A stretch of 64,000 nucleotides of DNA from Actinomycetota bacterium (GTDB lineage Bacteria; Actinomycetota; CADDZG01; JAHWKV01). Shown one piece after another: positions 1 to 64,000 of the stretch. The position numbers and the translations under genes were made by a program. Below the pieces are notes generated by a model. That model made no database searches. It worked only from the letters and a program-made list of their open reading frames with translations, and had not been told where the DNA came from. The stretch's first letter is position 1. Each line of letters begins with the position of its first letter. The DNA lies in the NCBI GenBank assembly GCA_030447305.1, contig JAUJPC010000002.1, forward strand, positions 62,001 to 126,000, read 5' to 3'.

Positions 1-837
1 GACCGCCACCGGCAGTTTCCTTCGTTGCCGGACCACCCAGGGAAGTCCCCGGACGGCCTGAACCACACCTCGCCGGGCTCTGGGGCTGGTAAATGCCAGG
101 GCAAACGCTTCCAAAGTCGCTCGGGTCACCTCCCGACCGGAGCGCAGGAGCCAGGTGGTCCATAGGCGGTTGCGTGTGATGATCTGCAGACGGGCGTCCT
201 TGTCGCGGATCGGCGACGGGTGGTGGTACGCAACCAGCTCCTCCACGTAAGCCAGGTCCCATCCGAGTGCCGCCATGGACAGAGCCAGATGGTCCTCCTC
301 ACCCCCAATGCCGAAATGGCTATCGAATCCGCCGGCCTGCAGGAATGCCTCCCGGCGCACGATCGCTCCGCACGCGATGAATCCCAGGATCAGCGGCCCG
401 GGAACGCCCGGCGGCTGCCCCAGAGGGCTTTTGGCCATAAGGTCGCAGGTCGGGTCGACCCGTTCGTCGTTGCCTACCAGCACCTTACCTGCCAGAAGGC
501 CCAGTTTGGGACTGGTCTCGAACGTCTCAGCAGCGGCATCCAGGATCCCGGGCGCCCACCACGAGTCGTCGTCGCAGAATGCGACAAACGGGGTGTCGAG
601 GGCTTCGACGCCGGCGTTTCGAGCGGCGGCACCTAGGTTCTGCTTAAGCTTTATGACTCGTACTTCGGGAAACCGCTCCTTCACCAGATCGGGGGAACCG
701 TCGGTCGAAGCGTTGTCGACAACCACCACCGGCGGGCGTTCGGGAAGCGCCCTAAGGCGCTCAAGGGTGCCGCAGAGGCCGTGGACGCGGTTGCGGGTGG
801 CGATCACAACGCCAACCGGACGGCTCCTCGACTCCAT
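1..837 (-). CDS. GT2 family glycosyltransferase (C-terminus beyond left edge)
   Basis: An open frame runs from ATG at 837 to the left edge without a stop; it is absent from the ORF track because it is cut off. The protein starts MESRSRPVGVVIATRNR and has the GT-A fold pattern of family 2: a first strand (VVIATRNR), a nucleotide-binding VVVDNASTDGS and the metal-binding FCDDDSWW. A later GGFDSHFGIGGEEDHLAL matches the usual acceptor/base region. It probably transfers a sugar from an NDP donor at the cytoplasmic face of the membrane. It is divergent from the heptose operon at 997 and may serve the same glycan. The exact donor cannot be told from sequence. Confidence 0.85.
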   Translation of the reverse strand, partial: MESRSRPVGVVIATRNRVHGLCGTLERLRALPERPPVVVVDNASTDGSPDLVKERFPEVRVIKLKQNLGAAARNAGVEALDTPFVAFCDDDSWWAPGILDAAAETFETSPKLGLLAGKVLVGNDERVDPTCDLMAKSPLGQPPGVPGPLILGFIACGAIVRREAFLQAGGFDSHFGIGGEEDHLALSMAALGWDLAYVEELVAYHHPSPIRDKDARLQIITRNRLWTTWLLRSGREVTRATLEAFALAFTSPRARRGVVQAVRGLPWVVRQRRKLPVAV

Positions 838-996
838 TGCGGCTTCTTTTCCGCTTCAGGCGAGGTTCAACCCCGGAATGGAAATAACAGGAAGGTAATT
901 CTCTATGGGGAAGTTACTTCTCGGCGTCTTGGGGAAGGAGGTGAAGAAGGAGCCGGCGAGCAAAGCCGGCAAAATCGATCTCTTGGGAGGCTCTAA

Positions 997-2646
997 CTGC
1001 GCATTCTCGGGATCAATGCCGCCTTTCACGATCCGGCTGCGGCTCTTGTGGTAGGCGGCAAAATAGTCGCTGCGTCGGAAGAAGAGCGGTTCACCCGCCG
1101 CAAGCACGGCAAGCCCGCGGTTCCCTTCTCGACGTGGGAGCTGCCCGAGTGCTCCGCCCGGTGGTGCCTCTCCTACGCCGGCCTGCGGCCCGAGGACCTG
1201 GACGCCGTCGCCTACTCCTACGATCCTTCGTTGGCGCTGCCCCCGGGGGACGACATCACAGCCGAGCTGTGGGAGGGCCTGAGGACCCTGTACGTCCAGC
1301 GAGCCCCAAAGTTTTTGACCACAGCTCTTCCCGGTCTGGACCCGCACTGCGTCAGGTTCGTCCCCCACCATGTTGCACACGCCGCTTCGGCCTACCTGGC
1401 CGGCCCCCACTCGGACTGCAGCGTCATGGTTTTGGACGGACGGGGGGAACGCACCTCCTACCTGGCGGGGAAGGTGAGGGACGGCAGGCTGGAGGTTCTG
1501 GCGATCCAGGAGCTGCCCCACTCCCTTGGATTGCTCTACGAGGAGGCCACCGAGCACCTCGGCTTTCACCGGGGTGGAGATGAGTACAAGGTCATGGCAC
1601 TGGCTTCCTACGGGCAGCCCGCGTATCTGCCCGCCCTGCGCGACCGGGTGAGAGCGACGGGGGACGGTGGGTTCCTCACCCTGCCGGTCGATTGGGCACA
1701 CCTCGTGCCGCGTCGCAGGCAGGACGATGGACGGGGGCCCGAGCACGCCAACCTGGCCTCTACCGTGCAGGTCCTGGTGCAGGAGGTGATGGGGCAGCTT
1801 GCCGACTGGCTGCATGCCCAAACCGGGGACTCCCGTCTGGTGCTTGCCGGGGGCGTTGCCCTGAACTGCGTGGCGAACTCGCACCTGCTTCAGCGCGGTC
1901 CCTTCGAGGAGATCTGGGTGCAACCGGCTTCGGGTGACTCGGGGACCGCCCTGGGAGCGGCCCTCTCCGTCGCCAAGGGGCTGGACGAGCCCATTGAGCC
2001 GATGGGCTCCGCCGCCCTCGGAAGGAGCTGGTCCGACGAGGAGCTCGAGAAGTTTCTGCTGATGGCCGATGTAAGCTACGACCAGCCGGAGGACATCGCC
2101 GATGCCGTGGCCGCAGTACTCGCCGACAACGGCGTGGTGGCGTGGTTCCAGGGCCGAAGCGAGTACGGTCCGAGAGCCCTCGGCCACCGCAGCCTGCTGG
2201 CCAACCCGTCCGTGGAGGGCAACCTCGAGCGGGTAAACGACATTAAGGGACGCGAGCAGTTCCGGCCGGTCGCTCCCATGGTTCTGAGCGAGCGTGCCGC
2301 CGACATCTTTCAGGGCCCGATGCCGAGCCCGTACATGCTGTTCACCCACAACGTGCTGCCCGGGTGGCGTGATCGAATCCCGGCCGTTGTACACGTCGAC
2401 GGATCCGCCCGTATTCAAACTGTGGCCTCGGCGGACGAGCCGCTGGTGGCCCGGATGCTTCAGTGCTTTGAGGCGAGAACCGGTATTCCGGTGGTGGTTA
2501 ACACCAGCCTCAACACCGCCGGTCGTCCGATGGTCGACGACCCCAGGGACGCCCTCGAGTGCTTTGGTTCCGCTCCGGTGGACGCCCTGGCCATAGGACC
2601 ATTCCTTGTTCGGCGGTCCGGAGTGAGCGCCGGGAGACGACCGTGA
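997..2646 (+). CDS. Carbamoyltransferase (NodU/CmcH family)
   Basis: The protein should transfer a carbamoyl group from carbamoyl phosphate to a sugar hydroxyl. Family landmarks are present in order: ASEEERFTRRKH near the N-terminus, HHVAHAASAYLAGP, the ATP-site region ALNCVANS, and the C-terminal KGREQFRPVAPMVL and GIPVVVNTSLN. The ORF track starts at GTG 1048, but conserved sequence (RILGINAAFHDPAAALVV) continues upstream to CTG 997, directly after a TAA. GGGAGG lies seven bases before that CTG, so I take CTG as the start (549 aa, usual family length). It is the first gene of the heptose operon and overlaps the next gene by four bases. Carbamoylation of a heptose is the likely use, by inference from neighbours. 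Confidence 0.88.
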   Translation: MRILGINAAFHDPAAALVVGGKIVAASEEERFTRRKHGKPAVPFSTWELPECSARWCLSYAGLRPEDLDAVAYSYDPSLALPPGDDITAELWEGLRTLYVQRAPKFLTTALPGLDPHCVRFVPHHVAHAASAYLAGPHSDCSVMVLDGRGERTSYLAGKVRDGRLEVLAIQELPHSLGLLYEEATEHLGFHRGGDEYKVMALASYGQPAYLPALRDRVRATGDGGFLTLPVDWAHLVPRRRQDDGRGPEHANLASTVQVLVQEVMGQLADWLHAQTGDSRLVLAGGVALNCVANSHLLQRGPFEEIWVQPASGDSGTALGAALSVAKGLDEPIEPMGSAALGRSWSDEELEKFLLMADVSYDQPEDIADAVAAVLADNGVVAWFQGRSEYGPRALGHRSLLANPSVEGNLERVNDIKGREQFRPVAPMVLSERAADIFQGPMPSPYMLFTHNVLPGWRDRIPAVVHVDGSARIQTVASADEPLVARMLQCFEARTGIPVVVNTSLNTAGRPMVDDPRDALECFGSAPVDALAIGPFLVRRSGVSAGRRP

Positions 2647-4175
2647 GCGGCTGCGATTTCGACATCGTTATCCCGACCGTGGGCCGGCTCTCGCTCTCAG
2701 CGCTGCTCAACAGCCTGGAGCACTCCACCGGGGATCCCCCCGGACGGATGTGGATAGTGAACGACGACCCCGGTTCGCCGGTGCTGCCCCTGCTTCCGCA
2801 AGGCGGCCGGCTGGCCGGCCGAACGACGGTGCTCTCAGGCCGCGGTCTGGGTCCCGCAGCCGCACGCAACGTTGGATGGAGAGCCTCAACGGCAAGCTGG
2901 GTGGCGTTTCTGGATGACGACGTACTGGTGCCGCAAGACTGGTTGGAGCGGCTTGCGGGGGACCTCAACGTGGGCCTTAGCGTCGGTGCGGTGCAGGGAA
3001 AGGTTCGAGTCCCCCGGCCGGTGGGACGCAGGCCGACCGATTGGGAGCGCAACACCATTGGGCTGGAGAACGCACGCTTCGCGACCGCCGACATGGCGTA
3101 CCGGCGGCGGGTTCTCGAGGAGATCGGCGGCTTCGACGAGCGCTTCCCCCGCGCATATCGGGAGGATGCCGACCTGGCGCTTCGGTGCATGGACGCCGGC
3201 TATGCGATCACAACCGGATCCCGATGGGTGCTTCATCCTGTGCGCAACGCAAACCGACGCGTGAGCCTGAGCGTGCAAAGGGGCAATGCGGACGACGCGT
3301 TGATGAACGCTCTTCACGGCACGGACTGGCGCAGCCGTGCCGGTGCCCAGAAAGGAAGTCGTCGGCGGCATGTGGTCGTGACCGGACTGGGATTAGCTAG
3401 TCTGACGGCCGCCGGGATAGGGGCCCGCACGGCCGCAGGGGCCGGTGCCGCCGCGTGGGCCGCCCTGACTGCCGACTTTGCCCGCAAACGAATCGCTCCA
3501 GGTCCCCGAACCGCCGATGAGGTCGCGACGATGATCGCTACGAGCATTGCACTCCCACCGCTGGCGACCTTGCACTGGCTCCTCGGGATCCGGCGGGCAA
3601 GACGCCTGCTTCGCGCCGCAGCCACGCCGCCCAAGGCCGTTTTTGTCGACCGCGACGGCACCCTGATCCTCGACGTCCCCTACAACGGGGATCCGGATCT
3701 GGTCAAACCGATGCCGGGAGCCCGCAACGCCATCCGGCGCCTCCGGGAGGCGTCCATCCCTCTGGCGGTTATCTCCAACCAGAGCGGCGTAGCAAGGGGA
3801 CTGATCTCCCTCGATCAGGTGGCGGCGGTGAACGAGCGGGTGGAGCGGGAGCTGGGGCCGCTCGGACTGTGGTTCATCTGCCCCCACGGCGCCGATGAGT
3901 CCTGTGGGTGTCGCAAGCCGGCGCCGGGACTTCTGCTGGAGGCGGCTTGTGCGCTGAAGGTGCCGGCGTCGCAGTGCGCATTCATCGGGGACATCGGATC
4001 GGATGTCGAGGCCGCCCGTGCGGCCGGAGTCCGGCCGATTTTGGTACCCACCCCGGTTACCCGGTCTGAGGAGATCCGCAATGCCGACGAGGTGGCCCCG
4101 GACCTGGAGGCGGCTGTCGATCTTCTGCTGGCGCCGCAGGTAAAACGGGGGCGCCCAAGGTGGAGATTGCTGTGA
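2643..4175 (+). CDS. GT2 glycosyltransferase fused to GmhB-type HAD phosphatase
   Basis: Two enzymes are in one chain of about 510 aa. Residues ~1-230 are a GT2 domain (FDIVIPTVGR, FLDDDVLVPQDW, GGFDERFPRAYREDADLALR). A linker with hydrophobic Ala-rich helices follows. Residues ~335-500 are a HAD-IIIA phosphatase of the D-glycero-D-manno-heptose-1,7-bisphosphate phosphatase type: VDRDGTLI (DxDGT), VISNQSGVARG, CPH...CGCRKP (zinc-binding Cys/His loop typical of GmhB) and IGDIGSDVEAA. GTG at 2643 overlaps the previous stop as GTGA, so the upstream part of ORF 2559 is discarded. The fusion links dephosphorylation of the heptose precursor to glycosyl transfer in one polypeptide. Confidence 0.87.
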   Translation: MSGCDFDIVIPTVGRLSLSALLNSLEHSTGDPPGRMWIVNDDPGSPVLPLLPQGGRLAGRTTVLSGRGLGPAAARNVGWRASTASWVAFLDDDVLVPQDWLERLAGDLNVGLSVGAVQGKVRVPRPVGRRPTDWERNTIGLENARFATADMAYRRRVLEEIGGFDERFPRAYREDADLALRCMDAGYAITTGSRWVLHPVRNANRRVSLSVQRGNADDALMNALHGTDWRSRAGAQKGSRRRHVVVTGLGLASLTAAGIGARTAAGAGAAAWAALTADFARKRIAPGPRTADEVATMIATSIALPPLATLHWLLGIRRARRLLRAAATPPKAVFVDRDGTLILDVPYNGDPDLVKPMPGARNAIRRLREASIPLAVISNQSGVARGLISLDQVAAVNERVERELGPLGLWFICPHGADESCGCRKPAPGLLLEAACALKVPASQCAFIGDIGSDVEAARAAGVRPILVPTPVTRSEEIRNADEVAPDLEAAVDLLLAPQVKRGRPRWRLL

Positions 4176-5227
4176 GCGGTCATGTGCTTGCGGTGAGGTT
4201 GGACAACGACGGTGACGTCCTGCTGTGCGGTCCGGCAATCAGAGCGCTGGGTCGCGGTTCCGATTCGCTCACGCTGTGGTGCGGGCCCCGCGGTGCGGCT
4301 GCCGGCTCGCTCCTGCCCGGGGTCGATTCCCTGCTGGTCTGTAGTGCTCCGTGGATCGACCCGGAGCCCGACCCGGTGGACCGCAGCAGCGTGATGGAGC
4401 TGGTGGAAGACCTGGCCGGACGGGATATCGATGAGGCGTTCATCTTCACGTCGTTCCACCAGTCCCCCCTGCCGGCGGCGCTGCTCCTTAAGATGGCAGG
4501 CATCCCGTTCGTTGCCGCCATCAGCGTGGACTACCCGGGCTCGCTTTTGGATCTGAGGCACCGGGTGCCCGACGACCAGCACGAGGTGGTACGCAGCCTC
4601 AGCCTGGTGGAAGCCGGCGGATACCGGCTTGCCGGCGAAGACGACGCCGCACTTCGAATATCCCGGGGCCCCGGTTCCAACCGGGCCATTCCCTTCCAGC
4701 AGGGGTATGTCGTGGTGCATCCGGGGGCCTCCGTTCCGGCTCGGGCGTGGTCGCCCGAGAGTAATCGTCGGCTGGTCCAAGCGCTGGCCGGCAGAGGCGA
4801 CAACGTGGTCGTCACCGGAGGAGCTTCCGAGCTCGCCCTGGCCTCGTTCGTCGCCGGGCCGGATTCTGAGCGGGTGTTGAATCTGGGGGGTCTGACCGAC
4901 CTTGCCGGCCTGGCGGGCGTTTTGGCCGGAGCGGGCGTTGTGGTGGTCGGAAACACCGGTCCCGCGCACCTGGCAGCCGCAGTAGGGACGCCGGTTGTGA
5001 GCCTGTACGCCCCGACGGTGCCGGCCGTCAGGTGGCATCCGTGGAAGGTCCCGCACGTCCTGCTGGGGAACCAGGAGATCCCTTGCTCCGGCTGCCGGGC
5101 CCGGACCTGTCCGGTCGAGGGTCATCCGTGCCTGTCCGGTGTGCCGGTCCCGGCGGTTATCGCTGCGGTGGACGCCCTCCGCGGGAGTCCGTTCGGGGCT
5201 CCCGTCCTGGCCGAGGCAAGCTCATGA
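4172..5227 (+). CDS. GT9 family glycosyltransferase (heptosyltransferase-like)
   Basis: This is a GT-B fold protein of the ADP-heptose:LPS heptosyltransferase family. Visible landmarks are the N-terminal LDNDGDVLLCGPAIRAL, the mid-protein VVHPGASVPARAWSPE, a VVVTGGASE strand, and the C-terminal GNTGPAHLAAAVGTPVVSLYAPT that forms the nucleotide-sugar pocket. Late cysteines (CSGCRARTCPVEGHPC) are unusual but also occur in some family members. GTG 4172 overlaps the preceding TGA; GTG 4160 is an in-frame alternative. Together with HldE and GmhA in the same operon, it probably adds heptose to a cell-envelope glycan. Confidence 0.85.
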   Translation: MSGHVLAVRLDNDGDVLLCGPAIRALGRGSDSLTLWCGPRGAAAGSLLPGVDSLLVCSAPWIDPEPDPVDRSSVMELVEDLAGRDIDEAFIFTSFHQSPLPAALLLKMAGIPFVAAISVDYPGSLLDLRHRVPDDQHEVVRSLSLVEAGGYRLAGEDDAALRISRGPGSNRAIPFQQGYVVVHPGASVPARAWSPESNRRLVQALAGRGDNVVVTGGASELALASFVAGPDSERVLNLGGLTDLAGLAGVLAGAGVVVVGNTGPAHLAAAVGTPVVSLYAPTVPAVRWHPWKVPHVLLGNQEIPCSGCRARTCPVEGHPCLSGVPVPAVIAAVDALRGSPFGAPVLAEASS

Positions 5228-6159
5228 GGATCTTGTTGTGGCACGTCCACGGGTCCTGGACCACGTCGTTGGTCCAGGGCACCCACGACTATCTGGTGCC
5301 CGTGCTCCCCGGACGGGGACCGGACGGGCGCGGCAGGGCCCAAACGTGGGACTGGCCTTCCTCGGTGGTCGAGATGCCGCCGGACGAACTGCGCAAGACC
5401 GGCGTCGACGTGGTGATCTTTCAGCGGCCCACCGAGCTTGCCCTGGCGGAAGAGTGGCTGGGCGGGCGAAAGCCGGGCAGGGACTTTGCCGGGATCTATC
5501 TGGAGCACAACGCCCCTCAGGGGCGGATCAACGATATGGTCCATCCGGCCAAGGACCGCTCCGATCTGACGGTGGTTCACGTCACCCACTTCAACCGCCT
5601 GTTCTGGGACACCGGCTCCACCGAGACTACGGTGATCGAGCACGGCATAGTCGACCCGGGCTACCGGTATACCGGCGAGCTGGAGCGGATCGCATTGGCG
5701 ATCAACGAGCCGGTTCGGCGGGCCCGGGTGACCGGCACCGACCTCCTCGAACGGTTCGCCCGCTTGGCTCCCCTCGACCTTTTCGGGATGGGGGTGGCTC
5801 AGCTGGGGGGCATCGAAAATCTGCCGCAGGCCTCGCTGCACGACGAGATAGCTCGCCGCCGCGTATACCTGCACCCCATCCGTTGGACGTCGCTCGGACT
5901 ATCCCTGCTGGAGGCCATGCACCTGGGCATGCCGGTCGTGGCGCTCGCCACCACGGAAGCCACCGAAGCAATCCCTTCCTCCGCCGGCACGGTGTCCAAC
6001 CGCCCTGAGGTTCTGGAGGCGGCCCTTGGACGGCTTCTGGAGGATCCCGAGCACGCTCGTGCAATGGGGAGGGCGGCTCGAGAGGCGGCGCTGTCCAGGT
6101 ACGGGCTCAAACGGTTTCTTGACGATTGGGACGAGCTGCTGAAGGGGGTGATCGCATGA
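5224..6159 (+). CDS. GT-B (GT4-like) glycosyltransferase
   Basis: A 311-aa protein starting MRILLWHVHGSWTTS with an ATGA overlap to the previous gene. The C-terminal half has a retaining GT-B pattern: HPIRWTSLGLSLLEAMHLGMPVVAL (equivalent of the E-x7-E region of GT4 enzymes) and a terminal helix with RAMGRAAREAALSRYG. The N-terminal half (LEHNAPQGRIND, VVHVTHFNRLFWD) is the acceptor lobe. ORF 5032 begins far upstream in another gene, so its first 64 codons are not used. Donor and acceptor are unknown; operon position suggests the same heptose-containing glycan. Confidence 0.8.
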   Translation: MRILLWHVHGSWTTSLVQGTHDYLVPVLPGRGPDGRGRAQTWDWPSSVVEMPPDELRKTGVDVVIFQRPTELALAEEWLGGRKPGRDFAGIYLEHNAPQGRINDMVHPAKDRSDLTVVHVTHFNRLFWDTGSTETTVIEHGIVDPGYRYTGELERIALAINEPVRRARVTGTDLLERFARLAPLDLFGMGVAQLGGIENLPQASLHDEIARRRVYLHPIRWTSLGLSLLEAMHLGMPVVALATTEATEAIPSSAGTVSNRPEVLEAALGRLLEDPEHARAMGRAAREAALSRYGLKRFLDDWDELLKGVIA

Positions 6160-7367
6160 GAGTTGCCATGGTGTCGGAGCACGCCAGTCCACTGGCTGCG
6201 CTGGGAGGAGTGGATTCGGGAGGCCAGAACGTGCACGTCGCGGCCCTGGCCTCGCAGGTGGCCAAATCGGGGGCCGATGTTGTGGTTTACACGCGTAGAT
6301 CGGACAGGGCGCTGCCGCGCCGGGTTCGCATGGGCAACGTCGTGGTGGAGCACATCGCGGCAGGGCCCGCCGAGGAGGTTCCAAAGGATGAGCTTTTGCC
6401 CTTTATGGATGAGTTCGCCGAAAACCTCGGGCGGGCCTTTCGGCGGCAAAACCCGGACATCGTCCACTCGCACTTCTGGATGTCCGGACGTGCCGCGCTG
6501 GCTGCCGTTCCCCCGGAAACGCCGGTAGTCCACACGTTCCACGCCCTGGGGGTGGTCAAGCGCCGTAACCAGGGCGACCGTGACACCAGCCCCCCCGAAC
6601 GGCTGGAAGAGGAGAGGTCGATCCTGCGCGGTGCCGGCCACATCGTGGCAACGTGCACCGACGAGCTCTTCGAGCTCAAACGGCTGGGTGCTTCCGCCGA
6701 CCGGATCACGGTCGTGCCTTGCGGTGTCGACCTGGAGTTTTTCTCGGCGGCCGGTCCTCGGGAGCCCCGCCGTGCGGCAACCGGCCGGGTAGTCGTCCTC
6801 AGCCGGATCGTCGAGCGGAAGGGCATCGGCGACGCGGTCGCTGCCATGGCAGAGGTCCCGGGAGCCGAGCTGGTGATCGCCGGAGGGCCTCCGCTTGCCG
6901 ATCTGGACTCGGACACCGAGATCCGGCGCCTTCGGCGAATCGCCGAGTCGGAGGGGGTCGACGACCGAGTCACCTTCCGGGGGCAGGTACCCAGGGCAGA
7001 CGTTCCGGCGCTGCTGAGATCGGCCGACGTAGTGGTCTGCGTACCGTGGTACGAGCCGTTTGGGATTGTTCCATTGGAAGCGATGGCGTGCGGCCGGCCG
7101 GTGGTGGTCAGCGCAGTCGGAGGGATGATCGACTCAGTGGTTCACGGGGTCACCGGGCTTCACGTGCCGCCACGCAGCCCCGGCCAGCTGGCCGAAGCCT
7201 TGCGCATGCTCTTGGCCGACGACCAGCTCCGACAGTCCCTCGGGACCCAGGGCAGGTCGAGGACCGAGTCGAAGTACGGGTGGCCGAGGGTCGCCCACTC
7301 GACCATGCAGGTCTACCAAGCCGTTCTGGGGCTCCAGAGCTCTGCGGAGAGGAGAGTGATGCCATGA
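6156..7367 (+). CDS. GT4 family glycosyltransferase
   Basis: About 403 aa, starting MRVAMVSEHASPL with an ATGA overlap. It carries LGGVDSGGQNVHVAALA, the N-terminal glycine-rich loop typical of MshA/sucrose-synthase-like GT4 enzymes. It also has VVHTFHALGVVKRR, VVPCGVDLEFF, VVVLSRIVERKGI, and the C-terminal donor site VPWYEPFGIVPLEAMACGRPVVVSAVGG with the E-x7-E motif. It acts in the cytoplasm with a nucleotide sugar. The similarity to MshA-like proteins does not mean it makes mycothiol here; position in the heptose operon argues for glycan assembly. Confidence 0.87.
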   Translation: MRVAMVSEHASPLAALGGVDSGGQNVHVAALASQVAKSGADVVVYTRRSDRALPRRVRMGNVVVEHIAAGPAEEVPKDELLPFMDEFAENLGRAFRRQNPDIVHSHFWMSGRAALAAVPPETPVVHTFHALGVVKRRNQGDRDTSPPERLEEERSILRGAGHIVATCTDELFELKRLGASADRITVVPCGVDLEFFSAAGPREPRRAATGRVVVLSRIVERKGIGDAVAAMAEVPGAELVIAGGPPLADLDSDTEIRRLRRIAESEGVDDRVTFRGQVPRADVPALLRSADVVVCVPWYEPFGIVPLEAMACGRPVVVSAVGGMIDSVVHGVTGLHVPPRSPGQLAEALRMLLADDQLRQSLGTQGRSRTESKYGWPRVAHSTMQVYQAVLGLQSSAERRVMP

Positions 7368-7978
7368 AATCCGGCAATGTCCTTCCCACCGGCAGGCTGC
7401 ACCTTGCCGCCCTGCGCCAGGTTCTCCGGCAGATCGGAAATGAGACCGCCACCGTCGACTCCTGGGCCGGCCAGCTGGTGACGGTCCTGGATGCCGGCGG
7501 CAAGCTCCTTGCGGTAGGCAACGGCGGAAGCGCCGCCGAAGCTCAACACCTGACCGCCGAGCTGGTCGGGCGTTTCCGCGACGACCGGCCTGCGCTCAAC
7601 GCACTGGCTCTACTGCCCGACACCTCATGCCTTACGGCCCTGTGCAACGACTACGGGGTGGAGGAGATATTTGCCCGGCAGGTCAGGGCCCATGGGAGGC
7701 CGGAGGACGTGCTCATCGCGATCAGCACCTCAGGGCGTAGTCCCAACGTGCTAGCGGCGGTCGAGCAAGCTCGGAAGATGTCGATAACCACGTGGGCACT
7801 GGCCGGCAGACGGCCCAACCCGCTGGGCGAAGCGTGCGACGAATGCATCTGCGTGGACAGCACGTCGACCGCAACGGTGCAGGAGGCGCATCTGATTCTG
7901 ATTCACCTTCTGTGTGCTGCGCTGGACTGCAGGCTCGGGGTCTCGTCGCCCCTGGAGTCGGTGGAAGCCGAGCTTTGA
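7364..7978 (+). CDS. gmhA: Sedoheptulose-7-phosphate isomerase (GmhA, SIS domain)
   Basis: A 204-aa single SIS-domain protein. AVGNGGSAAEAQHLTAELVGRF is the diagnostic GmhA segment, with the substrate-binding SIS loop and the His/Glu zinc region. ISTSGRSPNVLAAVEQAR is the second phosphosugar loop, and a C-terminal TVQEAHLILIHLLC helix completes the family pattern. It converts sedoheptulose 7-phosphate to D-glycero-D-manno-heptose 7-phosphate, the first committed step of nucleotide-heptose synthesis. The start ATG 7364 overlaps the preceding TGA, and the stop overlaps the start of hldE. Confidence 0.93.
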   Translation: MKSGNVLPTGRLHLAALRQVLRQIGNETATVDSWAGQLVTVLDAGGKLLAVGNGGSAAEAQHLTAELVGRFRDDRPALNALALLPDTSCLTALCNDYGVEEIFARQVRAHGRPEDVLIAISTSGRSPNVLAAVEQARKMSITTWALAGRRPNPLGEACDECICVDSTSTATVQEAHLILIHLLCAALDCRLGVSSPLESVEAEL

Positions 7979-9357
7979 GCCGGGACCGCCTGCTCGTCAT
8001 CGGCGACTGCCTGCTGGACCGCGACATCATCGGCACAGTGACCCGGCGGGCCCCGGACGCTCCGGTCCCGGTGGTGGGCGATCCAGTCGAATCGAGCCGA
8101 CCGGGCGGGGCGGGCATGGCAGCGCTGCTGGCCGCCCGGGACGGAGGCCGGGTCAGCTTTCTGACCGCTCTGTCGCCCGATGCTCCCGGCCAGGAGCTCA
8201 GGAGTTTGCTCACCGATGAGGGGATCGAGCTGCTGGATCTCGGCCTGGCCGGTCCAACCCCGGAGAAGATCCGGATCGGCAGCGACAATGGGCCACTCCT
8301 GCGCCTCGACCGGGGCTGCGGCGGCGGGTCGGAGATCGCGGGCCGCCGCTTGGACCTTGCCGGAACGCTGGAGGAGGTGGACGGCGTCCTGGTCTCAGAT
8401 TACGGGCGCGGCGTGCCTCGCTTGCCCTGGGTCAGGGACTGCCTGGAAAGCCGAGACCGACGGTTGCCGCTGGTCTGGGATCCTCACCCCCTGGGTCCCG
8501 ATCCAGTAGTCGGTGCCACGCTGGTCACCCCGAACAGCGACGAGACGGCCCGGCAGACTCCTGAGATTCCGGGGAAGTCTCTCGGCGCAGTGGTGAGGCG
8601 GGCTCAGACCCTGGTTGCCCGGTGGCAGGTGCAAGCCGTGTCGGTGACGCTCGGCGAACGCGGAGCCGTGCTGGTGGACGGTTCGGGCAGCCCCCTGGCC
8701 ATCCCGGCCACCCCGGCGGAGTCGGGAGATCCTTGCGGGGCCGGCGACAAGTTCGCCTCCACCGCGGCGCTGGCGCTTCTGCGAGGGGACAGCCTTGCCG
8801 ATTCTGTGAGCACCGCGGTGCGCGAGGCATCCGCGTTTGTTCGAGACGGCGGGGCGGCAACCGTGTGCCGGAGCAGCCCTTCCCGACGGCGTGACTCCAG
8901 GCCGCTCGATGCGTTCGAGCTCGCCCGGAAGGTCGTCTCGGAGGGAGGAACGGTGGTGGCCACAGGAGGCTGCTTCGACCTGCTGCACGCCGGCCATATC
9001 AGCTTGTTGGAGCAAGCGAGAGCGCTCGGCGACTGTCTGATCGTCTGCCTGAACTCCGATGCCTCGGTGCGCCGGCTTAAAGGACCGTCGAGGCCCCTGG
9101 TGCATGAACAGGACCGCCGGCGGGTCCTGGAGGCCCTGACTGCGGTCGACGCGGTCGCCATATTCGACGAGGACACGCCCGTGGCTCTCTTACAGAGGCT
9201 GCGGCCGGCGATCTTTGCAAAGGGAGCGGATTACTCGGTAGCGGACCTGCCGGAAGCGGCGGCGCTCGCTGAGTGGGGCGGTCAGGCGGTCACGCTCCCT
9301 TACCTCAAGGGAAGGTCCACAACGGCTTTGATGAGGGAGGGTATTCGACTTGGATAA
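7975..9357 (+). CDS. hldE: Bifunctional heptose kinase/adenylyltransferase (HldE)
   Basis: About 460 aa. Residues ~1-310 are a PfkB-family kinase: LLVIGDCLLDRDIIG, SRPGGAGMAALLAA, and the catalytic DPCGAGDKFAS. Residues ~325-460 are a cytidylyltransferase-like nucleotidyltransferase with GCFDLLHAGHISLL (HxGH) and LNSDASVRRLKGPSRP. It phosphorylates heptose 7-phosphate at C1 and, after removal of the C7 phosphate by the GmhB domain, forms ADP-heptose. TTG 7975 overlaps the gmhA stop (TTGA), so the upstream extension of ORF 7792, which lies inside gmhA, is rejected. Confidence 0.92.
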   Translation: MSRDRLLVIGDCLLDRDIIGTVTRRAPDAPVPVVGDPVESSRPGGAGMAALLAARDGGRVSFLTALSPDAPGQELRSLLTDEGIELLDLGLAGPTPEKIRIGSDNGPLLRLDRGCGGGSEIAGRRLDLAGTLEEVDGVLVSDYGRGVPRLPWVRDCLESRDRRLPLVWDPHPLGPDPVVGATLVTPNSDETARQTPEIPGKSLGAVVRRAQTLVARWQVQAVSVTLGERGAVLVDGSGSPLAIPATPAESGDPCGAGDKFASTAALALLRGDSLADSVSTAVREASAFVRDGGAATVCRSSPSRRRDSRPLDAFELARKVVSEGGTVVATGGCFDLLHAGHISLLEQARALGDCLIVCLNSDASVRRLKGPSRPLVHEQDRRRVLEALTAVDAVAIFDEDTPVALLQRLRPAIFAKGADYSVADLPEAAALAEWGGQAVTLPYLKGRSTTALMREGIRLG

Positions 9358-10042
9358 CAGTCATTTGGGAACCGTGATTGTCACCGGAGCAGCTTCCGGC
9401 CTGGGAGCGGCGGTGGCCGAAGCGGTTCTGGAGGCCGGCGGCACGCCGGTTTGCCTGGATCTACGCGAGCCGCTGCTTCCCATCGAGCACAAGATTGTCG
9501 ACATCTCGGACACGCCGGCCGTTGAGCATGCGGTGGCCCAGGTTGCCGCAGAGCACGCGGATCTGTTCGGTGTGGTGACCGCCGCCGGAACAGATGCTTG
9601 CGGGATGCTGGCGGACGTTCCGGCCAACAGCTGGGAACGAGTGATCAAGGTGAACCTGTTCGGAACCGCGGCGGTGGTGCGGGCGGCGCTGCCCCACCTC
9701 AGCGATCGAAACGGCAAGGTGGTCACGGTTGCCTCGACTCTGGGTCTGCGAGCCCTGAGCGATGCCACGGCCTACTGCGCCAGCAAGTTCGGGGTCGTAG
9801 GGTTTACCCGCGCGCTGGCCGCCGAGCTGGCCGGGCGGGTGGGAGTCACCCTGCTTATCCCGGGGGGAATGCACACCGCCTTCTTCGACGAGCGGATCGA
9901 AAAGTACAAGCCGCCCGCCGACCTGAAGCTCAACCGCCCTCAGGACGTCGCTGCGGCGGTCATCTTCGCCCTTCGTCAGCCTCCCGGCTGCGAGGTGAGG
10001 GAGATGGTGATAGCTCCGTCCCTGGAGTCGTGCTGGCCGTAG
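9350..10042 (+). CDS. SDR family oxidoreductase
   Basis: A classical short-chain dehydrogenase/reductase of 230 aa with NAD(P)-binding TGAASGLG near residue 12, catalytic YCASK and the flanking Ser in VASTLG. It starts at TTG 9350, inside the end of hldE. HldD, the ADP-heptose 6-epimerase, is an extended SDR of ~310 aa with different motifs, so this is not a standard HldD. It may oxidise or reduce the heptose or another precursor of the same pathway. Substrate unknown. Confidence 0.85.
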   Translation: MDNSHLGTVIVTGAASGLGAAVAEAVLEAGGTPVCLDLREPLLPIEHKIVDISDTPAVEHAVAQVAAEHADLFGVVTAAGTDACGMLADVPANSWERVIKVNLFGTAAVVRAALPHLSDRNGKVVTVASTLGLRALSDATAYCASKFGVVGFTRALAAELAGRVGVTLLIPGGMHTAFFDERIEKYKPPADLKLNRPQDVAAAVIFALRQPPGCEVREMVIAPSLESCWP

Positions 10043-10995
10043 GAGACGGCGCATCCCCGGTGCTTCTGATCCTTCGGGCGCTGGGCCTGGGCGACTTTCT
10101 GACCGGGGTGCCGGCCTACCGGGCGCTGGCCGAGGCGTTTCCCGATCACCGAATCCTGCTGGCGGCTCCGGCCGTCCTTGGACCGCTTGCCGCGCTCACC
10201 GGAGTCATCGACGAGCTGCTGACCTGCGGGCCCCTGGAGCCTCTTCCGGACGGCTTTCCGCCGCCGGACGTCGCAGTGAACCTTCATGGCAAGGGCCCTC
10301 AGAGCCATCGGATACTCCTGACCGCCGGCCCGGGGCGGATGATCGCCTTTGAGTCGGCCGAGATCCCCGAGACTGCAGGTGCGCCACACTGGCGGGCCGG
10401 GGAGCACGAGGTGCACCGGTGGACCCGGCTGCTCCGGGAGGAGGGAGTGCCCTGTGATCCCACGCGGCTGGATCTGCCGGTCCCGGAGATCGACGTCGAC
10501 CCGTCGCTTGCCGGGACGACGATCATTCACCCGGGAGCAGCAAGTAGGGCAAGGCGCTGGCCGGTCGAGCGGTGGGCCGAGGTTGCAAGGTCGGAGATGG
10601 CGCAGGGCCGGAACGTCGTGGTGACCGGAGGGCCCCATGAACGTGAGCTGGCAAACCGGCTGGCGGCCCTGGCCGGCCTCCCCCCCGGTTCAGTGCTGGC
10701 GGGAAGCACCGACGTGCTCACCATGACGGCAGTGGTCGCCGGAGCGGCGAGGGTGTTGTGCGCCGACACCGGCGTGGCCCACCTGGCCACCGCCACGGGA
10801 ACGCCTTCTGTAGTCCTTTTCGGCCCGACTTCACCCAGTGCATGGGGGCCTCCGCCCGACCGTCCGTGGCACCGGCCGCTCTGGACCGGGACTCTCGGGG
10901 ATCCGCTTGCCGACCTTACCGATCGGGGGCTTCTGCAGATCCAGGTCGAGGATGTGCTCAAGGACCTGGACTGTCTGCCGGACAGACCGGCTTAA
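10030..10995 (+). CDS. GT9 family glycosyltransferase, second copy
   Basis: About 321 aa. It shows the GT9 layout: LLILRALGLGDFLTGVPAYRAL at the N-terminus, IIHPGAASRARRWPVERWAEVA at the start of the second lobe, VVVTGGPHERELA, and CADTGVAHLATATGTPSVVLFGPTSP for the nucleotide sugar. I use GTG 10030, which overlaps the SDR stop. GTG 10060 is an alternative preceded by AGGAGA at a long spacing. It is the last gene of the operon and probably adds another heptose or related sugar. It is followed after 14 bases by the end of a convergent gene. Confidence 0.84.
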   Translation: MLAVGDGASPVLLILRALGLGDFLTGVPAYRALAEAFPDHRILLAAPAVLGPLAALTGVIDELLTCGPLEPLPDGFPPPDVAVNLHGKGPQSHRILLTAGPGRMIAFESAEIPETAGAPHWRAGEHEVHRWTRLLREEGVPCDPTRLDLPVPEIDVDPSLAGTTIIHPGAASRARRWPVERWAEVARSEMAQGRNVVVTGGPHERELANRLAALAGLPPGSVLAGSTDVLTMTAVVAGAARVLCADTGVAHLATATGTPSVVLFGPTSPSAWGPPPDRPWHRPLWTGTLGDPLADLTDRGLLQIQVEDVLKDLDCLPDRPA

Positions 10996-11009
10996 GCGTT
11001 AGGCATTGC

Positions 11010-11396
11010 TCAATCCACGGTTAGCTGTTCGGCCCACCGGCGCACCGTTGCCATTAGCTGAAGAGCGGCCCTACGATCCAATGGTTCGACTACCCCGCCG
11101 AGCGGATAGCGCTCCAGGACCGAGTACGGACCTAACTGCACCACTGACTCCAACTCCTTTGGAAATTCGATGCCCAGTTCACAAACTTGGGTGATGAGGG
11201 CTGCAATCTCGTGCGTCTTGCGAACTCGCACCTCGTTGAGGGCGAGCACTGCCTTCAGGTACTTCTCAACCGCCTGCTGCGCGTGGAATCCTACGCCCGA
11301 GTCGGCAACGTCTTCCATGGGCGCAAGCTTGGCCGCGATTACCTCGTCGTCGCGTCCCTTGCTGAGATACAGAAGTGCCAGGTCATGCGGCGTCAT
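11010..11396 (-). CDS. HEPN domain protein
   Basis: A 128-aa all-helical protein of the HEPN family (PF05168 type): FHAQQAVEKYLKAVLA followed by RVRKTHEI, which contains the R-x4-H signature (R57/H62) of HEPN ribonucleases. In HEPN-MNT toxin-antitoxin pairs the HEPN protein is the RNase toxin and a small nucleotidyltransferase is the antitoxin, some of which act by AMPylating the toxin. Here its start overlaps by 14 bases the end of hsdR, whose last ~100 residues are an MNT domain, so the antitoxin appears to be fused to the restriction subunit. The HxY variant of the motif is absent (HEI). Toxin activity is an inference. Confidence 0.85.
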   Translation of the reverse strand: MTPHDLALLYLSKGRDDEVIAAKLAPMEDVADSGVGFHAQQAVEKYLKAVLALNEVRVRKTHEIAALITQVCELGIEFPKELESVVQLGPYSVLERYPLGGVVEPLDRRAALQLMATVRRWAEQLTVD

Positions 11397-14300
11397 AGAC
11401 TGTGCGTCCGTCGACCAGGGCTTCGTTGATCACATGTCCAACCACGTGGCCCCAGTCGTTGACGTCCTGCTGAGAAACCAGCACCAAATCTGCCGAGACA
11501 CCGAGGGCGCCGATGGCCGAGGACCCCTGGGCCATCTGCCGGCGCAGATTCTCCACTTGATCCAGCACAACCAGCAGGTCCAGGTCGCTGTCAGCCGTCA
11601 TCTCGTTTCGAGCTCCCGAACCGAACAGAATCACCTTGCGCGGCTTCAGTTCCTTAACTATAGCGTCCACTACTACATCTAGCATGGCAGGGGGCTTGGG
11701 CCCCGGAGGAGCCTTTTCAACGGTCTTTGTGTACTGCTGGAAGAGCCAGTCGTTAAAGAACTTTCCGAAGCGTTCGTCGTCGGTCACGCGCTTGTAGAAG
11801 TCGAAGTTGGTTTCCACCATCTCTTGAAGGCGGTCGGTAACGACGTGATCGAAGGTCAGCCGGGCGTTATCGGGAGTGTTCGCTCTGACGCTTGCCTCGA
11901 GGGCCGGGTCGTCTGCCAGGCGCCTGAGCAGCTCCTCTACAAAGACACGGTCCTTTTCTTCGAAGTCGGTTCCAAAGCGTTCATTTAGTTCCTGGATGAT
12001 CTGAGACAGGGGCTCCAACGCGGGCAACGGTTGAACGAACGCCCCGGTTCCGGATATCGGCTTCAGTCGCCCATCCTCACCTCCGAGGGCTATCGAACCG
12101 TGCGATGACTCCTGAATCCTGAAGGAATCCATCTCGATGGCTCCCTGGACCTCCATCGGAAGCGGTGATCCGGAATCCGCCAGCTTGCGCAAGAGGTGCC
12201 GGCTGAACTGGTAAAGCTTCTCCAGATCGGCGTCGACAAACGTGGCAATCTGCGTGAGGAAGGAGTAGAGCCGGACGTAGCCGGACGTCTGGCTTTTGAA
12301 ATCGGCCTGCTCCTCAACACTGAGTTGCCTGAAGCGCTCGGCCGGCTCGCTAAACAACTGGTAGAGGGTGTCCTGACCTTCTTTTGTGCCGAAGTATGCC
12401 AGGGCGAACGCATCGAGGTCTGCTTGATCGAACACCCCCGTGTCGAGCAGTTTGCGCTGGTGGTCGTACAGCAGGTTCGGGTCAGTGCCCTCAGAGAGGA
12501 TGGTCTTCTCGTAGTAGGGCTCGAACGCTGCTTGTATCTCCTCCGCTTCATTGGCAAAGTCCAGGACGAGTGTCTCTTCCTTGTCCGGATGGACGCGGTT
12601 CAGGCGGGAAAGCGTCTGCACCGCATGGAGCCCATGAAGCTTCTTGTCCACATACATCGTGTGAAGCAGCGGCTCGTCGAAGCCGGTCTGGAACTTTTCC
12701 GCCACCACCAGGAAGCGGTAGTCCTGCTGTTTGAAAACCGTGGCTGTCTGAGTTTCGGCAAAACCGTTCAGCTGAGGCTCGGTGTACTCGGTGGCCCCAT
12801 CTGCGACGGAACCGGAGAAAGCGACCAGCGCCTTGTACCCCATGCCTTGCTGTTTGAGGCTCTGCTGAAGGGCTTTGAAGGTACGGACGGCGTGCAGCCG
12901 GGAACGGGTCACGACCATCGCCTTGGCTCGTCCTGCGATGCGATGAGCAGAGTGCTGGTGGAAGTGCTCGGCAATGATCTCGACCTTTTCGCCGATTGAG
13001 TGCTCATGCAGATCGACGAAGCGGCGGGCCAGATAGCCTGCCTTCGACCGGTCGTAGTGAGGGTCGTCCTGGATCCTTTTAAGTAGGCTCCAGTAGACAC
13101 GGTAGGTGGTGTAGTTGTTGAGAACGTCGAGGATGAACCCCTCTTCTATGGCCTGCCGCATGGAGTAGAGCGAGAAGGGCGTAAAGCTACCGTCCGGCTG
13201 CCTGGTGCCAAACAGCTCCATAGTCTTTTGCTTGGGAGTTGCGGTGAACGCGAAAAGCGACAGGTTCTCTACCGGCCCACGGGAGCGCATTACCTGCTCC
13301 ATGCGGTCCTGCGCATCAGGCTCCTCAACGGCGTCCTCGTGCTCGGCCTCCTCGAGAGAACCGGCCGCCAGCACCCGTTTCAGCGGGCTGGTGGTTTCGC
13401 CCGATTGAGATGAATGGGCCTCGTCGATGATCACGGCAAACCGCTTACCCGGGAGCCTGGCGACGTCATCGACGATCTGCGGAAACTTCTGCAGTGTCGT
13501 AACGATGATGGTCTTGCCGGACTCGAGGGCTTCCTTCAGCTGGCGTGAGGTCTTGTCGATGTTCTCCACGACCCCGACCGTCTGCTCGAACTGGCGAATG
13601 GTTCGCTGAAGCTGCCGGTCCAGCACCCTGCGGTCGGTAATGACGATGATGGAATCGAACACCCGGCGGTCCTCGATGTCGTGGAGCACCGACAGTTGGT
13701 GCGCGAGCCATGAGATGGAGTTGGACTTGCCGCTTCCCGCCGAGTGCTGGATGAGATATCTATTTCCCGTTCCATTGGCGCGGGCGTGGTCGACGAGGCC
13801 GCGGACGGCATCCAACTGGTGGTATCTGGGAAAGATCTGAGTCTTCTTGCCGGTCTTGCGGCCCTTGTCGTCCTCCTCTTCCACCACGTGGATGAATCGC
13901 TGGATGAGCTCGACGATGGAGTCCTTGGACCACACGTGCTCCCACAGATATCTGGTCGCGAACCCGTGGATGTCCGGCGGGTTGCCGGCTCCGCCGTACT
14001 TGCCCTTGTTGAACGGCAGAAACCGGGTCTTGCCTCCCTGAAGGTGTGTAGTCACATAGACCAGTTCCGGATCGACGGCAAAGTGGGCCAGACAGTGCCC
14101 AAACGTAAGAAGCTTCTCCTTGGGGTCCCGGTCCTTCTGGTATTGGGCGATGGCGTGCCGGTAGTTCTGCCCGTTGAGAGGGTTTTTGAGCTCCGCGGTG
14201 AAGATGGGCAGGCCGTTGAGAAAGATGGCGACGTCGATGGAGTTGGTGTTCTTGGTGCTGTAGCGGAGTTGGCGGACGATGGTGAAGATGTTGGCCTCGT

Positions 14301-14712
14301 AGAGCGTCTGAAGATCAGGGTTCAGTCCGCTCGACGGCCGAAAGTAGGCAAGGTTTAAGGCCACCCCCATGTCCTTGATGCCCTTGCGGAGGACGTCCAG
14401 GACGCCACGCTTCTCCACCTCCTGAGAGAGCCGCTTGAGGAACTTGTCGCGTACGTCGGCTCCGTAATGCTTGTTGAGCTGGGTCCATTTCTTCGGCTGC
14501 GTTGCCTGGATGAAGGCGATGGTCATGCCCGAGTCGAGGGCTAGTGATATGTCGTAGTCGCCGGGCCGGCGCCTGCGAAAGCCCCCGGGGATGTAGGAGC
14601 CGTATGCGGCAACGGGTTCCGCGAGGCCCTTAAACTCCCTGTCTTCATCCGGGCCGCCGGCCAACAGGGCCGCCTCGACGGAGGTCTCGAAGTTCTTCTC
14701 TGAGATGTCCAC
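11383..14712 (-). CDS. hsdR: Type I restriction subunit R with C-terminal MNT nucleotidyltransferase domain
   Basis: 1109 aa. Residues ~150-200 hold the nuclease core: D160 in IDVAIFLNG and E174/K176 in TAELKN. Residue 322 onward is the SF2 translocase: HSAGSGKS (Walker A, ~323-330), IIDEAHSSQSG, FAFTATPKQKT, FQTGFDEPLLHTMYVDK and QTLSRLNRVHP. The HsdR helical end (FFNDWLFQQYTK) is reached near residue 1000. Residues ~1010-1109 are an added minimal nucleotidyltransferase: LFGSGARNEMTADSDLDLLVV fits GS-x10-DxD exactly (GS 1031-1032, D1043, D1045), with D1075 in SADLVLVS as a probable third acid. No good ribosome site precedes internal ATG 11685, so the MNT is probably made only as a fusion. 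It overlaps the HEPN gene and lies three bases after hsdS. Confidence 0.92.
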   Translation of the reverse strand: MDISEKNFETSVEAALLAGGPDEDREFKGLAEPVAAYGSYIPGGFRRRRPGDYDISLALDSGMTIAFIQATQPKKWTQLNKHYGADVRDKFLKRLSQEVEKRGVLDVLRKGIKDMGVALNLAYFRPSSGLNPDLQTLYEANIFTIVRQLRYSTKNTNSIDVAIFLNGLPIFTAELKNPLNGQNYRHAIAQYQKDRDPKEKLLTFGHCLAHFAVDPELVYVTTHLQGGKTRFLPFNKGKYGGAGNPPDIHGFATRYLWEHVWSKDSIVELIQRFIHVVEEEDDKGRKTGKKTQIFPRYHQLDAVRGLVDHARANGTGNRYLIQHSAGSGKSNSISWLAHQLSVLHDIEDRRVFDSIIVITDRRVLDRQLQRTIRQFEQTVGVVENIDKTSRQLKEALESGKTIIVTTLQKFPQIVDDVARLPGKRFAVIIDEAHSSQSGETTSPLKRVLAAGSLEEAEHEDAVEEPDAQDRMEQVMRSRGPVENLSLFAFTATPKQKTMELFGTRQPDGSFTPFSLYSMRQAIEEGFILDVLNNYTTYRVYWSLLKRIQDDPHYDRSKAGYLARRFVDLHEHSIGEKVEIIAEHFHQHSAHRIAGRAKAMVVTRSRLHAVRTFKALQQSLKQQGMGYKALVAFSGSVADGATEYTEPQLNGFAETQTATVFKQQDYRFLVVAEKFQTGFDEPLLHTMYVDKKLHGLHAVQTLSRLNRVHPDKEETLVLDFANEAEEIQAAFEPYYEKTILSEGTDPNLLYDHQRKLLDTGVFDQADLDAFALAYFGTKEGQDTLYQLFSEPAERFRQLSVEEQADFKSQTSGYVRLYSFLTQIATFVDADLEKLYQFSRHLLRKLADSGSPLPMEVQGAIEMDSFRIQESSHGSIALGGEDGRLKPISGTGAFVQPLPALEPLSQIIQELNERFGTDFEEKDRVFVEELLRRLADDPALEASVRANTPDNARLTFDHVVTDRLQEMVETNFDFYKRVTDDERFGKFFNDWLFQQYTKTVEKAPPGPKPPAMLDVVVDAIVKELKPRKVILFGSGARNEMTADSDLDLLVVLDQVENLRRQMAQGSSAIGALGVSADLVLVSQQDVNDWGHVVGHVINEALVDGRTVYDAA

Positions 14713-14715
14713 GCC

Positions 14716-15968
14716 TCAGGCCGCCTTGGAGACGTCGATTTGTCCGGTCACCGCGGCAGTGATGAGGGCGGAGCGGTATTCGCGCAGCAGGACAATTACG
14801 TTGATCACGTGCCGCGTAAGGCGCCCCGTCCACTCGTTAAGATTGCCGATCTGGGCCAGAATCTCCTTCTGCTCATCGTGTGATGGAAGCGGGCAGAGGA
14901 TCTGTTTAAAGTCGTGCCAGTACAGTCGGTTTCTGTCCATAACGATTCCATGTGATCTACGGTTGACCTCATTCTTGGCGTCTGACGTTCGAAACAGTTC
15001 CGCGAAGTAGGCAGTCGCCACGCCAGGGAAAGGTTCGGCGACCGTGTAATCAGTGCTGACTAATCCATCAGTCGGGGCAACGCCCACCGCCCCTTGCCAC
15101 ATTCGCATTTTGTTGAAGACTAGATCGCCGCGCCGAGCGACTTTTAGTGTGCCTAAGTCAGCGGCTACTCTTTCGATTCTGCTGTCTAGAAACTCACGCC
15201 GTGTCACTCCGCTCACCAAGGAAACCTCTAACATTGGAAGGTCTGGTTCTCCTCGTTCGTCCCGTTCTCTGAAGAGTAGTCCCGCGCGGCGAACGGCCCA
15301 ATTGGGCGGTAGTGGGCCGAACCAGACGACGTCCCGCCCATCGGTAGCTAGGCGCTCCTCCCCCGCCCGGTCAAGAGTCCACGGATGCTGATCTCTTGTT
15401 GTTGCCGAAGGAGCTCCAGAAGCGCCTGCTGTTTTTCAATCAGTGTGTCTATCTGGGTGGCCTTTTCGTCCAGAAACCGCACGATCGTCCTTTGCTGTTT
15501 TCTCGAAGGCAACACGATTGGCGTATCTCCGAGCTCCTGATGACCAAGGGCGAATCGAGTGACCCCGTTAGCACGTGAAGCGAAATGAGCCCGAACGAGT
15601 TCGCTCTTGAGCGCCCAGAACAAGTATTTGGGCTCAACCTGTGAGGACACTGGCCGAACCACCGAAAGGTGATAGCCGCAGAGAACACGGTCCAAAGTCT
15701 CAGATACCAAAGCTGGCACGCCAATGTCCTCAGCGGTTTCTGAGTCCTTTGTGATCAGCACATCGCCACCTCTCAGGCTGAATTGGATTACTTGGTCTCG
15801 AGTAGCAGTCGCCTGCATGAAGGAGAAATCGCTGCGAATAACGTCGTTGTGGTAGACGTCCGTGTAATTGCACAGGCCCACTGGGATGTCGCCTTCGACA
15901 GACTTCTTATCTACGTTGCTCGCCTTGATTTTCGTCAGGTTCTTGAGGCGAACCATTTCCCTTGTCAC
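14716..15968 (-). pseudogene. hsdS: Type I specificity subunit hsdS, apparent frameshift
   Basis: Two adjacent frames together make one HsdS of about 415 aa. The first (15968-15348) holds target-recognition domain 1 and the central helix (FLDEKATQIDTLIEKQQALLE), ending in GLLTGRGRSA. The second frame is open upstream of its first ATG (15234), reading ERLATDGRDVVWFGPLPPNW, a typical TRD2 entry, and runs through EQKEILAQIGNLNEWTGRL to 14716. Joining them needs one extra base in a GGGGG run near 15360. Causes could be a sequencing error, a real mutation, or slippage at the G tract. ATG 15968 overlaps the hsdM stop. Confidence 0.85.
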
Positions 15969-18015
15969 GACGTGACCTCGCTCAGCAGCTGAAGAATCTC
16001 CTTCTCCAGCGTCTTGATGTCCGCCTTGATCTCCTCCAGTGGACGGGGTGGCTGGTAGACGTAGAAGTAACGGTTGAAGTTGATCTCGTAACCGATTTTC
16101 CCTACCTCTCCGTCTTTCTGATCTCTGACGGACTCGTTGATCCAGGCGTCCGGCAGGTAGGGCTTCACCTCTCGCTCGAAGAAGTCGTATACGCTCTCGT
16201 CCAGCGGCACTATCTCGTGGTCCCTAAGGTCTGGATCGAGCTCTGGAGCGCCGTCCGGGTTGAAACAAATCGCTGCTTCCTCGTCCCTCTCCGAGAGAGC
16301 CGCCAGGATTGCCTTCTTCATTGGGGCGCCCAGCTTGATGCCGGCGCTCTTTGCCGCCGTGTTGAGCGCCGCAACAAACTCATCCCGGCCGAGGAAGAGG
16401 GTGCCCGGCATGGTGGCAAGCATCTCCTTGATCTGCTTCTGTACCGCCAGCCCGGCCGCCTCTTCGGCCGCTTTAGCCGCCGGATCCTTTTTCTTGCTGA
16501 TCGCCAAACCAGCAAACGCTTTCTGATCCTCCAGTCGGGCGATTCGCTCAGAGCTCGCCTGGAAGTTCAGCCGGAGAGGGCGTTCGACCTGGATCTTGCG
16601 GTAGCCGAAGTAGCTCGTGTCGAAGATCTTGGAGCCTTCGGCCTCCTCAAACTTCTCGTGGAGTGCGACTATCTGCCTCCGGTGCTCAGGAGCGATTTCA
16701 CGGCGCTTGTCGCCCAGGCTTCGTCGCATCGGGGTCCACAACTTGGTGGCGTTGATGAGTTGAACCTTGCCTTTGCGCTCGGGCGCCTTGCGATTGCTCA
16801 CTATCCACACGTAGGTGGCTATGCCGGTGTTGTAGAAGAGCTGCTCGGGGAGAGCGACGATGGCCTCGAGCCAGTCGTTCTCGATGATCCATCGGCGGAT
16901 CTCGCTTTCACCGCTTCCCGCGTCGCCGGTGAACAGGGGAGAGCCGTTCATGATGATGGCCAGGCGCCCCCCTCCATCCTCCACGGCATTCATGCGGGAG
17001 GCCATGTGTTGAAGAAACAGCATCTGTCCGTCGGAGATGCGTGGCAGCCCGGCCGAGAACCTCCCCGCCGTGCCCCTTGAGAACTCATCGCGCACGGCGT
17101 CCTCATCACGTTTCCAATCCTTTCCGTAGGGAGGATTGGCAATCAGGTAGTCAAAGCTGCGGCCTGCGTGGCGGTCGTTGGAAAGGGTGGACCCAAAGGC
17201 GATGTTTTCGGCATCCCGGCCGCTCTCAGACTTCATGAACAGGTCTGATTTGCACACGGCGAAGGTCTCCGGGTTGACCTCTTGGCCGAACAGAAAGACA
17301 TCGGCCTGTGGATTTATGCCCTGGGCATCCGGAGTGCCGTTGATCCGGTCCTTGGCTATGGTTAGCATCCCGCCGGTTCCGCAGCACGGATCGCATATGG
17401 TGACCACTATGCCCGGTTCCCTGATCTTTTCCTTATCACCGGCGAGCAGTAGCTCCACCATCAGATGGACGACGTCCCTGGGCGTAAAGTGCTCGCCCGG
17501 GTTCTCGTTAAGCGCCCGTTGAACTTCCGGATCAGCTCCTCGAAGATGGTTCCCATCGTGGCGTTGTCGATCGTGTCGGGATGCAGATCCACCGCCCGAA
17601 ACCGCTCCACCACCTTGAACAGAAGGTCTGACTCATCGAGCTTGTCGATGGTGTTCTTGAAGTCAAAGCGTTCCAGCACCTCTCGCATGTTGGGAGAGAA
17701 GCCGCTCTGGTAATTGAGCAGGTTGGCGTGAAGGTTGGGGGCGTCGCCCAGGAGCTTGTCGAAGTCGTACAACGACGTGTTGTAGAAGGAAAAGCCCGAC
17801 TTTGAGCGGAGCAGTGCGTCCGGGTTATCCAGCCCTTTTTCTTTGAGGACAGCATTGGCCTCCAGCACCTTGGCTTTGGTGGGGGCCAGGACGCAGTCCA
17901 GCCGGCGCAGGACGGTGAGCGGAAGGATGACGTCCTGATACTTCCCTCGCTTGAACGTGTCCCGTATGAGGTCCGCCACTCCCCAGATGAAGCTGACGAT
18001 CTGGCTGTGGTTCAT
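15965..18015 (-). pseudogene. hsdM: Type I modification subunit hsdM, apparent frameshift
   Basis: The N-terminal frame (18015-17461) encodes the helical HsdM_N domain (MNHSQIVSFIWGVADLIRDTF) up to IFEELIRKFN and then runs into unrelated residues. The rest of the expected sequence, ALNENPGEHFTPRDVVHLMVELL, is present in the neighbouring frame and continues as the 498-aa ORF with SAM-binding CDPCCGTGGML and the catalytic NPPYGKDW (NPPY) motif. One missing base near 17515, in or next to AACGGGCGC, explains the break. All expected motifs for an N6-adenine methyltransferase are otherwise intact. As sequenced, full-length HsdM could not be made without recoding. Confidence 0.87.
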
Positions 18016-19241
18016 TCCGTTCCCTTGTCATGTTGCACACCGAGGATGATCTTCTCGAGAACTTTCAGACGATGATCTAGCCTTGCTCGCAATGGGTTAC
18101 GGATGGAAAACGCTCTGAACAACCCAATGGGAGGATCCTGGTTAAACTTCGCAATCTCCAGCGGCCTACTGCTCAAGGCCACAATTACGTGCCTTTCCCA
18201 TTCGCGGATATCCTCCTCCCCAGTGGGCATTCTGCCCGTGGCCGTCACGATGTCCCAATTCCGTGATGAACCAATCAGTTCCGCCGTGGCGTTCCGTAGC
18301 GCCAAACCTTCATCTAGCAACGACCGAAGGACTCCATCTAGTGTTTCTGGGTCTAGTGTTTCTGGGTCCGACATCAAGCTAGCGACCTTGCCCATGACTT
18401 CATCCCCCCTGAGGACCGCTTCCTCCTTAGAGATCACGTCATGAACGACCGAATCTTGACCAGTGGAACCGGGAGTATTCGAAGCAGGAGCCTGATTATG
18501 CGGATTTCGCTCTTCAATGAGGCTTTGAAGCTGACTCAGGCGGAAACGCAATAATTCCTCAGTACCTGCTGTCGTGCCACGGGTAAGCGAAGCCGAGAAC
18601 CGACTGAGCGCTTCTGGGTCGTTGCGAAGCGCATCTCGGACTTTAGCTTCCCACGCTTCGATCTCCTCCCGTGAGTACTCCAACACGGTCTTGCCGACCC
18701 GCCCACTTCGGACCGGATGGGGTCGAATGGACTCGCCTTCCACATTCAAGGTATTCAGTTGGCGGGAAGTTATCCGCCCAGCGTTCGCCGAGTTTAAGTT
18801 TGGATTTCGTCCAAAGCCATGAGCTTCCATGGTCTGATTGATTCGATCCAGATAGTCTCCAAGGACATCAGGGGCCAACCAACTCTCCGGAATAGTTTCG
18901 GGGTTTGACTTTGCCCACTTAACCGCGAGCCCTTCTTTCGGCGCGGTTTCCGTAGTTTGAGACCTCTTTTCCAACATCAACCCTATGAAGGCCAGAAACA
19001 CACAGACTGTTGCTAAGGTAAGTCCGACCTGACGCCATTCGTACAAGAAATTGAACACAGTCGGAATCAATGCGGCTATCTTGCGACGTGGAGCGGCATA
19101 AAACTCCCACGAAGAATGAATAGTCGGGATGCCGAAGAGAAGAAAACCAATAAGCCCTGAAACACCGAGAAACCCGAACGAACTCTTGACGAACCGCGCA
19201 AGTCCTCGCACGAGTCGGTTTGCCCAGGACGACGTTTCCAC
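18012..19241 (-). CDS. Two-helix membrane protein at the head of the type I operon
   Basis: 409 aa, not recognised. Two hydrophobic segments near the N-terminus (FGFLGVSGLIGFLLFGIPTI and VGLTLATVCVFLAFIGLML) are followed by a long, mostly hydrophilic, helical cytoplasmic region. A short tandem repeat (DPETLDPETLD) comes from a duplicated 15-base unit. Its stop overlaps the hsdM start by four bases (ATGA), so it is translated together with the modification subunit. Such a partner is not a normal part of type I systems. It might anchor the enzyme at the membrane or be an added effector; the sequence gives no catalytic motif to decide. Confidence 0.7.
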   Translation of the reverse strand: METSSWANRLVRGLARFVKSSFGFLGVSGLIGFLLFGIPTIHSSWEFYAAPRRKIAALIPTVFNFLYEWRQVGLTLATVCVFLAFIGLMLEKRSQTTETAPKEGLAVKWAKSNPETIPESWLAPDVLGDYLDRINQTMEAHGFGRNPNLNSANAGRITSRQLNTLNVEGESIRPHPVRSGRVGKTVLEYSREEIEAWEAKVRDALRNDPEALSRFSASLTRGTTAGTEELLRFRLSQLQSLIEERNPHNQAPASNTPGSTGQDSVVHDVISKEEAVLRGDEVMGKVASLMSDPETLDPETLDGVLRSLLDEGLALRNATAELIGSSRNWDIVTATGRMPTGEEDIREWERHVIVALSSRPLEIAKFNQDPPIGLFRAFSIRNPLRARLDHRLKVLEKIILGVQHDKGTE

Positions 19242-19398
19242 CGAACTAGGGTAAATCGACCGAATACATCGACAGCGTAATGTCGTCTATTGATTGCCTC
19301 AAAACGTGGCGGGACTAGGTCATCGTAGCGTCCGAGGACGACAGATCGGCGCTCAAATTGTCGGTGCCGGCCGATAGTCTCCGGTTGGGAGGTGTGAG

Positions 19399-20082
19399 AT
19401 GGCCGTAAGCATTCAACGCATGCCCGTGGAGGTTCGGCCTCGGGAGCGGCTGTTCCAGGTTGGATTGGGTGCTTTGAGCGATGCGGAGTTGGTCGCCCTG
19501 GTCATTGGAAGTGGAAGAAGAGGCGCCAGTGCAGTGGAAGTGGCCGGCGAGCTGTTAGCAGAGCTTGGCTCCTTGACTGTGCTGTCCAGGGCTCGGCCGG
19601 AGGAGCTTTCTCGAATCTCGGCTGTCGGCTGCGCAAAGGCGGCAAGCCTCGTGGCGGCCTTCGAGCTGGGCCGGCGCGCTGAGGCTCGCACCGCAGCTCC
19701 ACCTCGGATCGGCGGTCCGGCGGACATAGCCATTGCGGTCCGTCCGCATGTCGCCGAGCCGCGCCAGGAAGAGGTCTTCCTTGTGGTTCTGGGAGGCGGA
19801 AATCGCATACGTAGAGTGGTACGGCTGGCGTGCGGAGGTTCGAGTGACTGTGGCATTCGGGTTCGGGATGTCCTTACGGCGGCATTCCGACACGGGGCCA
19901 CCGCCCTCGCTTTGGCGCACTCTCATCCCTCAGGGGATCCGGCGCCCAGCTCCGAGGATGTCGCATTGACGAGGGAATTACGGAAAGCCTCGGATCAGGT
20001 GGGCCTTCGGCTGGCCGACCATGTCATCGTGGCAGGGACCAGGTGGGCAAGCCTTCGAGCTCTGGGTTATCTGGACCCGTAA
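19399..20082 (+). CDS. radC: RadC family JAB-domain protein
   Basis: 227 aa. The N-terminus has the UPF0758/RadC helix-hairpin-helix region (RERLFQVGLGALSDAELVALVIGSG). The C-terminal JAB/MPN fold has the metal motif AHSHPSGDPAPSSEDVALT. GGGAGG precedes ATG 19399 at good distance. RadC proteins have long been linked to DNA repair or recombination, but their reaction is still unclear. It is convergent with the ERCC4-type nuclease gene, four bases away, and divergent from the restriction cassette. Confidence 0.92.
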   Translation: MAVSIQRMPVEVRPRERLFQVGLGALSDAELVALVIGSGRRGASAVEVAGELLAELGSLTVLSRARPEELSRISAVGCAKAASLVAAFELGRRAEARTAAPPRIGGPADIAIAVRPHVAEPRQEEVFLVVLGGGNRIRRVVRLACGGSSDCGIRVRDVLTAAFRHGATALALAHSHPSGDPAPSSEDVALTRELRKASDQVGLRLADHVIVAGTRWASLRALGYLDP

Positions 20083-20086
20083 TCAT

Positions 20087-20896
20087 TTACTTGGAGGAGA
20101 AGTCCTCCATGGCCGACGCAAGGTATCGGTGGGTCCAATCTTCGGCAAACTTACGAGACCCGGCGAATACCATCGGCACCTCCGGGTAACGGACTGCCAG
20201 GCGAGCCAGCATGTCGGCCAGCCAAGCTCCTCGTCCGGAATGGGTCTTCAAAATTTCGGGGTAGTCGGCTTCGACAACCACTGCAGCAAGCGGCACCTCC
20301 GCAAGCCGTTGCATCTGGAAGGCCATGGTGCCGTCCGACAAAGAGCTCATCAGGCCCTCGAGTGTCTTTCGCTCAACTGTTGCGATTAGCCGGTCATCCA
20401 CAGCAACGGCGTAATCGCCAGCCTGAAGAGTCGTTTTCTCTGTTTCAACCGCTCGTGTCGAGAAGCGAAAACCATAGCGCTCCCGGGTGTCAACCAGGAT
20501 TCGAAGGCTCTCGATCGTGCGTCCCTTGGGCACTCGCGCTCCGGGGTTTGCCGCTTGAGCCGCCTTCTGCGTCTGCCAGAAGATCGCTTCCCGGCCTCGC
20601 GCTTCGGTGAATATGAACTGGGAGCGGGAAAGGCGTGGGCGGTCCAGGATCAGATCGATCGCGGCGCCGCGCCGGCGGCAGAGCACGACGCGAACCTCGT
20701 CGACTAGCTCGAGAGTAGGGTCCCAGTCGGACTCGTACGGATGGCAGTAGATCCTCGAGGATCGTGGCCAGGTGTCTTTGACTTTAAGGACCAGACCGCC
20801 GCCTACGGGGATATGGACGAGGTACGGCAGACGGCTCTGCTGGTCCGGGTTGCGTGCCACCATGAAGGTTTCCAACAGAATCTGATTCTCTTCCAA
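20087..20896 (-). CDS. ERCC4-domain nuclease-like protein
   Basis: 269 aa. The C-terminal ~140 residues match the ERCC4/XPF nuclease fold: ILVDTRERYGFRF, GDYAVAVDDRLIATVERKTLEGLMSSL (the E-R-K core with upstream GDY) and helices ending near AEDWTHRYLASAM. The N-terminal ~120 residues (YLVHIPVGGGLVLKVKDTWPRSSRIYCHPY) have no recognised domain. The family includes structure-specific DNA nucleases. It lies opposite radC and next to a LexA-box gene, which fits a DNA-repair neighbourhood. Confidence 0.8.
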   Translation of the reverse strand: MEENQILLETFMVARNPDQQSRLPYLVHIPVGGGLVLKVKDTWPRSSRIYCHPYESDWDPTLELVDEVRVVLCRRRGAAIDLILDRPRLSRSQFIFTEARGREAIFWQTQKAAQAANPGARVPKGRTIESLRILVDTRERYGFRFSTRAVETEKTTLQAGDYAVAVDDRLIATVERKTLEGLMSSLSDGTMAFQMQRLAEVPLAAVVVEADYPEILKTHSGRGAWLADMLARLAVRYPEVPMVFAGSRKFAEDWTHRYLASAMEDFSSK

Positions 20897-20960
20897 AAGG
20901 TATACAAAGTCGTTGTTGACAGGACGTTCTTGGCAATTCTGTCACCCCGCGCCATTAGAA

Positions 20961-20976
20961 TCGAACACATGTTCGA
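20961..20976. promoter_or_regulatory. LexA (SOS) box
   Basis: TCGAACACATGTTCGA is a perfect inverted repeat that fits the actinobacterial LexA operator TCGAAC-N4-GTTCGA. It lies just upstream of the DUF222/HNH gene, and genes of that (13E12) family are known LexA targets in mycobacteria. The ATGTTCGA half-site also contains the ATG of a short frame encoding MFENLDEIV, the usual beginning of DUF222 proteins. Confidence 0.85.
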
Positions 20977-21035
20977 AAATCTAGACGAGATAGTCCACCT
21001 TTGAACGCATCGTTTCTGGGCTCAATCCAGACGCA

Positions 21036-22190
21036 ATGGACGGTCATACAGCGGCTGAACTGGTGACTCGCTTCGCCAAGGTGGAAAGGCTGGCCTCCGC
21101 CGGCAAGTCGCTATGTGCCGGAAGGGTCGCATCATCCGGCGCTTGGCGCTCCTCAGGTGATAAGTCGCCTGCCCGCTGGATGGCCCACATCACGGGGGTT
21201 TCGGTGGGACACGCCCTTTCGGCAATCGAAACGGCTGAGAACCTGGCGGAGCTTCCGATGGTGGAGCAGGCTGTGCGGTCCGGGGAGCTTTCGGAGGTGC
21301 AGGCGCATGAGATTTCGTCCGCAGCGGCGGCAAGTCCCAAATCTCAAGATGAGCTGCTCGAAGCAGCAAAGACCGAGAGTGTAGCGGAGCTAAAGCAGCG
21401 TTGTGCAAGGGTGAGGGCTGCTGCAACTTTCGATGAGCTGGCCCGGTACGACAAGATCAGAGCTCGAAGAAGGCTCCGCCACTACCGTGACTTCGATGGG
21501 GCTTTTCGCTTGGATGCAGTTCTTACGCCGGATGCCGGGGCGCTAGTTCTGGCGACCCTGGAACCCTACGTCGAAAGAGTTTCGAGAGACCTGCAGCTGC
21601 AGGGGCGGCGGGAGTCTCGTGAGGCGATGGCGGCAGATGCTCTGGTGGCCATGGCTAAGCATGCTGGTGCCTGCGATTCTGAGCCGGTGAGCCATAGTCC
21701 AAGGGCCTCGGTGCAGGTGATGGTGGACCACTCCGCTCTGGTACGGGGCTCGGTGGCCGAGGGCGAGACCTGCGAGATCAAAGGAGTCGGCCCGGTACCG
21801 GTTTCAACCGCACGGGCCTTGTCCTCGGATGCCTTCTTGACCGCCCTCTCCATGGATGGAGCGGACGTCCGGTGTGTGGCTCATTTTGGCAGAACCATCA
21901 ACGCTCAGTTGAGAAGAGCCTTGGAAGTACGGGACCCCGAATGTGTGGTGCCGGGGTGCTACGTGAGCCACAATCTCGAGATTGATCACATTCAGCCCCT
22001 GGCTGAGGGTGGTCCGACCACCCTCGACAACTTGGCCAGACTTTGTTCCTTCCATCACTTCCAAAAGACCCATCGCGGTTATCGCCTGAGCGGGAGGCCG
22101 GGGTGGTGGAAATGGGAGAAACCACCCTCGAGCAAGAATTCAAGAGACTTCTTGCGTTTTAACGGTTCAGAGCCAGGAAACTCGGGTTAG
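21036..22190 (+). CDS. DUF222/HNH endonuclease (13E12 repeat family)
   Basis: 384 aa from ATG 21036. The N-terminal two thirds are DUF222 (KSPARWMAHITGVSVGHA, SGELSEVQAHEIS). The C-terminus is an HNH nuclease: VVPGCYVSHNLEIDHIQPLAEGGPTTLDNLARLCSFHHFQKTH. Family-like sequence continues upstream in frame (FERIVSGLNPDA) to a TAG at 20991 without a start codon. The expected first residues MFENLDEIV lie one frame away at ATG 20969, so the true 5' end may have a single-base frameshift. It is under a LexA box and is therefore probably induced by DNA damage. Confidence 0.87.
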   Translation: MDGHTAAELVTRFAKVERLASAGKSLCAGRVASSGAWRSSGDKSPARWMAHITGVSVGHALSAIETAENLAELPMVEQAVRSGELSEVQAHEISSAAAASPKSQDELLEAAKTESVAELKQRCARVRAAATFDELARYDKIRARRRLRHYRDFDGAFRLDAVLTPDAGALVLATLEPYVERVSRDLQLQGRRESREAMAADALVAMAKHAGACDSEPVSHSPRASVQVMVDHSALVRGSVAEGETCEIKGVGPVPVSTARALSSDAFLTALSMDGADVRCVAHFGRTINAQLRRALEVRDPECVVPGCYVSHNLEIDHIQPLAEGGPTTLDNLARLCSFHHFQKTHRGYRLSGRPGWWKWEKPPSSKNSRDFLRFNGSEPGNSG

Positions 22191-22230
22191 GTGGGGCTCG
22201 CCGCCTTGGAATTCTCGTCCAGCTTGCGCT

Positions 22231-22524
22231 CTATACGCTGAGCATCTTCTTGATCTCCTCTTCGCCGACCTTCGATTCAGCGCTTCCCCGGTGGATATAG
22301 AGACCGGCAAGCACAACGAAGGCGAAGACTGAAGGAACTCGGGTTGCCAGTTCTCCAGGGTTGATTGAGCGAGCTGTCGATGTAGCCGCTCACCTCCACC
22401 GGCTGGCCATGCTCCTCCTGCTCATCCTTGTACTGCTGTCACTCCGCAACGCCCCACCCGAACCAGACCACCAGAAACAACACCAGCAGGCTCAACGAGA
22501 GCGCGAACCCCCCAAAGGCTTTCA
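22231..22524 (-). pseudogene. Decayed DUF6766-like membrane protein
   Basis: The otherwise empty stretch 22191-22700 holds remains of a small membrane protein. Read backwards, one frame gives VKAFGGFALSLSLLVLFLVV, then a stop (TGA) where Trp would fit, then QQYKDEQEEHGQPVEVSGYI. Other frames continue with LENWQPEFLQ and FAFVVLAGLYIHRGSAESK, ending at TAG 22231. The order (helix, YKDEQEEHGQ, ENWQ-EFLQ, helix, RGSAESK) is that of DUF6766 proteins as I know them. One nonsense codon and at least two frame changes mean it is not functional. The remaining bases up to 22700 show nothing clear. Confidence 0.6.
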
Positions 22525-22700
22525 CCCGTGCGGCGTTTCCGCTTGACGCTCCGCCTGAGCGATTTCACAAGAACAACCAGGGGCCCTGGATGATTCCAGC
22601 GACCAATAGACGATTCAGCATTTCCACCCCTACGCCCTCCCTGTCTGTGCCCGAATTCTGCTCGTACCCGGTGAGTTAATCGCCGCTGCAGGTGCCGGCG

Positions 22701-23084
22701 TCACGCAGCGGGGTGGATGTCCCAGCCGGTCACGCTCCTCAGGCGATTGCGAGGGTACTCGAGAGGGTGCTGGGCAATCCATTTGTTGCGTTGAGGCATC
22801 CACCAAAGAGCGACATCACATTCCGAGCCGTCCGGTGCGATCAGCAGGACGTTTTCCAGTTGGGGAAAGCGGCGGGTGTTGGACATGGCCCACGTGGGCG
22901 CGGGCGGCATCAGGCGGTGCGACTGGGACGTGTTGGCGCCAACGGAATCGCTGTTGGGATCGGCGTCGGCCACGCAGCAGCGACAAATCGAAGCATGGGT
23001 CTTCGGAATGCGGACGGAGCACTCCCAGCAGTTGCTGATGCCAAAGGACATGCCGCGCCCGGGGGATTGGGAGTCGCCGTTCAT
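22701..23084 (-). CDS. Hypothetical Cys-rich protein
   Basis: A 127-aa frame from ATG 23084 (the longer ORF 23252 has a low-complexity N-terminus and is less likely). It contains CWECSVRIPKTHASICRCC, four or five cysteines spaced like a small zinc-binding site, and a tryptophan-rich tail (ALWWMPQRNKWIAQHPLEYP, SVTGWDIHPAA). I do not recognise the family. A competing + frame (22692-23132) has low-complexity Gly/Ala/Arg composition and looks like a shadow. Confidence 0.4.
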   Translation of the reverse strand: MNGDSQSPGRGMSFGISNCWECSVRIPKTHASICRCCVADADPNSDSVGANTSQSHRLMPPAPTWAMSNTRRFPQLENVLLIAPDGSECDVALWWMPQRNKWIAQHPLEYPRNRLRSVTGWDIHPAA

Positions 23085-23264
23085 GGTTCCGGTCCTTCGA
23101 GGCGGGCTCAGGATGGTATCGCTGAGGGATGAGGAAATCTGCTTACCTCGGGTGCCTGCCTTTACCCTGAGCGTTTCCTGCCAAACATCGTGACCTCCAA
23201 AGCTGTGACTCGTCCGATCAGCCAGCACGCCGGAGGCGTCCAGTACCCGCATCGCCTGGGGGCT

Positions 23265-24329
23265 TTATGTGTCGGATTCCGGCTGACGCGCTCCTACGCC
23301 GGTCAGGAACTCCCGAATACGAAACGGACCGCCGGCGTTGCGGGCCATCGGCGGAGTCGGTAGCGAGTCACGCCGGTTCAAGCCGTGGATCAGGTCCAAC
23401 AGAGCCTCTGCCGAAGAGTGGCGGGGTTTCCAGCCGAGCTGCTCGTGCGCCCTGGTCGTATCCAGCAGGGGAGACTGCACCGCCATATCGAACCACCCCA
23501 CCGGACTGGGCTGAAGCCGCAAACGCCATGTCAGGTCGGTCGCGCCCCTTACCAGCCACTTCGGAAGGGTCAGCGCACGGGACTCTAGGATGTCGGCCAT
23601 CGCTTTGAAGTCCAGAACCGGATCAGCGGCAATGTTGAACGGTCCCCGGGCCTCGCTCACCAGTGCCAGCCGGTACGCCTCGCCGACATCATAGGAGTGG
23701 ACGAACTGTGTCCGGACTCCTTTGAGATGCGGTAGGAAGGGTATCAGTCCCGGTCGGATCAGGGTTGTGGGCACCAGCGGTCCCATGAAAAGCCGGCGAA
23801 TCTCGCATGCTGCTTCCGATTTCAGGATGACCACCTTGCGGAGCCGCACCACGCGGGTGGCGGGCGAGCGGGCCTCGAAGGCGTCGAGCAACCTCTCGAC
23901 CTCCGCCTTGTGCCGGGAGTAGAAGCTGGTCCTGATGCCGTGGGTGGGCCACTCCTCGTTGACCTTGCGATCCTTGGGACCGGGAGAGTAGGCACCGATG
24001 GACGACGCGTAGACAAGCGACGGCACCTCGGCCCGCTCGACTGCCTCGAAAACTCGCTCGCTCCCCCGGACGTTGATCTTGCGAAGGGTTTCGAGGTCCC
24101 GGGAGGGCTGAATTGCCCATGCCAGGTGCACTACGGCGTCCGCCCCCTTCAGAACGGGTTCGAGGTCCGACGTGGTGATGTCTGCGGTCTCCCACCTCAC
24201 CTTGGGCATCTCAACGGTCGGGAGCCGCCGGGCCACGCCGACCACCTCGTCAACCGCGTCTTCATCGGCCAGGCTACGGATAAGGCTGGTTCCGACATTG
24301 CCGGAGCCACCGATTATCACCACGCGCAT
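23265..24329 (-). CDS. NAD-dependent epimerase/dehydratase (extended SDR)
   Basis: About 354 aa from ATG 24329, where MRVVIIGGSGNVGTSLIRSL gives the Rossmann GxxGxxG; the 11 residues upstream in the ORF track are not family-like. Further landmarks are DAVVHLAWAI, VYASSIGAYSPG with the catalytic Ser region, FYSRHKAEVERLL (Y-x3-K displaced as YSRHK) and VHSYDVGEAYRLAL. The substrate is probably a nucleotide sugar or a hydroxy-ketone; this cannot be settled from sequence. It is divergent from the methyltransferase gene. Confidence 0.82.
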   Translation of the reverse strand: MRVVIIGGSGNVGTSLIRSLADEDAVDEVVGVARRLPTVEMPKVRWETADITTSDLEPVLKGADAVVHLAWAIQPSRDLETLRKINVRGSERVFEAVERAEVPSLVYASSIGAYSPGPKDRKVNEEWPTHGIRTSFYSRHKAEVERLLDAFEARSPATRVVRLRKVVILKSEAACEIRRLFMGPLVPTTLIRPGLIPFLPHLKGVRTQFVHSYDVGEAYRLALVSEARGPFNIAADPVLDFKAMADILESRALTLPKWLVRGATDLTWRLRLQPSPVGWFDMAVQSPLLDTTRAHEQLGWKPRHSSAEALLDLIHGLNRRDSLPTPPMARNAGGPFRIREFLTGVGARQPESDT

Positions 24330-24450
24330 GGGTCTTTGCCTACCCCGCCCATAGGGGGGCAAACGCCTGCAAGCACCGGCGGGCTGCCGCGCACGGAGCA
24401 GGTTCTAATCGCAGTCGACGGCGCCGGCGGCGCCGTGACAGTCTTGAGCC

Positions 24451-25074
24451 ATGGTTGAAGAGTGGTCCCAACGCGAGCACGCCCGGTGGTATCTGGGGCT
24501 GGCGGATCGTTTTCCTCATCGCCGGGAGGGCGAGGCGGTGGTCCTGGAGCAGATTCCGCACGATGTTCAGCGGGTCCTGGATCTCGGGACTGGCGACGGA
24601 CGGATGCTAGCCCTGATCCTGTCGGTACGCCCCGGCGCAACCGGAGTGGCGCTGGACGGATCCGAGCCCATGCTGGAGCTCGCCGCCGCCCGATTCGAGG
24701 GGCATCCCGGCGTGGCCACCCTCCTCCACGACATGATGGAACCGTTGCCGGATCTCGGCACGTTTGATGCGGTGGTGTCCTCCTTTGCCATCCACCACCT
24801 GGAGGACAACCGGAAGCGGGAGCTGTACAGGGAGGTCTTCGGCATGCTGCGGCCGGACGGCGTTTTCTGCAACCTCGAGCACGTCTCCTCCCCCACTCCC
24901 GAGCTGCACGCCCGCTGGAGGCGGTCGCTCGGAATCGACGGGGAACCGGAAGATCCGTCCAACCGCTGCGTCGATGTCGAGACGCAGCTCCGATGGCTGC
25001 GGGCGATCGGCTATCGGGATGTGGACTGCTACTGGAAGTGGATGGAGACGGCGCTTTTGTGCGGGCTCAAGTAA
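24451..25074 (+). CDS. Class I SAM-dependent methyltransferase
   Basis: 207 aa starting MVEEWSQREHARWYLGLADRF. Motif I is VLDLGTGDGRMLAL, motif II has ATGVALDGSEPMLELAAARF, motif IV is FDAVVSSFAIHHLEDNRK and LRPDGVFCNLEHV follows. The fold is that of the Methyltransf_11/25 group. Methyl acceptor unknown. It stands alone between divergent and unrelated genes. Confidence 0.87.
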   Translation: MVEEWSQREHARWYLGLADRFPHRREGEAVVLEQIPHDVQRVLDLGTGDGRMLALILSVRPGATGVALDGSEPMLELAAARFEGHPGVATLLHDMMEPLPDLGTFDAVVSSFAIHHLEDNRKRELYREVFGMLRPDGVFCNLEHVSSPTPELHARWRRSLGIDGEPEDPSNRCVDVETQLRWLRAIGYRDVDCYWKWMETALLCGLK

Positions 25075-25178
25075 GGGAACCGCTGCGCCCTCCATCCTGC
25101 AGCGTAGGAATCCGATCGGCCCTCCTGTCCATGGCATGCAGGAGGCGGGGGAACGGTCGGTCACGGTTAGACTAGGCC

Positions 25179-25550
25179 GTGGCCTTGATGCAACGATCCG
25201 TTTCTTTCGGCGCTTTCGGCGCTTTATACCTGGTCGTCGCACTGACGGCGATTTTTCTGGCAGCGCCGGGAACCGACCTTCGGCGGACGGATGCAGGAAC
25301 GTACCCCGACGGCCGGCTCGACGCTACCGCTCTGGCACCGAACCTGGAGGAAACCGACCTCAGCTTGGCCCGGTCGGCACTGCAGCTCTCCGGACGCCGG
25401 ACGGGGGTGCCGGCCTCGGCGGCGGCACTCCTGAGCAACGGCCTGATTTTCCCGGCCATGGCTACAGTGGCGGTTCTACTGCTCGCCTTCCGGGTGAGGC
25501 CCGGCGGCCCGGTAGTTCAGCCCTACTTAAGGGGACCCCCGCTTCGCTGA
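25179..25550 (+). CDS. Hypothetical membrane protein
   Basis: About 120 aa with a hydrophobic helix near the N-terminus (FGALYLVVALTAIFLAAP) and another near the C-terminus (GLIFPAMATVAVLLLAFRV). The loop between them is ~60 residues and probably extracytoplasmic. The start is GTG 25179 or ATG 25188. It lies about 95 bases before secDF and could be cotranscribed with it. No family recognised. Confidence 0.5.
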   Translation: MALMQRSVSFGAFGALYLVVALTAIFLAAPGTDLRRTDAGTYPDGRLDATALAPNLEETDLSLARSALQLSGRRTGVPASAAALLSNGLIFPAMATVAVLLLAFRVRPGGPVVQPYLRGPPLR

Positions 25551-25645
25551 TCGAGCCTGGTTGCCCGGGTCCCCCATGGGTGAACCGGGGTCTAGAGTTT
25601 GTTCGCCAGTTCAGCTGATACCCAACCGTTTGGAGGAACCCACCA

Positions 25646-27958
25646 ATGAACCGCCAGCTTTTGTGGCGCGGCCTGCTTGCAACGCTAGTCGTCGCCGGCT
25701 CGGTTGCACTCGTGCTGACCCGCCCGCCCCGGCTCGGGCTCGACCTCAAGGGGGGGAGTCAGATCGTTTTGGCGACCTCGAGCACCGACCGCCAGAGCGC
25801 CACCGACGACGCAGTCACCCGGACCTTGGAGGTACTGAGGCGGCGTGTCGACCAGCTGGGTGTTTCCGAATCGAGCCTTCAGCGCAGCGGTGACCGCCGT
25901 ATCATCGTCGAGCTGCCCGGCGTCGAGGACCCCAGAGAGGCAGTCGAGGTCATCGGAAGAACGGCTCAGCTGGAGTTCCACCCGGTTATCGCCGCCGCTT
26001 TGGCCCAACCGACTCCGGCCGCCTCGCCATCGCCGAATCCGGACGGGACTATCGTCCTCAACGACGAGTTCGGCCGGGCTCTCACGCTCGGGCCATCCGA
26101 GGTCGGCGGAGACGCCGTCCGGCGCGCCAGCGCGGTCCTGGACCCCAACGGCGCCTGGCAGGTGAACGTCGACTTTGAGCGGGCCGGCAGCAGGCGTTGG
26201 GAGCAGCTGACCGGCACCGCCGCTTGCTCCCCGGACGGAGACCCCAAGCGACAGATTGCCATTGTGCTGGACAACAAGATCATCTCTGCGCCTCAGGTCG
26301 GCACAGACGTCGTTTGCAACGAGGGCATTACCGGCGGGACCACCGTCATCACGGGCAACTTCGAGGAGAAGGAAGCCAAGGATCTGGCCCTGCTGATCCG
26401 GGCCGGCGCCCTTCCCGTGCCGGTTGAGGTGGTGGAGCAGCGGACCGTTGGACCGACCCTGGGCCAGCAGGCCATCGACGCCAGCACGCGGGCGGCCATC
26501 ATCGGTGCCTCCCTCACGATCCTCTACATGATCCTCTACTACCGGGTGATCGGAGGAGCTGCAGCCGTCGCTCTCATTCTTTACGGGCTCATCTCGTTCG
26601 CCGTCCTCCTTGCGCTCGACGCGACGCTCACGCTTCCCGGCATCGCCGGTTTCGTGCTTGCCATCGGTATGGCAGTCGACTCGAACGTGCTCGTCTTTGA
26701 GCGAATACGCGAAGAGTATGTCGGCAAGAAGCGCCCGCTGGCCGCGGTGAACCTGGGCTTCCGCAAGGCCCTGAGCGCCATCGGAGACTCCAACGCCACG
26801 ACGCTGCTCGCTGCGGTGCTGCTGTTCTTCCTGGCATCCGGAGCAGTCCGAGGTTTCGGGGTCACCCTGTCCGTCGGTGTGGTGGTCTCCATCTTCACCA
26901 CTCTGGTGGTGACCAGGGTGCTGGTGGAGCTGCTGGTGAAGATACCCGCCCTGCGCAACCGTCCCCGTCTTCTGGGCGTTGAGTCCAAGCGGCGGCTGCT
27001 GAATTGGCTTGAGGCAAAGCAGCCCAATCTGATCGGCCACAGCAAGTTCTTCTTCACCCTGTCTTTGGTCGCCGTCGGCCTCGCGGTTGCCGGGCTGCTC
27101 GTCCGGAACCTGAACTACGGCGTCGAGTTCACCGGCGGCCGACTGGTGGAGTACTCGACAGAGCGCCGGGTCAGCCTCGATCGCCTTCGGGAGTCGCTCG
27201 CGGACATCGGCCTTCCTCGGGCGCAGGTGCAGGCCTCCGGCGACGACAACGTGAGCATCCGGACCGGTCAGCTGACTGCCGCGGAGGAAGCCGGGATCGT
27301 CTCGGCCCTCGAGGAGCTCGGCGGCGACACGGAGAAGGCCCGTGATGAGTTCATCGGTCCCAGCATCGGCAACGAGCTGCGCCAGAGAGCGCTCATGGCA
27401 TTGGGTTTGGCGTTGATCGCCCAGCTGGCGTACCTGGCCATTCGCTTCCGCTGGAACTTCGGGCTTGCCGCCGTTCTGGCGATGTTCCACGACGTGGTCA
27501 TCCTTATCGGCATCTTCGCCTGGTTCGGCAAGGAGATCGATGGCGTCTTTCTGGCCGCCCTGCTCACCGTCATCGGTTACTCGATCAACGACTCGGTTGT
27601 CGTCTTCGACCGCATCAGGGAGCGGCGGCGGGAGAGGTCGTCCGAGACGCTGGAGAAGGTGGCCAACGATGCCTGCCTTCAAACCTTCCCGCGGACGGTC
27701 AACACGGGCCTTGGAGCATTCTTCATTCTCATCGCGCTCTATGTCCTGGGCGGCGAGAGCCTCACCGACTTCGCGCTGGCCCTGATCATCGGTATCGCGG
27801 TGGGGACCTACAGCTCCGTGCTGACGGCCGCCCCGCTGTGCGTGATGCTCGATCGTTGGAAGCCGGCGCCGGCGCCGGTCCGCAAGTCGGCATCAGCAAA
27901 GCGCCGCCCGGCATCAAGCACGGGGCGGCGGCCGTCTTCCAGCCGGACGAGGCGATGA
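25646..27958 (+). CDS. secDF: Fused SecD-SecF protein-export subunit
   Basis: 770 aa. The SecD half has the N-terminal helix, LGLDLKGGSQIVLAT (the D-L-K-G-G motif), the periplasmic P1 region, RAGALPVPVEVVEQRTVGPTLGQ and the RND-type helices with AIGMAVDSNVLVFERIREE. The SecF half starts near residue 455 (FFTLSLVAVGLAVAGLL) with NYGVEFTGGRLVEY and a second VIGYSINDSVVVFDRIRE. It uses the proton gradient to help pull preproteins through SecYEG. Fusion into one chain occurs in several lineages; separate secD and secF genes are more usual in actinobacteria. A good ribosome site (TTGGAGGAACC) precedes the ATG. Confidence 0.95.
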   Translation: MNRQLLWRGLLATLVVAGSVALVLTRPPRLGLDLKGGSQIVLATSSTDRQSATDDAVTRTLEVLRRRVDQLGVSESSLQRSGDRRIIVELPGVEDPREAVEVIGRTAQLEFHPVIAAALAQPTPAASPSPNPDGTIVLNDEFGRALTLGPSEVGGDAVRRASAVLDPNGAWQVNVDFERAGSRRWEQLTGTAACSPDGDPKRQIAIVLDNKIISAPQVGTDVVCNEGITGGTTVITGNFEEKEAKDLALLIRAGALPVPVEVVEQRTVGPTLGQQAIDASTRAAIIGASLTILYMILYYRVIGGAAAVALILYGLISFAVLLALDATLTLPGIAGFVLAIGMAVDSNVLVFERIREEYVGKKRPLAAVNLGFRKALSAIGDSNATTLLAAVLLFFLASGAVRGFGVTLSVGVVVSIFTTLVVTRVLVELLVKIPALRNRPRLLGVESKRRLLNWLEAKQPNLIGHSKFFFTLSLVAVGLAVAGLLVRNLNYGVEFTGGRLVEYSTERRVSLDRLRESLADIGLPRAQVQASGDDNVSIRTGQLTAAEEAGIVSALEELGGDTEKARDEFIGPSIGNELRQRALMALGLALIAQLAYLAIRFRWNFGLAAVLAMFHDVVILIGIFAWFGKEIDGVFLAALLTVIGYSINDSVVVFDRIRERRRERSSETLEKVANDACLQTFPRTVNTGLGAFFILIALYVLGGESLTDFALALIIGIAVGTYSSVLTAAPLCVMLDRWKPAPAPVRKSASAKRRPASSTGRRPSSSRTRR

Positions 27959-28014
27959 CCGCCGGCGAGTAAAAGGCCCCACGGACAAGATCATGTGAAG
28001 TAAGGAGACCCGAT

Positions 28015-28500
28015 TTGAAACTTGACGTTCATGAGGACGATCTGCCGGGCATCGGACGCAGGTACGTGGTCCAGGGTGATGACGGCGGAGTGCTCACGAT
28101 TGTGTTGCACAACAGTGGTAGGCGGGAGCTGTACCTGTTCCCCCGCCACGGGGACCAGCCGGTGACGGTGGCAATGGACGATCACCAGGCGCGCCTCGCG
28201 GCAGCAGTGCTCAGTGGAGATTACTCACCACCGCAGCAGGTCCAGGAGATCGATGAGGTGATGAAGGACCTCGCGATTGAGTGGTACGTTCTGGGCCCCG
28301 GTTCGCCCGGAGCGGGCCAGAGCATCGAGAGCCTTCACATCCGAAGCGCGACGGGTATCAATGTGATGGCCATACTTCGCGGCCACAACGTTATCCACGG
28401 CCCCCGAGACTCTCAGCTACTCGAGGTAGGAGATCGGTTGATCGTTGCAGGGCGGCGATCCAGCATGCCGGCGTTCCGCAGGCTCGTGGTCGAGTCCTAG
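28015..28500 (+). CDS. KhtT-like regulatory subunit (TrkA-C/RCK_C domain)
   Basis: 161 aa from TTG 28015 with AAGGAGA seven bases upstream. Residues ~1-75 resemble the N-terminal domain of KhtT (VHEDDLPGIGRRYVV, LYLFPRHGDQPV). Residues ~85-160 are an RCK_C domain (SIESLHIRSATGINVMAILR, LEVGDRLIVAGRR). In KhtTU the soluble KhtT subunit gates a K+/H+ antiporter. The next gene is a CPA2 antiporter, so the two probably form such a complex at the membrane. Confidence 0.85.
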   Translation: MKLDVHEDDLPGIGRRYVVQGDDGGVLTIVLHNSGRRELYLFPRHGDQPVTVAMDDHQARLAAAVLSGDYSPPQQVQEIDEVMKDLAIEWYVLGPGSPGAGQSIESLHIRSATGINVMAILRGHNVIHGPRDSQLLEVGDRLIVAGRRSSMPAFRRLVVES

Positions 28501-28515
28501 GGTGGGGTGAAGTAA

Positions 28516-30798
28516 ATCGGCGATGAGCTGATCGCCCTGGGAGGCGCATTTCTTGCCGCCGGTCTTCTGGCGAGGATCGGAAGGCGGGTGGGGCTGCCGA
28601 CGATTCCCTTCTTCATCGCCGCAGGCATCCTGACCGGCCCGAACACGCCGGGACTTACGCTGATCCACGACCCTGTCTCACTGGAACTTTTTGCGGCCGT
28701 TGGGCTCGTGCTCCTTCTATTTCACCTCGGACTTGAGTTCTCGCTGGGGGACCTGGTGGCCGGCGGCCGGTCGCTGGCGATGGCGGGCGCGGTCTACATT
28801 GCCCTAAACGTCGGAGGAGGGCTGATTTTCGGCCTCGCCCTCGGGTGGGGGGTGCGTGAGGCATTGGTGATTGCCGGTGCGGTCGGAATCTCCTCCTCGG
28901 CGATCGCAACCAAGTTGCTGGTGGAGCTAAAGCGCCTGGCTAACCCGGAGACCGGTCTCATCCTGGGCATCATCGTGGTTGAAGACGTCTTCCTGGCCCT
29001 GTACCTGGCTCTCCTGCAACCGATCCTCGGAGGGAGTGAGGGCACGGGTGAGGCGCTGATGCTGTTCGCCCGGGCGTTTGCCTTCCTCCTTGTGCTCGTG
29101 GCCGTCGCCCGCTACGGGGCGAAATGGGTTGGCCGGCTGGTTTCCTCCAACGACGACGAGCTGCTCACCGTGCTGTTCGTCGGCCTTGCCGTCCTCGGTG
29201 CCGGTGTGGCCGAGGAGCTGGGCGTCTCCGGGGCCATCGGCGCCTTCATGGTGGGAATGATCCTGGCCGAGACATATCTCAAGCACCGGATCGAAAAGCT
29301 GGTCCTCCCCCTGCGCGACGCCTTTGCTGCGGTGTTCTTCTTTGCCTTCGGCTTGACTATCGATCCCGGAGACATCGGGTCGGTGGGAGGAGCCGTCGTC
29401 GTGGCGGTGCTGTTGTCGGTCGTGCTGAACATCCTTGCCGGGACGGTTGCGGCTCGTCTGTACCGGTTCAACCGGCGGGCTGCGGCCAACGTCGGCCTGA
29501 CGGTGCTCGGACGAGGTGAGTTCTCGTTGATCCTTGCCACCTTTGCTGCTTCGGCCGGGTTGGACCCTCGGATCGGCCCGTTCGTCGCACTGTACGTGCT
29601 GGCGCTGGCAATACTCGGTCCGCTTCTGGCCTCCCGCTCCGGCCTGTTGGCGGCCTGGCTGCCCGGCGGGCTCTTCAGGGCAGGCGGACCCCCGCGGGTC
29701 ACCAGAACCCGGGCCGACTCCGTTCTCGCCACCCGGCTGGCCGCACAGCGGGATCAGTCGGACGAATCGAAAGGACTGGGAACGGCGTTGCTCTCCGGGA
29801 TGGAGCGAATCTCACTCCGGCTGAAGTCCCGCTGGCGCGACGGCCAGAGCGGTGCCGGAAGGCTGGTGCTGCCCCTGGCATTCTTCGCCGGGGTGGTGGT
29901 CCTGGGAGTAGTCGGCTACCGTCTGAGCGGGTTCTCACTCGGAGAGGCGCTGTCTCTGGCCTGGGCCGACGTCAGCCCGGCAGACCCGTTCATCGAGGTC
30001 GAGCGCCGACCCCGTTATCTGGCTCTAACGATCACCGCCCTGGGTTCGATCGCCCTGCTGTTTGTGTTGATAACCGCCCTGACCATCGCATCGGAAGGCG
30101 GATTGGGAATTTCGTCGAGGAGGCGCCGAATGGACGAACGCATCGAAAGGCTGGCCGATCACTACATAGTCTGCGCCTACGGGCGGGTCGGACGAGCCGC
30201 CGCCCGGGAGCTCGAGGCCGAGAGGGTTCCCTTCGTTGCCATCGACCGGGAGGAGGAGCTGGAGGCGCGGATGCGGCGGGACGGAATCCTGTACATCATC
30301 GGCGATCCCACCTCCGAGCCGGTCCTCAGACAGGCGGGCATCGAGAGGGCAAGGGGAATTATCTGTGCGGTCGACGATGATGCCACCAACGTATATGTCG
30401 CCCTTACTGCACGTTCCCTGAACCCCGATATCTACATAGTGGCGAGGGCAAGCGCGCCCGAGACGCCTGCCCGGCTTCAGCGGGCCGGCGCCAACCGCGT
30501 GATCTCGCCGTACCGCTCCAGCGGGCGGCAGATGGCGCTGCTGGTGCTCCGCCCCCGAGTGGTGGATTCACTGGAGGTCCTGGGCCGCCGCCTAGAGGAG
30601 CTGGCTATCGAGCACGGCTCTCCGTTGGTCGGACAGACCGTGGAAGCAGCCTGCGGTGCGGCCGTCCCCCTGCTGATTCACCGGGCGGGAGGTGAGACCA
30701 TCACCCATCCCGGCCCCGACGTGACGGTCCAGCCGGGTGACCGCATCCTGGCTTGGGGAGCCGACGCAGACCTTCGTCCCATGGAGAGCGCGCAGTAG
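28516..30798 (+). CDS. CPA2 cation/proton antiporter with pore-like helices and RCK domains
   Basis: About 760 aa. Residues ~1-400 are a KefB/KhtU-type antiporter (GLPTIPFFIAAGILTGP, LLLFHLGLEFS, GISSSAIATKLL, GVSGAIGAFMVGMI). Next come two further hydrophobic segments placed like a K+-channel pore module, but the filter TVGYG is missing: the position reads AWADVSPADPF. The C-terminus has RCK_N (HYIVCAYGRVGRAAARELE) and RCK_C. The ORF track starts at GTG 28588, yet family sequence (GDELIALGGAFLAAGLLARIG) extends to ATC 28516, just after a TAA and with GGGGTG upstream. ATC, or CTG 28528, may be the real start. Confidence 0.85.
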   Translation: MGDELIALGGAFLAAGLLARIGRRVGLPTIPFFIAAGILTGPNTPGLTLIHDPVSLELFAAVGLVLLLFHLGLEFSLGDLVAGGRSLAMAGAVYIALNVGGGLIFGLALGWGVREALVIAGAVGISSSAIATKLLVELKRLANPETGLILGIIVVEDVFLALYLALLQPILGGSEGTGEALMLFARAFAFLLVLVAVARYGAKWVGRLVSSNDDELLTVLFVGLAVLGAGVAEELGVSGAIGAFMVGMILAETYLKHRIEKLVLPLRDAFAAVFFFAFGLTIDPGDIGSVGGAVVVAVLLSVVLNILAGTVAARLYRFNRRAAANVGLTVLGRGEFSLILATFAASAGLDPRIGPFVALYVLALAILGPLLASRSGLLAAWLPGGLFRAGGPPRVTRTRADSVLATRLAAQRDQSDESKGLGTALLSGMERISLRLKSRWRDGQSGAGRLVLPLAFFAGVVVLGVVGYRLSGFSLGEALSLAWADVSPADPFIEVERRPRYLALTITALGSIALLFVLITALTIASEGGLGISSRRRRMDERIERLADHYIVCAYGRVGRAAARELEAERVPFVAIDREEELEARMRRDGILYIIGDPTSEPVLRQAGIERARGIICAVDDDATNVYVALTARSLNPDIYIVARASAPETPARLQRAGANRVISPYRSSGRQMALLVLRPRVVDSLEVLGRRLEELAIEHGSPLVGQTVEAACGAAVPLLIHRAGGETITHPGPDVTVQPGDRILAWGADADLRPMESAQ

Positions 30799-30877
30799 CG
30801 AGATCGGGGAAACCGGCTGGGCGGTAAGGGTAGGCTTCGGATCGTGCCCGGTCCCTCGGGCCGGGAGGTCAAAGAGT

Positions 30878-31693
30878 TTGAGCATTCTCGAGGCGCTGGT
30901 TCTTGGCATCGTCCAGGGACTCACGGAGTTCCTGCCCATCTCCTCGTCGGCCCATCTGGTCCTGGTCCCGGAGCTTGCTGGATGGGAGCAGCCCACCCTC
31001 GCTTATGTCGTTCTTCTGCACGCCGGAACACTTCTCGCCCTGGTCGTGTACTTTCGCCGAGAGCTGAGGGCGACTCTGCGCGGGATGATGCGGCCGGGCC
31101 CGGCCCGCCGGTTCGTGGCGCTGCTCATTGCGGGGACGCTTCCGGCAGCTGTGATCGGCGTGGCGTTCGAGGATCAGTTCGAGCAGAACTTCGGCGAGCC
31201 GTTCCAGGTGGCGCTACAGCTGGTGCTCACCGGCCTGATCCTTTTTGGAATCGAGGCGCTCGCCCGGCGCAAGCCTCCCCCGGCGGAGGATCCACAGAAC
31301 CTGACCGGACTGGAAGGTCTGGTAGACGAGCTCAATCCGTCAAAGGCAGCTGCAGTCGGCTTTGCTCAAGCCTTGGCGATCATCCCGGGCATCTCCCGCT
31401 CGGGAGCGACCATCGCCGCCGGACTTCTTGGGGGTTTGTCCCGGGCCCAGGCTGCCCGGTTCTCCTTCTTGCTCTCGATCCCGATCCTTCTCGGCACGAG
31501 CCTGTTCAAAGTGCCGGACCTGGCGGGCGAGGGCGCCGGTGCAGGTCCGCTGACCGTTGGCTTCCTGGCCTCGCTGGTGACGGGATACCTGGCCATTGCG
31601 GGAACCATCACCTTCCTCCAGAAGCGAGGACTGATGGTATTCGCATCGTACTGTGTGGTGGCCGGCGGACTGGCGGCCCTGATACTGCGGTAG
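30878..31693 (+). CDS. uppP: Undecaprenyl-diphosphatase UppP/BacA
   Basis: 271 aa integral membrane phosphatase that regenerates undecaprenyl phosphate for peptidoglycan and glycan synthesis. The two active-site segments are clear: GLTEFLPISSSAHLVL near the N-terminus and IIPGISRSGATIAAGLL (P-G-x-S-R-S-G). TTG 30878 (LSILEALVLG) has GGGAGG nine bases upstream, so the ~47 codons before it in ORF 30737 are excluded. Confidence 0.94.
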   Translation: MSILEALVLGIVQGLTEFLPISSSAHLVLVPELAGWEQPTLAYVVLLHAGTLLALVVYFRRELRATLRGMMRPGPARRFVALLIAGTLPAAVIGVAFEDQFEQNFGEPFQVALQLVLTGLILFGIEALARRKPPPAEDPQNLTGLEGLVDELNPSKAAAVGFAQALAIIPGISRSGATIAAGLLGGLSRAQAARFSFLLSIPILLGTSLFKVPDLAGEGAGAGPLTVGFLASLVTGYLAIAGTITFLQKRGLMVFASYCVVAGGLAALILR

Positions 31694-31729
31694 CCCTTTT
31701 TAACAAACAGCTAAAGGTTTCCGGCTTCG

Positions 31730-31935
31730 TGCCGATACTTAGGCGAACACAGTTTCTCGGAAGGAACCGATTCCCGAAAGTTTGGGATCGCTGAAGGGTA
31801 GCCCCCGCCACCCCTTTGGCGATCCTTCGAAACCCGAAGCGGCAGCGCTCGCCTTGGTCCCCGCCCAGGCTGTAGCGCTGCCGCTATCGGGATTCTGGAT
31901 AGCCGAGCCGCCGGGTAGGTTCACGCTCCGTGACA
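31730..31935 (+). ncRNA. Candidate structured RNA between uppP and the next gene
   Basis: The 313-base gap 31694-32006 has no convincing ORF but strong pairing. The main element is AGCGGCAGCGCT (31838-31849) with a perfect 12-base complement at 31874-31885, extended outward by CCCGA/TCGGG past one bulged base and inward by GCCT/AGGC. A second hairpin (CGATTCCC...TTGGGATCG) and a GAAGG/CCTTC pair lie upstream. GGAACCG and a late ATAGCC...CCGGGTAGG recall ydaO (c-di-AMP) elements only loosely. It could be a leader of the following stress-protein gene or a long 3' structure of uppP. Strand is assumed from the flanking genes. Confidence 0.4.
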
Positions 31936-32006
31936 ACATGTAGCTTTAAGAGTTCACCTTTTTGGGAACAACCTTGCAGTCAACAAGACGGCACAAGGAG
32001 GCTCTA

Positions 32007-32375
32007 ATGAACTTGCTCACCTACATCCTTACGCTTGCGCTGATTGGGTTCATAGTGGGAGGACTCGCCCGTCTGGCTCTGCCGGGCAGGGAGTCCATCG
32101 GTGTCTTCGGCACCATACTGGCCGGCCTAGCGGGATCGTTCATCGGAGGCCTGATAGTCACTTATCTCTTCGGAAGCTCGAACCGGTTGCTGACGCTGGC
32201 GGTTGCGGTTGCCTGCGCTGTTCTGTTCATACTTCCGTTCCGAGTCTTTGTCGCCCAGCCGGTCGTGGTTCCCCGAAACTCGGTTCGCCGGGGTTTCTGG
32301 GGGAACCGGTCCATCGACAACGACCACGGCTACGGCCGCCGGTCCTTCTGGAACCGCCGCCGCACCATGCTGTAG
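32007..32375 (+). CDS. GlsB/YeaQ/YmgE-family small membrane protein
   Basis: 122 aa from ATG 32007 with AAGGAGG upstream. The first ~85 residues follow the transglycosylase-associated (YeaQ/GlsB) pattern: Gly-rich helices with GFIVGGLARLALPG, GVFGTILAGLAGSFIGG and a third helix. The tail (RRGFWGNRSIDNDHGYGRRSFWNRRR) is basic and aromatic. The family is linked to general stress, but its activity is unknown. An intrinsic terminator follows. Confidence 0.8.
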   Translation: MNLLTYILTLALIGFIVGGLARLALPGRESIGVFGTILAGLAGSFIGGLIVTYLFGSSNRLLTLAVAVACAVLFILPFRVFVAQPVVVPRNSVRRGFWGNRSIDNDHGYGRRSFWNRRRTML

Positions 32376-32393
32376 GCCTCCCAAGGTTCGAGG

Positions 32394-32421
32394 AACGGGT
32401 CCCTTTCGGGGACCCGTTTTG
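32394..32421 (+). terminator. Intrinsic terminator
   Basis: AACGGGTCCC-tttc-GGGGACCCGTTTT forms a GC-rich stem with a four-base loop and a T run, 19 bases after the YeaQ-like gene. Confidence 0.88.
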
Positions 32422-32597
32422 ATTTCGACATGCGAAATTTGGTTTGGTGTATGAGACTTCGAGGAGTACAATGACCTCCTCGAGGGCTCGGCATCCTGTG
32501 AAAGATTTGCTGGTAGGGCGACAAGGAATTCGTTCCTTCCTACCTCCAACTTTCGGCAAACCGTTACCGGGCCTTCGAGCGCGTCTCGCTTGAAAAG

Positions 32598-34730
32598 CTA
32601 GTCGTCGGCCTCACGCTGCGCCTCACGCAGACGCCGGCGCTCTTCACGCATCTGATCCCGTAGCCCATCTGTCTGGTCATCGATCTGCTCACGCAATGCC
32701 TCGCCGGGATCCCTGCCGGAGCAGAACGGAAAGCATGGCGGGAACTCGATGCCCGGCCCGTTCGGTTCAGGGTCCGGCTCCTGCACCCGAGGAGCCGGAG
32801 GCCGGTGGCTGATGATCTCGCCGGTAATCCTGGGGTCCTGGAAGTCCCCGGCGGGGATGCCCTGCAGCGCTTTGGTCATGAAGTTCTTCCATATGGTGGC
32901 CGGGAACGAGCCGCCGGTCACGGACCTGCCGCGTAGCCTGGTCATCACCGGGATGTGTCCCTGGGGGTCGGGCGCATAGCCCATCCAGACCACCGCGGTC
33001 AGCTCGGGGGTGTATCCGGCAAACCACGCGTCCTGGAAGTTCTCAGTGGTACCGGTCTTGCCGGCCGCAGGTCGTCCGATCTTGGCGCCGGTCCCGGTTC
33101 CCGACTGGATGTTCTGCTCCAGGATGTGGTTCACCGTGTCTGCAACGTTCGCATCCATGACCTGAGTCACCGACGGCAGCCGCTCGGCCACCGCCGCTCC
33201 GGTGGGCCGGACGATCTTGGTGACCACGTTGGGGGTGGGACGGCGGCCTCGCTGGGCGAACGTGGTGTAGGCGCCGGCCATCTCAAGAGGAGTAACGTCG
33301 GAGGTGCCGAGGGTCAAGGCGCAGCCTGAGTCCGACGCCGGAATTGCGATGCCGGTCTTGGCGGCCACTTCGATGAACTTCTGCGGGGTCACCACCTCAT
33401 CCATCATCTGGGCGTAGATCGTGTTGACCGAGTTGGTAGTGGCTCCGGTCACGTCCAGGTAGCCGTAGCCTGCGTTGCTGTAGTTCGATACCCTCCAGGG
33501 CTTGTTGCCGTTCCGGCAGCGGTCCGAGTTGATGCTGATGGTCGACGTTCCCGAGAAGGTTGACCGTATGGACTTGCCCTCCTCCAGGAATGCGGCCAGC
33601 GTGAATGTCTTAAAGGCCGAGCCTGCCGGGCGTCCGCCGCCTGACCCGTTGACGTCGGCCGCAAAGTTGAACCCCCGAGCCCGGTCGATGCTGTCGACGT
33701 CACGGCCGCCCACCATCGCCCTCACTCGACCCCGCGGATCCATAGCCACCAGGGCGGCTTCGGGGTCGGTTGGGCGGTTGAGGACACTGCGCACAGCGGC
33801 CTCCGCGGCGTCCTGCATACGCAGGTCCAGCGTCGTATGGATTGCAAGGCCGCCTCGCAGGATCTCCTCGTCGGTGAGCTTGAACTCCGACTTCAACAGC
33901 CGCCGAACGTACTCGAGGAAGTAGCCGGCCCGGGCGGAGTCCACCTCAATCGATATGCCGGGCTTGAATTGAGCAACCAGATCCTCTGCTTTGGCGGACG
34001 CTGCAACATCGGGTGCCATCAGGTTCAGCTCCACCTGTCGATCGATGACCGCGTTGCGCAGGCTCTGCGCCTTGGCGGCGTCTTCGTCGATCTGATATCG
34101 CTGAGGTGCCCGGATCAGCCCCGCCAGGTACGCCGACTGTCCGGGGGTGAGCTGGGCCGCCGGCACCTTGAAGTAGGTCCGGGCTGCCGCTTCTGCGCCG
34201 TAGGCCCCGCGGCCGAAGTACACGGTGTTGAGGTAGTGCTCGAGGATCTCCTCCTTGGAGGAGTTGCGCTCGAGCTTGACTGCCCAAAAAGCCTCTCTGA
34301 TCTTGCGGGCAAAGCTCCGTTCGGTTCCGACCTGGGGAAACGCATGGCGCACGTACTGCTGGGTGATGGTCGACCCTCCCTGAAGTGCGCCGCTGCCCTG
34401 CCAGTTCTCCCGGGCGGCACGAAAGATCCCCCTGAAGCTGAAGCCGTTGTGATCGAAGAAGGTCCGGTCCTCGACGGCGATCACTGCCAGCTTCAGGTGA
34501 TGAGACATCTGCTCCAGGGGCACCAGGGTGCGATTTTCCTCGCCGTGAAGGGTGCCGATGGCCTGGCCGTCGGCGGCGAGGATCTTGGATGACTGGGCGG
34601 AGGGAGCGATCGCCGGCAGAGGAACGTTGGCCAGCCATAGGAAAACTCCAGCGACGCCCAGAACGGCTGCTACGGCCAGCACCCTGTACCGAGCTATGCC
34701 GGCCATCCGTGGCCACCCGAGACCAATCAT
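32598..34730 (-). CDS. Class A penicillin-binding protein (copy 1)
   Basis: 710 aa. One N-terminal membrane helix is followed by a GT51 transglycosylase domain (VIAVEDRTFFDHNGFSFRG, LQGGSTITQQYVRHAF, LNTVYFGRGAYGAEAAA). The transpeptidase domain has RPAGSAFKTF (S-x-x-K), SVN in TTNSVNTIYAQ and AGKTGTTENF (KTG). It polymerises and cross-links peptidoglycan outside the membrane. The last ~60 residues are Pro/Glu/Arg-rich, with a charged coiled-coil-like end. It is divergent from the larger PBP gene; 265 bases separate them and show no clear element. Confidence 0.94.
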   Translation of the reverse strand: MIGLGWPRMAGIARYRVLAVAAVLGVAGVFLWLANVPLPAIAPSAQSSKILAADGQAIGTLHGEENRTLVPLEQMSHHLKLAVIAVEDRTFFDHNGFSFRGIFRAARENWQGSGALQGGSTITQQYVRHAFPQVGTERSFARKIREAFWAVKLERNSSKEEILEHYLNTVYFGRGAYGAEAAARTYFKVPAAQLTPGQSAYLAGLIRAPQRYQIDEDAAKAQSLRNAVIDRQVELNLMAPDVAASAKAEDLVAQFKPGISIEVDSARAGYFLEYVRRLLKSEFKLTDEEILRGGLAIHTTLDLRMQDAAEAAVRSVLNRPTDPEAALVAMDPRGRVRAMVGGRDVDSIDRARGFNFAADVNGSGGGRPAGSAFKTFTLAAFLEEGKSIRSTFSGTSTISINSDRCRNGNKPWRVSNYSNAGYGYLDVTGATTNSVNTIYAQMMDEVVTPQKFIEVAAKTGIAIPASDSGCALTLGTSDVTPLEMAGAYTTFAQRGRRPTPNVVTKIVRPTGAAVAERLPSVTQVMDANVADTVNHILEQNIQSGTGTGAKIGRPAAGKTGTTENFQDAWFAGYTPELTAVVWMGYAPDPQGHIPVMTRLRGRSVTGGSFPATIWKNFMTKALQGIPAGDFQDPRITGEIISHRPPAPRVQEPDPEPNGPGIEFPPCFPFCSGRDPGEALREQIDDQTDGLRDQMREERRRLREAQREADD

Positions 34731-34995
34731 CTACCGAGCCCTCCTGTCAGTAGATCAGCCTATCGACCTCAAAGATTCGCGGCCAGCGCAGCCGGAGCAG
34801 GCATGAGTCGGAGTCGAAGGCCTGCAGATCTGGAAATACAGTGCTACTTTCGCGCCTCCTCCGTTTAGTCGTTCCGGCCCAGGGTAGGAACCGCTTAAGG
34901 GAACTCTTCAAACCGCTCGCGTAAAGTGCGCAGGGTGCCGAACCACCGGAGGATCCTCCTCGATCCTTCCGGATATCCGATCGGACCACTGCGAA

Positions 34996-37900
34996 ATGGC
35001 CAACCTTCCAGTAACCCCTCTCTCTCGAAAGGGCCTTGGCCGGCGTGCCCTGTCGGATCTGAGAGACAGAGTCCGGGTTGGGGTCGACTCAGTTCCGCAG
35101 TTGCAGATGCCTGCCGTCCGGTGGGCGGTCGGGGTTTTGTTACTCCTGGTGCTGATCGGTCTGGCGACTGCGATCTTCGCCCTGTACCTGATGTTTGCTC
35201 CGATCAAGCTGCCCGAGCCCATCGAGGGATCGAAGGCTGCCACTACCCAGATACTGGCGACCGACGGAAGTGTGATCGAGCAGTGGCATGGCCCTATCAA
35301 CCGTACCTTCGTCGAGTTGGACGACATGTCGAAGCACCTTCGAGAAGCGGCCATCGCAGCGGAGGACGCCCGCTTCTACAAGAGGGGCGCGGTGGATCTC
35401 AGGGCAGTTATGCGGGCAGCCAAGGCGAACCTGGTCAACGCTTCCTTCGTCCAGGGGGCCTCAACCATCGGCCAGCAGTATGCGAAGAACGTCTACGTCG
35501 GTAACGACCCCTCCCTGTCGCGCAAGGTCCGGGAGGCCAGGGTTGCGTATCGGCTCGAGAGGGACCTGGGCAAGGACAAGGTGCTCGAGGGCTACCTCAA
35601 CACCGTCTACTTCGGCCGCGGCGCCTACGGCGTGGAGGCGGCATCCAAGATTTATTTCGGAAAGGCCGCTTCCGACGTAAGCGTCTCGGAGGCGGCATTG
35701 CTGATCTCGATGATCCGGTCGCCCGACGGCTACTCCCCCTACCGGCACCCGGTCAAATCCGAAGCTCGAAGGAAGTGGGTGCTGGAGCGCATGCAAGGGG
35801 TGGGCTTCGCCACGCGCCAGGAGGTCCGAGAGGCCGAAGAACATAAGCCGGCGCTCATTCCCGCTTCGGAGGCCCATCCGAGATACGGGTGGTACATGGA
35901 CGCGCTGCGAACCTATCTGCTGCGCCGGTACGGCAGCGAGAAGGTTTATTCGGGGGGTCTTAAGGTACAGACCACGCTCGACCCGCAGGCTCAGGAGGCG
36001 GCCGAGGTAACCATTGGCAACACCCTTCCGGCCGCAACCGACCCGTACGCGGCCCTGGTCTCCATAGACCCCGCCACCGGTTACGTACTCGCCATCGTCG
36101 GCGGCAGGGATTACTCGGACGAGAAGTACAACATCGCCCTGCAGGGGCGGCGCCAGCCGGGCTCGGCGTTTAAGCCCTTTGTGCTGGTGGCTGCGCTGGA
36201 GAAGGGGATAACGGCGTCTGCCGGATACCGGGCACCAAGGAGCATTTGCCTCAAGGGGTGGAAGCCCTCATGCGTCTCGAACTACGGCGGTTCCGGTTAC
36301 GGGTACCTGAACCTGGAACAGGCCACGATCAACTCGGTCAACACCGTTTACGCCCAGCTGGTCCTTGACGTCGGCCTCAAGAAGGTCGTCGACGTGGCCC
36401 GCCGCATGGGGATTCCCGGGCCCGAGTGGATGCCTCCCCGCTCGGCGTGCCGCCCGTCGCCGGACGACGCTTGTCGGACTCGGCTGCAGCCAGTTCCTGC
36501 GATGGCGCTGGGAACCGAGGAGGTGACGCCTCTGGAGATGGCATCGGCGTACGCCACGCTGGCGGCTGGGGGCGTCTATCGCGAGCCGAAGCTCGTCTCC
36601 CGGGTAGAGGACGCTGATGGACGGGTGCTGGAGGAGGGGCCGTCGGAGCCTCGACAGGCCATCCCACCCCAGGTCGCGGAAACGGTTAACGGGATCCTGT
36701 CCAAGGTCATTGCCCAGGGAACCGGCACGCGGGCAGACTTCGGCCGGCCGGCAGCCGGCAAAACCGGGACCGCCCAGGACTTCAGCAACGCCTGGTTCTC
36801 CGGCTACACCCCCCAGCTGGCCACGGCCGTGTGGATGGGTCACCGCAGCGGCAACCGGCCTTTGCTGAACGTCCACGGGGTTCGACAGGTCGCCGGCGGC
36901 ACCATGCCCGCCGAGATGTGGCGCGAGTACATGAAGGGGATAAGTGATCGGACTCCTCCCACCGTCGAGCTTGGAAAGGCGGTCGACGACGGTGCCTTGA
37001 CCCGCGACAAGGCCCTGGCCTTTGAGGGAAGCGCCGCCGACGCAGACGGCATGGTGCAGGGAGTGGAGCTGAGTATCGACGGGAGCCCCTTTACCTCGGC
37101 CGGGGTCGTGTGCTCAAAGTGCCCGGGACCCGAGGTGAGGTGGACCTACAGGTCCACTGCCGCCCTCCAGGACGGCGAGCATGTTATTGCCATCCGGTCC
37201 TTCGACAAGCCCGGGCACCGCTCGGAATCGCAGACACGGACCGTCACTGTAGACACCCGGCCGCCGGCTCCGAGCAAGTTGACGGCAACCGGTGGCGCCG
37301 ACGGGGTCAAGGTCGTTTTCAACGAGCCGGTGGCCTGCGGCTCCGTATCCGCGGGATCGTTTGCCATAACCGTCGACGGCGACCGCGCCACGGTGCGGTC
37401 CGCCGGATGCAGCGGGGGCTCCAGCACAGCCGTCGACCTAGGGCTGGCCAGGCCGGTCCCGGGAGGTGGCCAGCTAACCGTGGACCTCCGTCGTTCTTCC
37501 CGCTCTGTGGCGGACCCGGCCGGGAATCGGGCTGCCGGCGCTCCATTGCGTATCTCAGCTACGAACAAGGCACCGTCGGTGGAGCTGGACCCGTCAAGTG
37601 ACCGACTACCGTTCACCGCAAAGGAAGTCGAGATAACCGGAGCCGCCACCGATCCGGACGGCACGCTGAAAGGCCTGGCCGTCAGTGTGGACGGGGCGGG
37701 GTTCTCGTCTGCAGGCCTTAGCTGCAGGGGTTGCGGCCGGGGAGCCAGCGGTGCCTGGCAGTACCGGCCCGTTGTTCCCCTTTCGCACGGAAAGCACAGG
37801 CTGGCGTTCCGCTCCGAGGACAACGCGGGGGTCATGTCCAAGACTCGGAACCGGACGGTGACGGTGGATGCGGTAGCTCCATCTCTCGAAGCGATCACCG

Positions 37901-39441
37901 CCACCGGCGGCAGTCCCCTCATAAAGGTCGGATTCGGTGAGCCCATATCCTGCCTGGGTCTGAGTCCTCAGGCCTTTGGAGCCTCAAGCGACGGGCGTAG
38001 AGTTCCCGTCGAGTCGATCTCGTGCAGCGGAGAGGCGACTCAGGCACTGCAGATGACGCTTGGCAGACCGGTACGTGGGGGCGACCGCCTCTCAATTACC
38101 ATCTTGCGCCGGTCGGGAGCTCCGGCCGATGTTGCAGGAAACCTCGCCGGCTCAGATAGCCGCTCCGCCGAGGCGACGAACCTGGCTCCTATACTCGACC
38201 TGGCGCCGAGTCCCGCAGGAGGTCCCGTCGCCGGCTCGGGCGTGGAGGTGGACGGGACGACCATTGACTCCGATGGGATCATCGAGGCAGTGGAGGTATC
38301 GGTCGACAGTGGTCCGTACTCGGCGACCGGAGTCGATTGCACGGGATGCGGAGAGGGAAACGAGGTTCGATGGGGCTATGAGCCCGGCTCGCCTTTGGCC
38401 AACGGCAAGCACACGCTGGCTTTCAGGTCGGTGGACAACGCCGGCGTGCGATCGCCCTCCCTCTCCCGCAGCGTGACTGTGGACTCTGTCGCACCGTCGG
38501 TTCAGCAAATCACTTCGGCGGGGGGCAGCGCCGTTGTGGAGATCGCATTCAGTGAGCCGGTGGCGTGCACGGCCAGTCCGGCGGCTGAGTTCCAGGTGGA
38601 GGTTGGTGGCCGGAGGGCTGGAGTGCTGTCGATGGTTTGCGAAGGGCCGAAGGCCATGCTTACCCTGAGCCGCGTGCCCGGCGGGGGTGAGCGGGTTGAC
38701 ATCGTGGTGCGCGGGCCCTCGCGAAGCCGTCAGGTTTTGACCGACACGGCGGGCAATCCGGCTTCGGCGGCAAGCAAATCGGTGACGGCGGCAAATCAGG
38801 CGCCGGTGCTTCGCCTCTCGACTCCTGCTTCCGAGTTGTCCTCCAGCTCCTTTCAGAATGTCGGTGACTCAATCACCATTGAGGGCGAGGCTTCAGATCC
38901 GGACGGGACTATCCGGGACGTTGAGGTGAGCATCGACAACGGCCCCTTTTCCAAACGTGGAGTCAAGTGCCGGGGATGCGGCAAGGAGCAGAAGGTCACC
39001 TTCGCTATCGACGTGAAACAGGTTGCCACCCCGGGTCTGAGCAACGTATCGGTTCGAGCAAGGGATTCGGCGTCGGCATTGTCCGGCCCAACGAACTCGA
39101 GTCTGAGTAACGATGACTCCGAACCGGTGCTCAAGCGGATTTCCGCGGAGTCCGGGGTTCCTACTCTGACCGCCGCTTTCAGCGAACCGGTCGTCTGCTC
39201 CACCGTCGAGGCCGTGGATTTTGCCGTCAGAGTTCAGGGTGCTCGCCGGCCCGTGCTCACCGTGGGTTGTTCGGGCGAGCTGCAACAGGAGCTCACTCTT
39301 AGGATCTCCGGGCGGATGAAAGCTCGGGACTTACTCTCCATGGAAGTCAACGGCACGGTGCAAGATGCCGCGGGAAACCTCGTTACTCCCGGCACCGTCA
39401 AGCGAATGACCATCCCGAAAGCCACTAAATCGAAAGGCTGA
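34996..39441 (+). CDS. Class A PBP with four large C-terminal repeats
   Basis: 1481 aa, about twice the family's usual size. Residues ~45-75 are the membrane anchor. GT51 follows (AAIAAEDARFYKRGAVDLR, ASTIGQQYAKNVY, LNTVYFGRGAYG) and then the transpeptidase (RQPGSAFKPF, SVN, AGKTGTAQDF) up to ~660. From ~678 there are four copies of a ~205-residue unit (near 678, 881, 1087 and 1296). Each has DPDGT, VSVDGGPFSS-like, a C-x-x-C, GKH.LAFRS.DNAG, VTVD..AP, a FSEPVAC-like strand and VAD.AGN. They look like paired beta-sandwich (Ig/Big-like) domains outside the cell. They may bind the envelope or set the enzyme's distance from the membrane. Confidence 0.9.
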   Translation: MANLPVTPLSRKGLGRRALSDLRDRVRVGVDSVPQLQMPAVRWAVGVLLLLVLIGLATAIFALYLMFAPIKLPEPIEGSKAATTQILATDGSVIEQWHGPINRTFVELDDMSKHLREAAIAAEDARFYKRGAVDLRAVMRAAKANLVNASFVQGASTIGQQYAKNVYVGNDPSLSRKVREARVAYRLERDLGKDKVLEGYLNTVYFGRGAYGVEAASKIYFGKAASDVSVSEAALLISMIRSPDGYSPYRHPVKSEARRKWVLERMQGVGFATRQEVREAEEHKPALIPASEAHPRYGWYMDALRTYLLRRYGSEKVYSGGLKVQTTLDPQAQEAAEVTIGNTLPAATDPYAALVSIDPATGYVLAIVGGRDYSDEKYNIALQGRRQPGSAFKPFVLVAALEKGITASAGYRAPRSICLKGWKPSCVSNYGGSGYGYLNLEQATINSVNTVYAQLVLDVGLKKVVDVARRMGIPGPEWMPPRSACRPSPDDACRTRLQPVPAMALGTEEVTPLEMASAYATLAAGGVYREPKLVSRVEDADGRVLEEGPSEPRQAIPPQVAETVNGILSKVIAQGTGTRADFGRPAAGKTGTAQDFSNAWFSGYTPQLATAVWMGHRSGNRPLLNVHGVRQVAGGTMPAEMWREYMKGISDRTPPTVELGKAVDDGALTRDKALAFEGSAADADGMVQGVELSIDGSPFTSAGVVCSKCPGPEVRWTYRSTAALQDGEHVIAIRSFDKPGHRSESQTRTVTVDTRPPAPSKLTATGGADGVKVVFNEPVACGSVSAGSFAITVDGDRATVRSAGCSGGSSTAVDLGLARPVPGGGQLTVDLRRSSRSVADPAGNRAAGAPLRISATNKAPSVELDPSSDRLPFTAKEVEITGAATDPDGTLKGLAVSVDGAGFSSAGLSCRGCGRGASGAWQYRPVVPLSHGKHRLAFRSEDNAGVMSKTRNRTVTVDAVAPSLEAITATGGSPLIKVGFGEPISCLGLSPQAFGASSDGRRVPVESISCSGEATQALQMTLGRPVRGGDRLSITILRRSGAPADVAGNLAGSDSRSAEATNLAPILDLAPSPAGGPVAGSGVEVDGTTIDSDGIIEAVEVSVDSGPYSATGVDCTGCGEGNEVRWGYEPGSPLANGKHTLAFRSVDNAGVRSPSLSRSVTVDSVAPSVQQITSAGGSAVVEIAFSEPVACTASPAAEFQVEVGGRRAGVLSMVCEGPKAMLTLSRVPGGGERVDIVVRGPSRSRQVLTDTAGNPASAASKSVTAANQAPVLRLSTPASELSSSSFQNVGDSITIEGEASDPDGTIRDVEVSIDNGPFSKRGVKCRGCGKEQKVTFAIDVKQVATPGLSNVSVRARDSASALSGPTNSSLSNDDSEPVLKRISAESGVPTLTAAFSEPVVCSTVEAVDFAVRVQGARRPVLTVGCSGELQQELTLRISGRMKARDLLSMEVNGTVQDAAGNLVTPGTVKRMTIPKATKSKG
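37030..39380 (+). repeat. Four ~205-codon repeats inside the large PBP
   Basis: The repeats start near nt 37030, 37640, 38257 and 38884, about 610-630 bases apart. Protein consensus features include SxDG-PFSSxGVxCxGCG, followed by EPVAC and CSG. They have diverged in DNA sequence, so the duplications are old rather than an assembly artefact. Confidence 0.8.
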
Positions 39442-39490
39442 ATAGGATCGACTCTACAAGCATGCCTGACAGACGTTCCGGGAGGACTAC

Positions 39491-39670
39491 ATGACCACCG
39501 AAGAGGAAGAGACGGAAGAGTTTGACGATGACGATCCCTTTGGTCTGAACAAGCCCAGGCCCCAAACGAGCCGGCGCAGGACCACGTTGGGAGCGCTCGC
39601 GCAAGAAAACGCCACAATCCGCGGTAAGGGCGCGTCCGGCGAGCTGGACGAGGACGGGACCGACCAATAA
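39491..39670 (+). CDS. Small acidic hypothetical protein
   Basis: 59 aa, too short for the ORF track. GGAGG stands five bases before ATG 39491. The N-terminus is a run of acids (TTEEEETEEFDDDDPFGL), then a basic patch (RPQTSRRRTTLGALA) and a mixed tail. It lies 49 bases after the large PBP and may be cotranscribed. No family recognised; the ribosome site and codon use favour a real gene. Confidence 0.5.
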   Translation: MTTEEEETEEFDDDDPFGLNKPRPQTSRRRTTLGALAQENATIRGKGASGELDEDGTDQ

Positions 39671-39803
39671 GGCCGTGATTCCAGGTTTCATGCTCCGCTC
39701 TCCGGGTAGGACTGCGGAGCGCGCTTCCGAACACTTCCCCTGAACCACCCGGTCGGGTTGAACGCGTCCAGCATGACCAACGCCCGGAAGGGAAGGAGCC
39801 AAG

Positions 39804-39965
39804 ATGCCGTCGACCGGCAAGCAGCCGAGTGCAGCAATGATGGCCTGGTACCGCGCCAAGAAGTTCGGCGTGGTTCGCCCCCCGTATGGCACGAGCGCTT
39901 CCGGTCCGGTCACAGGGGAGTTTCTCATCGCCGAAACTGAGGTAGTCGACAGTTCCTGCCCTTGA
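39804..39965 (+). CDS. Small hypothetical protein
   Basis: 53 aa, starting MPSTGKQPSAAMMAWYRAKKFG, with AAGGAG seven bases before ATG 39804. Not recognised. An imperfect hairpin (CTCCG...CGGAG) lies upstream of it and a GTGCCGG/CCGGCAC hairpin downstream. The - strand ORFs covering this area (39425-39928 and 39234-39995) have low-complexity, shadow-like composition. Confidence 0.45.
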   Translation: MPSTGKQPSAAMMAWYRAKKFGVVRPPYGTSASGPVTGEFLIAETEVVDSSCP

Positions 39966-40017
39966 TGTAGAGATGCCCGGTGCCGGTTTCCTCACACTTC
40001 CGGCACAGTTCCTGCAC
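39925..40017 (-). CDS. Possible 30-aa zinc-knuckle miniprotein
   Basis: GTG 40017 is preceded by AGGAGA six bases away on the - strand and reads QELCRKCEETGTGHLYIKGRNC, resembling one DnaJ-type zinc knuckle with three cysteines. It overlaps the end of the opposite 53-aa gene by 41 bases. Very short, so the call is weak. Confidence 0.22.
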   Translation of the reverse strand: MQELCRKCEETGTGHLYIKGRNCRLPQFRR

Positions 40018-40065
40018 CGGCTGTCTCCTGATATCTATCCGGTAAGAGGGTTCACCTAAAGGCTC

Positions 40066-40089
40066 TTACGTGTAAGTTACGTCTATAAT
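40066..40089 (+). promoter_or_regulatory. Promoter and likely MarR operator
   Basis: CTTAC-gt-GTAAG, an inverted repeat around 40065-40076, stands just before a perfect -10 TATAAT (40084-40089). Seven bases later comes the ATG of the MarR gene, so the transcript is probably leaderless. The inverted repeat in the spacer is well placed for autorepression. No good -35 is visible. Confidence 0.6.
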
Positions 40090-40096
40090 TGCGGCC

Positions 40097-40672
40097 ATGG
40101 ACGCCGACTTCGTAGACGAGGCCGTAGAGGGCTGGGCCCGCGAAGTTCCACGCCTACAAACCTCTGCTCTGGAGATCACCGGTCGACTCGAGCGGATTGC
40201 CCGCCATCTCGACCGAAGGGCCACCGAAGCTCTGACCGAGTCAGGCCTCAGCTGCCGGGACCTTGAGGTTCTGGGCGCCTTGCGCCGTTCGGGATCCGGC
40301 CTCCCTGCCGGACGGCTCGCAAAGGCGGCCATGCTCACGTCAGGCGGAATGACGGGGCAGGCTGACCGCTTGGCGAACGCCGGACTGGTGGTGCGGCACC
40401 CCGATCCCGGAGACCGCAGGGCGGTTCTGGTTAGCCTTACGCCTGAGGGCGAAGGAGCGGCCGAGGATGCAGTGAAGGCATATCTGGCGGCAGGGGAGGA
40501 GGCGCTCATGGTTTTGAGCGACAGCGAACGCTCCGTTCTTGCCGAGCTGCTACGAAAGCTCCTGGTGGGTCTGGAGGGTCCAGCGCAGCGGTCCGAGCCC
40601 TCAGAGGATTCCGTAACGAAGCCGGCAAAGGCGGGGACAAGCCGGGACAAACGGCGCTTTCATGAAGCATAG
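40097..40672 (+). CDS. MarR family transcriptional regulator
   Basis: 191 aa. A winged helix-turn-helix of the MarR type: LSCRDLEVLGALRRSGSGLPAGRLAKAAMLTSGGMTGQADRLANAGLVVRHPDPGDRRAVLVSLTPEG is the recognition helix and wing with the conserved D-x-R-D/G-R-R. Dimerisation helices flank it. ATG 40097 lies seven bases after TATAAT, so there is no room for a ribosome site. It may control itself through the inverted repeat upstream. Ligand unknown. Confidence 0.9.
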   Translation: MDADFVDEAVEGWAREVPRLQTSALEITGRLERIARHLDRRATEALTESGLSCRDLEVLGALRRSGSGLPAGRLAKAAMLTSGGMTGQADRLANAGLVVRHPDPGDRRAVLVSLTPEGEGAAEDAVKAYLAAGEEALMVLSDSERSVLAELLRKLLVGLEGPAQRSEPSEDSVTKPAKAGTSRDKRRFHEA

Positions 40673-40719
40673 AGCTGGAAGTATCCACCCCCTTCGCCTC
40701 GGGCCTGCGGCCGTAATCC

Positions 40720-41538
40720 CTATGCCCGTTTCTCACTCACATCGCGAACCGGCACCGAAGTTGCCGACCTGACCAGGGCCCTCAGGATGGTGCCTGCCAC
40801 GAACCGGTTGCCCGCCGAGTTCAGGTGGATGCCGTCGACGGTCAGGATGCCGCTGTGCCTTCCGTTGCGGTTGCGGCCCGCAAGGTGCTCCGAGAACTCG
40901 CTCCGCAGGTCACACAGGCCGGTTTGGTTCTCTGCAGCGACCTCTCGAGCTGCAGAGGCGTACCGCTCGAGGGCCAGGTTGGTGAAGGATCCGTCGTCAA
41001 GGTTTTCCCCGATGACTCCCGGCGTGCAGATCATTACCCAGGCGCCGGCGTCCCTGATTCGGGTTACGAGGCCGATAAGGTCCTCACGGTAGGCTTTCTC
41101 CCCCTCAGTCAGAGCAGCGTTGCTGCTACCGAGGCTGGCAACATCGTTCACCCCGACGTATATCACCACGTGGGTGGGGTTGCGGGCCAGCACATCCCGC
41201 CGGAGCCGAACGATAAGGTCTGAAACCTTGTCGCCGACCACGCCCGATCCCACGACGTTGATTTCCCGGCCCGGGTACAGGCCCTCGAGCGCATCTGCGA
41301 TCAGAGTGACATAGCCGTCCTCTTCGACGCCCCCTGCAGTGATTGAATCTCCGAAGAACACAACTCGTGAGCCGTCCCGCAAGTTGGCCTTCACTCCCGC
41401 AGTGATGCCGTACCGCCTTTCGACCGCTTCACGCCGCAAGTCCCGGCCGTCGAGCTCCTCTCCCCTCGAGCATGCGATCAGTGCGACCAGGATGATGCAC
41501 ACCAGCCGGTTGAGAACGCTGAAGCCGCCAAACCACAT
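40720..41538 (-). CDS. SGNH/GDSL hydrolase, probable lipoprotein
   Basis: About 272 aa from ATG 41538 (MWFGGFSVLNRLVCIILVALIACSRG), which gives a signal peptide with lipobox LIAC; the first 20 codons of the ORF track entry spoil it. Block I is VVFFGDSITAGG (catalytic Ser), block III is YVGVNDVA and block V is DGIHLN (catalytic Asp/His). It is an esterase or deacetylase outside the membrane, possibly acting on cell-wall polymers; the substrate is not evident. Confidence 0.85.
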   Translation of the reverse strand: MWFGGFSVLNRLVCIILVALIACSRGEELDGRDLRREAVERRYGITAGVKANLRDGSRVVFFGDSITAGGVEEDGYVTLIADALEGLYPGREINVVGSGVVGDKVSDLIVRLRRDVLARNPTHVVIYVGVNDVASLGSSNAALTEGEKAYREDLIGLVTRIRDAGAWVMICTPGVIGENLDDGSFTNLALERYASAAREVAAENQTGLCDLRSEFSEHLAGRNRNGRHSGILTVDGIHLNSAGNRFVAGTILRALVRSATSVPVRDVSEKRA

Positions 41539-41832
41539 CTCTTCGAGTGTAAGGGCCGCGAGTCCCGAAAAATGTAGGAGCTCGGGAAGAAAATCCATAT
41601 TGAGGCATTGACGACCGCCTGTGGGATCCGTATCGTACGGTCTTGCCCCAAGAGGCAGAAGGAACCCAGGCCAGCGTTGGCCGGGCCCGCAAGGGCCAGG
41701 GCCGCGGAGGTCAGGGAACCGGACGTTTCTTGGGGCACTATCTTTTTCCGAGTCTTGCCCTCCGATGGCCCCACCATTTACCTATACTTCCTTCGGTTTG
41801 CGGGGCAAAACCTATGGGGGCGGCGACGATCG

Positions 41833-42067
41833 CCGTGGGGATCCTCGTTCTGCAGACGACGACCGGGCTTACCAAGGGGAACCTGTCCAGTCACCTGGCG
41901 AAACTCAAGGCCGCGGGCATGGTTAAGATCAAGAAATGGTTTCTGCACAAAAAGCCCAACGCCAACGTCGAGTTACCGTTGCGGGAAAGGACCGAATCAG
42001 GGAGTCGTGGACGCAGCTGGATGTGTCGGGCCAAATACTCTGTGTGACGGTGCGTCACTGTGGGTAA
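41833..42067 (+). pseudogene. Remnant of a winged-helix (HTH_34-like) regulator
   Basis: The 499-base gap 41599-42097 contains a fragment reading TTTGLTKGNLSSHLAKLKAAGMVKIKK, the recognition helix and wing of small regulators of this type. After KKPNANVEL the family-like continuation (RVTVAGKDRIRESWTQLD) is in another frame, ending at TAA 42067. The N-terminal ~35 residues are absent. So it is a broken copy with one frameshift and a missing start. Confidence 0.5.
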
Positions 42068-42097
42068 CTTAAAGGTCGTGGTAGAAATCAGCCTCGT

Positions 42098-44335
42098 ATG
42101 TTCTCCTTAACCAAAGACGGCAGGCCATCCACCCTGGCATGGGTTCTGATCGGCACGGCCGTCGCCGGGGTCCTTGCGATTGTTGCGCTGGCGGTGGTCG
42201 TGCTGACCGTCAGGGTGCCTCTTCCGGAGGCGGCCCCCGGAGGCCAGGCCACCGAGGTGCTCGACTCCAAGCGCAAGGTCATAGGTACCTTGAGGGGAGA
42301 GCAAAAGCGCAAGATCGTCCCCCTTTCCGAGATTTCACCGCTCCTACAGGAGGCGGTGGTCTCCACCGAGGACCGCCGCTTCTTCCAGCACTCCGGCATC
42401 AGCTTCCGGGGAATGGTCCGGGCGCTGTTCACCAACGTTCAGGCCGGCGGAGTCCAGCAGGGCGGGTCCACCATCACCCAGCAGTACGCCCGAAACGCTT
42501 TCGGCCGGGTGGGGACCGAACGCACCATCCTGCGCAAGGTGAAAGAGATCTCGCTGGCTCGCAGGATAGAGAACAACTACTCGAAGCAGAAGATCCTCGA
42601 GTTCTACCTGAATACCATCTACTTCGGCCGCGGTGCCTACGGCGCGGAGGCCGCTGCGCTGACCTATTTCAAGAAGCCGGCCAAGGATCTGACGCTCAAC
42701 GAAGCGGCCTATATGGCAGGAGTTATCCGGGCACCCGAGCGGTTTCAGCCGGACGAGGATCCGGAGGTCGCCGTCCGCATTCGCAACGAGGTTCTGGGCG
42801 ACATGGTTTCCACCCGCAAGCTCACCGAGGCTGAGGCCGGGGAGGCCAGGGCCGCCGACCTCATCGGGCAGTTCAAGCTGGGCCCGACGCAGCTCGACAC
42901 CGCACGGGCAGGTTTCTTCATCGAGCACGTCCACCGGCTCCTCCGCACCGAGGAGTACGGCTTTTCGGACGCCGAGCTTCTGGGAGGGGGTCTGAGGATC
43001 GAAACCAGCCTGGACCTGACCATGCAGGAAGCGGCCGAGAAGTCGGTGTCATCCGTGATGAACCAGCCGGACGACCCGGAGGTGGCGCTCGTGGCGATGG
43101 ACCCCGAGGGAAACGTGCGAGCCATGATCGGGGGCCGGGACGTGGGTGACCGAGTTCGTGCGCTGGGGTTCAACTTCGCTGCCAACGTCCGGGATGACGA
43201 CGACGGGGGCCGCCAGGCGGGATCGGCGATGAAGCCGGTGGCGCTGACCTCCTTCCTGGAGCAGGGCGAGGAGGTGTCGACAAAGTTCCAGGGCCCGGCA
43301 CGCATCACCATCAACGAGCCCTTGTGCCGGGATGCCGGAGGACAGCCGTGGACGGTTTCGAACTTCGACGGCGCCAGCTACGGCACCGTGGACGTCACCC
43401 GGGCTACGGCGGACTCGGTTAACACCGTTTACGCCCAGGTCATGGCGAAGTTTGTGACCCCGAAGGAGTTCATCGCCACCGCCGGCCAGCTCGGTATCTC
43501 AATTCCCGCCCACGACGAGGGCTGTGCCCTGACGCTCGGGACAACGTCGGTCACCCCCCTGGAGATGGCCGGGGCCTTCACCACGTTTGGCGCCCGGGGC
43601 AACCGGCCGGAGCCACTCTTGATCACTCGCGTCACCGGACCGGACGAAGAAACCCTCCTCGACAGGCGGCCTACCACCGACCGGGTGATGGGCGAGGACG
43701 TGGCCGACACCGTCAACCAGGTGCTGCAGCAGGTGATCAATGACGGAACGGCGAAGGGAGCCGGGATTGGCCGGCCGGCAGCGGGCAAGACCGGTACCAC
43801 GCAGAACCACGTCGACGCCTGGTTTGCCGGTTACACCCCCGACCTGACCGCGGTGGTCTGGATGGGCTACCCCCCGGAAGAATCGGGCAGGATCCCCGAG
43901 ATGACCAACGTCCGTGGACGGCGGGTCACCGGAGGTTCGTTCCCGGCCACCATCTGGAAGGGCTTTATGCAGGAGGCCCTGAAGGGCACGAAGCCCACCG
44001 ATTTCGTCAAGCCGGAGGAACCTCTGCCCCCACCCGCCCCGGCACCCGTATGTCCGCCGGAAACGATTGTCGGACCCGATGGCGGATGCATCCCGGCGTC
44101 TATACCGGAGCCCTACATCCCTGAGCTGCAGCCGATCCCGCCCCCGCCCCCGCCCCCGCCCCCACCCCCGCCCCCGCCGCCCCGGCCGGTCCGGCCGGTG
44201 GTCCCGCCGCCCCGGCTGCAGCCTCCGGCGCCGAGTCCGACGCCGAGCTTGAGCCCGACCCCCACGTCGACTGTGAGCCCTACCCCTCAGGCGCTCTCAG
44301 CCGCTGGCGAGCCGCAGGGGAAGAAGCGGGAATAA
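42098..44335 (+). CDS. Class A penicillin-binding protein (copy 3) with polyproline tail
   Basis: 745 aa. Membrane helix ~15-40, GT51 domain (VVSTEDRRFFQHSGISFRG, QQGGSTITQQYARNAF, LNTIYFGRGAYGAEAAA), transpeptidase with RQAGSAMKPVA (S-x-x-K), SVN and AGKTGTTQNH. It is closely similar in layout to the 32598-34730 protein, so the two are paralogues. After ~650 comes a Pro-rich tail including about 15 consecutive prolines and PTPS repeats, probably an extended spacer in the wall. It starts at ATG 42098 or TTG just downstream. Confidence 0.93.
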   Translation: MFSLTKDGRPSTLAWVLIGTAVAGVLAIVALAVVVLTVRVPLPEAAPGGQATEVLDSKRKVIGTLRGEQKRKIVPLSEISPLLQEAVVSTEDRRFFQHSGISFRGMVRALFTNVQAGGVQQGGSTITQQYARNAFGRVGTERTILRKVKEISLARRIENNYSKQKILEFYLNTIYFGRGAYGAEAAALTYFKKPAKDLTLNEAAYMAGVIRAPERFQPDEDPEVAVRIRNEVLGDMVSTRKLTEAEAGEARAADLIGQFKLGPTQLDTARAGFFIEHVHRLLRTEEYGFSDAELLGGGLRIETSLDLTMQEAAEKSVSSVMNQPDDPEVALVAMDPEGNVRAMIGGRDVGDRVRALGFNFAANVRDDDDGGRQAGSAMKPVALTSFLEQGEEVSTKFQGPARITINEPLCRDAGGQPWTVSNFDGASYGTVDVTRATADSVNTVYAQVMAKFVTPKEFIATAGQLGISIPAHDEGCALTLGTTSVTPLEMAGAFTTFGARGNRPEPLLITRVTGPDEETLLDRRPTTDRVMGEDVADTVNQVLQQVINDGTAKGAGIGRPAAGKTGTTQNHVDAWFAGYTPDLTAVVWMGYPPEESGRIPEMTNVRGRRVTGGSFPATIWKGFMQEALKGTKPTDFVKPEEPLPPPAPAPVCPPETIVGPDGGCIPASIPEPYIPELQPIPPPPPPPPPPPPPPPRPVRPVVPPPRLQPPAPSPTPSLSPTPTSTVSPTPQALSAAGEPQGKKRE
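44129..44182 (+). repeat. CCCGCC-rich low-complexity tract (polyproline)
   Basis: A run of CCC/CCG codons, imperfect CCCCCG repeats, encodes about 15 prolines in a row in the PBP tail. It is prone to slippage and to assembly error, so its length should be treated with care. Confidence 0.85.
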
Positions 44336-44361
44336 CCTGAAGTGCCCTGTGACAATGGCGG

Positions 44362-45345
44362 CTAGGGGCGAGCCGCCGCCCGCGCCTGGGCAAGTCTCAG
44401 TGCCCTCGGCATGGTTGGCACTGCGAGCCGGAGCGCGGCGAAGTACGCCTTGGTCAAAGGCACCGCCAGAGGTGGACGCTTCAACTGGAGCATCGCACTG
44501 CCCCAGTCGGGAAGCAGGTCCACCGCCGCGCGGGCGAAGATAGCGTACGCCACACGCACTGCGGCCGCCGATGCCGGACGCAAAACCCGCTCTTCGAGCA
44601 TCGGGGCATCCGGCATGAGGTCGGCCCACGCCTTTACCAACGCCTGCGCCGAGTCCCGGACCGTTGGGGTGTCGCCCTTGCCGCCGTCAAGAACCCAGCG
44701 GGCGGAGCTTAGGGCGTCGGTACTTGCCAGGAGAGCCGGACGAACACGCCGACGATAGTCCTCCACCTCATAGCGGCTGCGCGGCACTCCCTTCGCCCCC
44801 AGCATCTCGGGCACAAGCGCCACCTCGTTCCAGTACCCGTCGATCTCAGCGCCACGGATCGGCCTGGGCGCGTACCGAAGATGTCCTTCAAGAAACCCTC
44901 CGTAGATCGTGACGTGGGTCCACACCGCCAGGTCGGGGTCGCTGGCGGAGTAGGGGTCACCGGTGGGAGCAATCCCCGCTACGCGTCGGTGGAGCCGGTT
45001 GACGTACTCGACCACACCTGTCGCCACCTTGGTCGACCCGAAGGCGGTCGCCATAACGAAGGAGGCGGTGCGGGCCAGCCGCCCGATGGGATCAGTTCGA
45101 AAGACCGAGTGGTCGAGGGTGCCAGCCAGCACCAGAGGGTGCAGTGTCCCCAGCACCAGACCGCTCATTCCGCCCACCAGAGCGGACGGCCAGTCCGAGC
45201 CGACCTTCCAGGAGATGCTTCCGGGGCCGAAAAGACCGGGGTCGCCGGGTGGATCCGTGTACTGCACGCCGGGCAGCTGGGACACCTCAAAGGGTGCCTG
45301 GACAACGTCTCCCAGGCGCTGGCGGACCTCCATCAGCCGGTTCAC
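44362..45345 (-). CDS. Oxygenase MpaB family protein (DUF2236)
   Basis: 327 aa. The pattern of this heme-binding family is seen: LFGPGSISWKVGSDWPSALVGGMSGLVLGTLHPLVLAG, GRLARTASFVMATAFG, LAVWTHVTIYGGFLEGH and a C-terminal helical bundle. The early conserved His (TLHPLV) and the W-T-H-V segment are the likely heme region. It is common in actinobacteria, and the reaction is mostly unknown. ATG 45345 overlaps the stop of the phosphodiesterase gene (ATGA), so the two are cotranscribed. Confidence 0.88.
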   Translation of the reverse strand: MNRLMEVRQRLGDVVQAPFEVSQLPGVQYTDPPGDPGLFGPGSISWKVGSDWPSALVGGMSGLVLGTLHPLVLAGTLDHSVFRTDPIGRLARTASFVMATAFGSTKVATGVVEYVNRLHRRVAGIAPTGDPYSASDPDLAVWTHVTIYGGFLEGHLRYAPRPIRGAEIDGYWNEVALVPEMLGAKGVPRSRYEVEDYRRRVRPALLASTDALSSARWVLDGGKGDTPTVRDSAQALVKAWADLMPDAPMLEERVLRPASAAAVRVAYAIFARAAVDLLPDWGSAMLQLKRPPLAVPLTKAYFAALRLAVPTMPRALRLAQARAAARP

Positions 45346-45827
45346 AGCTCCACCAGCCTTGCCGACGGCTGCCCGTCGTTGATCTCTAGAATGGCGACGG
45401 TGGGGACCTTTGCGCGGCGGGGGTCGCAGGCGCTTCCCGGATTCAGCAGCAGAAGTTCGCCGTCGTCGTCGATCACCGGCATGTGCGAGTGGCCGAATAC
45501 GACCACGCGGTGTCCCGGAAAGGCGCCGGCCATCCTTGGACGCCGCCGCTGGCGGTCTCCGGAATCGTGGATCATTCCGACGAGCATGCCGCCGACCTCC
45601 ATCGACTCGGTAAGCGGGAGCCGGCGGGCCAGCTCCGGCGAGTCGCAGTTGCCGAGCACTCCCTGGACCGGTGCGATGGCTTCAAGCTCGTACAGGACCT
45701 CCCCCTGGACGAAGTCGCCGGCGTGGAGGATCAGATCCGATCCCTCGAACAGGCGAAAGACCTCGGCCGGAATCTTTCGGTTTCCTCGCGGCAGGTGGGT
45801 ATCCGAGATGACACCGATCTTCGCCAT
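45342..45827 (-). CDS. YfcE/MJ0936-family metallophosphoesterase
   Basis: 161 aa from ATG 45827; the ORF track version has 80 extra codons that lie antisense to the topoisomerase gene start. It has the calcineurin-like metal motifs GVISDTHLP (D-x-H), LILHAGDFV (G-D), VLGNCDSPE (G-N-C-D), MIHDSG and VVFGHSHMP (G-H-x-H). It is a single-domain phosphodiesterase whose physiological substrate is unknown. Confidence 0.9.
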   Translation of the reverse strand: MAKIGVISDTHLPRGNRKIPAEVFRLFEGSDLILHAGDFVQGEVLYELEAIAPVQGVLGNCDSPELARRLPLTESMEVGGMLVGMIHDSGDRQRRRPRMAGAFPGHRVVVFGHSHMPVIDDDGELLLLNPGSACDPRRAKVPTVAILEINDGQPSARLVEL

Positions 45828-45942
45828 ACACTCAACATACCCGGCCCGAGCGACCCCGGACGGAGTGGGAAGTTTATTAGCAGGGCGCCCGGGTAAACGT
45901 CCGCACCATGCTGGCCCACCTTTTGAGCCCCGGGAGCCTAAT

Positions 45943-46980
45943 TTGCCGCGCCTGAAGCGATGGGACCCATCCCGGCCGGGGATCACCCGAGTGAGACGGG
46001 GAACCGGGTACCAGTACATCGACACGTTCGGCAACACGGTGGAAGATGCCGAGATCATCGCCCGCATTCGGAGCTTGGTGATCCCTCCGGCGTGGATCGA
46101 CGTATGGATCTGCCCGTACCCTAACGGCCATATTCAGGCGATTGGCTACGATGCCGCCGGCCGCAAACAGTATCTCTACCATCCCCACTGGAGGACCCTT
46201 CGAGACCAGCTCAAGTTTCAGCACATGATTGAGTTCGCCCGCTGTCTGCCCGCTCTCAGACACTGGACCAAGCAAAGCCTGATGATGTCCGACATGGGCA
46301 GGGAGAGGGTTCTGGCCACTGCCACCCGGATGCTCGACCGGGGGCTGTTTCGGATGGGAGGCGAGCAGTACGCCGCGAGAAACGCCACTTACGGCATCGC
46401 CACGATCCTCAAGAGCCATGTTCGTCTGGGTCCTAACAACCAGATCACCTTTGATTTTGTCGCCAAGCACAACAAGCGACAAATTCACACCATCGTGGAC
46501 CCCGATATCTACGGCGTGGTCGAGAAGCTGAAGCGGCGACGCGGCGGCAGTCCCGAGCTTCTTGCCTTTAAGGCGGGGGGCCGGTGGGTGGACGTGAGGT
46601 CCACCGACATCAACGCCTTTTTGGGAGAGGCTACCGGAGGAGACTTCACCGCCAAGGACTTTCGAACCTGGGCTGCCACCGTGATGGCCGGCGTCTCGCT
46701 TGCCGGCAAGCTGGACGTGCAGACGGCGTCGGCCAAGAAAATGGCGGTAGCGGCAGCGGTACGGGAGGTCGCCGCATACCTGGGCAACACTCCGGCGGTG
46801 TGCCGGTCGTCGTACATCCACCCGAGGGTCATCGACGACTATCTGGCCGGGGTCACCATCGCTCCGGCGCTTGAGGGACTCGATCCCTCCCAAATGGGGG
46901 AGTGGGAGTTCCGGGAGGCGGTTGACGCCGCAGTGCTCTCCCTAATCGAGGGAGAGCAGGTGCGACGAAAGGTTGCTTAG
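45943..46980 (+). CDS. DNA topoisomerase IB
   Basis: 345 aa from TTG 45943 (GGGAG six bases upstream). The N-terminal domain matches the poxvirus/bacterial TopIB pattern (RRGTGYQYIDTFGNTV, IRSLVIPPAWIDVWICPYPNGHIQAIGYDAAGRKQYLYHP). The catalytic domain has RMLDRGLFRMGGEQYA, a KxxRRR region, DFTAKDFRTWAATVM (catalytic Arg) and the nucleophile Tyr in SSYIHPRVID. It relaxes supercoils through a 3'-phosphotyrosine intermediate. The long ORF from 44881 is a shadow up to this point. Confidence 0.93.
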   Translation: MPRLKRWDPSRPGITRVRRGTGYQYIDTFGNTVEDAEIIARIRSLVIPPAWIDVWICPYPNGHIQAIGYDAAGRKQYLYHPHWRTLRDQLKFQHMIEFARCLPALRHWTKQSLMMSDMGRERVLATATRMLDRGLFRMGGEQYAARNATYGIATILKSHVRLGPNNQITFDFVAKHNKRQIHTIVDPDIYGVVEKLKRRRGGSPELLAFKAGGRWVDVRSTDINAFLGEATGGDFTAKDFRTWAATVMAGVSLAGKLDVQTASAKKMAVAAAVREVAAYLGNTPAVCRSSYIHPRVIDDYLAGVTIAPALEGLDPSQMGEWEFREAVDAAVLSLIEGEQVRRKVA

Positions 46981-46987
46981 CTGCAGG

Positions 46988-47152
46988 TTAGTTGCTGCAG
47001 ATCAGTGACGTCCCGCCCGTGTCGGACTTCCGAAGCGGGTCGTGGACGTCTTTGATGTAGAGGCTACGGAGAAACTCGATCAGAGTTCTTTCGGCATCCT
47101 GCAGGAGCTTGTTGTCCTGCTTGGGCTCGATCCTTGGCCATTCGCTGAACAT
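46988..47152 (-). CDS. Small hypothetical protein
   Basis: 54 aa from ATG 47152, GAGGG seven bases upstream, reading FSEWPRIEPKQDNKLLQDAERTLIEFLRSLYIKDVHDPL. A central amphipathic helix and a tail ending SLICSN. Not in the ORF track. No family recognised; composition is protein-like and the space is otherwise unused. Confidence 0.5.
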   Translation of the reverse strand: MFSEWPRIEPKQDNKLLQDAERTLIEFLRSLYIKDVHDPLRKSDTGGTSLICSN

Positions 47153-47239
47153 GGCGAAACCCTCCCCGACTGTGGTACGTCTAAAATAGATCTCTCCGTC
47201 CGCTGTTACCAGTGTGCAATTGTCCCCAGGTTCAAATGC

Positions 47240-48157
47240 CTATTTCTTGGGGGCGGATGCGCCGGTTTCCAACCTGGGGCCCGACGGACTTTGGGCATGC
47301 AGCCGGCTGGGCCAGAGGCGCCGAGCCTTCACCACGTTCACCTCGGCGGCCAGCAGAGTCAGATTCGAGCCGACGAAGAGCCAGGTCATCAGGCCCAGGA
47401 CGATCGCAAAGAATCCATACAGGTAGGTGGCACGGGGCAGCAGGGTGCGGATCACGTATCCACCGCCGACTTGCATGACCGCCCAGCCGAACGCGGCAAA
47501 CAGGGCTCCGGGAACGACCTGCCGGATGGTGATCTGCGCGGTGGTGAGGAAACGGAACGCCACCAGAAACATCCCGAAGTTGAGCGCAACGGAGGCGGCC
47601 AGGCCGGCAGCCCGCAGTCCCAGCGGCAGAATGCCCCGGCTTGTGCCTCCAATTCCGGCGATGAGGGTCGACGCAACGACCCCCGTGCCCAGCAGGGCCA
47701 GGAAGGCCAGCCCCTGAAGACGCGCGACTATGAGGTTGGGCCGGCGCCGCCGAGGCACATCCCAGATCTCGTTCATTCCGTGTTGAAGGGCATGAATCAC
47801 CGACGTCCCGGCTATAAGGGTGCCTGCGATACCCAGCGCCAGAGCCAGCCCGCTTCCACGGATCTCGGTAACGCTGCGGTTTATCTGGTTGCCGATGACC
47901 GGGATCTGTGTTGCCAGCACCGAAGAGAGGATCCTCTCTCGGAACCGCGAGTTGTCCCCGAGGAGGAACCCGAGCACGCTGACCAGGACCAGGAGCAGCG
48001 GAAACAACGAGAAAAAGGCGTAGTAGGCGACCAGGGTAGCCAGGTAGCCCGCCCGATCGGCCCGAAACTTCTGTACCACGGCCAATGCGAACGCCAGTCC
48101 GTCGTGGCGCCGCTGGTAGGCCTCAAGCCGCCGAAGCGATTTCCTGATATCCAGCAG
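47240..48157 (-). CDS. YihY/BrkB family membrane protein
   Basis: About 305 aa with six hydrophobic helices. Family landmarks are FRADRAGYLATLVAYYAFFSLFPLLLVLVSVLGFLL at the N-terminus, ALQHGMNEIWDVPRRRRP in the middle and TYLYGFFAIVLGLMTWLF late. The ORF track starts at 48085, but conserved sequence (LDIRKSLRRLEAYQRRHDGLAFALAVVQKF) continues upstream to tandem CTG codons at 48157/48154, with GGAAAGG five bases before. No ATG, GTG or TTG fits there, so CTG is the best start. Function is not established. Confidence 0.85.
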   Translation of the reverse strand: MLDIRKSLRRLEAYQRRHDGLAFALAVVQKFRADRAGYLATLVAYYAFFSLFPLLLVLVSVLGFLLGDNSRFRERILSSVLATQIPVIGNQINRSVTEIRGSGLALALGIAGTLIAGTSVIHALQHGMNEIWDVPRRRRPNLIVARLQGLAFLALLGTGVVASTLIAGIGGTSRGILPLGLRAAGLAASVALNFGMFLVAFRFLTTAQITIRQVVPGALFAAFGWAVMQVGGGYVIRTLLPRATYLYGFFAIVLGLMTWLFVGSNLTLLAAEVNVVKARRLWPSRLHAQSPSGPRLETGASAPKK

Positions 48158-48216
48158 ATCAACCCTTTCCGTAACGAAGGCGTTTTCTCGTCCGCGCTCA
48201 CGGGTACCACGTTGGC

Positions 48217-48429
48217 ATGCTACCCATCCGAAGGGGCATTCTGGAGATTCCGCGCAGGAAATGCAGCGTCAATGTTCGCATGCAGCCCGAACGCCTCTCC
48301 CAGTGCCTCGTGTGCGGTTCCTTGATGTGGTCCCGCCCCTCGGCCGCAGATCCGGAGTGCAGGTGTTCCGTGGCGAGCGTTCTTCGGGACATCTCCAAGG
48401 AACCTCAGCTGGCCGACTCAGCCGCTTAA
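48217..48429 (+). CDS. Possible small Cys-containing protein
   Basis: A 70-aa frame from ATG 48217, divergent from the YihY gene, with CLVCGSLMWSRPSAADPECRC that could bind zinc. The ribosome site is poor and no family is recognised, so it may be chance. Confidence 0.3.
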   Translation: MLPIRRGILEIPRRKCSVNVRMQPERLSQCLVCGSLMWSRPSAADPECRCSVASVLRDISKEPQLADSAA

Positions 48430-48627
48430 CAGTCGTTTCACAAACCTGGTGCACCGAGATTTAGGTTTCGGCAGACTCGCGCGCGCACCAGGACGGGATG
48501 TCTTGGTGGGGCTACCACCGACAAACATGGGTGTAGGCACCCTTGGCATCGGGTAACGACCCCCGTTAAATGAGCGTTGTAAAGGTACAAGAGGTTCTTG
48601 TTCCTGAAATCGTACTGGAGACGTACC

Positions 48628-48792
48628 GTGAGCAGGCACAATACGCAAATTCGCAAGGAGATCTCGACCAGGATCGACAAGGACGAGAGCGCCGGCGGAT
48701 GCAATCCCGCAACGCCCCTGGCAACCACCCTTCACGACTTCTACCGGAAATTCGGCCTATGCGAATGCGCTGCTGACGCCAAGCGCGTTTAA
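48628..48792 (+). CDS. Small hypothetical protein
   Basis: 54 aa from GTG 48628 with GGAG seven bases upstream, reading SRHNTQIRKEISTRIDKDESAGGCNPATPLATTLHDFYRKFGLCECAADAKRV. The three cysteines and the LHDFYRKFG helix are its main features. A strong terminator follows, which supports expression. Family not recognised. Confidence 0.5.
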   Translation: MSRHNTQIRKEISTRIDKDESAGGCNPATPLATTLHDFYRKFGLCECAADAKRV

Positions 48793-48808
48793 CCTACCAG
48801 CAATCCTA

Positions 48809-48850
48809 CCCGCCGGAAGCAAGCCCGTGCCGCTCCGGCGGGTTTTCTTT
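48809..48850 (+). terminator. Intrinsic terminator
   Basis: CCCGCCGGA (48809-48817) pairs with TCCGGCGGG (48834-48842), followed by TTTTCTTT. Confidence 0.85.
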
Positions 48851-48877
48851 CCTTCGTTTCCTCACCTGGCCTATTAT

Positions 48878-48910
48878 TTCTTTATCACTGTGCAAATAAT
48901 ATAAAATGGC
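48878..48910 (+). promoter_or_regulatory. AT-rich promoter region
   Basis: TTTATCACTGTGCAAATAATATAAAATGG stands out from the high-GC surroundings 35-65 bases before the regulator gene. It contains TATAAA/ATAATA as -10 candidates; spacing to a -35 is not clean. Confidence 0.35.
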
Positions 48911-48944
48911 CTTAGAGTGATTGGGTAAGCGAGAGGAGGTCCTA

Positions 48945-49766
48945 GTGCCGGTCGGTGACGATCAATCGGTCAAAGCAGCCAAGGCGTTAGCGCTTCCCAC
49001 CCGTTCCGCGATTTTAGGCCACCTGCTTCGAGCCGGATCGCTCACCGCCAAAGAGGTGGCCGACGAGTTCTCGCTCCACGCCAACGTCGCTCGAGCCCAC
49101 CTCGACCTGCTGGTGGAGGCCGGATTCCTGGCCACAGGAATTCGCCGTAAGGGAAAAGGGCGCCCCTCCAAGGTTTACTTCACCTGGGAGGGAGAGATGG
49201 GGGCTCTCGAGGACTGGGAGGTATCGCCCCCGGCCGAGGAAGGTGGCGGCGAGGCCATCGTCCCCGAGCTCATTCCGGCGGTTGAGGAGGCGGCGACTCG
49301 GATCGGACCCGCTCCCAATCCCTACCGTTTGATTGCGCAGATCTTCGTTCGACTGGCGGGAAAGATCGACAGCCAGGAGGTTTACGCCCTGGCCGAGCAG
49401 GTGGCCCGGGACGAAGGCCGCAAGCTCATGCTCGGCTATCGGGCGGGCGGTCTGGACTTCGCTGCCGCAGTGGGAGCCTTGGTCCAGGAGCTGAGGAGGT
49501 TCTCGCCTCTCACCGACGTCGTGCGCCTGGAACACGACTACGCAGAGATCGAAACTCCGGATTGCCCATTCCGGGACATCGCCCTGGAGCACTCGGATCT
49601 GGTGATCCTTATCGACCCTGCTATCAAGGAGGGGGCGATGGCGGCGCTGGGGCATCCAAGCGAGGTTGAAACCGAAGCGTCGGTAGCAAGAGGTGACCCG
49701 GTCTGCCGGGAAGTCATCCGCAGAAGGTCCACTAATGAAATCAGTGTTGAGAATGGGAGGAATTGA
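48945..49766 (+). CDS. SufR-like helix-turn-helix regulator
   Basis: 273 aa from GTG 48945 (GAGGAGG upstream). An N-terminal winged helix (LALPTRSAILGHLLRAGSLTAKEVADEFSLHANVARAHLDLLVEAGFL) is followed by a ligand domain ending CPFRDIALEHSDLVILIDPAIKEG and GDPVCREVI. This is the layout of SufR/DeoR-like iron-sulfur regulators, which use several C-terminal cysteines. Here only C207 and C254 remain, and the LVC position reads LVI, so a four-Cys cluster is not possible within one chain. It ends one base into the sulfurtransferase ATG and probably controls it. Confidence 0.82.
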   Translation: MPVGDDQSVKAAKALALPTRSAILGHLLRAGSLTAKEVADEFSLHANVARAHLDLLVEAGFLATGIRRKGKGRPSKVYFTWEGEMGALEDWEVSPPAEEGGGEAIVPELIPAVEEAATRIGPAPNPYRLIAQIFVRLAGKIDSQEVYALAEQVARDEGRKLMLGYRAGGLDFAAAVGALVQELRRFSPLTDVVRLEHDYAEIETPDCPFRDIALEHSDLVILIDPAIKEGAMAALGHPSEVETEASVARGDPVCREVIRRRSTNEISVENGRN

Positions 49767-50617
49767 TGGCCGATTACATAAAAGACGTACTCGTTGAAAC
49801 CGACGAGGTCGCCAGCTGGGGCGGCAAGAAAGAGGGCGTCGTGCTCGTCGAGGTGGACGAGGACACCAGCCTGTACAAGAAGGGCCACATCCCGGGAGCG
49901 ATCTCGTGGGACTGGTCGTCGGACCTTCACGACCTGCCCCGGCGTGAGTTCATCGACTCTGACGGCGTCCAGAAACTGCTGGCCCGCTCCGGGGTCAACG
50001 ATGGCGACACCGTTGTCCTGTATGCGGGCAACAACAACTGGTTCGCCGCCTACGCTTACTGGGTTCTGAAATACCGCGGTTTCGACAACGTGAAGATCCT
50101 CAACGGAGGTCGCAAGAAGTGGGAGCTCGAAGGGCATCCTCTCGAGTCCGAGCCGGTCACACCAACCCCCGCCAGCAACCCGCCCAAGGTGGCCGGCACG
50201 CGTGACGAGCTGCGGGCACTCCGTGACGACGTCATCAACGCCGTCAACAACAAGGGCGCATTCGTGGACGTCCGTTCGCCGGAGGAGTTCCGCGGCGAGC
50301 TGCTGGCTCCTCCCCACCTTCCGCAAGAGCAGGCTCAGGTTCCGGGGCACATCCCCGGGTCCGCCAACATCACCTGGGCCAAGGCGGCGCGCGACGACGG
50401 CACCTTCAAGTCGGCCGACGAGTTGATCGAGCTCTACCAAAACGAGGGCATAACCAAGGACCTGCCGGAGGTCATCGCCTACTGTCGGATCGGCGAGCGT
50501 TCTTCGCACTCCTGGTTTGTGCTGCGGGAGCTACTAGGCTTCGAGAACGTCAAGAACTACGACGGCTCCTGGACCGAGTACGGCTCGCTGGTAGGGGTTC
50601 CCGTAGAGAAGGGCTAG
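49766..50617 (+). CDS. sseA: Thiosulfate/3-mercaptopyruvate sulfurtransferase
   Basis: 283 aa with two rhodanese domains. The N-terminal domain (LVEVDEDTSLYKKGHIPGAISWDW) lacks the catalytic Cys, having LYAGNNNWFAAY instead. The C-terminal domain (VDVRSPEEFRGELLAPPHLPQEQAQVPGHIPGSANI) has YCRIGERSSHSW with C240 as nucleophile. It moves sulfane sulfur to a thiophilic acceptor such as cyanide or thiols. It is translationally coupled to the SufR-like regulator and followed by a terminator. Confidence 0.92.
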   Translation: MADYIKDVLVETDEVASWGGKKEGVVLVEVDEDTSLYKKGHIPGAISWDWSSDLHDLPRREFIDSDGVQKLLARSGVNDGDTVVLYAGNNNWFAAYAYWVLKYRGFDNVKILNGGRKKWELEGHPLESEPVTPTPASNPPKVAGTRDELRALRDDVINAVNNKGAFVDVRSPEEFRGELLAPPHLPQEQAQVPGHIPGSANITWAKAARDDGTFKSADELIELYQNEGITKDLPEVIAYCRIGERSSHSWFVLRELLGFENVKNYDGSWTEYGSLVGVPVEKG

Positions 50618-50633
50618 CCCCTCGATTTCCAAA

Positions 50634-50660
50634 GCGCGGGCCTTCGGGCCCGCGTTCTTT
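50634..50660 (+). terminator. Intrinsic terminator
   Basis: CGCGGGCC-ttcg-GGCCCGCG followed by TTCTTT, 17 bases after the sulfurtransferase stop. Confidence 0.87.
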
Positions 50661-50704
50661 GGTAAACCTGGAGTAAACTGAAGGTAGCCACCAAGGAGAA
50701 ATCG

Positions 50705-51253
50705 GTGCCAGACAATGGCCCACGCAATGTTTTCGTCTACCTTCTTAACTTCCTCACCCTCTATCTGAGCGCGCTCGGCGCGGCCATCATCATCTGGGGA
50801 CTGGCCGGCCACTGGTTCCGGGATCCACTGGACAACTACGCCAACAACGGCCCGATTCGTTCCGGCATTGCGATGCTGGTGGTCGCCTTTCCGCTGTTTC
50901 TCTACCTGAACCGCCACATCCGGCGAAGTATCGAACAGGGGGAGTTGGCCGAGCGCTCGATGATCAAAAGGGTGCTCACGTACCTGACCCTGTTCCTCAT
51001 CGCCATAACGACCATCGTCGACCTGATCTCGGTTATCTACACCTTCCTCGGAGGAGATCTGACGGCCCGGTTTGCCGTTCGAGGTCTGGGAATTCTGTTG
51101 ATTGCCGGCTTCGTCTTCCTCTACTACCTGGGGGATCTGCGTGAGCCCAAGGAGGAGACCCCGGCGCAGGCTTCGACGGGTCCGGCTGTTCCGGCTGAGG
51201 TGCCGGCTTCTGAGGGTTCCGAAGGCTCAGCCAGCTCCGGCGTTGAAGGTTAG
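50705..51253 (+). CDS. DUF5671-like membrane protein, copy 1
   Basis: 182 aa with four hydrophobic helices: VYLLNFLTLYLSALGAAIIIWGLAGHWF, GIAMLVVAFPLFLYLNRHI, LTYLTLFLIAITTIVDLISVIYTFLGGDLTARF and GILLIAGFVFLYYL. The tail is Ala/Glu/Ser-rich and probably disordered. This is the DUF5671 pattern. Start GTG 50705 with AAGGAG upstream. The next gene is a paralogue. Function unknown. Confidence 0.78.
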   Translation: MPDNGPRNVFVYLLNFLTLYLSALGAAIIIWGLAGHWFRDPLDNYANNGPIRSGIAMLVVAFPLFLYLNRHIRRSIEQGELAERSMIKRVLTYLTLFLIAITTIVDLISVIYTFLGGDLTARFAVRGLGILLIAGFVFLYYLGDLREPKEETPAQASTGPAVPAEVPASEGSEGSASSGVEG

Positions 51254-51257
51254 GTAG

Positions 51258-51857
51258 GTGCGCATGTTTAGTCTGGTCACCCTTGTGATACCGGTACTGG
51301 TGATCGGCGGCATCGTGGCCATGGTGGTGGTGGCGGTCAACCGGGGCCGCCGGCACGGCGAGGTGAGCGGCTCCCCGCTGTCGCCGAAGTTCGTGTTCCT
51401 GTATTTGCTGACGACGGCCACCCTCTACATCGCGTCCATCGGGGTCCTGGTCCTGATCTGGGGACTGGCCGAGCACTGGTTTCCCGAACCCTATGCCGGC
51501 TTCAGCTACGGCAACGAAAGCGGCGCAGTTCGGGGCGGAGTGTCGATGGCCATAGTGGCCTTCCCGATCTTCGTATACCTCAGCCTGCTCGTGCGCCGAA
51601 AGATCAAAAGCGGGGAGATCGAGCCGGGGTCGACGGTGCGTACCGGATTTCTCTACTTCAATCTGTTCCTCATTGCCGTTGCCGTTCTGATCACCCTCAT
51701 GGTCACCGTGAGCTCCTTCCTCGGCGGAGACCTCACGCCGCGCTTCATGGTCCGGGCCGGGGGAGTGCTGGTAATCGTCGGGCTGGTCTACCTGTACTAC
51801 CGGAGCGAGCTAGAAACCGCTTCCGGATCGAGCGAAGCCCCGAAGCTGGAGGTCTGA
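51258..51857 (+). CDS. DUF5671-like membrane protein, copy 2
   Basis: 199 aa. It has an extra N-terminal helix (LVTLVIPVLVIGGIVAMVVVAV) and then the same four-helix unit as the preceding gene (FVFLYLLTTATLYIASIGVLVLIWGLAEHWF, FLGGDLTPRFMVRAGG, LVYLYYRSELE). The two probably arose by tandem duplication and may form a heteromer. Start GTG 51258 or ATG 51264. Confidence 0.76.
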   Translation: MRMFSLVTLVIPVLVIGGIVAMVVVAVNRGRRHGEVSGSPLSPKFVFLYLLTTATLYIASIGVLVLIWGLAEHWFPEPYAGFSYGNESGAVRGGVSMAIVAFPIFVYLSLLVRRKIKSGEIEPGSTVRTGFLYFNLFLIAVAVLITLMVTVSSFLGGDLTPRFMVRAGGVLVIVGLVYLYYRSELETASGSSEAPKLEV

Positions 51858-51858
51858 A

Positions 51859-52431
51859 TTGAGGAATCGGGCCGTCGTGGGCACGCTGGCCACACTGGTG
51901 GTGGTTGGTTTGGTAGTGGCCGGGCTGTTCGCCGTTGGGTCGCCCGCGACTGCCCGCAAGTTCAAGGCCGACCAGGAGCGCCGCAACCGTCTGAGCCAGC
52001 TGCATTATGTTCTGGCCTCACACGTCCGAACCGAGGGCAGTCTGCCGGGAAGCCTTGAGGATGTCGACGAAGACGTACTCCAGCGGGCGGGATACGGCTT
52101 CGATGCCCGGAAGGATCCCGAGTCCGGAGAGTTCTTCGAGTATCGGAGGGCGTCCGACCGCAGGTACGAGGTGTGCGCCAGCTTCCACCTGTCCTCCGAC
52201 GACCGGCGGGCTGAAGATTACGGGCCGTATCCTGGGGATGTGACCCACGAGCCCGGCCTCAACTGCTACGACAGGACGCTCACCGCCCAGGATGTGCAGT
52301 CGGCACCCGAATTCTATGAGGGCGCGCCGTTCCGCGAGCGGGGTACCGCCACCGAAGGGAATGTCACCATCCTCCACCGTCCGGCCCAGCGATTCGCGGA
52401 CGTTTCCCCTACAGCTAACGAGCGGGGATGA
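51859..52431 (+). CDS. Hypothetical membrane-anchored protein
   Basis: 190 aa from TTG 51859 (GGAGG upstream). One N-terminal helix (VVGTLATLVVVGLVVAGLFAV) anchors an extracytoplasmic domain with YEVCASFHLSSDDRR and GLNCYDRTLT, whose two cysteines may form a disulfide. It resembles pseudopilin-like small proteins in layout (helix, RRNRLSQLHYVL), but no prepilin peptidase site is visible. Coupled to the DUF5671 pair and DUF309 gene. Confidence 0.65.
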   Translation: MRNRAVVGTLATLVVVGLVVAGLFAVGSPATARKFKADQERRNRLSQLHYVLASHVRTEGSLPGSLEDVDEDVLQRAGYGFDARKDPESGEFFEYRRASDRRYEVCASFHLSSDDRRAEDYGPYPGDVTHEPGLNCYDRTLTAQDVQSAPEFYEGAPFRERGTATEGNVTILHRPAQRFADVSPTANERG

Positions 52432-52775
52432 GCATGTCGCCCTACCTGGCGGAGGGTGTGCGCCTGTTTCAGGACGGACAGTATTTTCTGTGTCACGAGA
52501 CCCTGGAGGAGCACTGGGCCGAGGCGCCGGAGGAAGATCGAGACTTCTACCAGGGGCTGATCCACCTGGCGGTTGGTTTCCTGCACCACGGCAAGGGCAA
52601 CGCCAGGGGCGCCACGCTGCAGTTCAACAAGGCGTCGAAGCGGCTTGCGGACTACCCGGAGACGTACCAGTCCATCGATCTGGCGGAGGTCAGGAGCTTT
52701 CTGGACCAGGCGCCGGCGGCGCTTGAGAGCGGCGAGGCCCTGACTCCACCAACCCTGTTGCGAGCGGTCGGCTAG
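52428..52775 (+). CDS. DUF309 domain protein
   Basis: 115 aa, starting at ATG 52428 with ATGA overlap to the previous stop. DUF309 signature: GVRLFQDGQYFLCHETLEEHWAEAPEEDRDFYQGLIHLAVGFLHHGKGNARGA. The family is a small helical bundle whose conserved H-E-x-x-E could bind metal; function unknown. Confidence 0.88.
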   Translation: MSMSPYLAEGVRLFQDGQYFLCHETLEEHWAEAPEEDRDFYQGLIHLAVGFLHHGKGNARGATLQFNKASKRLADYPETYQSIDLAEVRSFLDQAPAALESGEALTPPTLLRAVG

Positions 52776-52787
52776 TCTTTAGATCCC

Positions 52788-52859
52788 GGGCGCTTAGCTC
52801 AGCGGGAGAGCACTGCCCTTACAAGGCAGGGGTCACTGGTTCGATCCCAGTAGCGCCCA
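52788..52859 (+). tRNA. tRNA-Val (anticodon TAC)
   Basis: Cloverleaf: acceptor GGGCGCT/AGCGCCC, D arm TAGCTCAGCGGGAGAGC, anticodon arm CTGCC-CTTACAA-GGCAG with TAC at positions 34-36, T arm ACTGG-TTCGATC-CCAGT, discriminator A. CCA is not encoded. The integrated element begins directly after it. Confidence 0.95.
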
Positions 52860-52861
52860 CT
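52836..52861. other. Candidate attachment site (3' end of tRNA-Val)
   Basis: The 3' half of tRNA-Val (GTTCGATCCCAGTAGCGCCC) borders integrase, excisionase and conjugation genes, the usual place for an attL/attR core of a tRNA-directed integrase. The matching copy would lie right of the window, so the site is inferred. Confidence 0.45.
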
Positions 52862-52922
52862 ATGAAATTAGGCACATTTCCGGCCGCCTTCATACAGATC
52901 CTAGGTGACGCGTCCTCTGGCA

Positions 52923-52951
52923 GGGAGCAAAAAGGGAGCAAAAAGGGAGCA
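52923..52951 (+). repeat. GGGAGCAAAAA direct repeats next to the tRNA
   Basis: Two perfect copies of the 11-base GGGAGCAAAAA plus a third partial GGGAGCA, about 65 bases from the tRNA end. They could be integrase arm-binding sites. Confidence 0.6.
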
Positions 52952-53019
52952 GAACTCCGCGCAGAACCGCTCAGTGATGGCCAATCCTGCAGGACAGCGG
53001 ATGGATTCGGAGAACTTTG

Positions 53020-53424
53020 ATGGCACAAGTTATCAGGCTTTCCGATCGACAGATGGCGGCCCGCGTAAAGCGAGGGGCCTGCCTGCTGGACAAGCACCGA
53101 CCGGGTTGGGAGCGGGAGATCGACGTACGTCGGTTGGGCCTCCTGGAAAACGACGTTCTGTTGCAACTGTACGGCGACCCGATGGAAGCCCTCCAGGCTC
53201 TCGGTTTCGGATCGGTTAGAGACCATTTAGAGCATCTCTATACCGAAATTCCAGCAACCACGTTCAGGGGCGGAAATTTGGCCGACTACGGGTTTGCTGC
53301 CTTTCGGGAGGACCGCGGTGGCGAGTGGAGACAGGCATACCAGGAGCTTCGCCGGCTGTGGCGGACGGAGGTTAGGACGAGACTCGGCCCCAGCGTCCGA
53401 CGGGTCGTCGATTCCGCCAACTGA
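53020..53424 (+). CDS. Hypothetical mobile-element protein
   Basis: 134 aa from ATG 53020 with GGAG eight bases upstream. The first half (RGACLLDKHRPGWEREIDVRRLGLLENDVLLQLYGDPMEALQALGF) resembles short proteins often seen in actinobacterial phages and integrated elements, with a pattern like RGAxLLDxxRPGWxxxID. No catalytic motif. It is the first gene inside the element; 53425-53632 downstream shows nothing clear. Confidence 0.6.
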   Translation: MAQVIRLSDRQMAARVKRGACLLDKHRPGWEREIDVRRLGLLENDVLLQLYGDPMEALQALGFGSVRDHLEHLYTEIPATTFRGGNLADYGFAAFREDRGGEWRQAYQELRRLWRTEVRTRLGPSVRRVVDSAN

Positions 53425-53632
53425 GTCCTCACGGTTATCTACAGTCCCTTTGTAAAACAGTCACAGACTCCGGAGGCGTGGGACGGCATAACGTAACGGT
53501 AGCCCTCCGGTATTGGGTGGCGTAAGCAGCACGAGCAGCGGGCACTGCAGAGGCCGCCAGCACTGTCGCGCCGTAGCCACTAACTTGCTGGGTGAAAGGC
53601 AGGAAGCGGCGGGACGCCATGGGGCCCTTCAG

Positions 53633-54127
53633 TCAGTCACAAAACCACCGGACGTTAAACCGAGGATAGGGGGACCACTTATGTCCTCGTCCCGGCCAAC
53701 GCCAAGCCGCCAGAATCCAATCGTCTTCCCCCCGTGACATGACCACCATGACAGGACATGGTATCCGAGCGGACTGAAAGCTCGCGATCTTGCTGAGCGT
53801 ACGTCGATCAAGCTTACTCAGATAGGCAGGTCCGACGGGATGAGTGTGCCAGTCTCCTAGATACGTCTGGAGGCGACCGTGCTGTTGATAGAGCCTCGCA
53901 AGTTCCTCCTCTTGGTACTTGTCGTCCGGCACGAACCTACTTCGATGATGTTCTGCACCGGGACCTGGGCCCACCACGCTCGTCACAACGACTTCTCGAA
54001 ATTGCTCCACCCAATAGCCAAACAGGAGTCCGCCGGTCTCATTAGGAATCTTGTCGTCTGCCTCCGCGGTCATCGCCCTCCAGGCCTCCCCGCTCAACCA
54101 GAGGGTATGGGTTATTTTGCTCCGCAC
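53633..54127 (-). CDS. JAB/MPN metallopeptidase of the conjugation cassette
   Basis: 164 aa. A JAMM metal site is complete: E30 in IPNETGGLLFGYW and H94-x-H96...S104-x-x-D107 in DWHTHPVGPAYLSKLDRRTL. It is close in size and layout to Cap3 of type II CBASS and to the deubiquitinase-like subunits of other bacterial Ubl operons. Its ATG overlaps the end of the E2-E1 gene by 16 bases. The expected role is trimming a modifier precursor or cleaving it from targets. Confidence 0.88.
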   Translation of the reverse strand: MRSKITHTLWLSGEAWRAMTAEADDKIPNETGGLLFGYWVEQFREVVVTSVVGPGPGAEHHRSRFVPDDKYQEEELARLYQQHGRLQTYLGDWHTHPVGPAYLSKLDRRTLSKIASFQSARIPCPVMVVMSRGEDDWILAAWRWPGRGHKWSPYPRFNVRWFCD

Positions 54128-55830
54128 CGAGGGCAGAGCTCATGTTTGTGAAGTCTGTACGTGACCCAGGTCGGTGGAACGGGGCCGTCTTCATTCCTCA
54201 AGCGGAGAACTGCAACATCCCAATCAATGTCTGGGTATCCCTTATCTGACCCTCGGCAGAGCGTCGCGACAGCCGCTCTAACTCCCTCAGCAATCAGCGG
54301 CAGGAGATCGAACGCAAGCCCGGTGAAGGTGGGATCGGCGCAGCCTCTTGGTTGCACAGCCCCTGCCGGATCCGCTGGCGGTAGATCAAAGTCTCCCGAG
54401 GCGAAAGCTGCTCTAGAGCACAACCAGCAACCGTCGGTCTGATCCGGCACGATCCGAACAACTCGACCTCCCCAGGCGCCATAGGTTGCGTCTACAGCGA
54501 CATAGGGGAGGTGACGTTCCCGAGCTTCCTCGCTGAGGAAGTACTGGATCCCGAGCTCAGCCGACGCGTCATAGATCAGGTCGGTCTGTCCTAGAAACGC
54601 TTGCACAAAATCAAGGTCTCGCTTGGATACGGCGCCTTCACCGACGCTTCCCAAGCGCTGCTCAAACCTCGTCACATTCACGAAGGGCCACTGTTGTTCG
54701 ATAAACCGCCCTATCTCGATCTTAGGCACTCCGCAAGCCGGCAAGCCAAGAGGCCACCGTACGCATGTTCCCGGGTCCACGAAGTCGTGATCCGCCAGAC
54801 GCAAACGTCCCACTTGCGCCCGCCCAAACTCGAGAGCACTCGGACCACCAAGGCCGCCGAGTCCTAAGATAGAGATGGTCTTGTCTGGCAGGACCGCCGC
54901 TTCCGGAATTCGGGCTTCAAGATCACCCGGTCCGGCTCGGCCTGCTCGAGCAAAGTAGTAGGCGTCATCCGCCCTTCTCTGCTTTGGTTGCTTAGCGGGT
55001 CGCCACTGAACGGCAAATACCCAACCGTTTCCGCTGCTCCGCCATGTCACCTCTTCAGGAAATAAGACGCCGTACACGTCGAAGACGAACTGTCCAAGGC
55101 GCTGTCGGGCTTCACGCCTCGCTTCCTTATGAACTTCATGCACGGCATGGACGAGACCCTCTGCTGACGGTTCTCGGACTTCCGAAGGCATCCGGAACCA
55201 ACGCGCCCTCAACTCGCGGGAAAAAAGGCCCTCAGGAACCGGATAAGATCCCAAGACCTGCCCATCGCTATCACGGATCTCGGTCACGACCCCTCGTAGA
55301 AGAGCGTCGGACCGCTCCGCGACTCGGAGAAGGAGAGAGCCCCCCAGTGCGTCGTCGGGAATCGCCCAGTCACTATCGACCACGAGGAGCGCGTCACGCT
55401 GGTAGGGGTAGTAATCCGAGAACGGCTCTCCCTGATGCTCCTCTCCGATCGTGAGGTCATCTTCCGACGCCTCAGGCGATCCCAGTCGTAGGACCTTAGG
55501 AACCTGGTGTTCGATGAACCAGGCCAAGCTGTCATCTACTTCCCAGTTGTCAGTGGACCGGCCAATTAGGCACAAGCTGGTGGTAAAGGGGTTCTGGTGA
55601 CGCACTAGCGCCGCGTTCGGAGCTTGTACTTCAAAGCGGAAGAACGGATATAGATCAGGATACGTGGCTACCAGGTTGACTTCTTCTCCGTTCACCACTG
55701 GCCAGAGGTGGAACTGTAGAACCCCGGCCTCCCAAGCGCTTTCACTTCGCTCGTATCGAATGCCGAGGCGATCGAGTTCACTATGTTCCCGTCGGTAGAC
55801 CTCCGGGAACCGATCCCACCAACCATTCAT
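54112..55830 (-). CDS. Fused E2-E1 ubiquitin-type conjugation protein
   Basis: 572 aa. Residues ~1-150 are an E2-like domain (YPDLYPFFRFEVQ, RHQNPFTTSLCLIG with C87 as the likely thioester Cys, then a conserved Trp and SLAWFIEHQV). Residues ~295-572 are a ThiF/E1 adenylation domain: ISILGLGGLGGPS (323-328), LADHDFVDPGTCVRWPLG (Arg358; the usual Asn is not seen), structural CWLC (468/471) and CPRC (566/569) for zinc, and C497 in PRGCADPTFTG as candidate catalytic Cys. The same order and length are found in Cap2 of CBASS. The ATG overlaps the stop of the small peptide gene (TAATG). Confidence 0.9.
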   Translation of the reverse strand: MNGWWDRFPEVYRREHSELDRLGIRYERSESAWEAGVLQFHLWPVVNGEEVNLVATYPDLYPFFRFEVQAPNAALVRHQNPFTTSLCLIGRSTDNWEVDDSLAWFIEHQVPKVLRLGSPEASEDDLTIGEEHQGEPFSDYYPYQRDALLVVDSDWAIPDDALGGSLLLRVAERSDALLRGVVTEIRDSDGQVLGSYPVPEGLFSRELRARWFRMPSEVREPSAEGLVHAVHEVHKEARREARQRLGQFVFDVYGVLFPEEVTWRSSGNGWVFAVQWRPAKQPKQRRADDAYYFARAGRAGPGDLEARIPEAAVLPDKTISILGLGGLGGPSALEFGRAQVGRLRLADHDFVDPGTCVRWPLGLPACGVPKIEIGRFIEQQWPFVNVTRFEQRLGSVGEGAVSKRDLDFVQAFLGQTDLIYDASAELGIQYFLSEEARERHLPYVAVDATYGAWGGRVVRIVPDQTDGCWLCSRAAFASGDFDLPPADPAGAVQPRGCADPTFTGLAFDLLPLIAEGVRAAVATLCRGSDKGYPDIDWDVAVLRLRNEDGPVPPTWVTYRLHKHELCPRCGAK

Positions 55831-55958
55831 TAGCCGACCGGGCGATCCTTGGGAGGTTTCGGGGGCTTATGTGGACCCGGCGGTCCTGGGGGGTCCTTGG
55901 GCTCCTTTGGATCCTTGGGCTCCTTTGGATCCTTGGGCTCTTTCTCTTTATCGGGCAC
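55830..55958 (-). CDS. 42-aa Pro/Lys-rich peptide ending in Gly, candidate modifier
   Basis: GTG 55958 has AAGGAGG eight bases upstream. It encodes VPDKEKEPKDPKEPKDP..., with 16 Pro and 10 Lys in 42 residues, no aromatic residue and no possible beta-grasp fold, ending KPPKDRPVG then stop. The stop shares a base with the ATG of the E2-E1 gene (TAATG), so the peptide is translated first and coupled to it. The longer ATG 56174 version would run into the divergent sigma gene and has no ribosome site, so I reject it. A C-terminal Gly is what an E1 adenylates, and this is the only small product in the cassette. The role as modifier is an inference. Confidence 0.65.
   Translation of the reverse strand: MPDKEKEPKDPKEPKDPKEPKDPPGPPGPHKPPKPPKDRPVG
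55894..55941 (-). repeat. 18-base tandem repeat in the peptide gene
   Basis: TCCTTGGGCTCCTTTGGA is repeated 2.7 times without mismatch (55894-55911, 55912-55929, 55930-55941). It encodes the KEPKDP units, so the peptide can grow or shrink by six residues through slippage. Confidence 0.85.
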
Positions 55959-56090
55959 CTCAAATCCCTCCTTTTCGCTCAGCTCGATGGTCTGCTGTAC
56001 GTATCTCCGCCGGACGGAAGAACTTCCGAACGGCGGCAGAAAACCTTCGTACTTTGTTCGGAATTTCCGCGGACCCTCGGAGATGAAGTA

Positions 56091-56627
56091 GTGGTCGAGA
56101 TGAAGGCTGACGAGGTGGGCCTCACTAGGTTGAGAAGCCTGCTCGTCGCGAGCGCGAGGAAGCAGGGCTTGCACCCGAACGACGTGGAAGACGTGGTTCA
56201 GCAGGCTCTTCTTAAGATCTGGAGGGAGAGGCCACGACCTGGAGCACCCGCGATTGAAATTCGCGCTCAGAGAGCATTACGGGATATTCGCATAGAGTTC
56301 TACCGTCAGCGGTCTCGGCGACAGGGTGAGTATTCAACTCCGGAACCAGGTGAAGACTCTGGAGCTCGTTCCCTTCCAGAAGAACTGGTTTATAAAGAGT
56401 GCGCTTACCAGCTAATCGAGCTCAACGACTTAGTCACACGCATTCTGCCTCCCGACGCCCGAACTTATGCTTTCTTGAAGATGCTCAAGGCGACGGAAGC
56501 TGATATTGCGCGATTGATGGGGTGGTCTGAGAAAAGGGCCGCAGCGGCTCGAGTCCAACTAGGCCGCAAGAAGGGTGAGATCGTACGCGCAGTACTAAAC
56601 GCGCTAACTACCGGTGAGGAGGACTGA
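56091..56627 (+). CDS. ECF-like sigma factor
   Basis: About 178 aa from GTG 56091 (GGAG eight bases upstream; ATG 56100 is the alternative). Region 2: LLVASARKQGLHPNDVEDVVQQALLKIWRER and ALRDIRIEFYRQRSRR. Region 4: LPPDARTYAFLKMLKATEADIARLMGWSEKRAAAARVQLGRKKGEI. The ORF track entry begins 74 codons too early, antisense to the peptide gene. It is divergent from the conjugation cassette with 132 bases between, and could activate it or its own operon. The stop overlaps the next ATG. Confidence 0.78.
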   Translation: MVEMKADEVGLTRLRSLLVASARKQGLHPNDVEDVVQQALLKIWRERPRPGAPAIEIRAQRALRDIRIEFYRQRSRRQGEYSTPEPGEDSGARSLPEELVYKECAYQLIELNDLVTRILPPDARTYAFLKMLKATEADIARLMGWSEKRAAAARVQLGRKKGEIVRAVLNALTTGEED

Positions 56628-56905
56628 TGGTTGCATGCACCGCCGCACGCGAAAGCGAGTTTCGATCTGAAGAGTGTGGAGTACTGGGGGAACTGACGAG
56701 CTTGTGGCTCATGGTGCAAGCCGTCGAGGACATTCCGGCGACACCGGAAACCAATCTCTTGTACCAAAACGCCAAAGACGTCCTAGACGACTGCTTTCAA
56801 GACATGGGGCTGGACGCACCGTCGCTTCGAGCCTTCTTTCGAAGCAGCGAAATATCTTCAGTTCGCGAAAGTTTGATGAAGCAGGGTAACTACGGTCACC
56901 AGTGA
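56627..56905 (+). CDS. Hypothetical protein coupled to the sigma factor
   Basis: 92 aa; ATG 56627 shares a base with the sigma stop (TGATG). It is helical and acidic (LTSLWLMVQAVEDIPATPETNLLYQNAKDVLDDCFQDMGL) with three cysteines. The position would fit an anti-sigma or accessory protein, but no such domain can be recognised. The next ~300 bases (56906-57203) hold no convincing gene. Confidence 0.6.
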   Translation: MVACTAARESEFRSEECGVLGELTSLWLMVQAVEDIPATPETNLLYQNAKDVLDDCFQDMGLDAPSLRAFFRSSEISSVRESLMKQGNYGHQ

Positions 56906-57203
56906 AGCGGAACGCGACAGCACGGTTTACTTATAGGCGTGCGCCTTTTGCAGGATGCAAAGAAAAATCAATCCCAACATGGCCGTTGCTGGCAGGCGTC
57001 ATCTTGCGCGGTCAGGAGGAGTCGGTACCTATCGTTACGGACGACTACCGCGGCCGCACAAGATCTATAGCTACATCCAACGGACGTTTGTCGGCGGCCG
57101 GTCAACATCCTGAAGGTCAGCGATTTGGCAATTCAAAGCACAAATTAAGTTACAGTCTGACGTGCCTAAAGCCTTCCCGTGGCAGCCGATGCGAACTACG
57201 ACT

Positions 57204-57803
57204 ATGGCTGAAACCGCATGCGTCAGTTTCAGCGGAGATCTGGGCCTGTACGCCGAGGGTTACCTCGAAGGGGCAGAGGCCCTGCTCGAAGTGGTTAAGA
57301 AATCGGGCGAGAACCAGGATCTGCTCGTTTATCCCATCGTTTACAGCCTCCGTCACGCCGTCGAGCTACTCCTGAAGCAGGTCATCCGGGCGGCTCGTCT
57401 CCTGGTCGACAAGCCAGGCGACTTCCCCGACAGTCACCGGATTGAAGATCTCTGGAAAACCTGCAAGCCGTTACTGAAGAGCATCTGGCCCAACGATCCA
57501 TCATTCGCCACGGTTGAATCAGTAATTTCTCGGTTGTCCGAGCTCGATCCCGAAGGACAGGCGTTCCGCTATCCCGTCGGCACGAGGGAGAAGGGCGTCC
57601 GAGCGCCGACCCTGGACATAGACCTACGCCATTTGGATCTCGGCGCCCTGGTTGCCGATGTCGGAGACGTGATCCGCCTGCTACAAGGTGCGGATACAGG
57701 AATCGACGTGTACATGGATGGCAAGCGCGACATGTTGGACGAGCGACGCCAAATCGAACGCGAGATGCGGGCCGAGTACGAGGCGGAAATGCGGGGAGAA
57801 TGA
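57204..57803 (+). CDS. HEPN-like helical protein
   Basis: About 199 aa from ATG 57204 (ATG 57189 possible). SGDLGLYAEGYLEGAEALLEVV is followed by LLVYPIVYSLRHAVELLLKQVIRAAR and DSHRIEDLWKTCKPLL, which has the spacing of HEPN-fold proteins found in defence and mobile contexts. The strict R-x4-6-H signature is not clear. The C-terminus is a charged helix (DERRQIEREMRAEYEAEM). Possible abortive-infection type protein; evidence is only fold-like. Confidence 0.6.
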   Translation: MAETACVSFSGDLGLYAEGYLEGAEALLEVVKKSGENQDLLVYPIVYSLRHAVELLLKQVIRAARLLVDKPGDFPDSHRIEDLWKTCKPLLKSIWPNDPSFATVESVISRLSELDPEGQAFRYPVGTREKGVRAPTLDIDLRHLDLGALVADVGDVIRLLQGADTGIDVYMDGKRDMLDERRQIEREMRAEYEAEMRGE

Positions 57804-57931
57804 AATCGAAGCCGACGTCTAAACCTCCGACGTGGACCGATCAAGATGGCGATCACAAGGGAACGTGGGTTATCTGGTTTCCTCCAAGGCCTTGGCGGCC
57901 GCCCCCATCTCCACGGTGCGACAGGCTCTAG
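57800..57931 (+). CDS. Possible 43-aa protein overlapping the HEPN-like gene
   Basis: ATG 57800 overlaps the preceding TGA (ATGA) and reads KSKPTSKPPTWTDQDGDHKGTWVIWFPPRPW before stopping at TAG 57931. It is basic and Trp/Pro-rich. The overlap is typical of translational coupling, but the frame is short. Confidence 0.3.
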   Translation: MKSKPTSKPPTWTDQDGDHKGTWVIWFPPRPWRPPPSPRCDRL

Positions 57932-58001
57932 ACCAATCCGGATCGGTAACCCATTTGGATGCACAACACTTATTTGCAGATTCCAGCCCGGGCTTCCTTT
58001 C

Positions 58002-59087
58002 TCATTCAGACCTTACGTTTTTGCGGTAAAAATCCCCTAGCCCTGATCGCAGGTCATCATTGGCACTAGGGAAAAGATGTCCATATCGGTCGAGAACTAC
58101 TGACGCACTGGAGTGTCCGGCCCACGTCTTGATCGCTTGGACGTGAGCTCCAGTCGCAATCCAAAGGGCAATGGCGGTGTGCCTCAGGTCGTGTACCCGG
58201 AGCGGATCCACCTCTGCGGCCTTAACGGCTGGCAGCCAGACTCGTTGTCGGAAAAGGCCGCGGCGCATAAAGCCTCCTTCTGGGCTGGCAAAGATCAGAT
58301 CTGAGTCTGGGGCACAGAAGCGGTCGATGTGGTTCAACAGCTCGCTGGCGACTTCCGTGGGTATTGGAACGGTCCTGCGACCTGCCCTGGTTTTCGGAGG
58401 TCCCATGGACAAGGTTCGCCCGTCGACCTCCACCAAGATCTCGGCCACCTTCAACTCGGCCGCCTGGGCGTCGAATCGGTCCCTGCGAAGGCCGGCCATC
58501 TCTCCCCAACGAAGTCCCCCGTACGCGCCGATCAATACCAGCGCCCGGTAACGGGGATCGATCGCGTCGGCCAGCTTGTGGATCTCCCGAGGGGTCAAGA
58601 ATCGCATCTCGGAATGTTCGATCTTCGGCAGCGAGATGCCCCGGCACGGACTCTGAGCGATCAGGCCATTCTCGACGGCTACCTTGAGTACCGAAGTCAA
58701 AACGACATACGCCTTCCGAACCGTGGCCGGAGCGAGTTCTGCCGAGAGGTTTGCGACCCAGTGCCGGATCTGAGGAGGGCTGATTTCGTTCAAGGCCATC
58801 TTGCCCAAGTGAGGGAGAAGGTTGTTATCGAGTACGTAGCGGTAACGTGCTCTAGTCGAGGGTCGCAGGTTGACCATGGTTTCCCACCAGAACTCGACCC
58901 ACTCAGCCAGCTCCGTCTTGCCGGCCCGCGGATCGATCCAGGAACCGCTCCCCGTTTCGATGGAGGTTTCGGCCAGAAATCGCTTTGCATCAGCGCGTCG
59001 ACTAAACGTCTTGTGTCGAACCTTGCCGCTCGGGTCGCGGTAGCCGGCCCTCCATTTTTTATTGTTCGTCTGCTCGATCCAGCCCAT
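58002..59087 (-). CDS. int: Tyrosine recombinase integrase
   Basis: 361 aa. An Arm-DNA-binding N-terminus (MGWIEQTNNKKWRAGYRDPSGKVRHKTF), a SAM-like core-binding domain (ELAEWVEFWWETMVNLRPSTRARYRYVLDNNLLPHLG) and the catalytic domain with Arg in GGLRWGEMAGLR, Lys in PPKTRAGRRTVPIP, H299-x-x-R302 in HDLRHTA, H325 in GHSS and Tyr335 in DRYGHL. It should integrate the element at tRNA-Val and, with the adjacent Xis, excise it. Confidence 0.94.
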   Translation of the reverse strand: MGWIEQTNNKKWRAGYRDPSGKVRHKTFSRRADAKRFLAETSIETGSGSWIDPRAGKTELAEWVEFWWETMVNLRPSTRARYRYVLDNNLLPHLGKMALNEISPPQIRHWVANLSAELAPATVRKAYVVLTSVLKVAVENGLIAQSPCRGISLPKIEHSEMRFLTPREIHKLADAIDPRYRALVLIGAYGGLRWGEMAGLRRDRFDAQAAELKVAEILVEVDGRTLSMGPPKTRAGRRTVPIPTEVASELLNHIDRFCAPDSDLIFASPEGGFMRRGLFRQRVWLPAVKAAEVDPLRVHDLRHTAIALWIATGAHVQAIKTWAGHSSASVVLDRYGHLFPSANDDLRSGLGDFYRKNVRSE

Positions 59088-59149
59088 AGGTTCCCTGCGC
59101 TTTGGTCACCGTCCCAGTCTCCACACCGGGCTGACTCTTCCCGCCGGTC

Positions 59150-59425
59150 CTAGCTCCTCTTTCTCCGGCGCATGGGGGGCATGGGCGGCGGCCTAAGGCA
59201 CTCATTCTCAGGGTCTCCACCCAGACGGGTTGATTCCAGCCACTCTTCAAGGCGGCCCGGTCGGAATCTGAGGTGGCTGCCGAGCTTGAAAGCGCCCATC
59301 TCGCAAGAGTGGCGGTAGACGAAAGAAGGCGCCACGCTCAGAAGGTCGGCGACCTCTTCCACGGTGAGAAGCCTCTCGGTGCGCTCGGGCACCTTCCAGC
59401 CGGCTGAGTACTCCTTTATTTGCAA
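59150..59425 (-). CDS. xis: Excisionase/helix-turn-helix protein
   Basis: 91 aa. A MerR-like helix-turn-helix of the excisionase type: RLLTVEEVADLLSVAPSFVYRHSCEMGAFKLGSHLRFRPGRLEEWLES. The tail is basic (PPPMPPMRRRKRS). Upstream of the integrase on the same strand, the usual place of a recombination directionality factor. Confidence 0.87.
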   Translation of the reverse strand: MQIKEYSAGWKVPERTERLLTVEEVADLLSVAPSFVYRHSCEMGAFKLGSHLRFRPGRLEEWLESTRLGGDPENECLRPPPMPPMRRRKRS

Positions 59426-59441
59426 AGCGATTCACCTCCTT

Positions 59442-60299
59442 TCAGGTACGTAGATTTGTTCTGTTCAGGCCAGAGTCCAACTCGAATAGTGATCTGCGAT
59501 GGCTCTCGTTCACCGGCAGCCATATCGGACCGAGCGGTCGATCAAGGTGCCAATGAAGGAATGACGTGGCGACAGTCAGCCGGGTGGACCTGAGCGCTGG
59601 TCGGGCGGAGCGTTCACGTCTGGTGCTGCTGAAGCAGACCAGCAGTAGTTTAGGCAGGTGAACGGATATCGCGACCTCCTCGTAGTCGACGATCTTGTCC
59701 CTCAGGCACGAGCCGCTTTCCGTGCCTCGATCGAGTTCCAAGAAGAAGTTGGTTTGGGTTTCGCCGAAGCGGAAGATTCCGAGCCCGTCGGGCCGCACGA
59801 CCCCATGGCAGGCCTCCATGCTTGCCCTCTCACCGAGCCAATCGACCAGCTCGATGCCGTTTTGACGGCTGATGTGAATCAGGCGGCAGAAGAACTCGTT
59901 GGTGTCCCGCATGTGCTGCAGACGTGGACTCTTGACCAGATTGGGAGGCCGATTCCTTCGGAAGTAGAGCTTGTCGGCTTCGACATCCCTGATGTCGGAG
60001 ACGATCTCAGCGCCTGCTTTGTCCAAAACGTAGTGCCATGGCCAGGATCCTGGTCTTTTGGGCGGTCTGAAACGGTTGAGCACTCCGATCTGATGAAGTT
60101 GGTGGAGGCGGACGCGAGCCCGTGAATAGCTGGGGAAATGGAGTTGGTAGATCTGGGTGGTCGTAAGGAATCGGTGTTCGTAGATGTCGACGCAGATGTC
60201 GAAGTCCCGCTGGGTGAGCTTGGAGAGGATGGAGATCGAATCCATTTCATATCGCCGAGGCGATATGAAATGAGTCTGGGGTTTGACTGCGCGCCCCAT
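59442..60299 (-). CDS. Replication-relaxation family protein
   Basis: 285 aa. The N-terminus has winged helices of the Replic_Relax family (LTQRDFDICVDIYEHRFLTTTQIYQLHFPSYSRARVRLHQLHQIGVLNRFR, YVLDKAGAEIV). The C-terminal half has FRFGETQTNFFLELDRGTESGSCLRDKIVDYEEV, an E-x-D-x-G/T region. It is thought to act with mobile-element replication or transfer. ATG 60299 shares a base with the TraD-like stop (TGATG). A 30-base palindrome lies within its first codons. Confidence 0.83.
   Translation of the reverse strand: MGRAVKPQTHFISPRRYEMDSISILSKLTQRDFDICVDIYEHRFLTTTQIYQLHFPSYSRARVRLHQLHQIGVLNRFRPPKRPGSWPWHYVLDKAGAEIVSDIRDVEADKLYFRRNRPPNLVKSPRLQHMRDTNEFFCRLIHISRQNGIELVDWLGERASMEACHGVVRPDGLGIFRFGETQTNFFLELDRGTESGSCLRDKIVDYEEVAISVHLPKLLLVCFSSTRRERSARPALRSTRLTVATSFLHWHLDRPLGPIWLPVNESHRRSLFELDSGLNRTNLRT
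60243..60272. repeat. Perfect 14-base inverted repeat
   Basis: CATTTCATATCGCC-ga-GGCGATATGAAATG is perfect over both arms. It sits at codons ~10-19 of the replication-relaxation gene, and its last bases contain the alternative ATG 60245. Confidence 0.95.
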
Positions 60300-62869
60300 C
60301 AGGCTTCCTCAGGCACAGGCTTGTGCGATGCCTCCCCGCGCAGCCGCCGCTGCGCGCCATGCTGATCCCCATACTGCGCGTCATGGTGCGCGCCATGCTG
60401 ATTCGGGCCAGACCCACGTTGACCGTCCGTCGGCTTCGCCGGCAGCAACTGCGTCGTTGCATTTCGCTGGCGGCTACGGATGTTCTCTTCTACCTGCTGC
60501 CTAGAGACGGCGAACAGCTCGGCGCTCCGTCGTCGCACTCGCGTCGCTCGGTCTTCCGACCCTTCGGCTAGCGGAACCGTTTTGAAGGTGAAGGCTCGGC
60601 CGTGGCCTCCATTGATGCTTGGTCGGCAAGCCGCCTGAAATGCCGCAAGGTGACTGAGGTCGTGGGCAGATAGGTCGGGGGAGTAATGCCGCTCCAATTG
60701 GTGCGCATCCTCGGGTGAAACCGCAAATGTGACCTTGGTCCGGGCGTTGGCCCCCAAAGCCTCCCGCATGTCTCGAGGAAGCTGGCCCATGTGCTGATGC
60801 GCCAGGACCAGCGACAGGTGGTAGCCGCGGGCCTCGGCGAGTAGATCCTCGAAAGACCTGGGCAGTGACATGTAGTTGTGCATCTCGTCGACATATAGGG
60901 TGGTGTCCGGCCGCATGTCATCGGGCAGACCGATTCGTTTCATGCAGGCCTGCCAAACTCGAGCTACGACGAAGCCGCCGAGAAGCCGGGAGGTCTCGTC
61001 CCCGAGAGTCCCTTTCGGAATACGGACAAGGATCAGTCCACCGCGCTCGAGCAGAGTCTCGAAGCTGCGCCTGGGACGAGGCTGACCGATGATTACCCGG
61101 GAGGGTCCCCGTAACAGGACCGCTCTTAGCTTGTTGAGCAGGCCTGATATTTGCTCGTTGCGAAGCCGCTCCGGCAGCTTGTCGTACCAGGTCCAAAAGT
61201 CGCTCAGGCCAACGACATGGCGAAGCCTAAAGTTCACCTCTCGCCGCCAATCGGGATTTGTCAGCAGCAAGGGGATCTCAGTAACCGTGGCCCCGGGTAT
61301 GTGCCTCAAGGTCAGACAGCAGGCCCGCATGATGTCGTCGGTGCGCGGACCCCACCATGGCTCAAAGATTCGGCGGAACACCCCAACCGCCTGCTCGACA
61401 ACCAGATCGTCTCCGCCACCGCCTAGCAGGTCGAGGCCTACCGCGAAGTCGGGGTCGTCGGGATCGATCAGGCACGTCCGCTCCTCCGCGCCGGGCGGCA
61501 GTCGCTCAATTATCGATTCGACTAGGTCACCTTTGGGATCGATCACGACCGCCGCCCGAGAGTTGGCCGCGTCCTGCAGGACCATCTGTGCCATCAGGGT
61601 CGATTTGCCGGTACCCGTTTCGCCGATGAGGTGCAGGTGATGCCGTGCATCCGGCACGGAGATCGCCACGACTCTTTCGCGTAGGGACGGATGGTCCGCC
61701 CGGCCCAGCACCTTCCCGGAAGTAGGCAGCATGGATGAGGGAGGTGCAGTCCTTGCGCCGGCCACCTCAAGACCAGGAACTGTTCCTGCTGACTGGAGTG
61801 TGGCTATCTCGGCAAGTTCTGGGACCGAGAGCAGGTAGCCCTTTGCGAGGCGATGATCTGCCAGAGCCCGGCTGCCGCAGAGAATCCGTCGCCGCCGAAA
61901 GCCGTTCCGGCCCTCGAAAACAGCGAACGATCCGGCGAGCGCATGCAGTCGCCCGCGGGCCTGCTGACCAGTTGGAGATGAGGCGCTTACCCGGACCAGA
62001 CACTCGAACAAGGGGGAAGACGCCTTTTCCAAGACCGCACGGATGTCCGATTCGGCGGCTGGGTCCGGCACAACACGAAGATGGTGGCCGGAGGCGCCGT
62101 TATGGGCCTGCCCCCTAGAGTTGACTCGCAGACGTTTCGCCGCTCCTAGCAGACGGCCTCTCGATTTCGAGGTTGTGGGCCGAGCTAGCACCTGAACAGT
62201 GGCACTCTCCTCAGACTCTAGGCCGGTCATTGCCGCAAGCACGAGACGGAAGGAGTCGTTGGTAGGACCGGAGCCGATCGGGAACCAGTCATCATTGGCC
62301 AGGGTGAGAGCGGTGACCTCGGTACGGCATCGGCCCGGCGCGGGGTTGGTCGAGCCGGCGGTAGCGTGTGAGCCGGGCCAGGCGGCTTCTACTGCACGTT
62401 CGACCAGACCAGGGGGCACTGAGCTTGGCACCCACAAAACAAAGCTGATCTGCTCGCCAGCTGCCCTCACTTCCCAGCAGACGTGAGGTTGGCCAAACAG
62501 AGATCGGGCGATCCGCGGTCTTAGAAGGGAATGAAGCCCCATCCAAAAAGCAAGCCCTCCCTTGGGGTCGGATTCCACAGGAGGCAGGATGGAGATGGAC
62601 CGTCCGTGCGACGAGCCGATTCGATTGCGACCCAAGCGAGCGATGGTGCTGAGTCCAATGGTGATGGTCACACCTGCCGCCGTCGCAAGCAGCCACGGCA
62701 CTGTCTGGCGAAGCCAGATGAAGGCATCGGCCCTTAATCCTTCGGGATTCTCAATCACGCTGGTGATCCACCGGGAGAGCTGCTCTTCAACCATCGCTAA
62801 GACCGCTACGTGCCGGAGCGCAGTTAAGCTTTCGCCGGACTGTGTGATCGGATGCAGCGAACCCCTCAA
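60299..62869 (-). CDS. Type IV coupling-protein-like ATPase (TraD/TraG type)
   Basis: 856 aa. A membrane helix near residue 60 (VPWLLATAAGVTITIGLS), a ~350-residue N-terminal region, then the P-loop ATPase: LHLIGETGTGKSTLMAQ (Walker A), VVIDPKGDLVESI, TLYVDEMHNYMSLPRSFEDLLAEARGY (Walker B) and VLAHQHMGQLP. It should feed DNA to the transfer channel at the membrane. The C-terminal ~60 residues are His/Gln-rich with imperfect repeats (HGAHHDAQYGDQHGAQ). It overlaps both neighbours by one to four bases. Confidence 0.9.
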   Translation of the reverse strand: MRGSLHPITQSGESLTALRHVAVLAMVEEQLSRWITSVIENPEGLRADAFIWLRQTVPWLLATAAGVTITIGLSTIARLGRNRIGSSHGRSISILPPVESDPKGGLAFWMGLHSLLRPRIARSLFGQPHVCWEVRAAGEQISFVLWVPSSVPPGLVERAVEAAWPGSHATAGSTNPAPGRCRTEVTALTLANDDWFPIGSGPTNDSFRLVLAAMTGLESEESATVQVLARPTTSKSRGRLLGAAKRLRVNSRGQAHNGASGHHLRVVPDPAAESDIRAVLEKASSPLFECLVRVSASSPTGQQARGRLHALAGSFAVFEGRNGFRRRRILCGSRALADHRLAKGYLLSVPELAEIATLQSAGTVPGLEVAGARTAPPSSMLPTSGKVLGRADHPSLRERVVAISVPDARHHLHLIGETGTGKSTLMAQMVLQDAANSRAAVVIDPKGDLVESIIERLPPGAEERTCLIDPDDPDFAVGLDLLGGGGDDLVVEQAVGVFRRIFEPWWGPRTDDIMRACCLTLRHIPGATVTEIPLLLTNPDWRREVNFRLRHVVGLSDFWTWYDKLPERLRNEQISGLLNKLRAVLLRGPSRVIIGQPRPRRSFETLLERGGLILVRIPKGTLGDETSRLLGGFVVARVWQACMKRIGLPDDMRPDTTLYVDEMHNYMSLPRSFEDLLAEARGYHLSLVLAHQHMGQLPRDMREALGANARTKVTFAVSPEDAHQLERHYSPDLSAHDLSHLAAFQAACRPSINGGHGRAFTFKTVPLAEGSEDRATRVRRRSAELFAVSRQQVEENIRSRQRNATTQLLPAKPTDGQRGSGPNQHGAHHDAQYGDQHGAQRRLRGEASHKPVPEEA

Positions 62870-63417
62870 CGGCTAAAGCCGATGTGAAGATGCCTGCCGT
62901 GATCCTTGGTGAACGAGTACATACCGGCCGCCTCGATCCGCCAGGGGCCGCCCAGCTCGTCGGGTCTGAGCGGTGGCGCCAGCGACGCCACCAACCGGGC
63001 CGCGGCGTACGCCCGGTGGTTGTTCACGCTGACCGGAACTTGGTCGATCACGCTGATATCCACCGCCCGGCCCGGTATGTGATTCGAGACCCGGTTGGTG
63101 CCCTTAACGAAGTAGGAGTGGCCGGAGGAAAGGGGGCCGACCCGGTTGAGTTCGTGGTGCTGAGCCAGCAGCAACAAAACCTGCAGGACCCGGGGGTCTG
63201 TTCTCGCCGCCTCGACGTCGCCCCGGGCTGCCGTCGTGAGGTGAATTCTCGGGTGGGCAAGTACCTGGGACTCGAGGGTGCCGGAGCCGAGATCGAACTG
63301 CGCTTGGGCGTCTGCAAAGCCAGGGGCAAACTGGGGCGGCGCAGCAGCTCCCACTCCGGCGAGGGCGAAGACGGGGACGACCAGAAGACTCGCTATGCAG
63401 AGGGCTAGCTTTTTCAT
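62866..63417 (-). CDS. Secreted M15-like peptidase
   Basis: 183 aa with a signal peptide (MKKLALCIASLLVVPVFALAGVGAAA). The C-terminal domain has SGHSYFVKGTNRVSNHIPGRAVDIS and DHGRHLHIGF, giving the H-x6-D and H-x-H zinc pattern of M15/VanY-like D-Ala-D-Ala peptidases. Position between VirB4 and the coupling protein suggests a wall-opening enzyme for the transfer machine. Confidence 0.78.
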   Translation of the reverse strand: MKKLALCIASLLVVPVFALAGVGAAAPPQFAPGFADAQAQFDLGSGTLESQVLAHPRIHLTTAARGDVEAARTDPRVLQVLLLLAQHHELNRVGPLSSGHSYFVKGTNRVSNHIPGRAVDISVIDQVPVSVNNHRAYAAARLVASLAPPLRPDELGGPWRIEAAGMYSFTKDHGRHLHIGFSR

Positions 63418-64000
63418 CCCCCCGCCTCCTCGGCGGCTGCCAGCTCGGCCGGATTCGAGGTCACCAGAGCGTGCTCTTGGGCAGAGGCGATCACCTCAAG
63501 AGTTGCCCGCTCGGATCCCAGGCAGAGCAGCCCCCGCCCGGCCGGGCAAGCCCCTAGGTAGGAGGTTTCACCCTTAGAGAGGTCGAACGCCTCGGCCAAG
63601 GCTTTGAGCGACTGAGGATGTTGACCCAGCAGGATCTGCATCGAGGCGTTGGTGAGTACGGTGCGGCCAATGTCGCTCGACAGGGCGTCCCGCACGTCCT
63701 GGGTGATGGTTGTCAGGCCGCACCAGTACTTGCGGGAAGAGCGAGCCAGCCGCTCTAAGAACCGAGCTCCCGCCTCCGACTGAAGCATCAACCACGCCTC
63801 GTCCACCACCACGATGCGCTTCTTGAGCTCTCCTCGGCACACCCGGCCCCAGATGGTGTCGAGAGCGATCATGGTGGCGGCCCCCTTGAGCTCCTGGGGA
63901 ATGTCCCGAAGCGAAAAGACGACCAGGTGGCCGGTTGGGTCGGTGGTGGTCGGCCCGTCGAACAACCCCCGGTGCGACCCCGATGTAAACGGCTCGAGGC
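63414..64000 (-). CDS. VirB4-like conjugation ATPase (N-terminus beyond right edge)
   Basis: The frame is open to the right edge: LEPFTSGSHRGLFDGPTTTD precedes the first in-frame start of the ORF track. It shows LVVFSLRDIPQELKGAATMIALDTIW, the Walker B segment KKRIVVVDEAWLML, RSSRKYWCGLTTITQDVRDAL (motif with Gln) and LLGQHPQSLKAL. This is the C-terminal part of a VirB4/TraE ATPase, which powers the type IV channel. Overlaps the peptidase ATG by four bases. Confidence 0.9.
   Translation of the reverse strand, partial: LEPFTSGSHRGLFDGPTTTDPTGHLVVFSLRDIPQELKGAATMIALDTIWGRVCRGELKKRIVVVDEAWLMLQSEAGARFLERLARSSRKYWCGLTTITQDVRDALSSDIGRTVLTNASMQILLGQHPQSLKALAEAFDLSKGETSYLGACPAGRGLLCLGSERATLEVIASAQEHALVTSNPAELAAAEEAGG

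Follow-up and report, generated by a model that had tools for sequence, protein, structure and literature searches.

A proposed MOBC transfer origin located within the coupling-protein and relaxase genes of an actinobacterial integrative conjugative element

Genes and features of the locus

The window analysed here is the whole 64-kb stretch of DNA, in which genes for a VirB4/TraG-like ATPase, a small protein, a coupling protein, a PF13814 protein, an HTH_17 protein and a tyrosine integrase follow one another in this order on the minus strand (Table 1). The order resembles the compact relaxase-excisionase-integrase arrangement preceded by a coupling protein that has been described earlier (PMC5357655). 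Exact copies of a 28-bp repeat derived from the tRNA-Val 3' end are found at distances of 62 kb and 68 kb, and the region is therefore an integrative conjugative element. The element is about 62 kb long and contains an integrase, a relaxase, a coupling protein, the ATPase of a type IV secretion system (the system being judged from these genes) and flanking att repeats. A third copy of the tRNA-Val att repeat marks off a 5.7-kb segment adjoining the element (repeats at G000 C2:177084-177111 and 182782-182809), and this segment may be another small element or a remnant.

Table 1. Positions in the window of the genes and sequence features discussed in the text
Feature	Positions	Strand	Remarks
tRNA-Val 3' end, 28 bp, attachment-site repeat	52832..52859	+	exact copies 62 kb and 68 kb further along the contig
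Tyrosine integrase of the element	58002..59087	-	
HTH_17 protein, excisionase candidate	59150..59425	-	
PF13814 (Replic_Relax) gene, MOBC relaxase candidate	59442..60299	-	285 aa; wHTH and PD-(D/E)XK-like domain
Palindrome (14+2+14 inverted repeat), proposed hairpin arm of the oriT	60243..60272	.	relaxase codons 10-19, counting from the ATG at 60299
AGTCTGGG, candidate nick region	60273..60280	+	reverse complement of the conserved core CCC(C/A)GACT; adjoins the palindrome
Four 12-bp tandem repeats, proposed relaxase binding site	60350..60397	.	CTGCGCGCCATG CTGATCCCCATA CTGCGCGTCATG GTGCGCGCCATG
Degenerate fifth 12-bp unit	60398-60409		
VirD4/TrwB-like coupling protein gene	60299..62869	-	start uncertain; 3' end contains the repeats; stop overlaps the relaxase ATG
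VirB4/TraG-like ATPase gene	63414..64000	-	runs beyond the window end

The relaxase candidate and its start codon

The product of the PF13814 gene matches its profile with 128 bits (E 5.8e-37, cut-off 25.3). PF13814 represents the MobC (MOBC) superfamily of relaxases (PMC5357655), and MOBC relaxases are akin to restriction enzymes of the PD-(D/E)XK type (PMC12857230). The AlphaFold2 model of the protein (pLDDT 88) has a disordered tail of low confidence at residues 1-17 and an N-terminal winged helix-turn-helix, for which MarR-type structural matches were obtained (best E 1.6e-3). The fold search with the whole model matched the winged helix only, and the C-terminal domain was therefore modelled separately (pLDDT 91); its structural matches were weak (E at least 0.02) and included PaqCI, Cap4, EndoMS and BamHI. 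The predicted PD-(D/E)XK nuclease domain has conserved acidic residues (P170, D171, E188 and D190 invariant, K202 nearly so). When PF13814, PF03432 and PF08751 were searched, it was the only relaxase candidate detected in the element, the latter two families being absent from the genome. The same genome has 12 PF13814 matches in all, and seemingly decayed copies carrying a frameshift, internal stops or a truncation are present at G000 C1:80350-80920, C3:173822-174620 and C4:458368-459187 (L032, L034 and L033, respectively).

A GAGGA ribosome-binding site serves the ATG at 60299, and this ATG overlaps the stop codon of the coupling-protein gene. A second ATG at 60245 has no ribosome-binding site, and the nearest relative (G004, locus L003) has no start codon matching it. 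The earlier suggestion of a hairpin that gates translation between these two starts thus finds no support.

The inverted repeat

The inverted repeat reads CATTTCATATCGCC-GA-GGCGATATGAAATG, and its arms (60243-60256 and 60259-60272) are complementary in 14 of 14 pairs. The central GA does not pair with itself, so that this is a 14+2+14 inverted repeat and not strictly a perfect 30-base palindrome; the original prediction had described it as perfect, and had placed it correctly at 60243-60272 inside the replication-relaxation gene. Among the short-loop inverted repeats of the window it is the longest, the runner-up having arms of 10 bp, and its GC content is 43% as compared to 63% in the window. 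From base composition, about 0.005 inverted repeats with arms of at least 14 bp and loops of 0-8 are expected per 64-kb window, which agrees with the earlier view that it is unlikely to have arisen by chance. Only one of 4812 null 24-bp bins taken from related loci equalled its score. When 3 mismatches were allowed, the palindrome still had no second copy elsewhere in the genome, and an Rfam search at the site gave no match. Neither a sigma-70-like promoter nor a terminator was found at the palindrome, the sigma-70-like promoter model being a weak test in this organism.

Tandem repeats and a conserved core at fixed distances

The palindrome, which had been noted alone before, is one of three linked parts. 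The 12-bp tandem repeats are about 80 bp from it and fall within the 3' end of the coupling-protein gene; their distance from the palindrome centre is ~116 bp. The third part is a short core with a consensus like CCCCGACT. In the window it reads CCCAGACT and its end abuts the palindrome start, so that on the plus strand the palindrome is followed by AGTCTGGG. The repeats are 75-122 bp from this candidate core, and measured in this way the tandem direct repeats would lie ~70-120 bp from the nick.

Related loci were found with an alignment query; a single-protein scan of genome contigs gave nothing, and order-level genome searches for further loci yielded none that were new. Repeats with a 12-bp period (p<=0.005) were present in 26 of ~90 distinct loci, and in these the arrays nearly always begin 188-250 nt upstream of the arginine codon of a conserved LTxRD motif. 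The repeat units are unrelated between loci (GGAGCGTTCCGT, TTTTCGGGGGCC and others). Measured from the repeat centre, the bin +112..+136 bp holds a palindrome with a score of at least 7 in 10 of these 26 loci, as compared to 0-4 loci for each other bin. For the test bin +104..+128 the enrichment over the 26 loci corresponds to a binomial p of about 5e-7 against a null of 5%, p-values that are optimistic because the loci are related.

The most frequent 6-mer between the repeats and the gene is CCCGAC; both CCCGAC and CCGACT are strand-biased and less common in control regions. At +90..+120 bp, 20 of 43 repeat-bearing loci match CCCCGACT in at least 7/8 positions, as compared to 0-3 loci for other bins; on the reverse strand none of the 43 has a match at this distance. 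It should be noted here that the motif was first spotted by eye in loci later used for counting, and that the 20 core-bearing loci include relatives and come to about nine groups by count. A weak core is seen in L003, L004 and L005. In the various lineages, enrichment of palindrome and core is confined to these spacings from the repeats, and the sequence of the repeats varies freely. In a set of related loci (L071, L078, L080, L064 and L067), 12-bp repeats occur together with a perfect AACCCCGACT(C/G)TAT core in the absence of a clear palindrome, and a conserved GTGATTGTG(C/T)ATGACTGC stretch follows.

Palindromes of unrelated sequence in relatives

The relaxase genes of relatives contain palindromes of unrelated sequence at the matching position, namely GGTTCTGTTGCGCTTAAGCGCACCAGAACC with one mismatch in G004, TACTTTGTGGATGCATAGGCATCCACAAAGTA in G001 and, in the same genome, AATCTGTATTGCCTAACCGATACAGATT in a decayed PF13814 copy; weaker palindromes are present there in G016 and G046. 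The original prediction had proposed to look for the palindrome in close relatives with the same gene: its sequence is missing from them, and a palindrome of different sequence occupies the same position. An inverted repeat with arms of 14 bp, conserved in its position, stands beside the putative nick region. Between two Actinoplanes loci (L079 and L083) both arms have changed in a compensatory manner (AGCTTCC/GGAAGCT versus AGTTTCC/GGAAACT). The amino acids encoded at the palindrome are not conserved among relatives, and therefore constraint on the protein is no explanation for it. Many relatives having the repeats and the core show no clear palindrome; this, together with the free divergence of the inverted repeat, points to a hairpin that is recognised by its shape or that some lineages can do without.

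Comparison with known MOBC and other systems

Plasmid pAM373, typed as MOBC by PLSDB, was examined after the model was formed and served as an independent check. The stretch separating its coupling-protein gene from its PF13814 gene contains five tandem repeats of 12 bp and a perfect inverted repeat of 25 bp, and CCTGAC is found 104 bp from the repeat centre, an offset equal to that of the core here. Four further plasmids of Enterococcus and one from Listeria seeligeri have the same order with 11- or 12-bp repeats; the repeat sequences differ and the inverted repeat is related. In the Enterococcus plasmids the core is 104 bp (12-bp arrays) or 87.5-88.5 bp (11-bp arrays) from the repeat centre, and in the Listeria seeligeri plasmid, which has a longer array, it is 145 bp away when measured from the first four units. 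The order coupling protein, 12-bp (or 11-bp) repeats, CCTGAC core, inverted repeat and PF13814 gene of the Enterococcus MOBC plasmids is thus similar to that described here, and the distances agree. However, the site in pAM373 is intergenic whereas the present one overlaps two genes, and the inverted repeat of pAM373 is longer and contains the core, which here lies just outside the palindrome. The sequence of the inverted repeat is conserved between the Enterococcus and Listeria plasmids (CCTGACCATTTT), but the palindrome arms here diverge completely; that sequence was not found here, and only CCNGAC is common to both. As the repeats of pAM373 are intergenic and yet also 12 bp long, the 12-bp period is not merely an effect of coding.

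Francia and Clewell are said to have reported in 2002 that nic of pAD1 lies within an inverted repeat and that the repeats determine specificity. The pAD1 relaxase TraX binds five direct repeats located ~70-120 bp downstream of nic according to a review (PMC12857230), a distance similar to the one separating repeats and candidate core here. In ICESt3 the MOBT oriT has a binding site ~70 bp from the nick, which is bound by the N-terminal HTH of the relaxase (PMC12857230); the catalytic domain of that relaxase, however, is of a different family (Rep_trans). Streptococcal IMEs of IME_Class_8 also combine a VirD4 coupling protein, a PF13814/MobC relaxase and an integrase in a compact module (PMC5357655), but they have a serine integrase and are mobilizable, whereas the present element has a tyrosine integrase and genes for a type IV secretion system. 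The architecture is absent at the corresponding place in four Streptomycetaceae plasmid loci (Embleya/Streptomyces), and hence it is not universal in PF13814 elements. CloDF13 (NC_002119) was considered as a second MOBC yardstick, and no clear mobC is named in its annotation.

The palindrome as part of a transfer origin

The palindrome is very probably the hairpin part of a MOBC oriT that serves the element's own relaxase and is compacted into coding sequence. The proposed oriT extends from about 60243 to 60409 and consists of the palindrome, the adjoining core, a spacer of about 70 bp and the 12-bp repeats. The original prediction had mentioned part of a replication or transfer origin among its possibilities, and as a transfer origin this is strongly supported by the linked repeats, the core, the spacing and the relaxase. 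After excision, the relaxase would bind the 12-bp repeats through its winged helix-turn-helix, the repeat sequence determining the specificity of the element. The hairpin would present the core for nicking, with the PD-(D/E)XK domain acting 75-120 bp from the repeats, and the nicked strand would be handed to the VirD4-like coupling protein. We infer that the palindrome acts as DNA, and likewise the binding, the nicking and the choice of strand.

It could be argued that the palindrome is a transcriptional operator only, through which a dimeric winged-helix protein, either the relaxase or another regulator, controls the relaxase-excisionase-integrase genes. The relaxase does have a MarR-like winged helix, and palindromes that are fixed in position and diverge in sequence would fit operators co-evolving with their protein. 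However, there is no sigma-70-like promoter nearby, which is a weak test in this organism, and an operator alone would leave the 12-bp repeats ~116 bp away, the intervening core and the layout of pAM373 unexplained. As the sole function this is unlikely; as a second role the operator of the original prediction may coexist with oriT function.

Control of relaxase translation or of start choice by an mRNA hairpin is very unlikely. The RNA of the region does form a stable fold (-39.3 kcal/mol over 106 nt, z -3.7), but the stem starts 27 nt past a start codon that is served by a good ribosome-binding site, no such site accompanies the second ATG, the nearest relative lacks a start codon there, the fixed spacing to the repeats is left unexplained and Rfam gave no match. 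Even less can be said for an origin of replication of the excised element instead of transfer, which we regard as extremely improbable: MOBC relaxases have been discussed among multifunctional rolling-circle initiators (PMC5714925) and the Pfam name of PF13814 mentions replication, but the layout matches that of conjugative MOBC plasmids at the coupling-protein/relaxase junction. A dual role in replication and transfer is possible and would be compatible with oriT. A single palindrome could by itself be luck, but with about 0.005 expected per window, independent palindromes at the matching place in relatives, and an encoded peptide that is unconserved and predicted to be disordered, the likelihood of chance or of a by-product of the peptide is practically nil.

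Most likely the unusual feature of this element is that the proposed oriT lies inside the genes for the very proteins using it, in a layout resembling the one seen in a conjugative plasmid of Enterococcus. The searchable literature yielded no description of an oriT for a MOBC element of Actinobacteria, and we know of no nick mapped in any actinobacterial MOBC element. According to a mobilome survey, the relaxases identified in Actinobacteria until then were of the MOBF and MOBQ families only (PMC8190616). The layout can be put as a rule, with 12-bp tandem repeats, a CCNGAC core at ~90-110 bp from the middle of the array and a hairpin at ~115-125 bp, at the coupling-protein/relaxase junction. 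Such a rule could allow prediction of oriT in elements missed by similarity searches; the layout also points to a precise candidate nick and to a way in which element-specific transfer may evolve. It is a tentative and somewhat doubtful generalisation that there is an actinobacterial MOBC lineage whose transfer origin runs through two protein-coding genes, whose relaxase reads the shape of the hairpin and a short CCNGAC core, and in which drift of palindrome and repeats gives each element its own specificity.

Other genes of the element

Near one end of the element, a gene for a JAB-type peptidase (53633-54127, minus strand) adjoins one for a ThiF/E1-E2-like protein (54112-55830, minus strand). 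The pair makes up a ubiquitin-like conjugation module resembling the CBASS Cap2/Cap3 or Bil-type antiphage genes. Beside it is an ORF of 114 aa (55830-56174, minus strand) with a repetitive KEPKDPKEPKDP tail at its end; PADLOC and NCBIfam searches with this ORF gave no match, and its product could be the protein conjugated by the E1-E2/JAB module.
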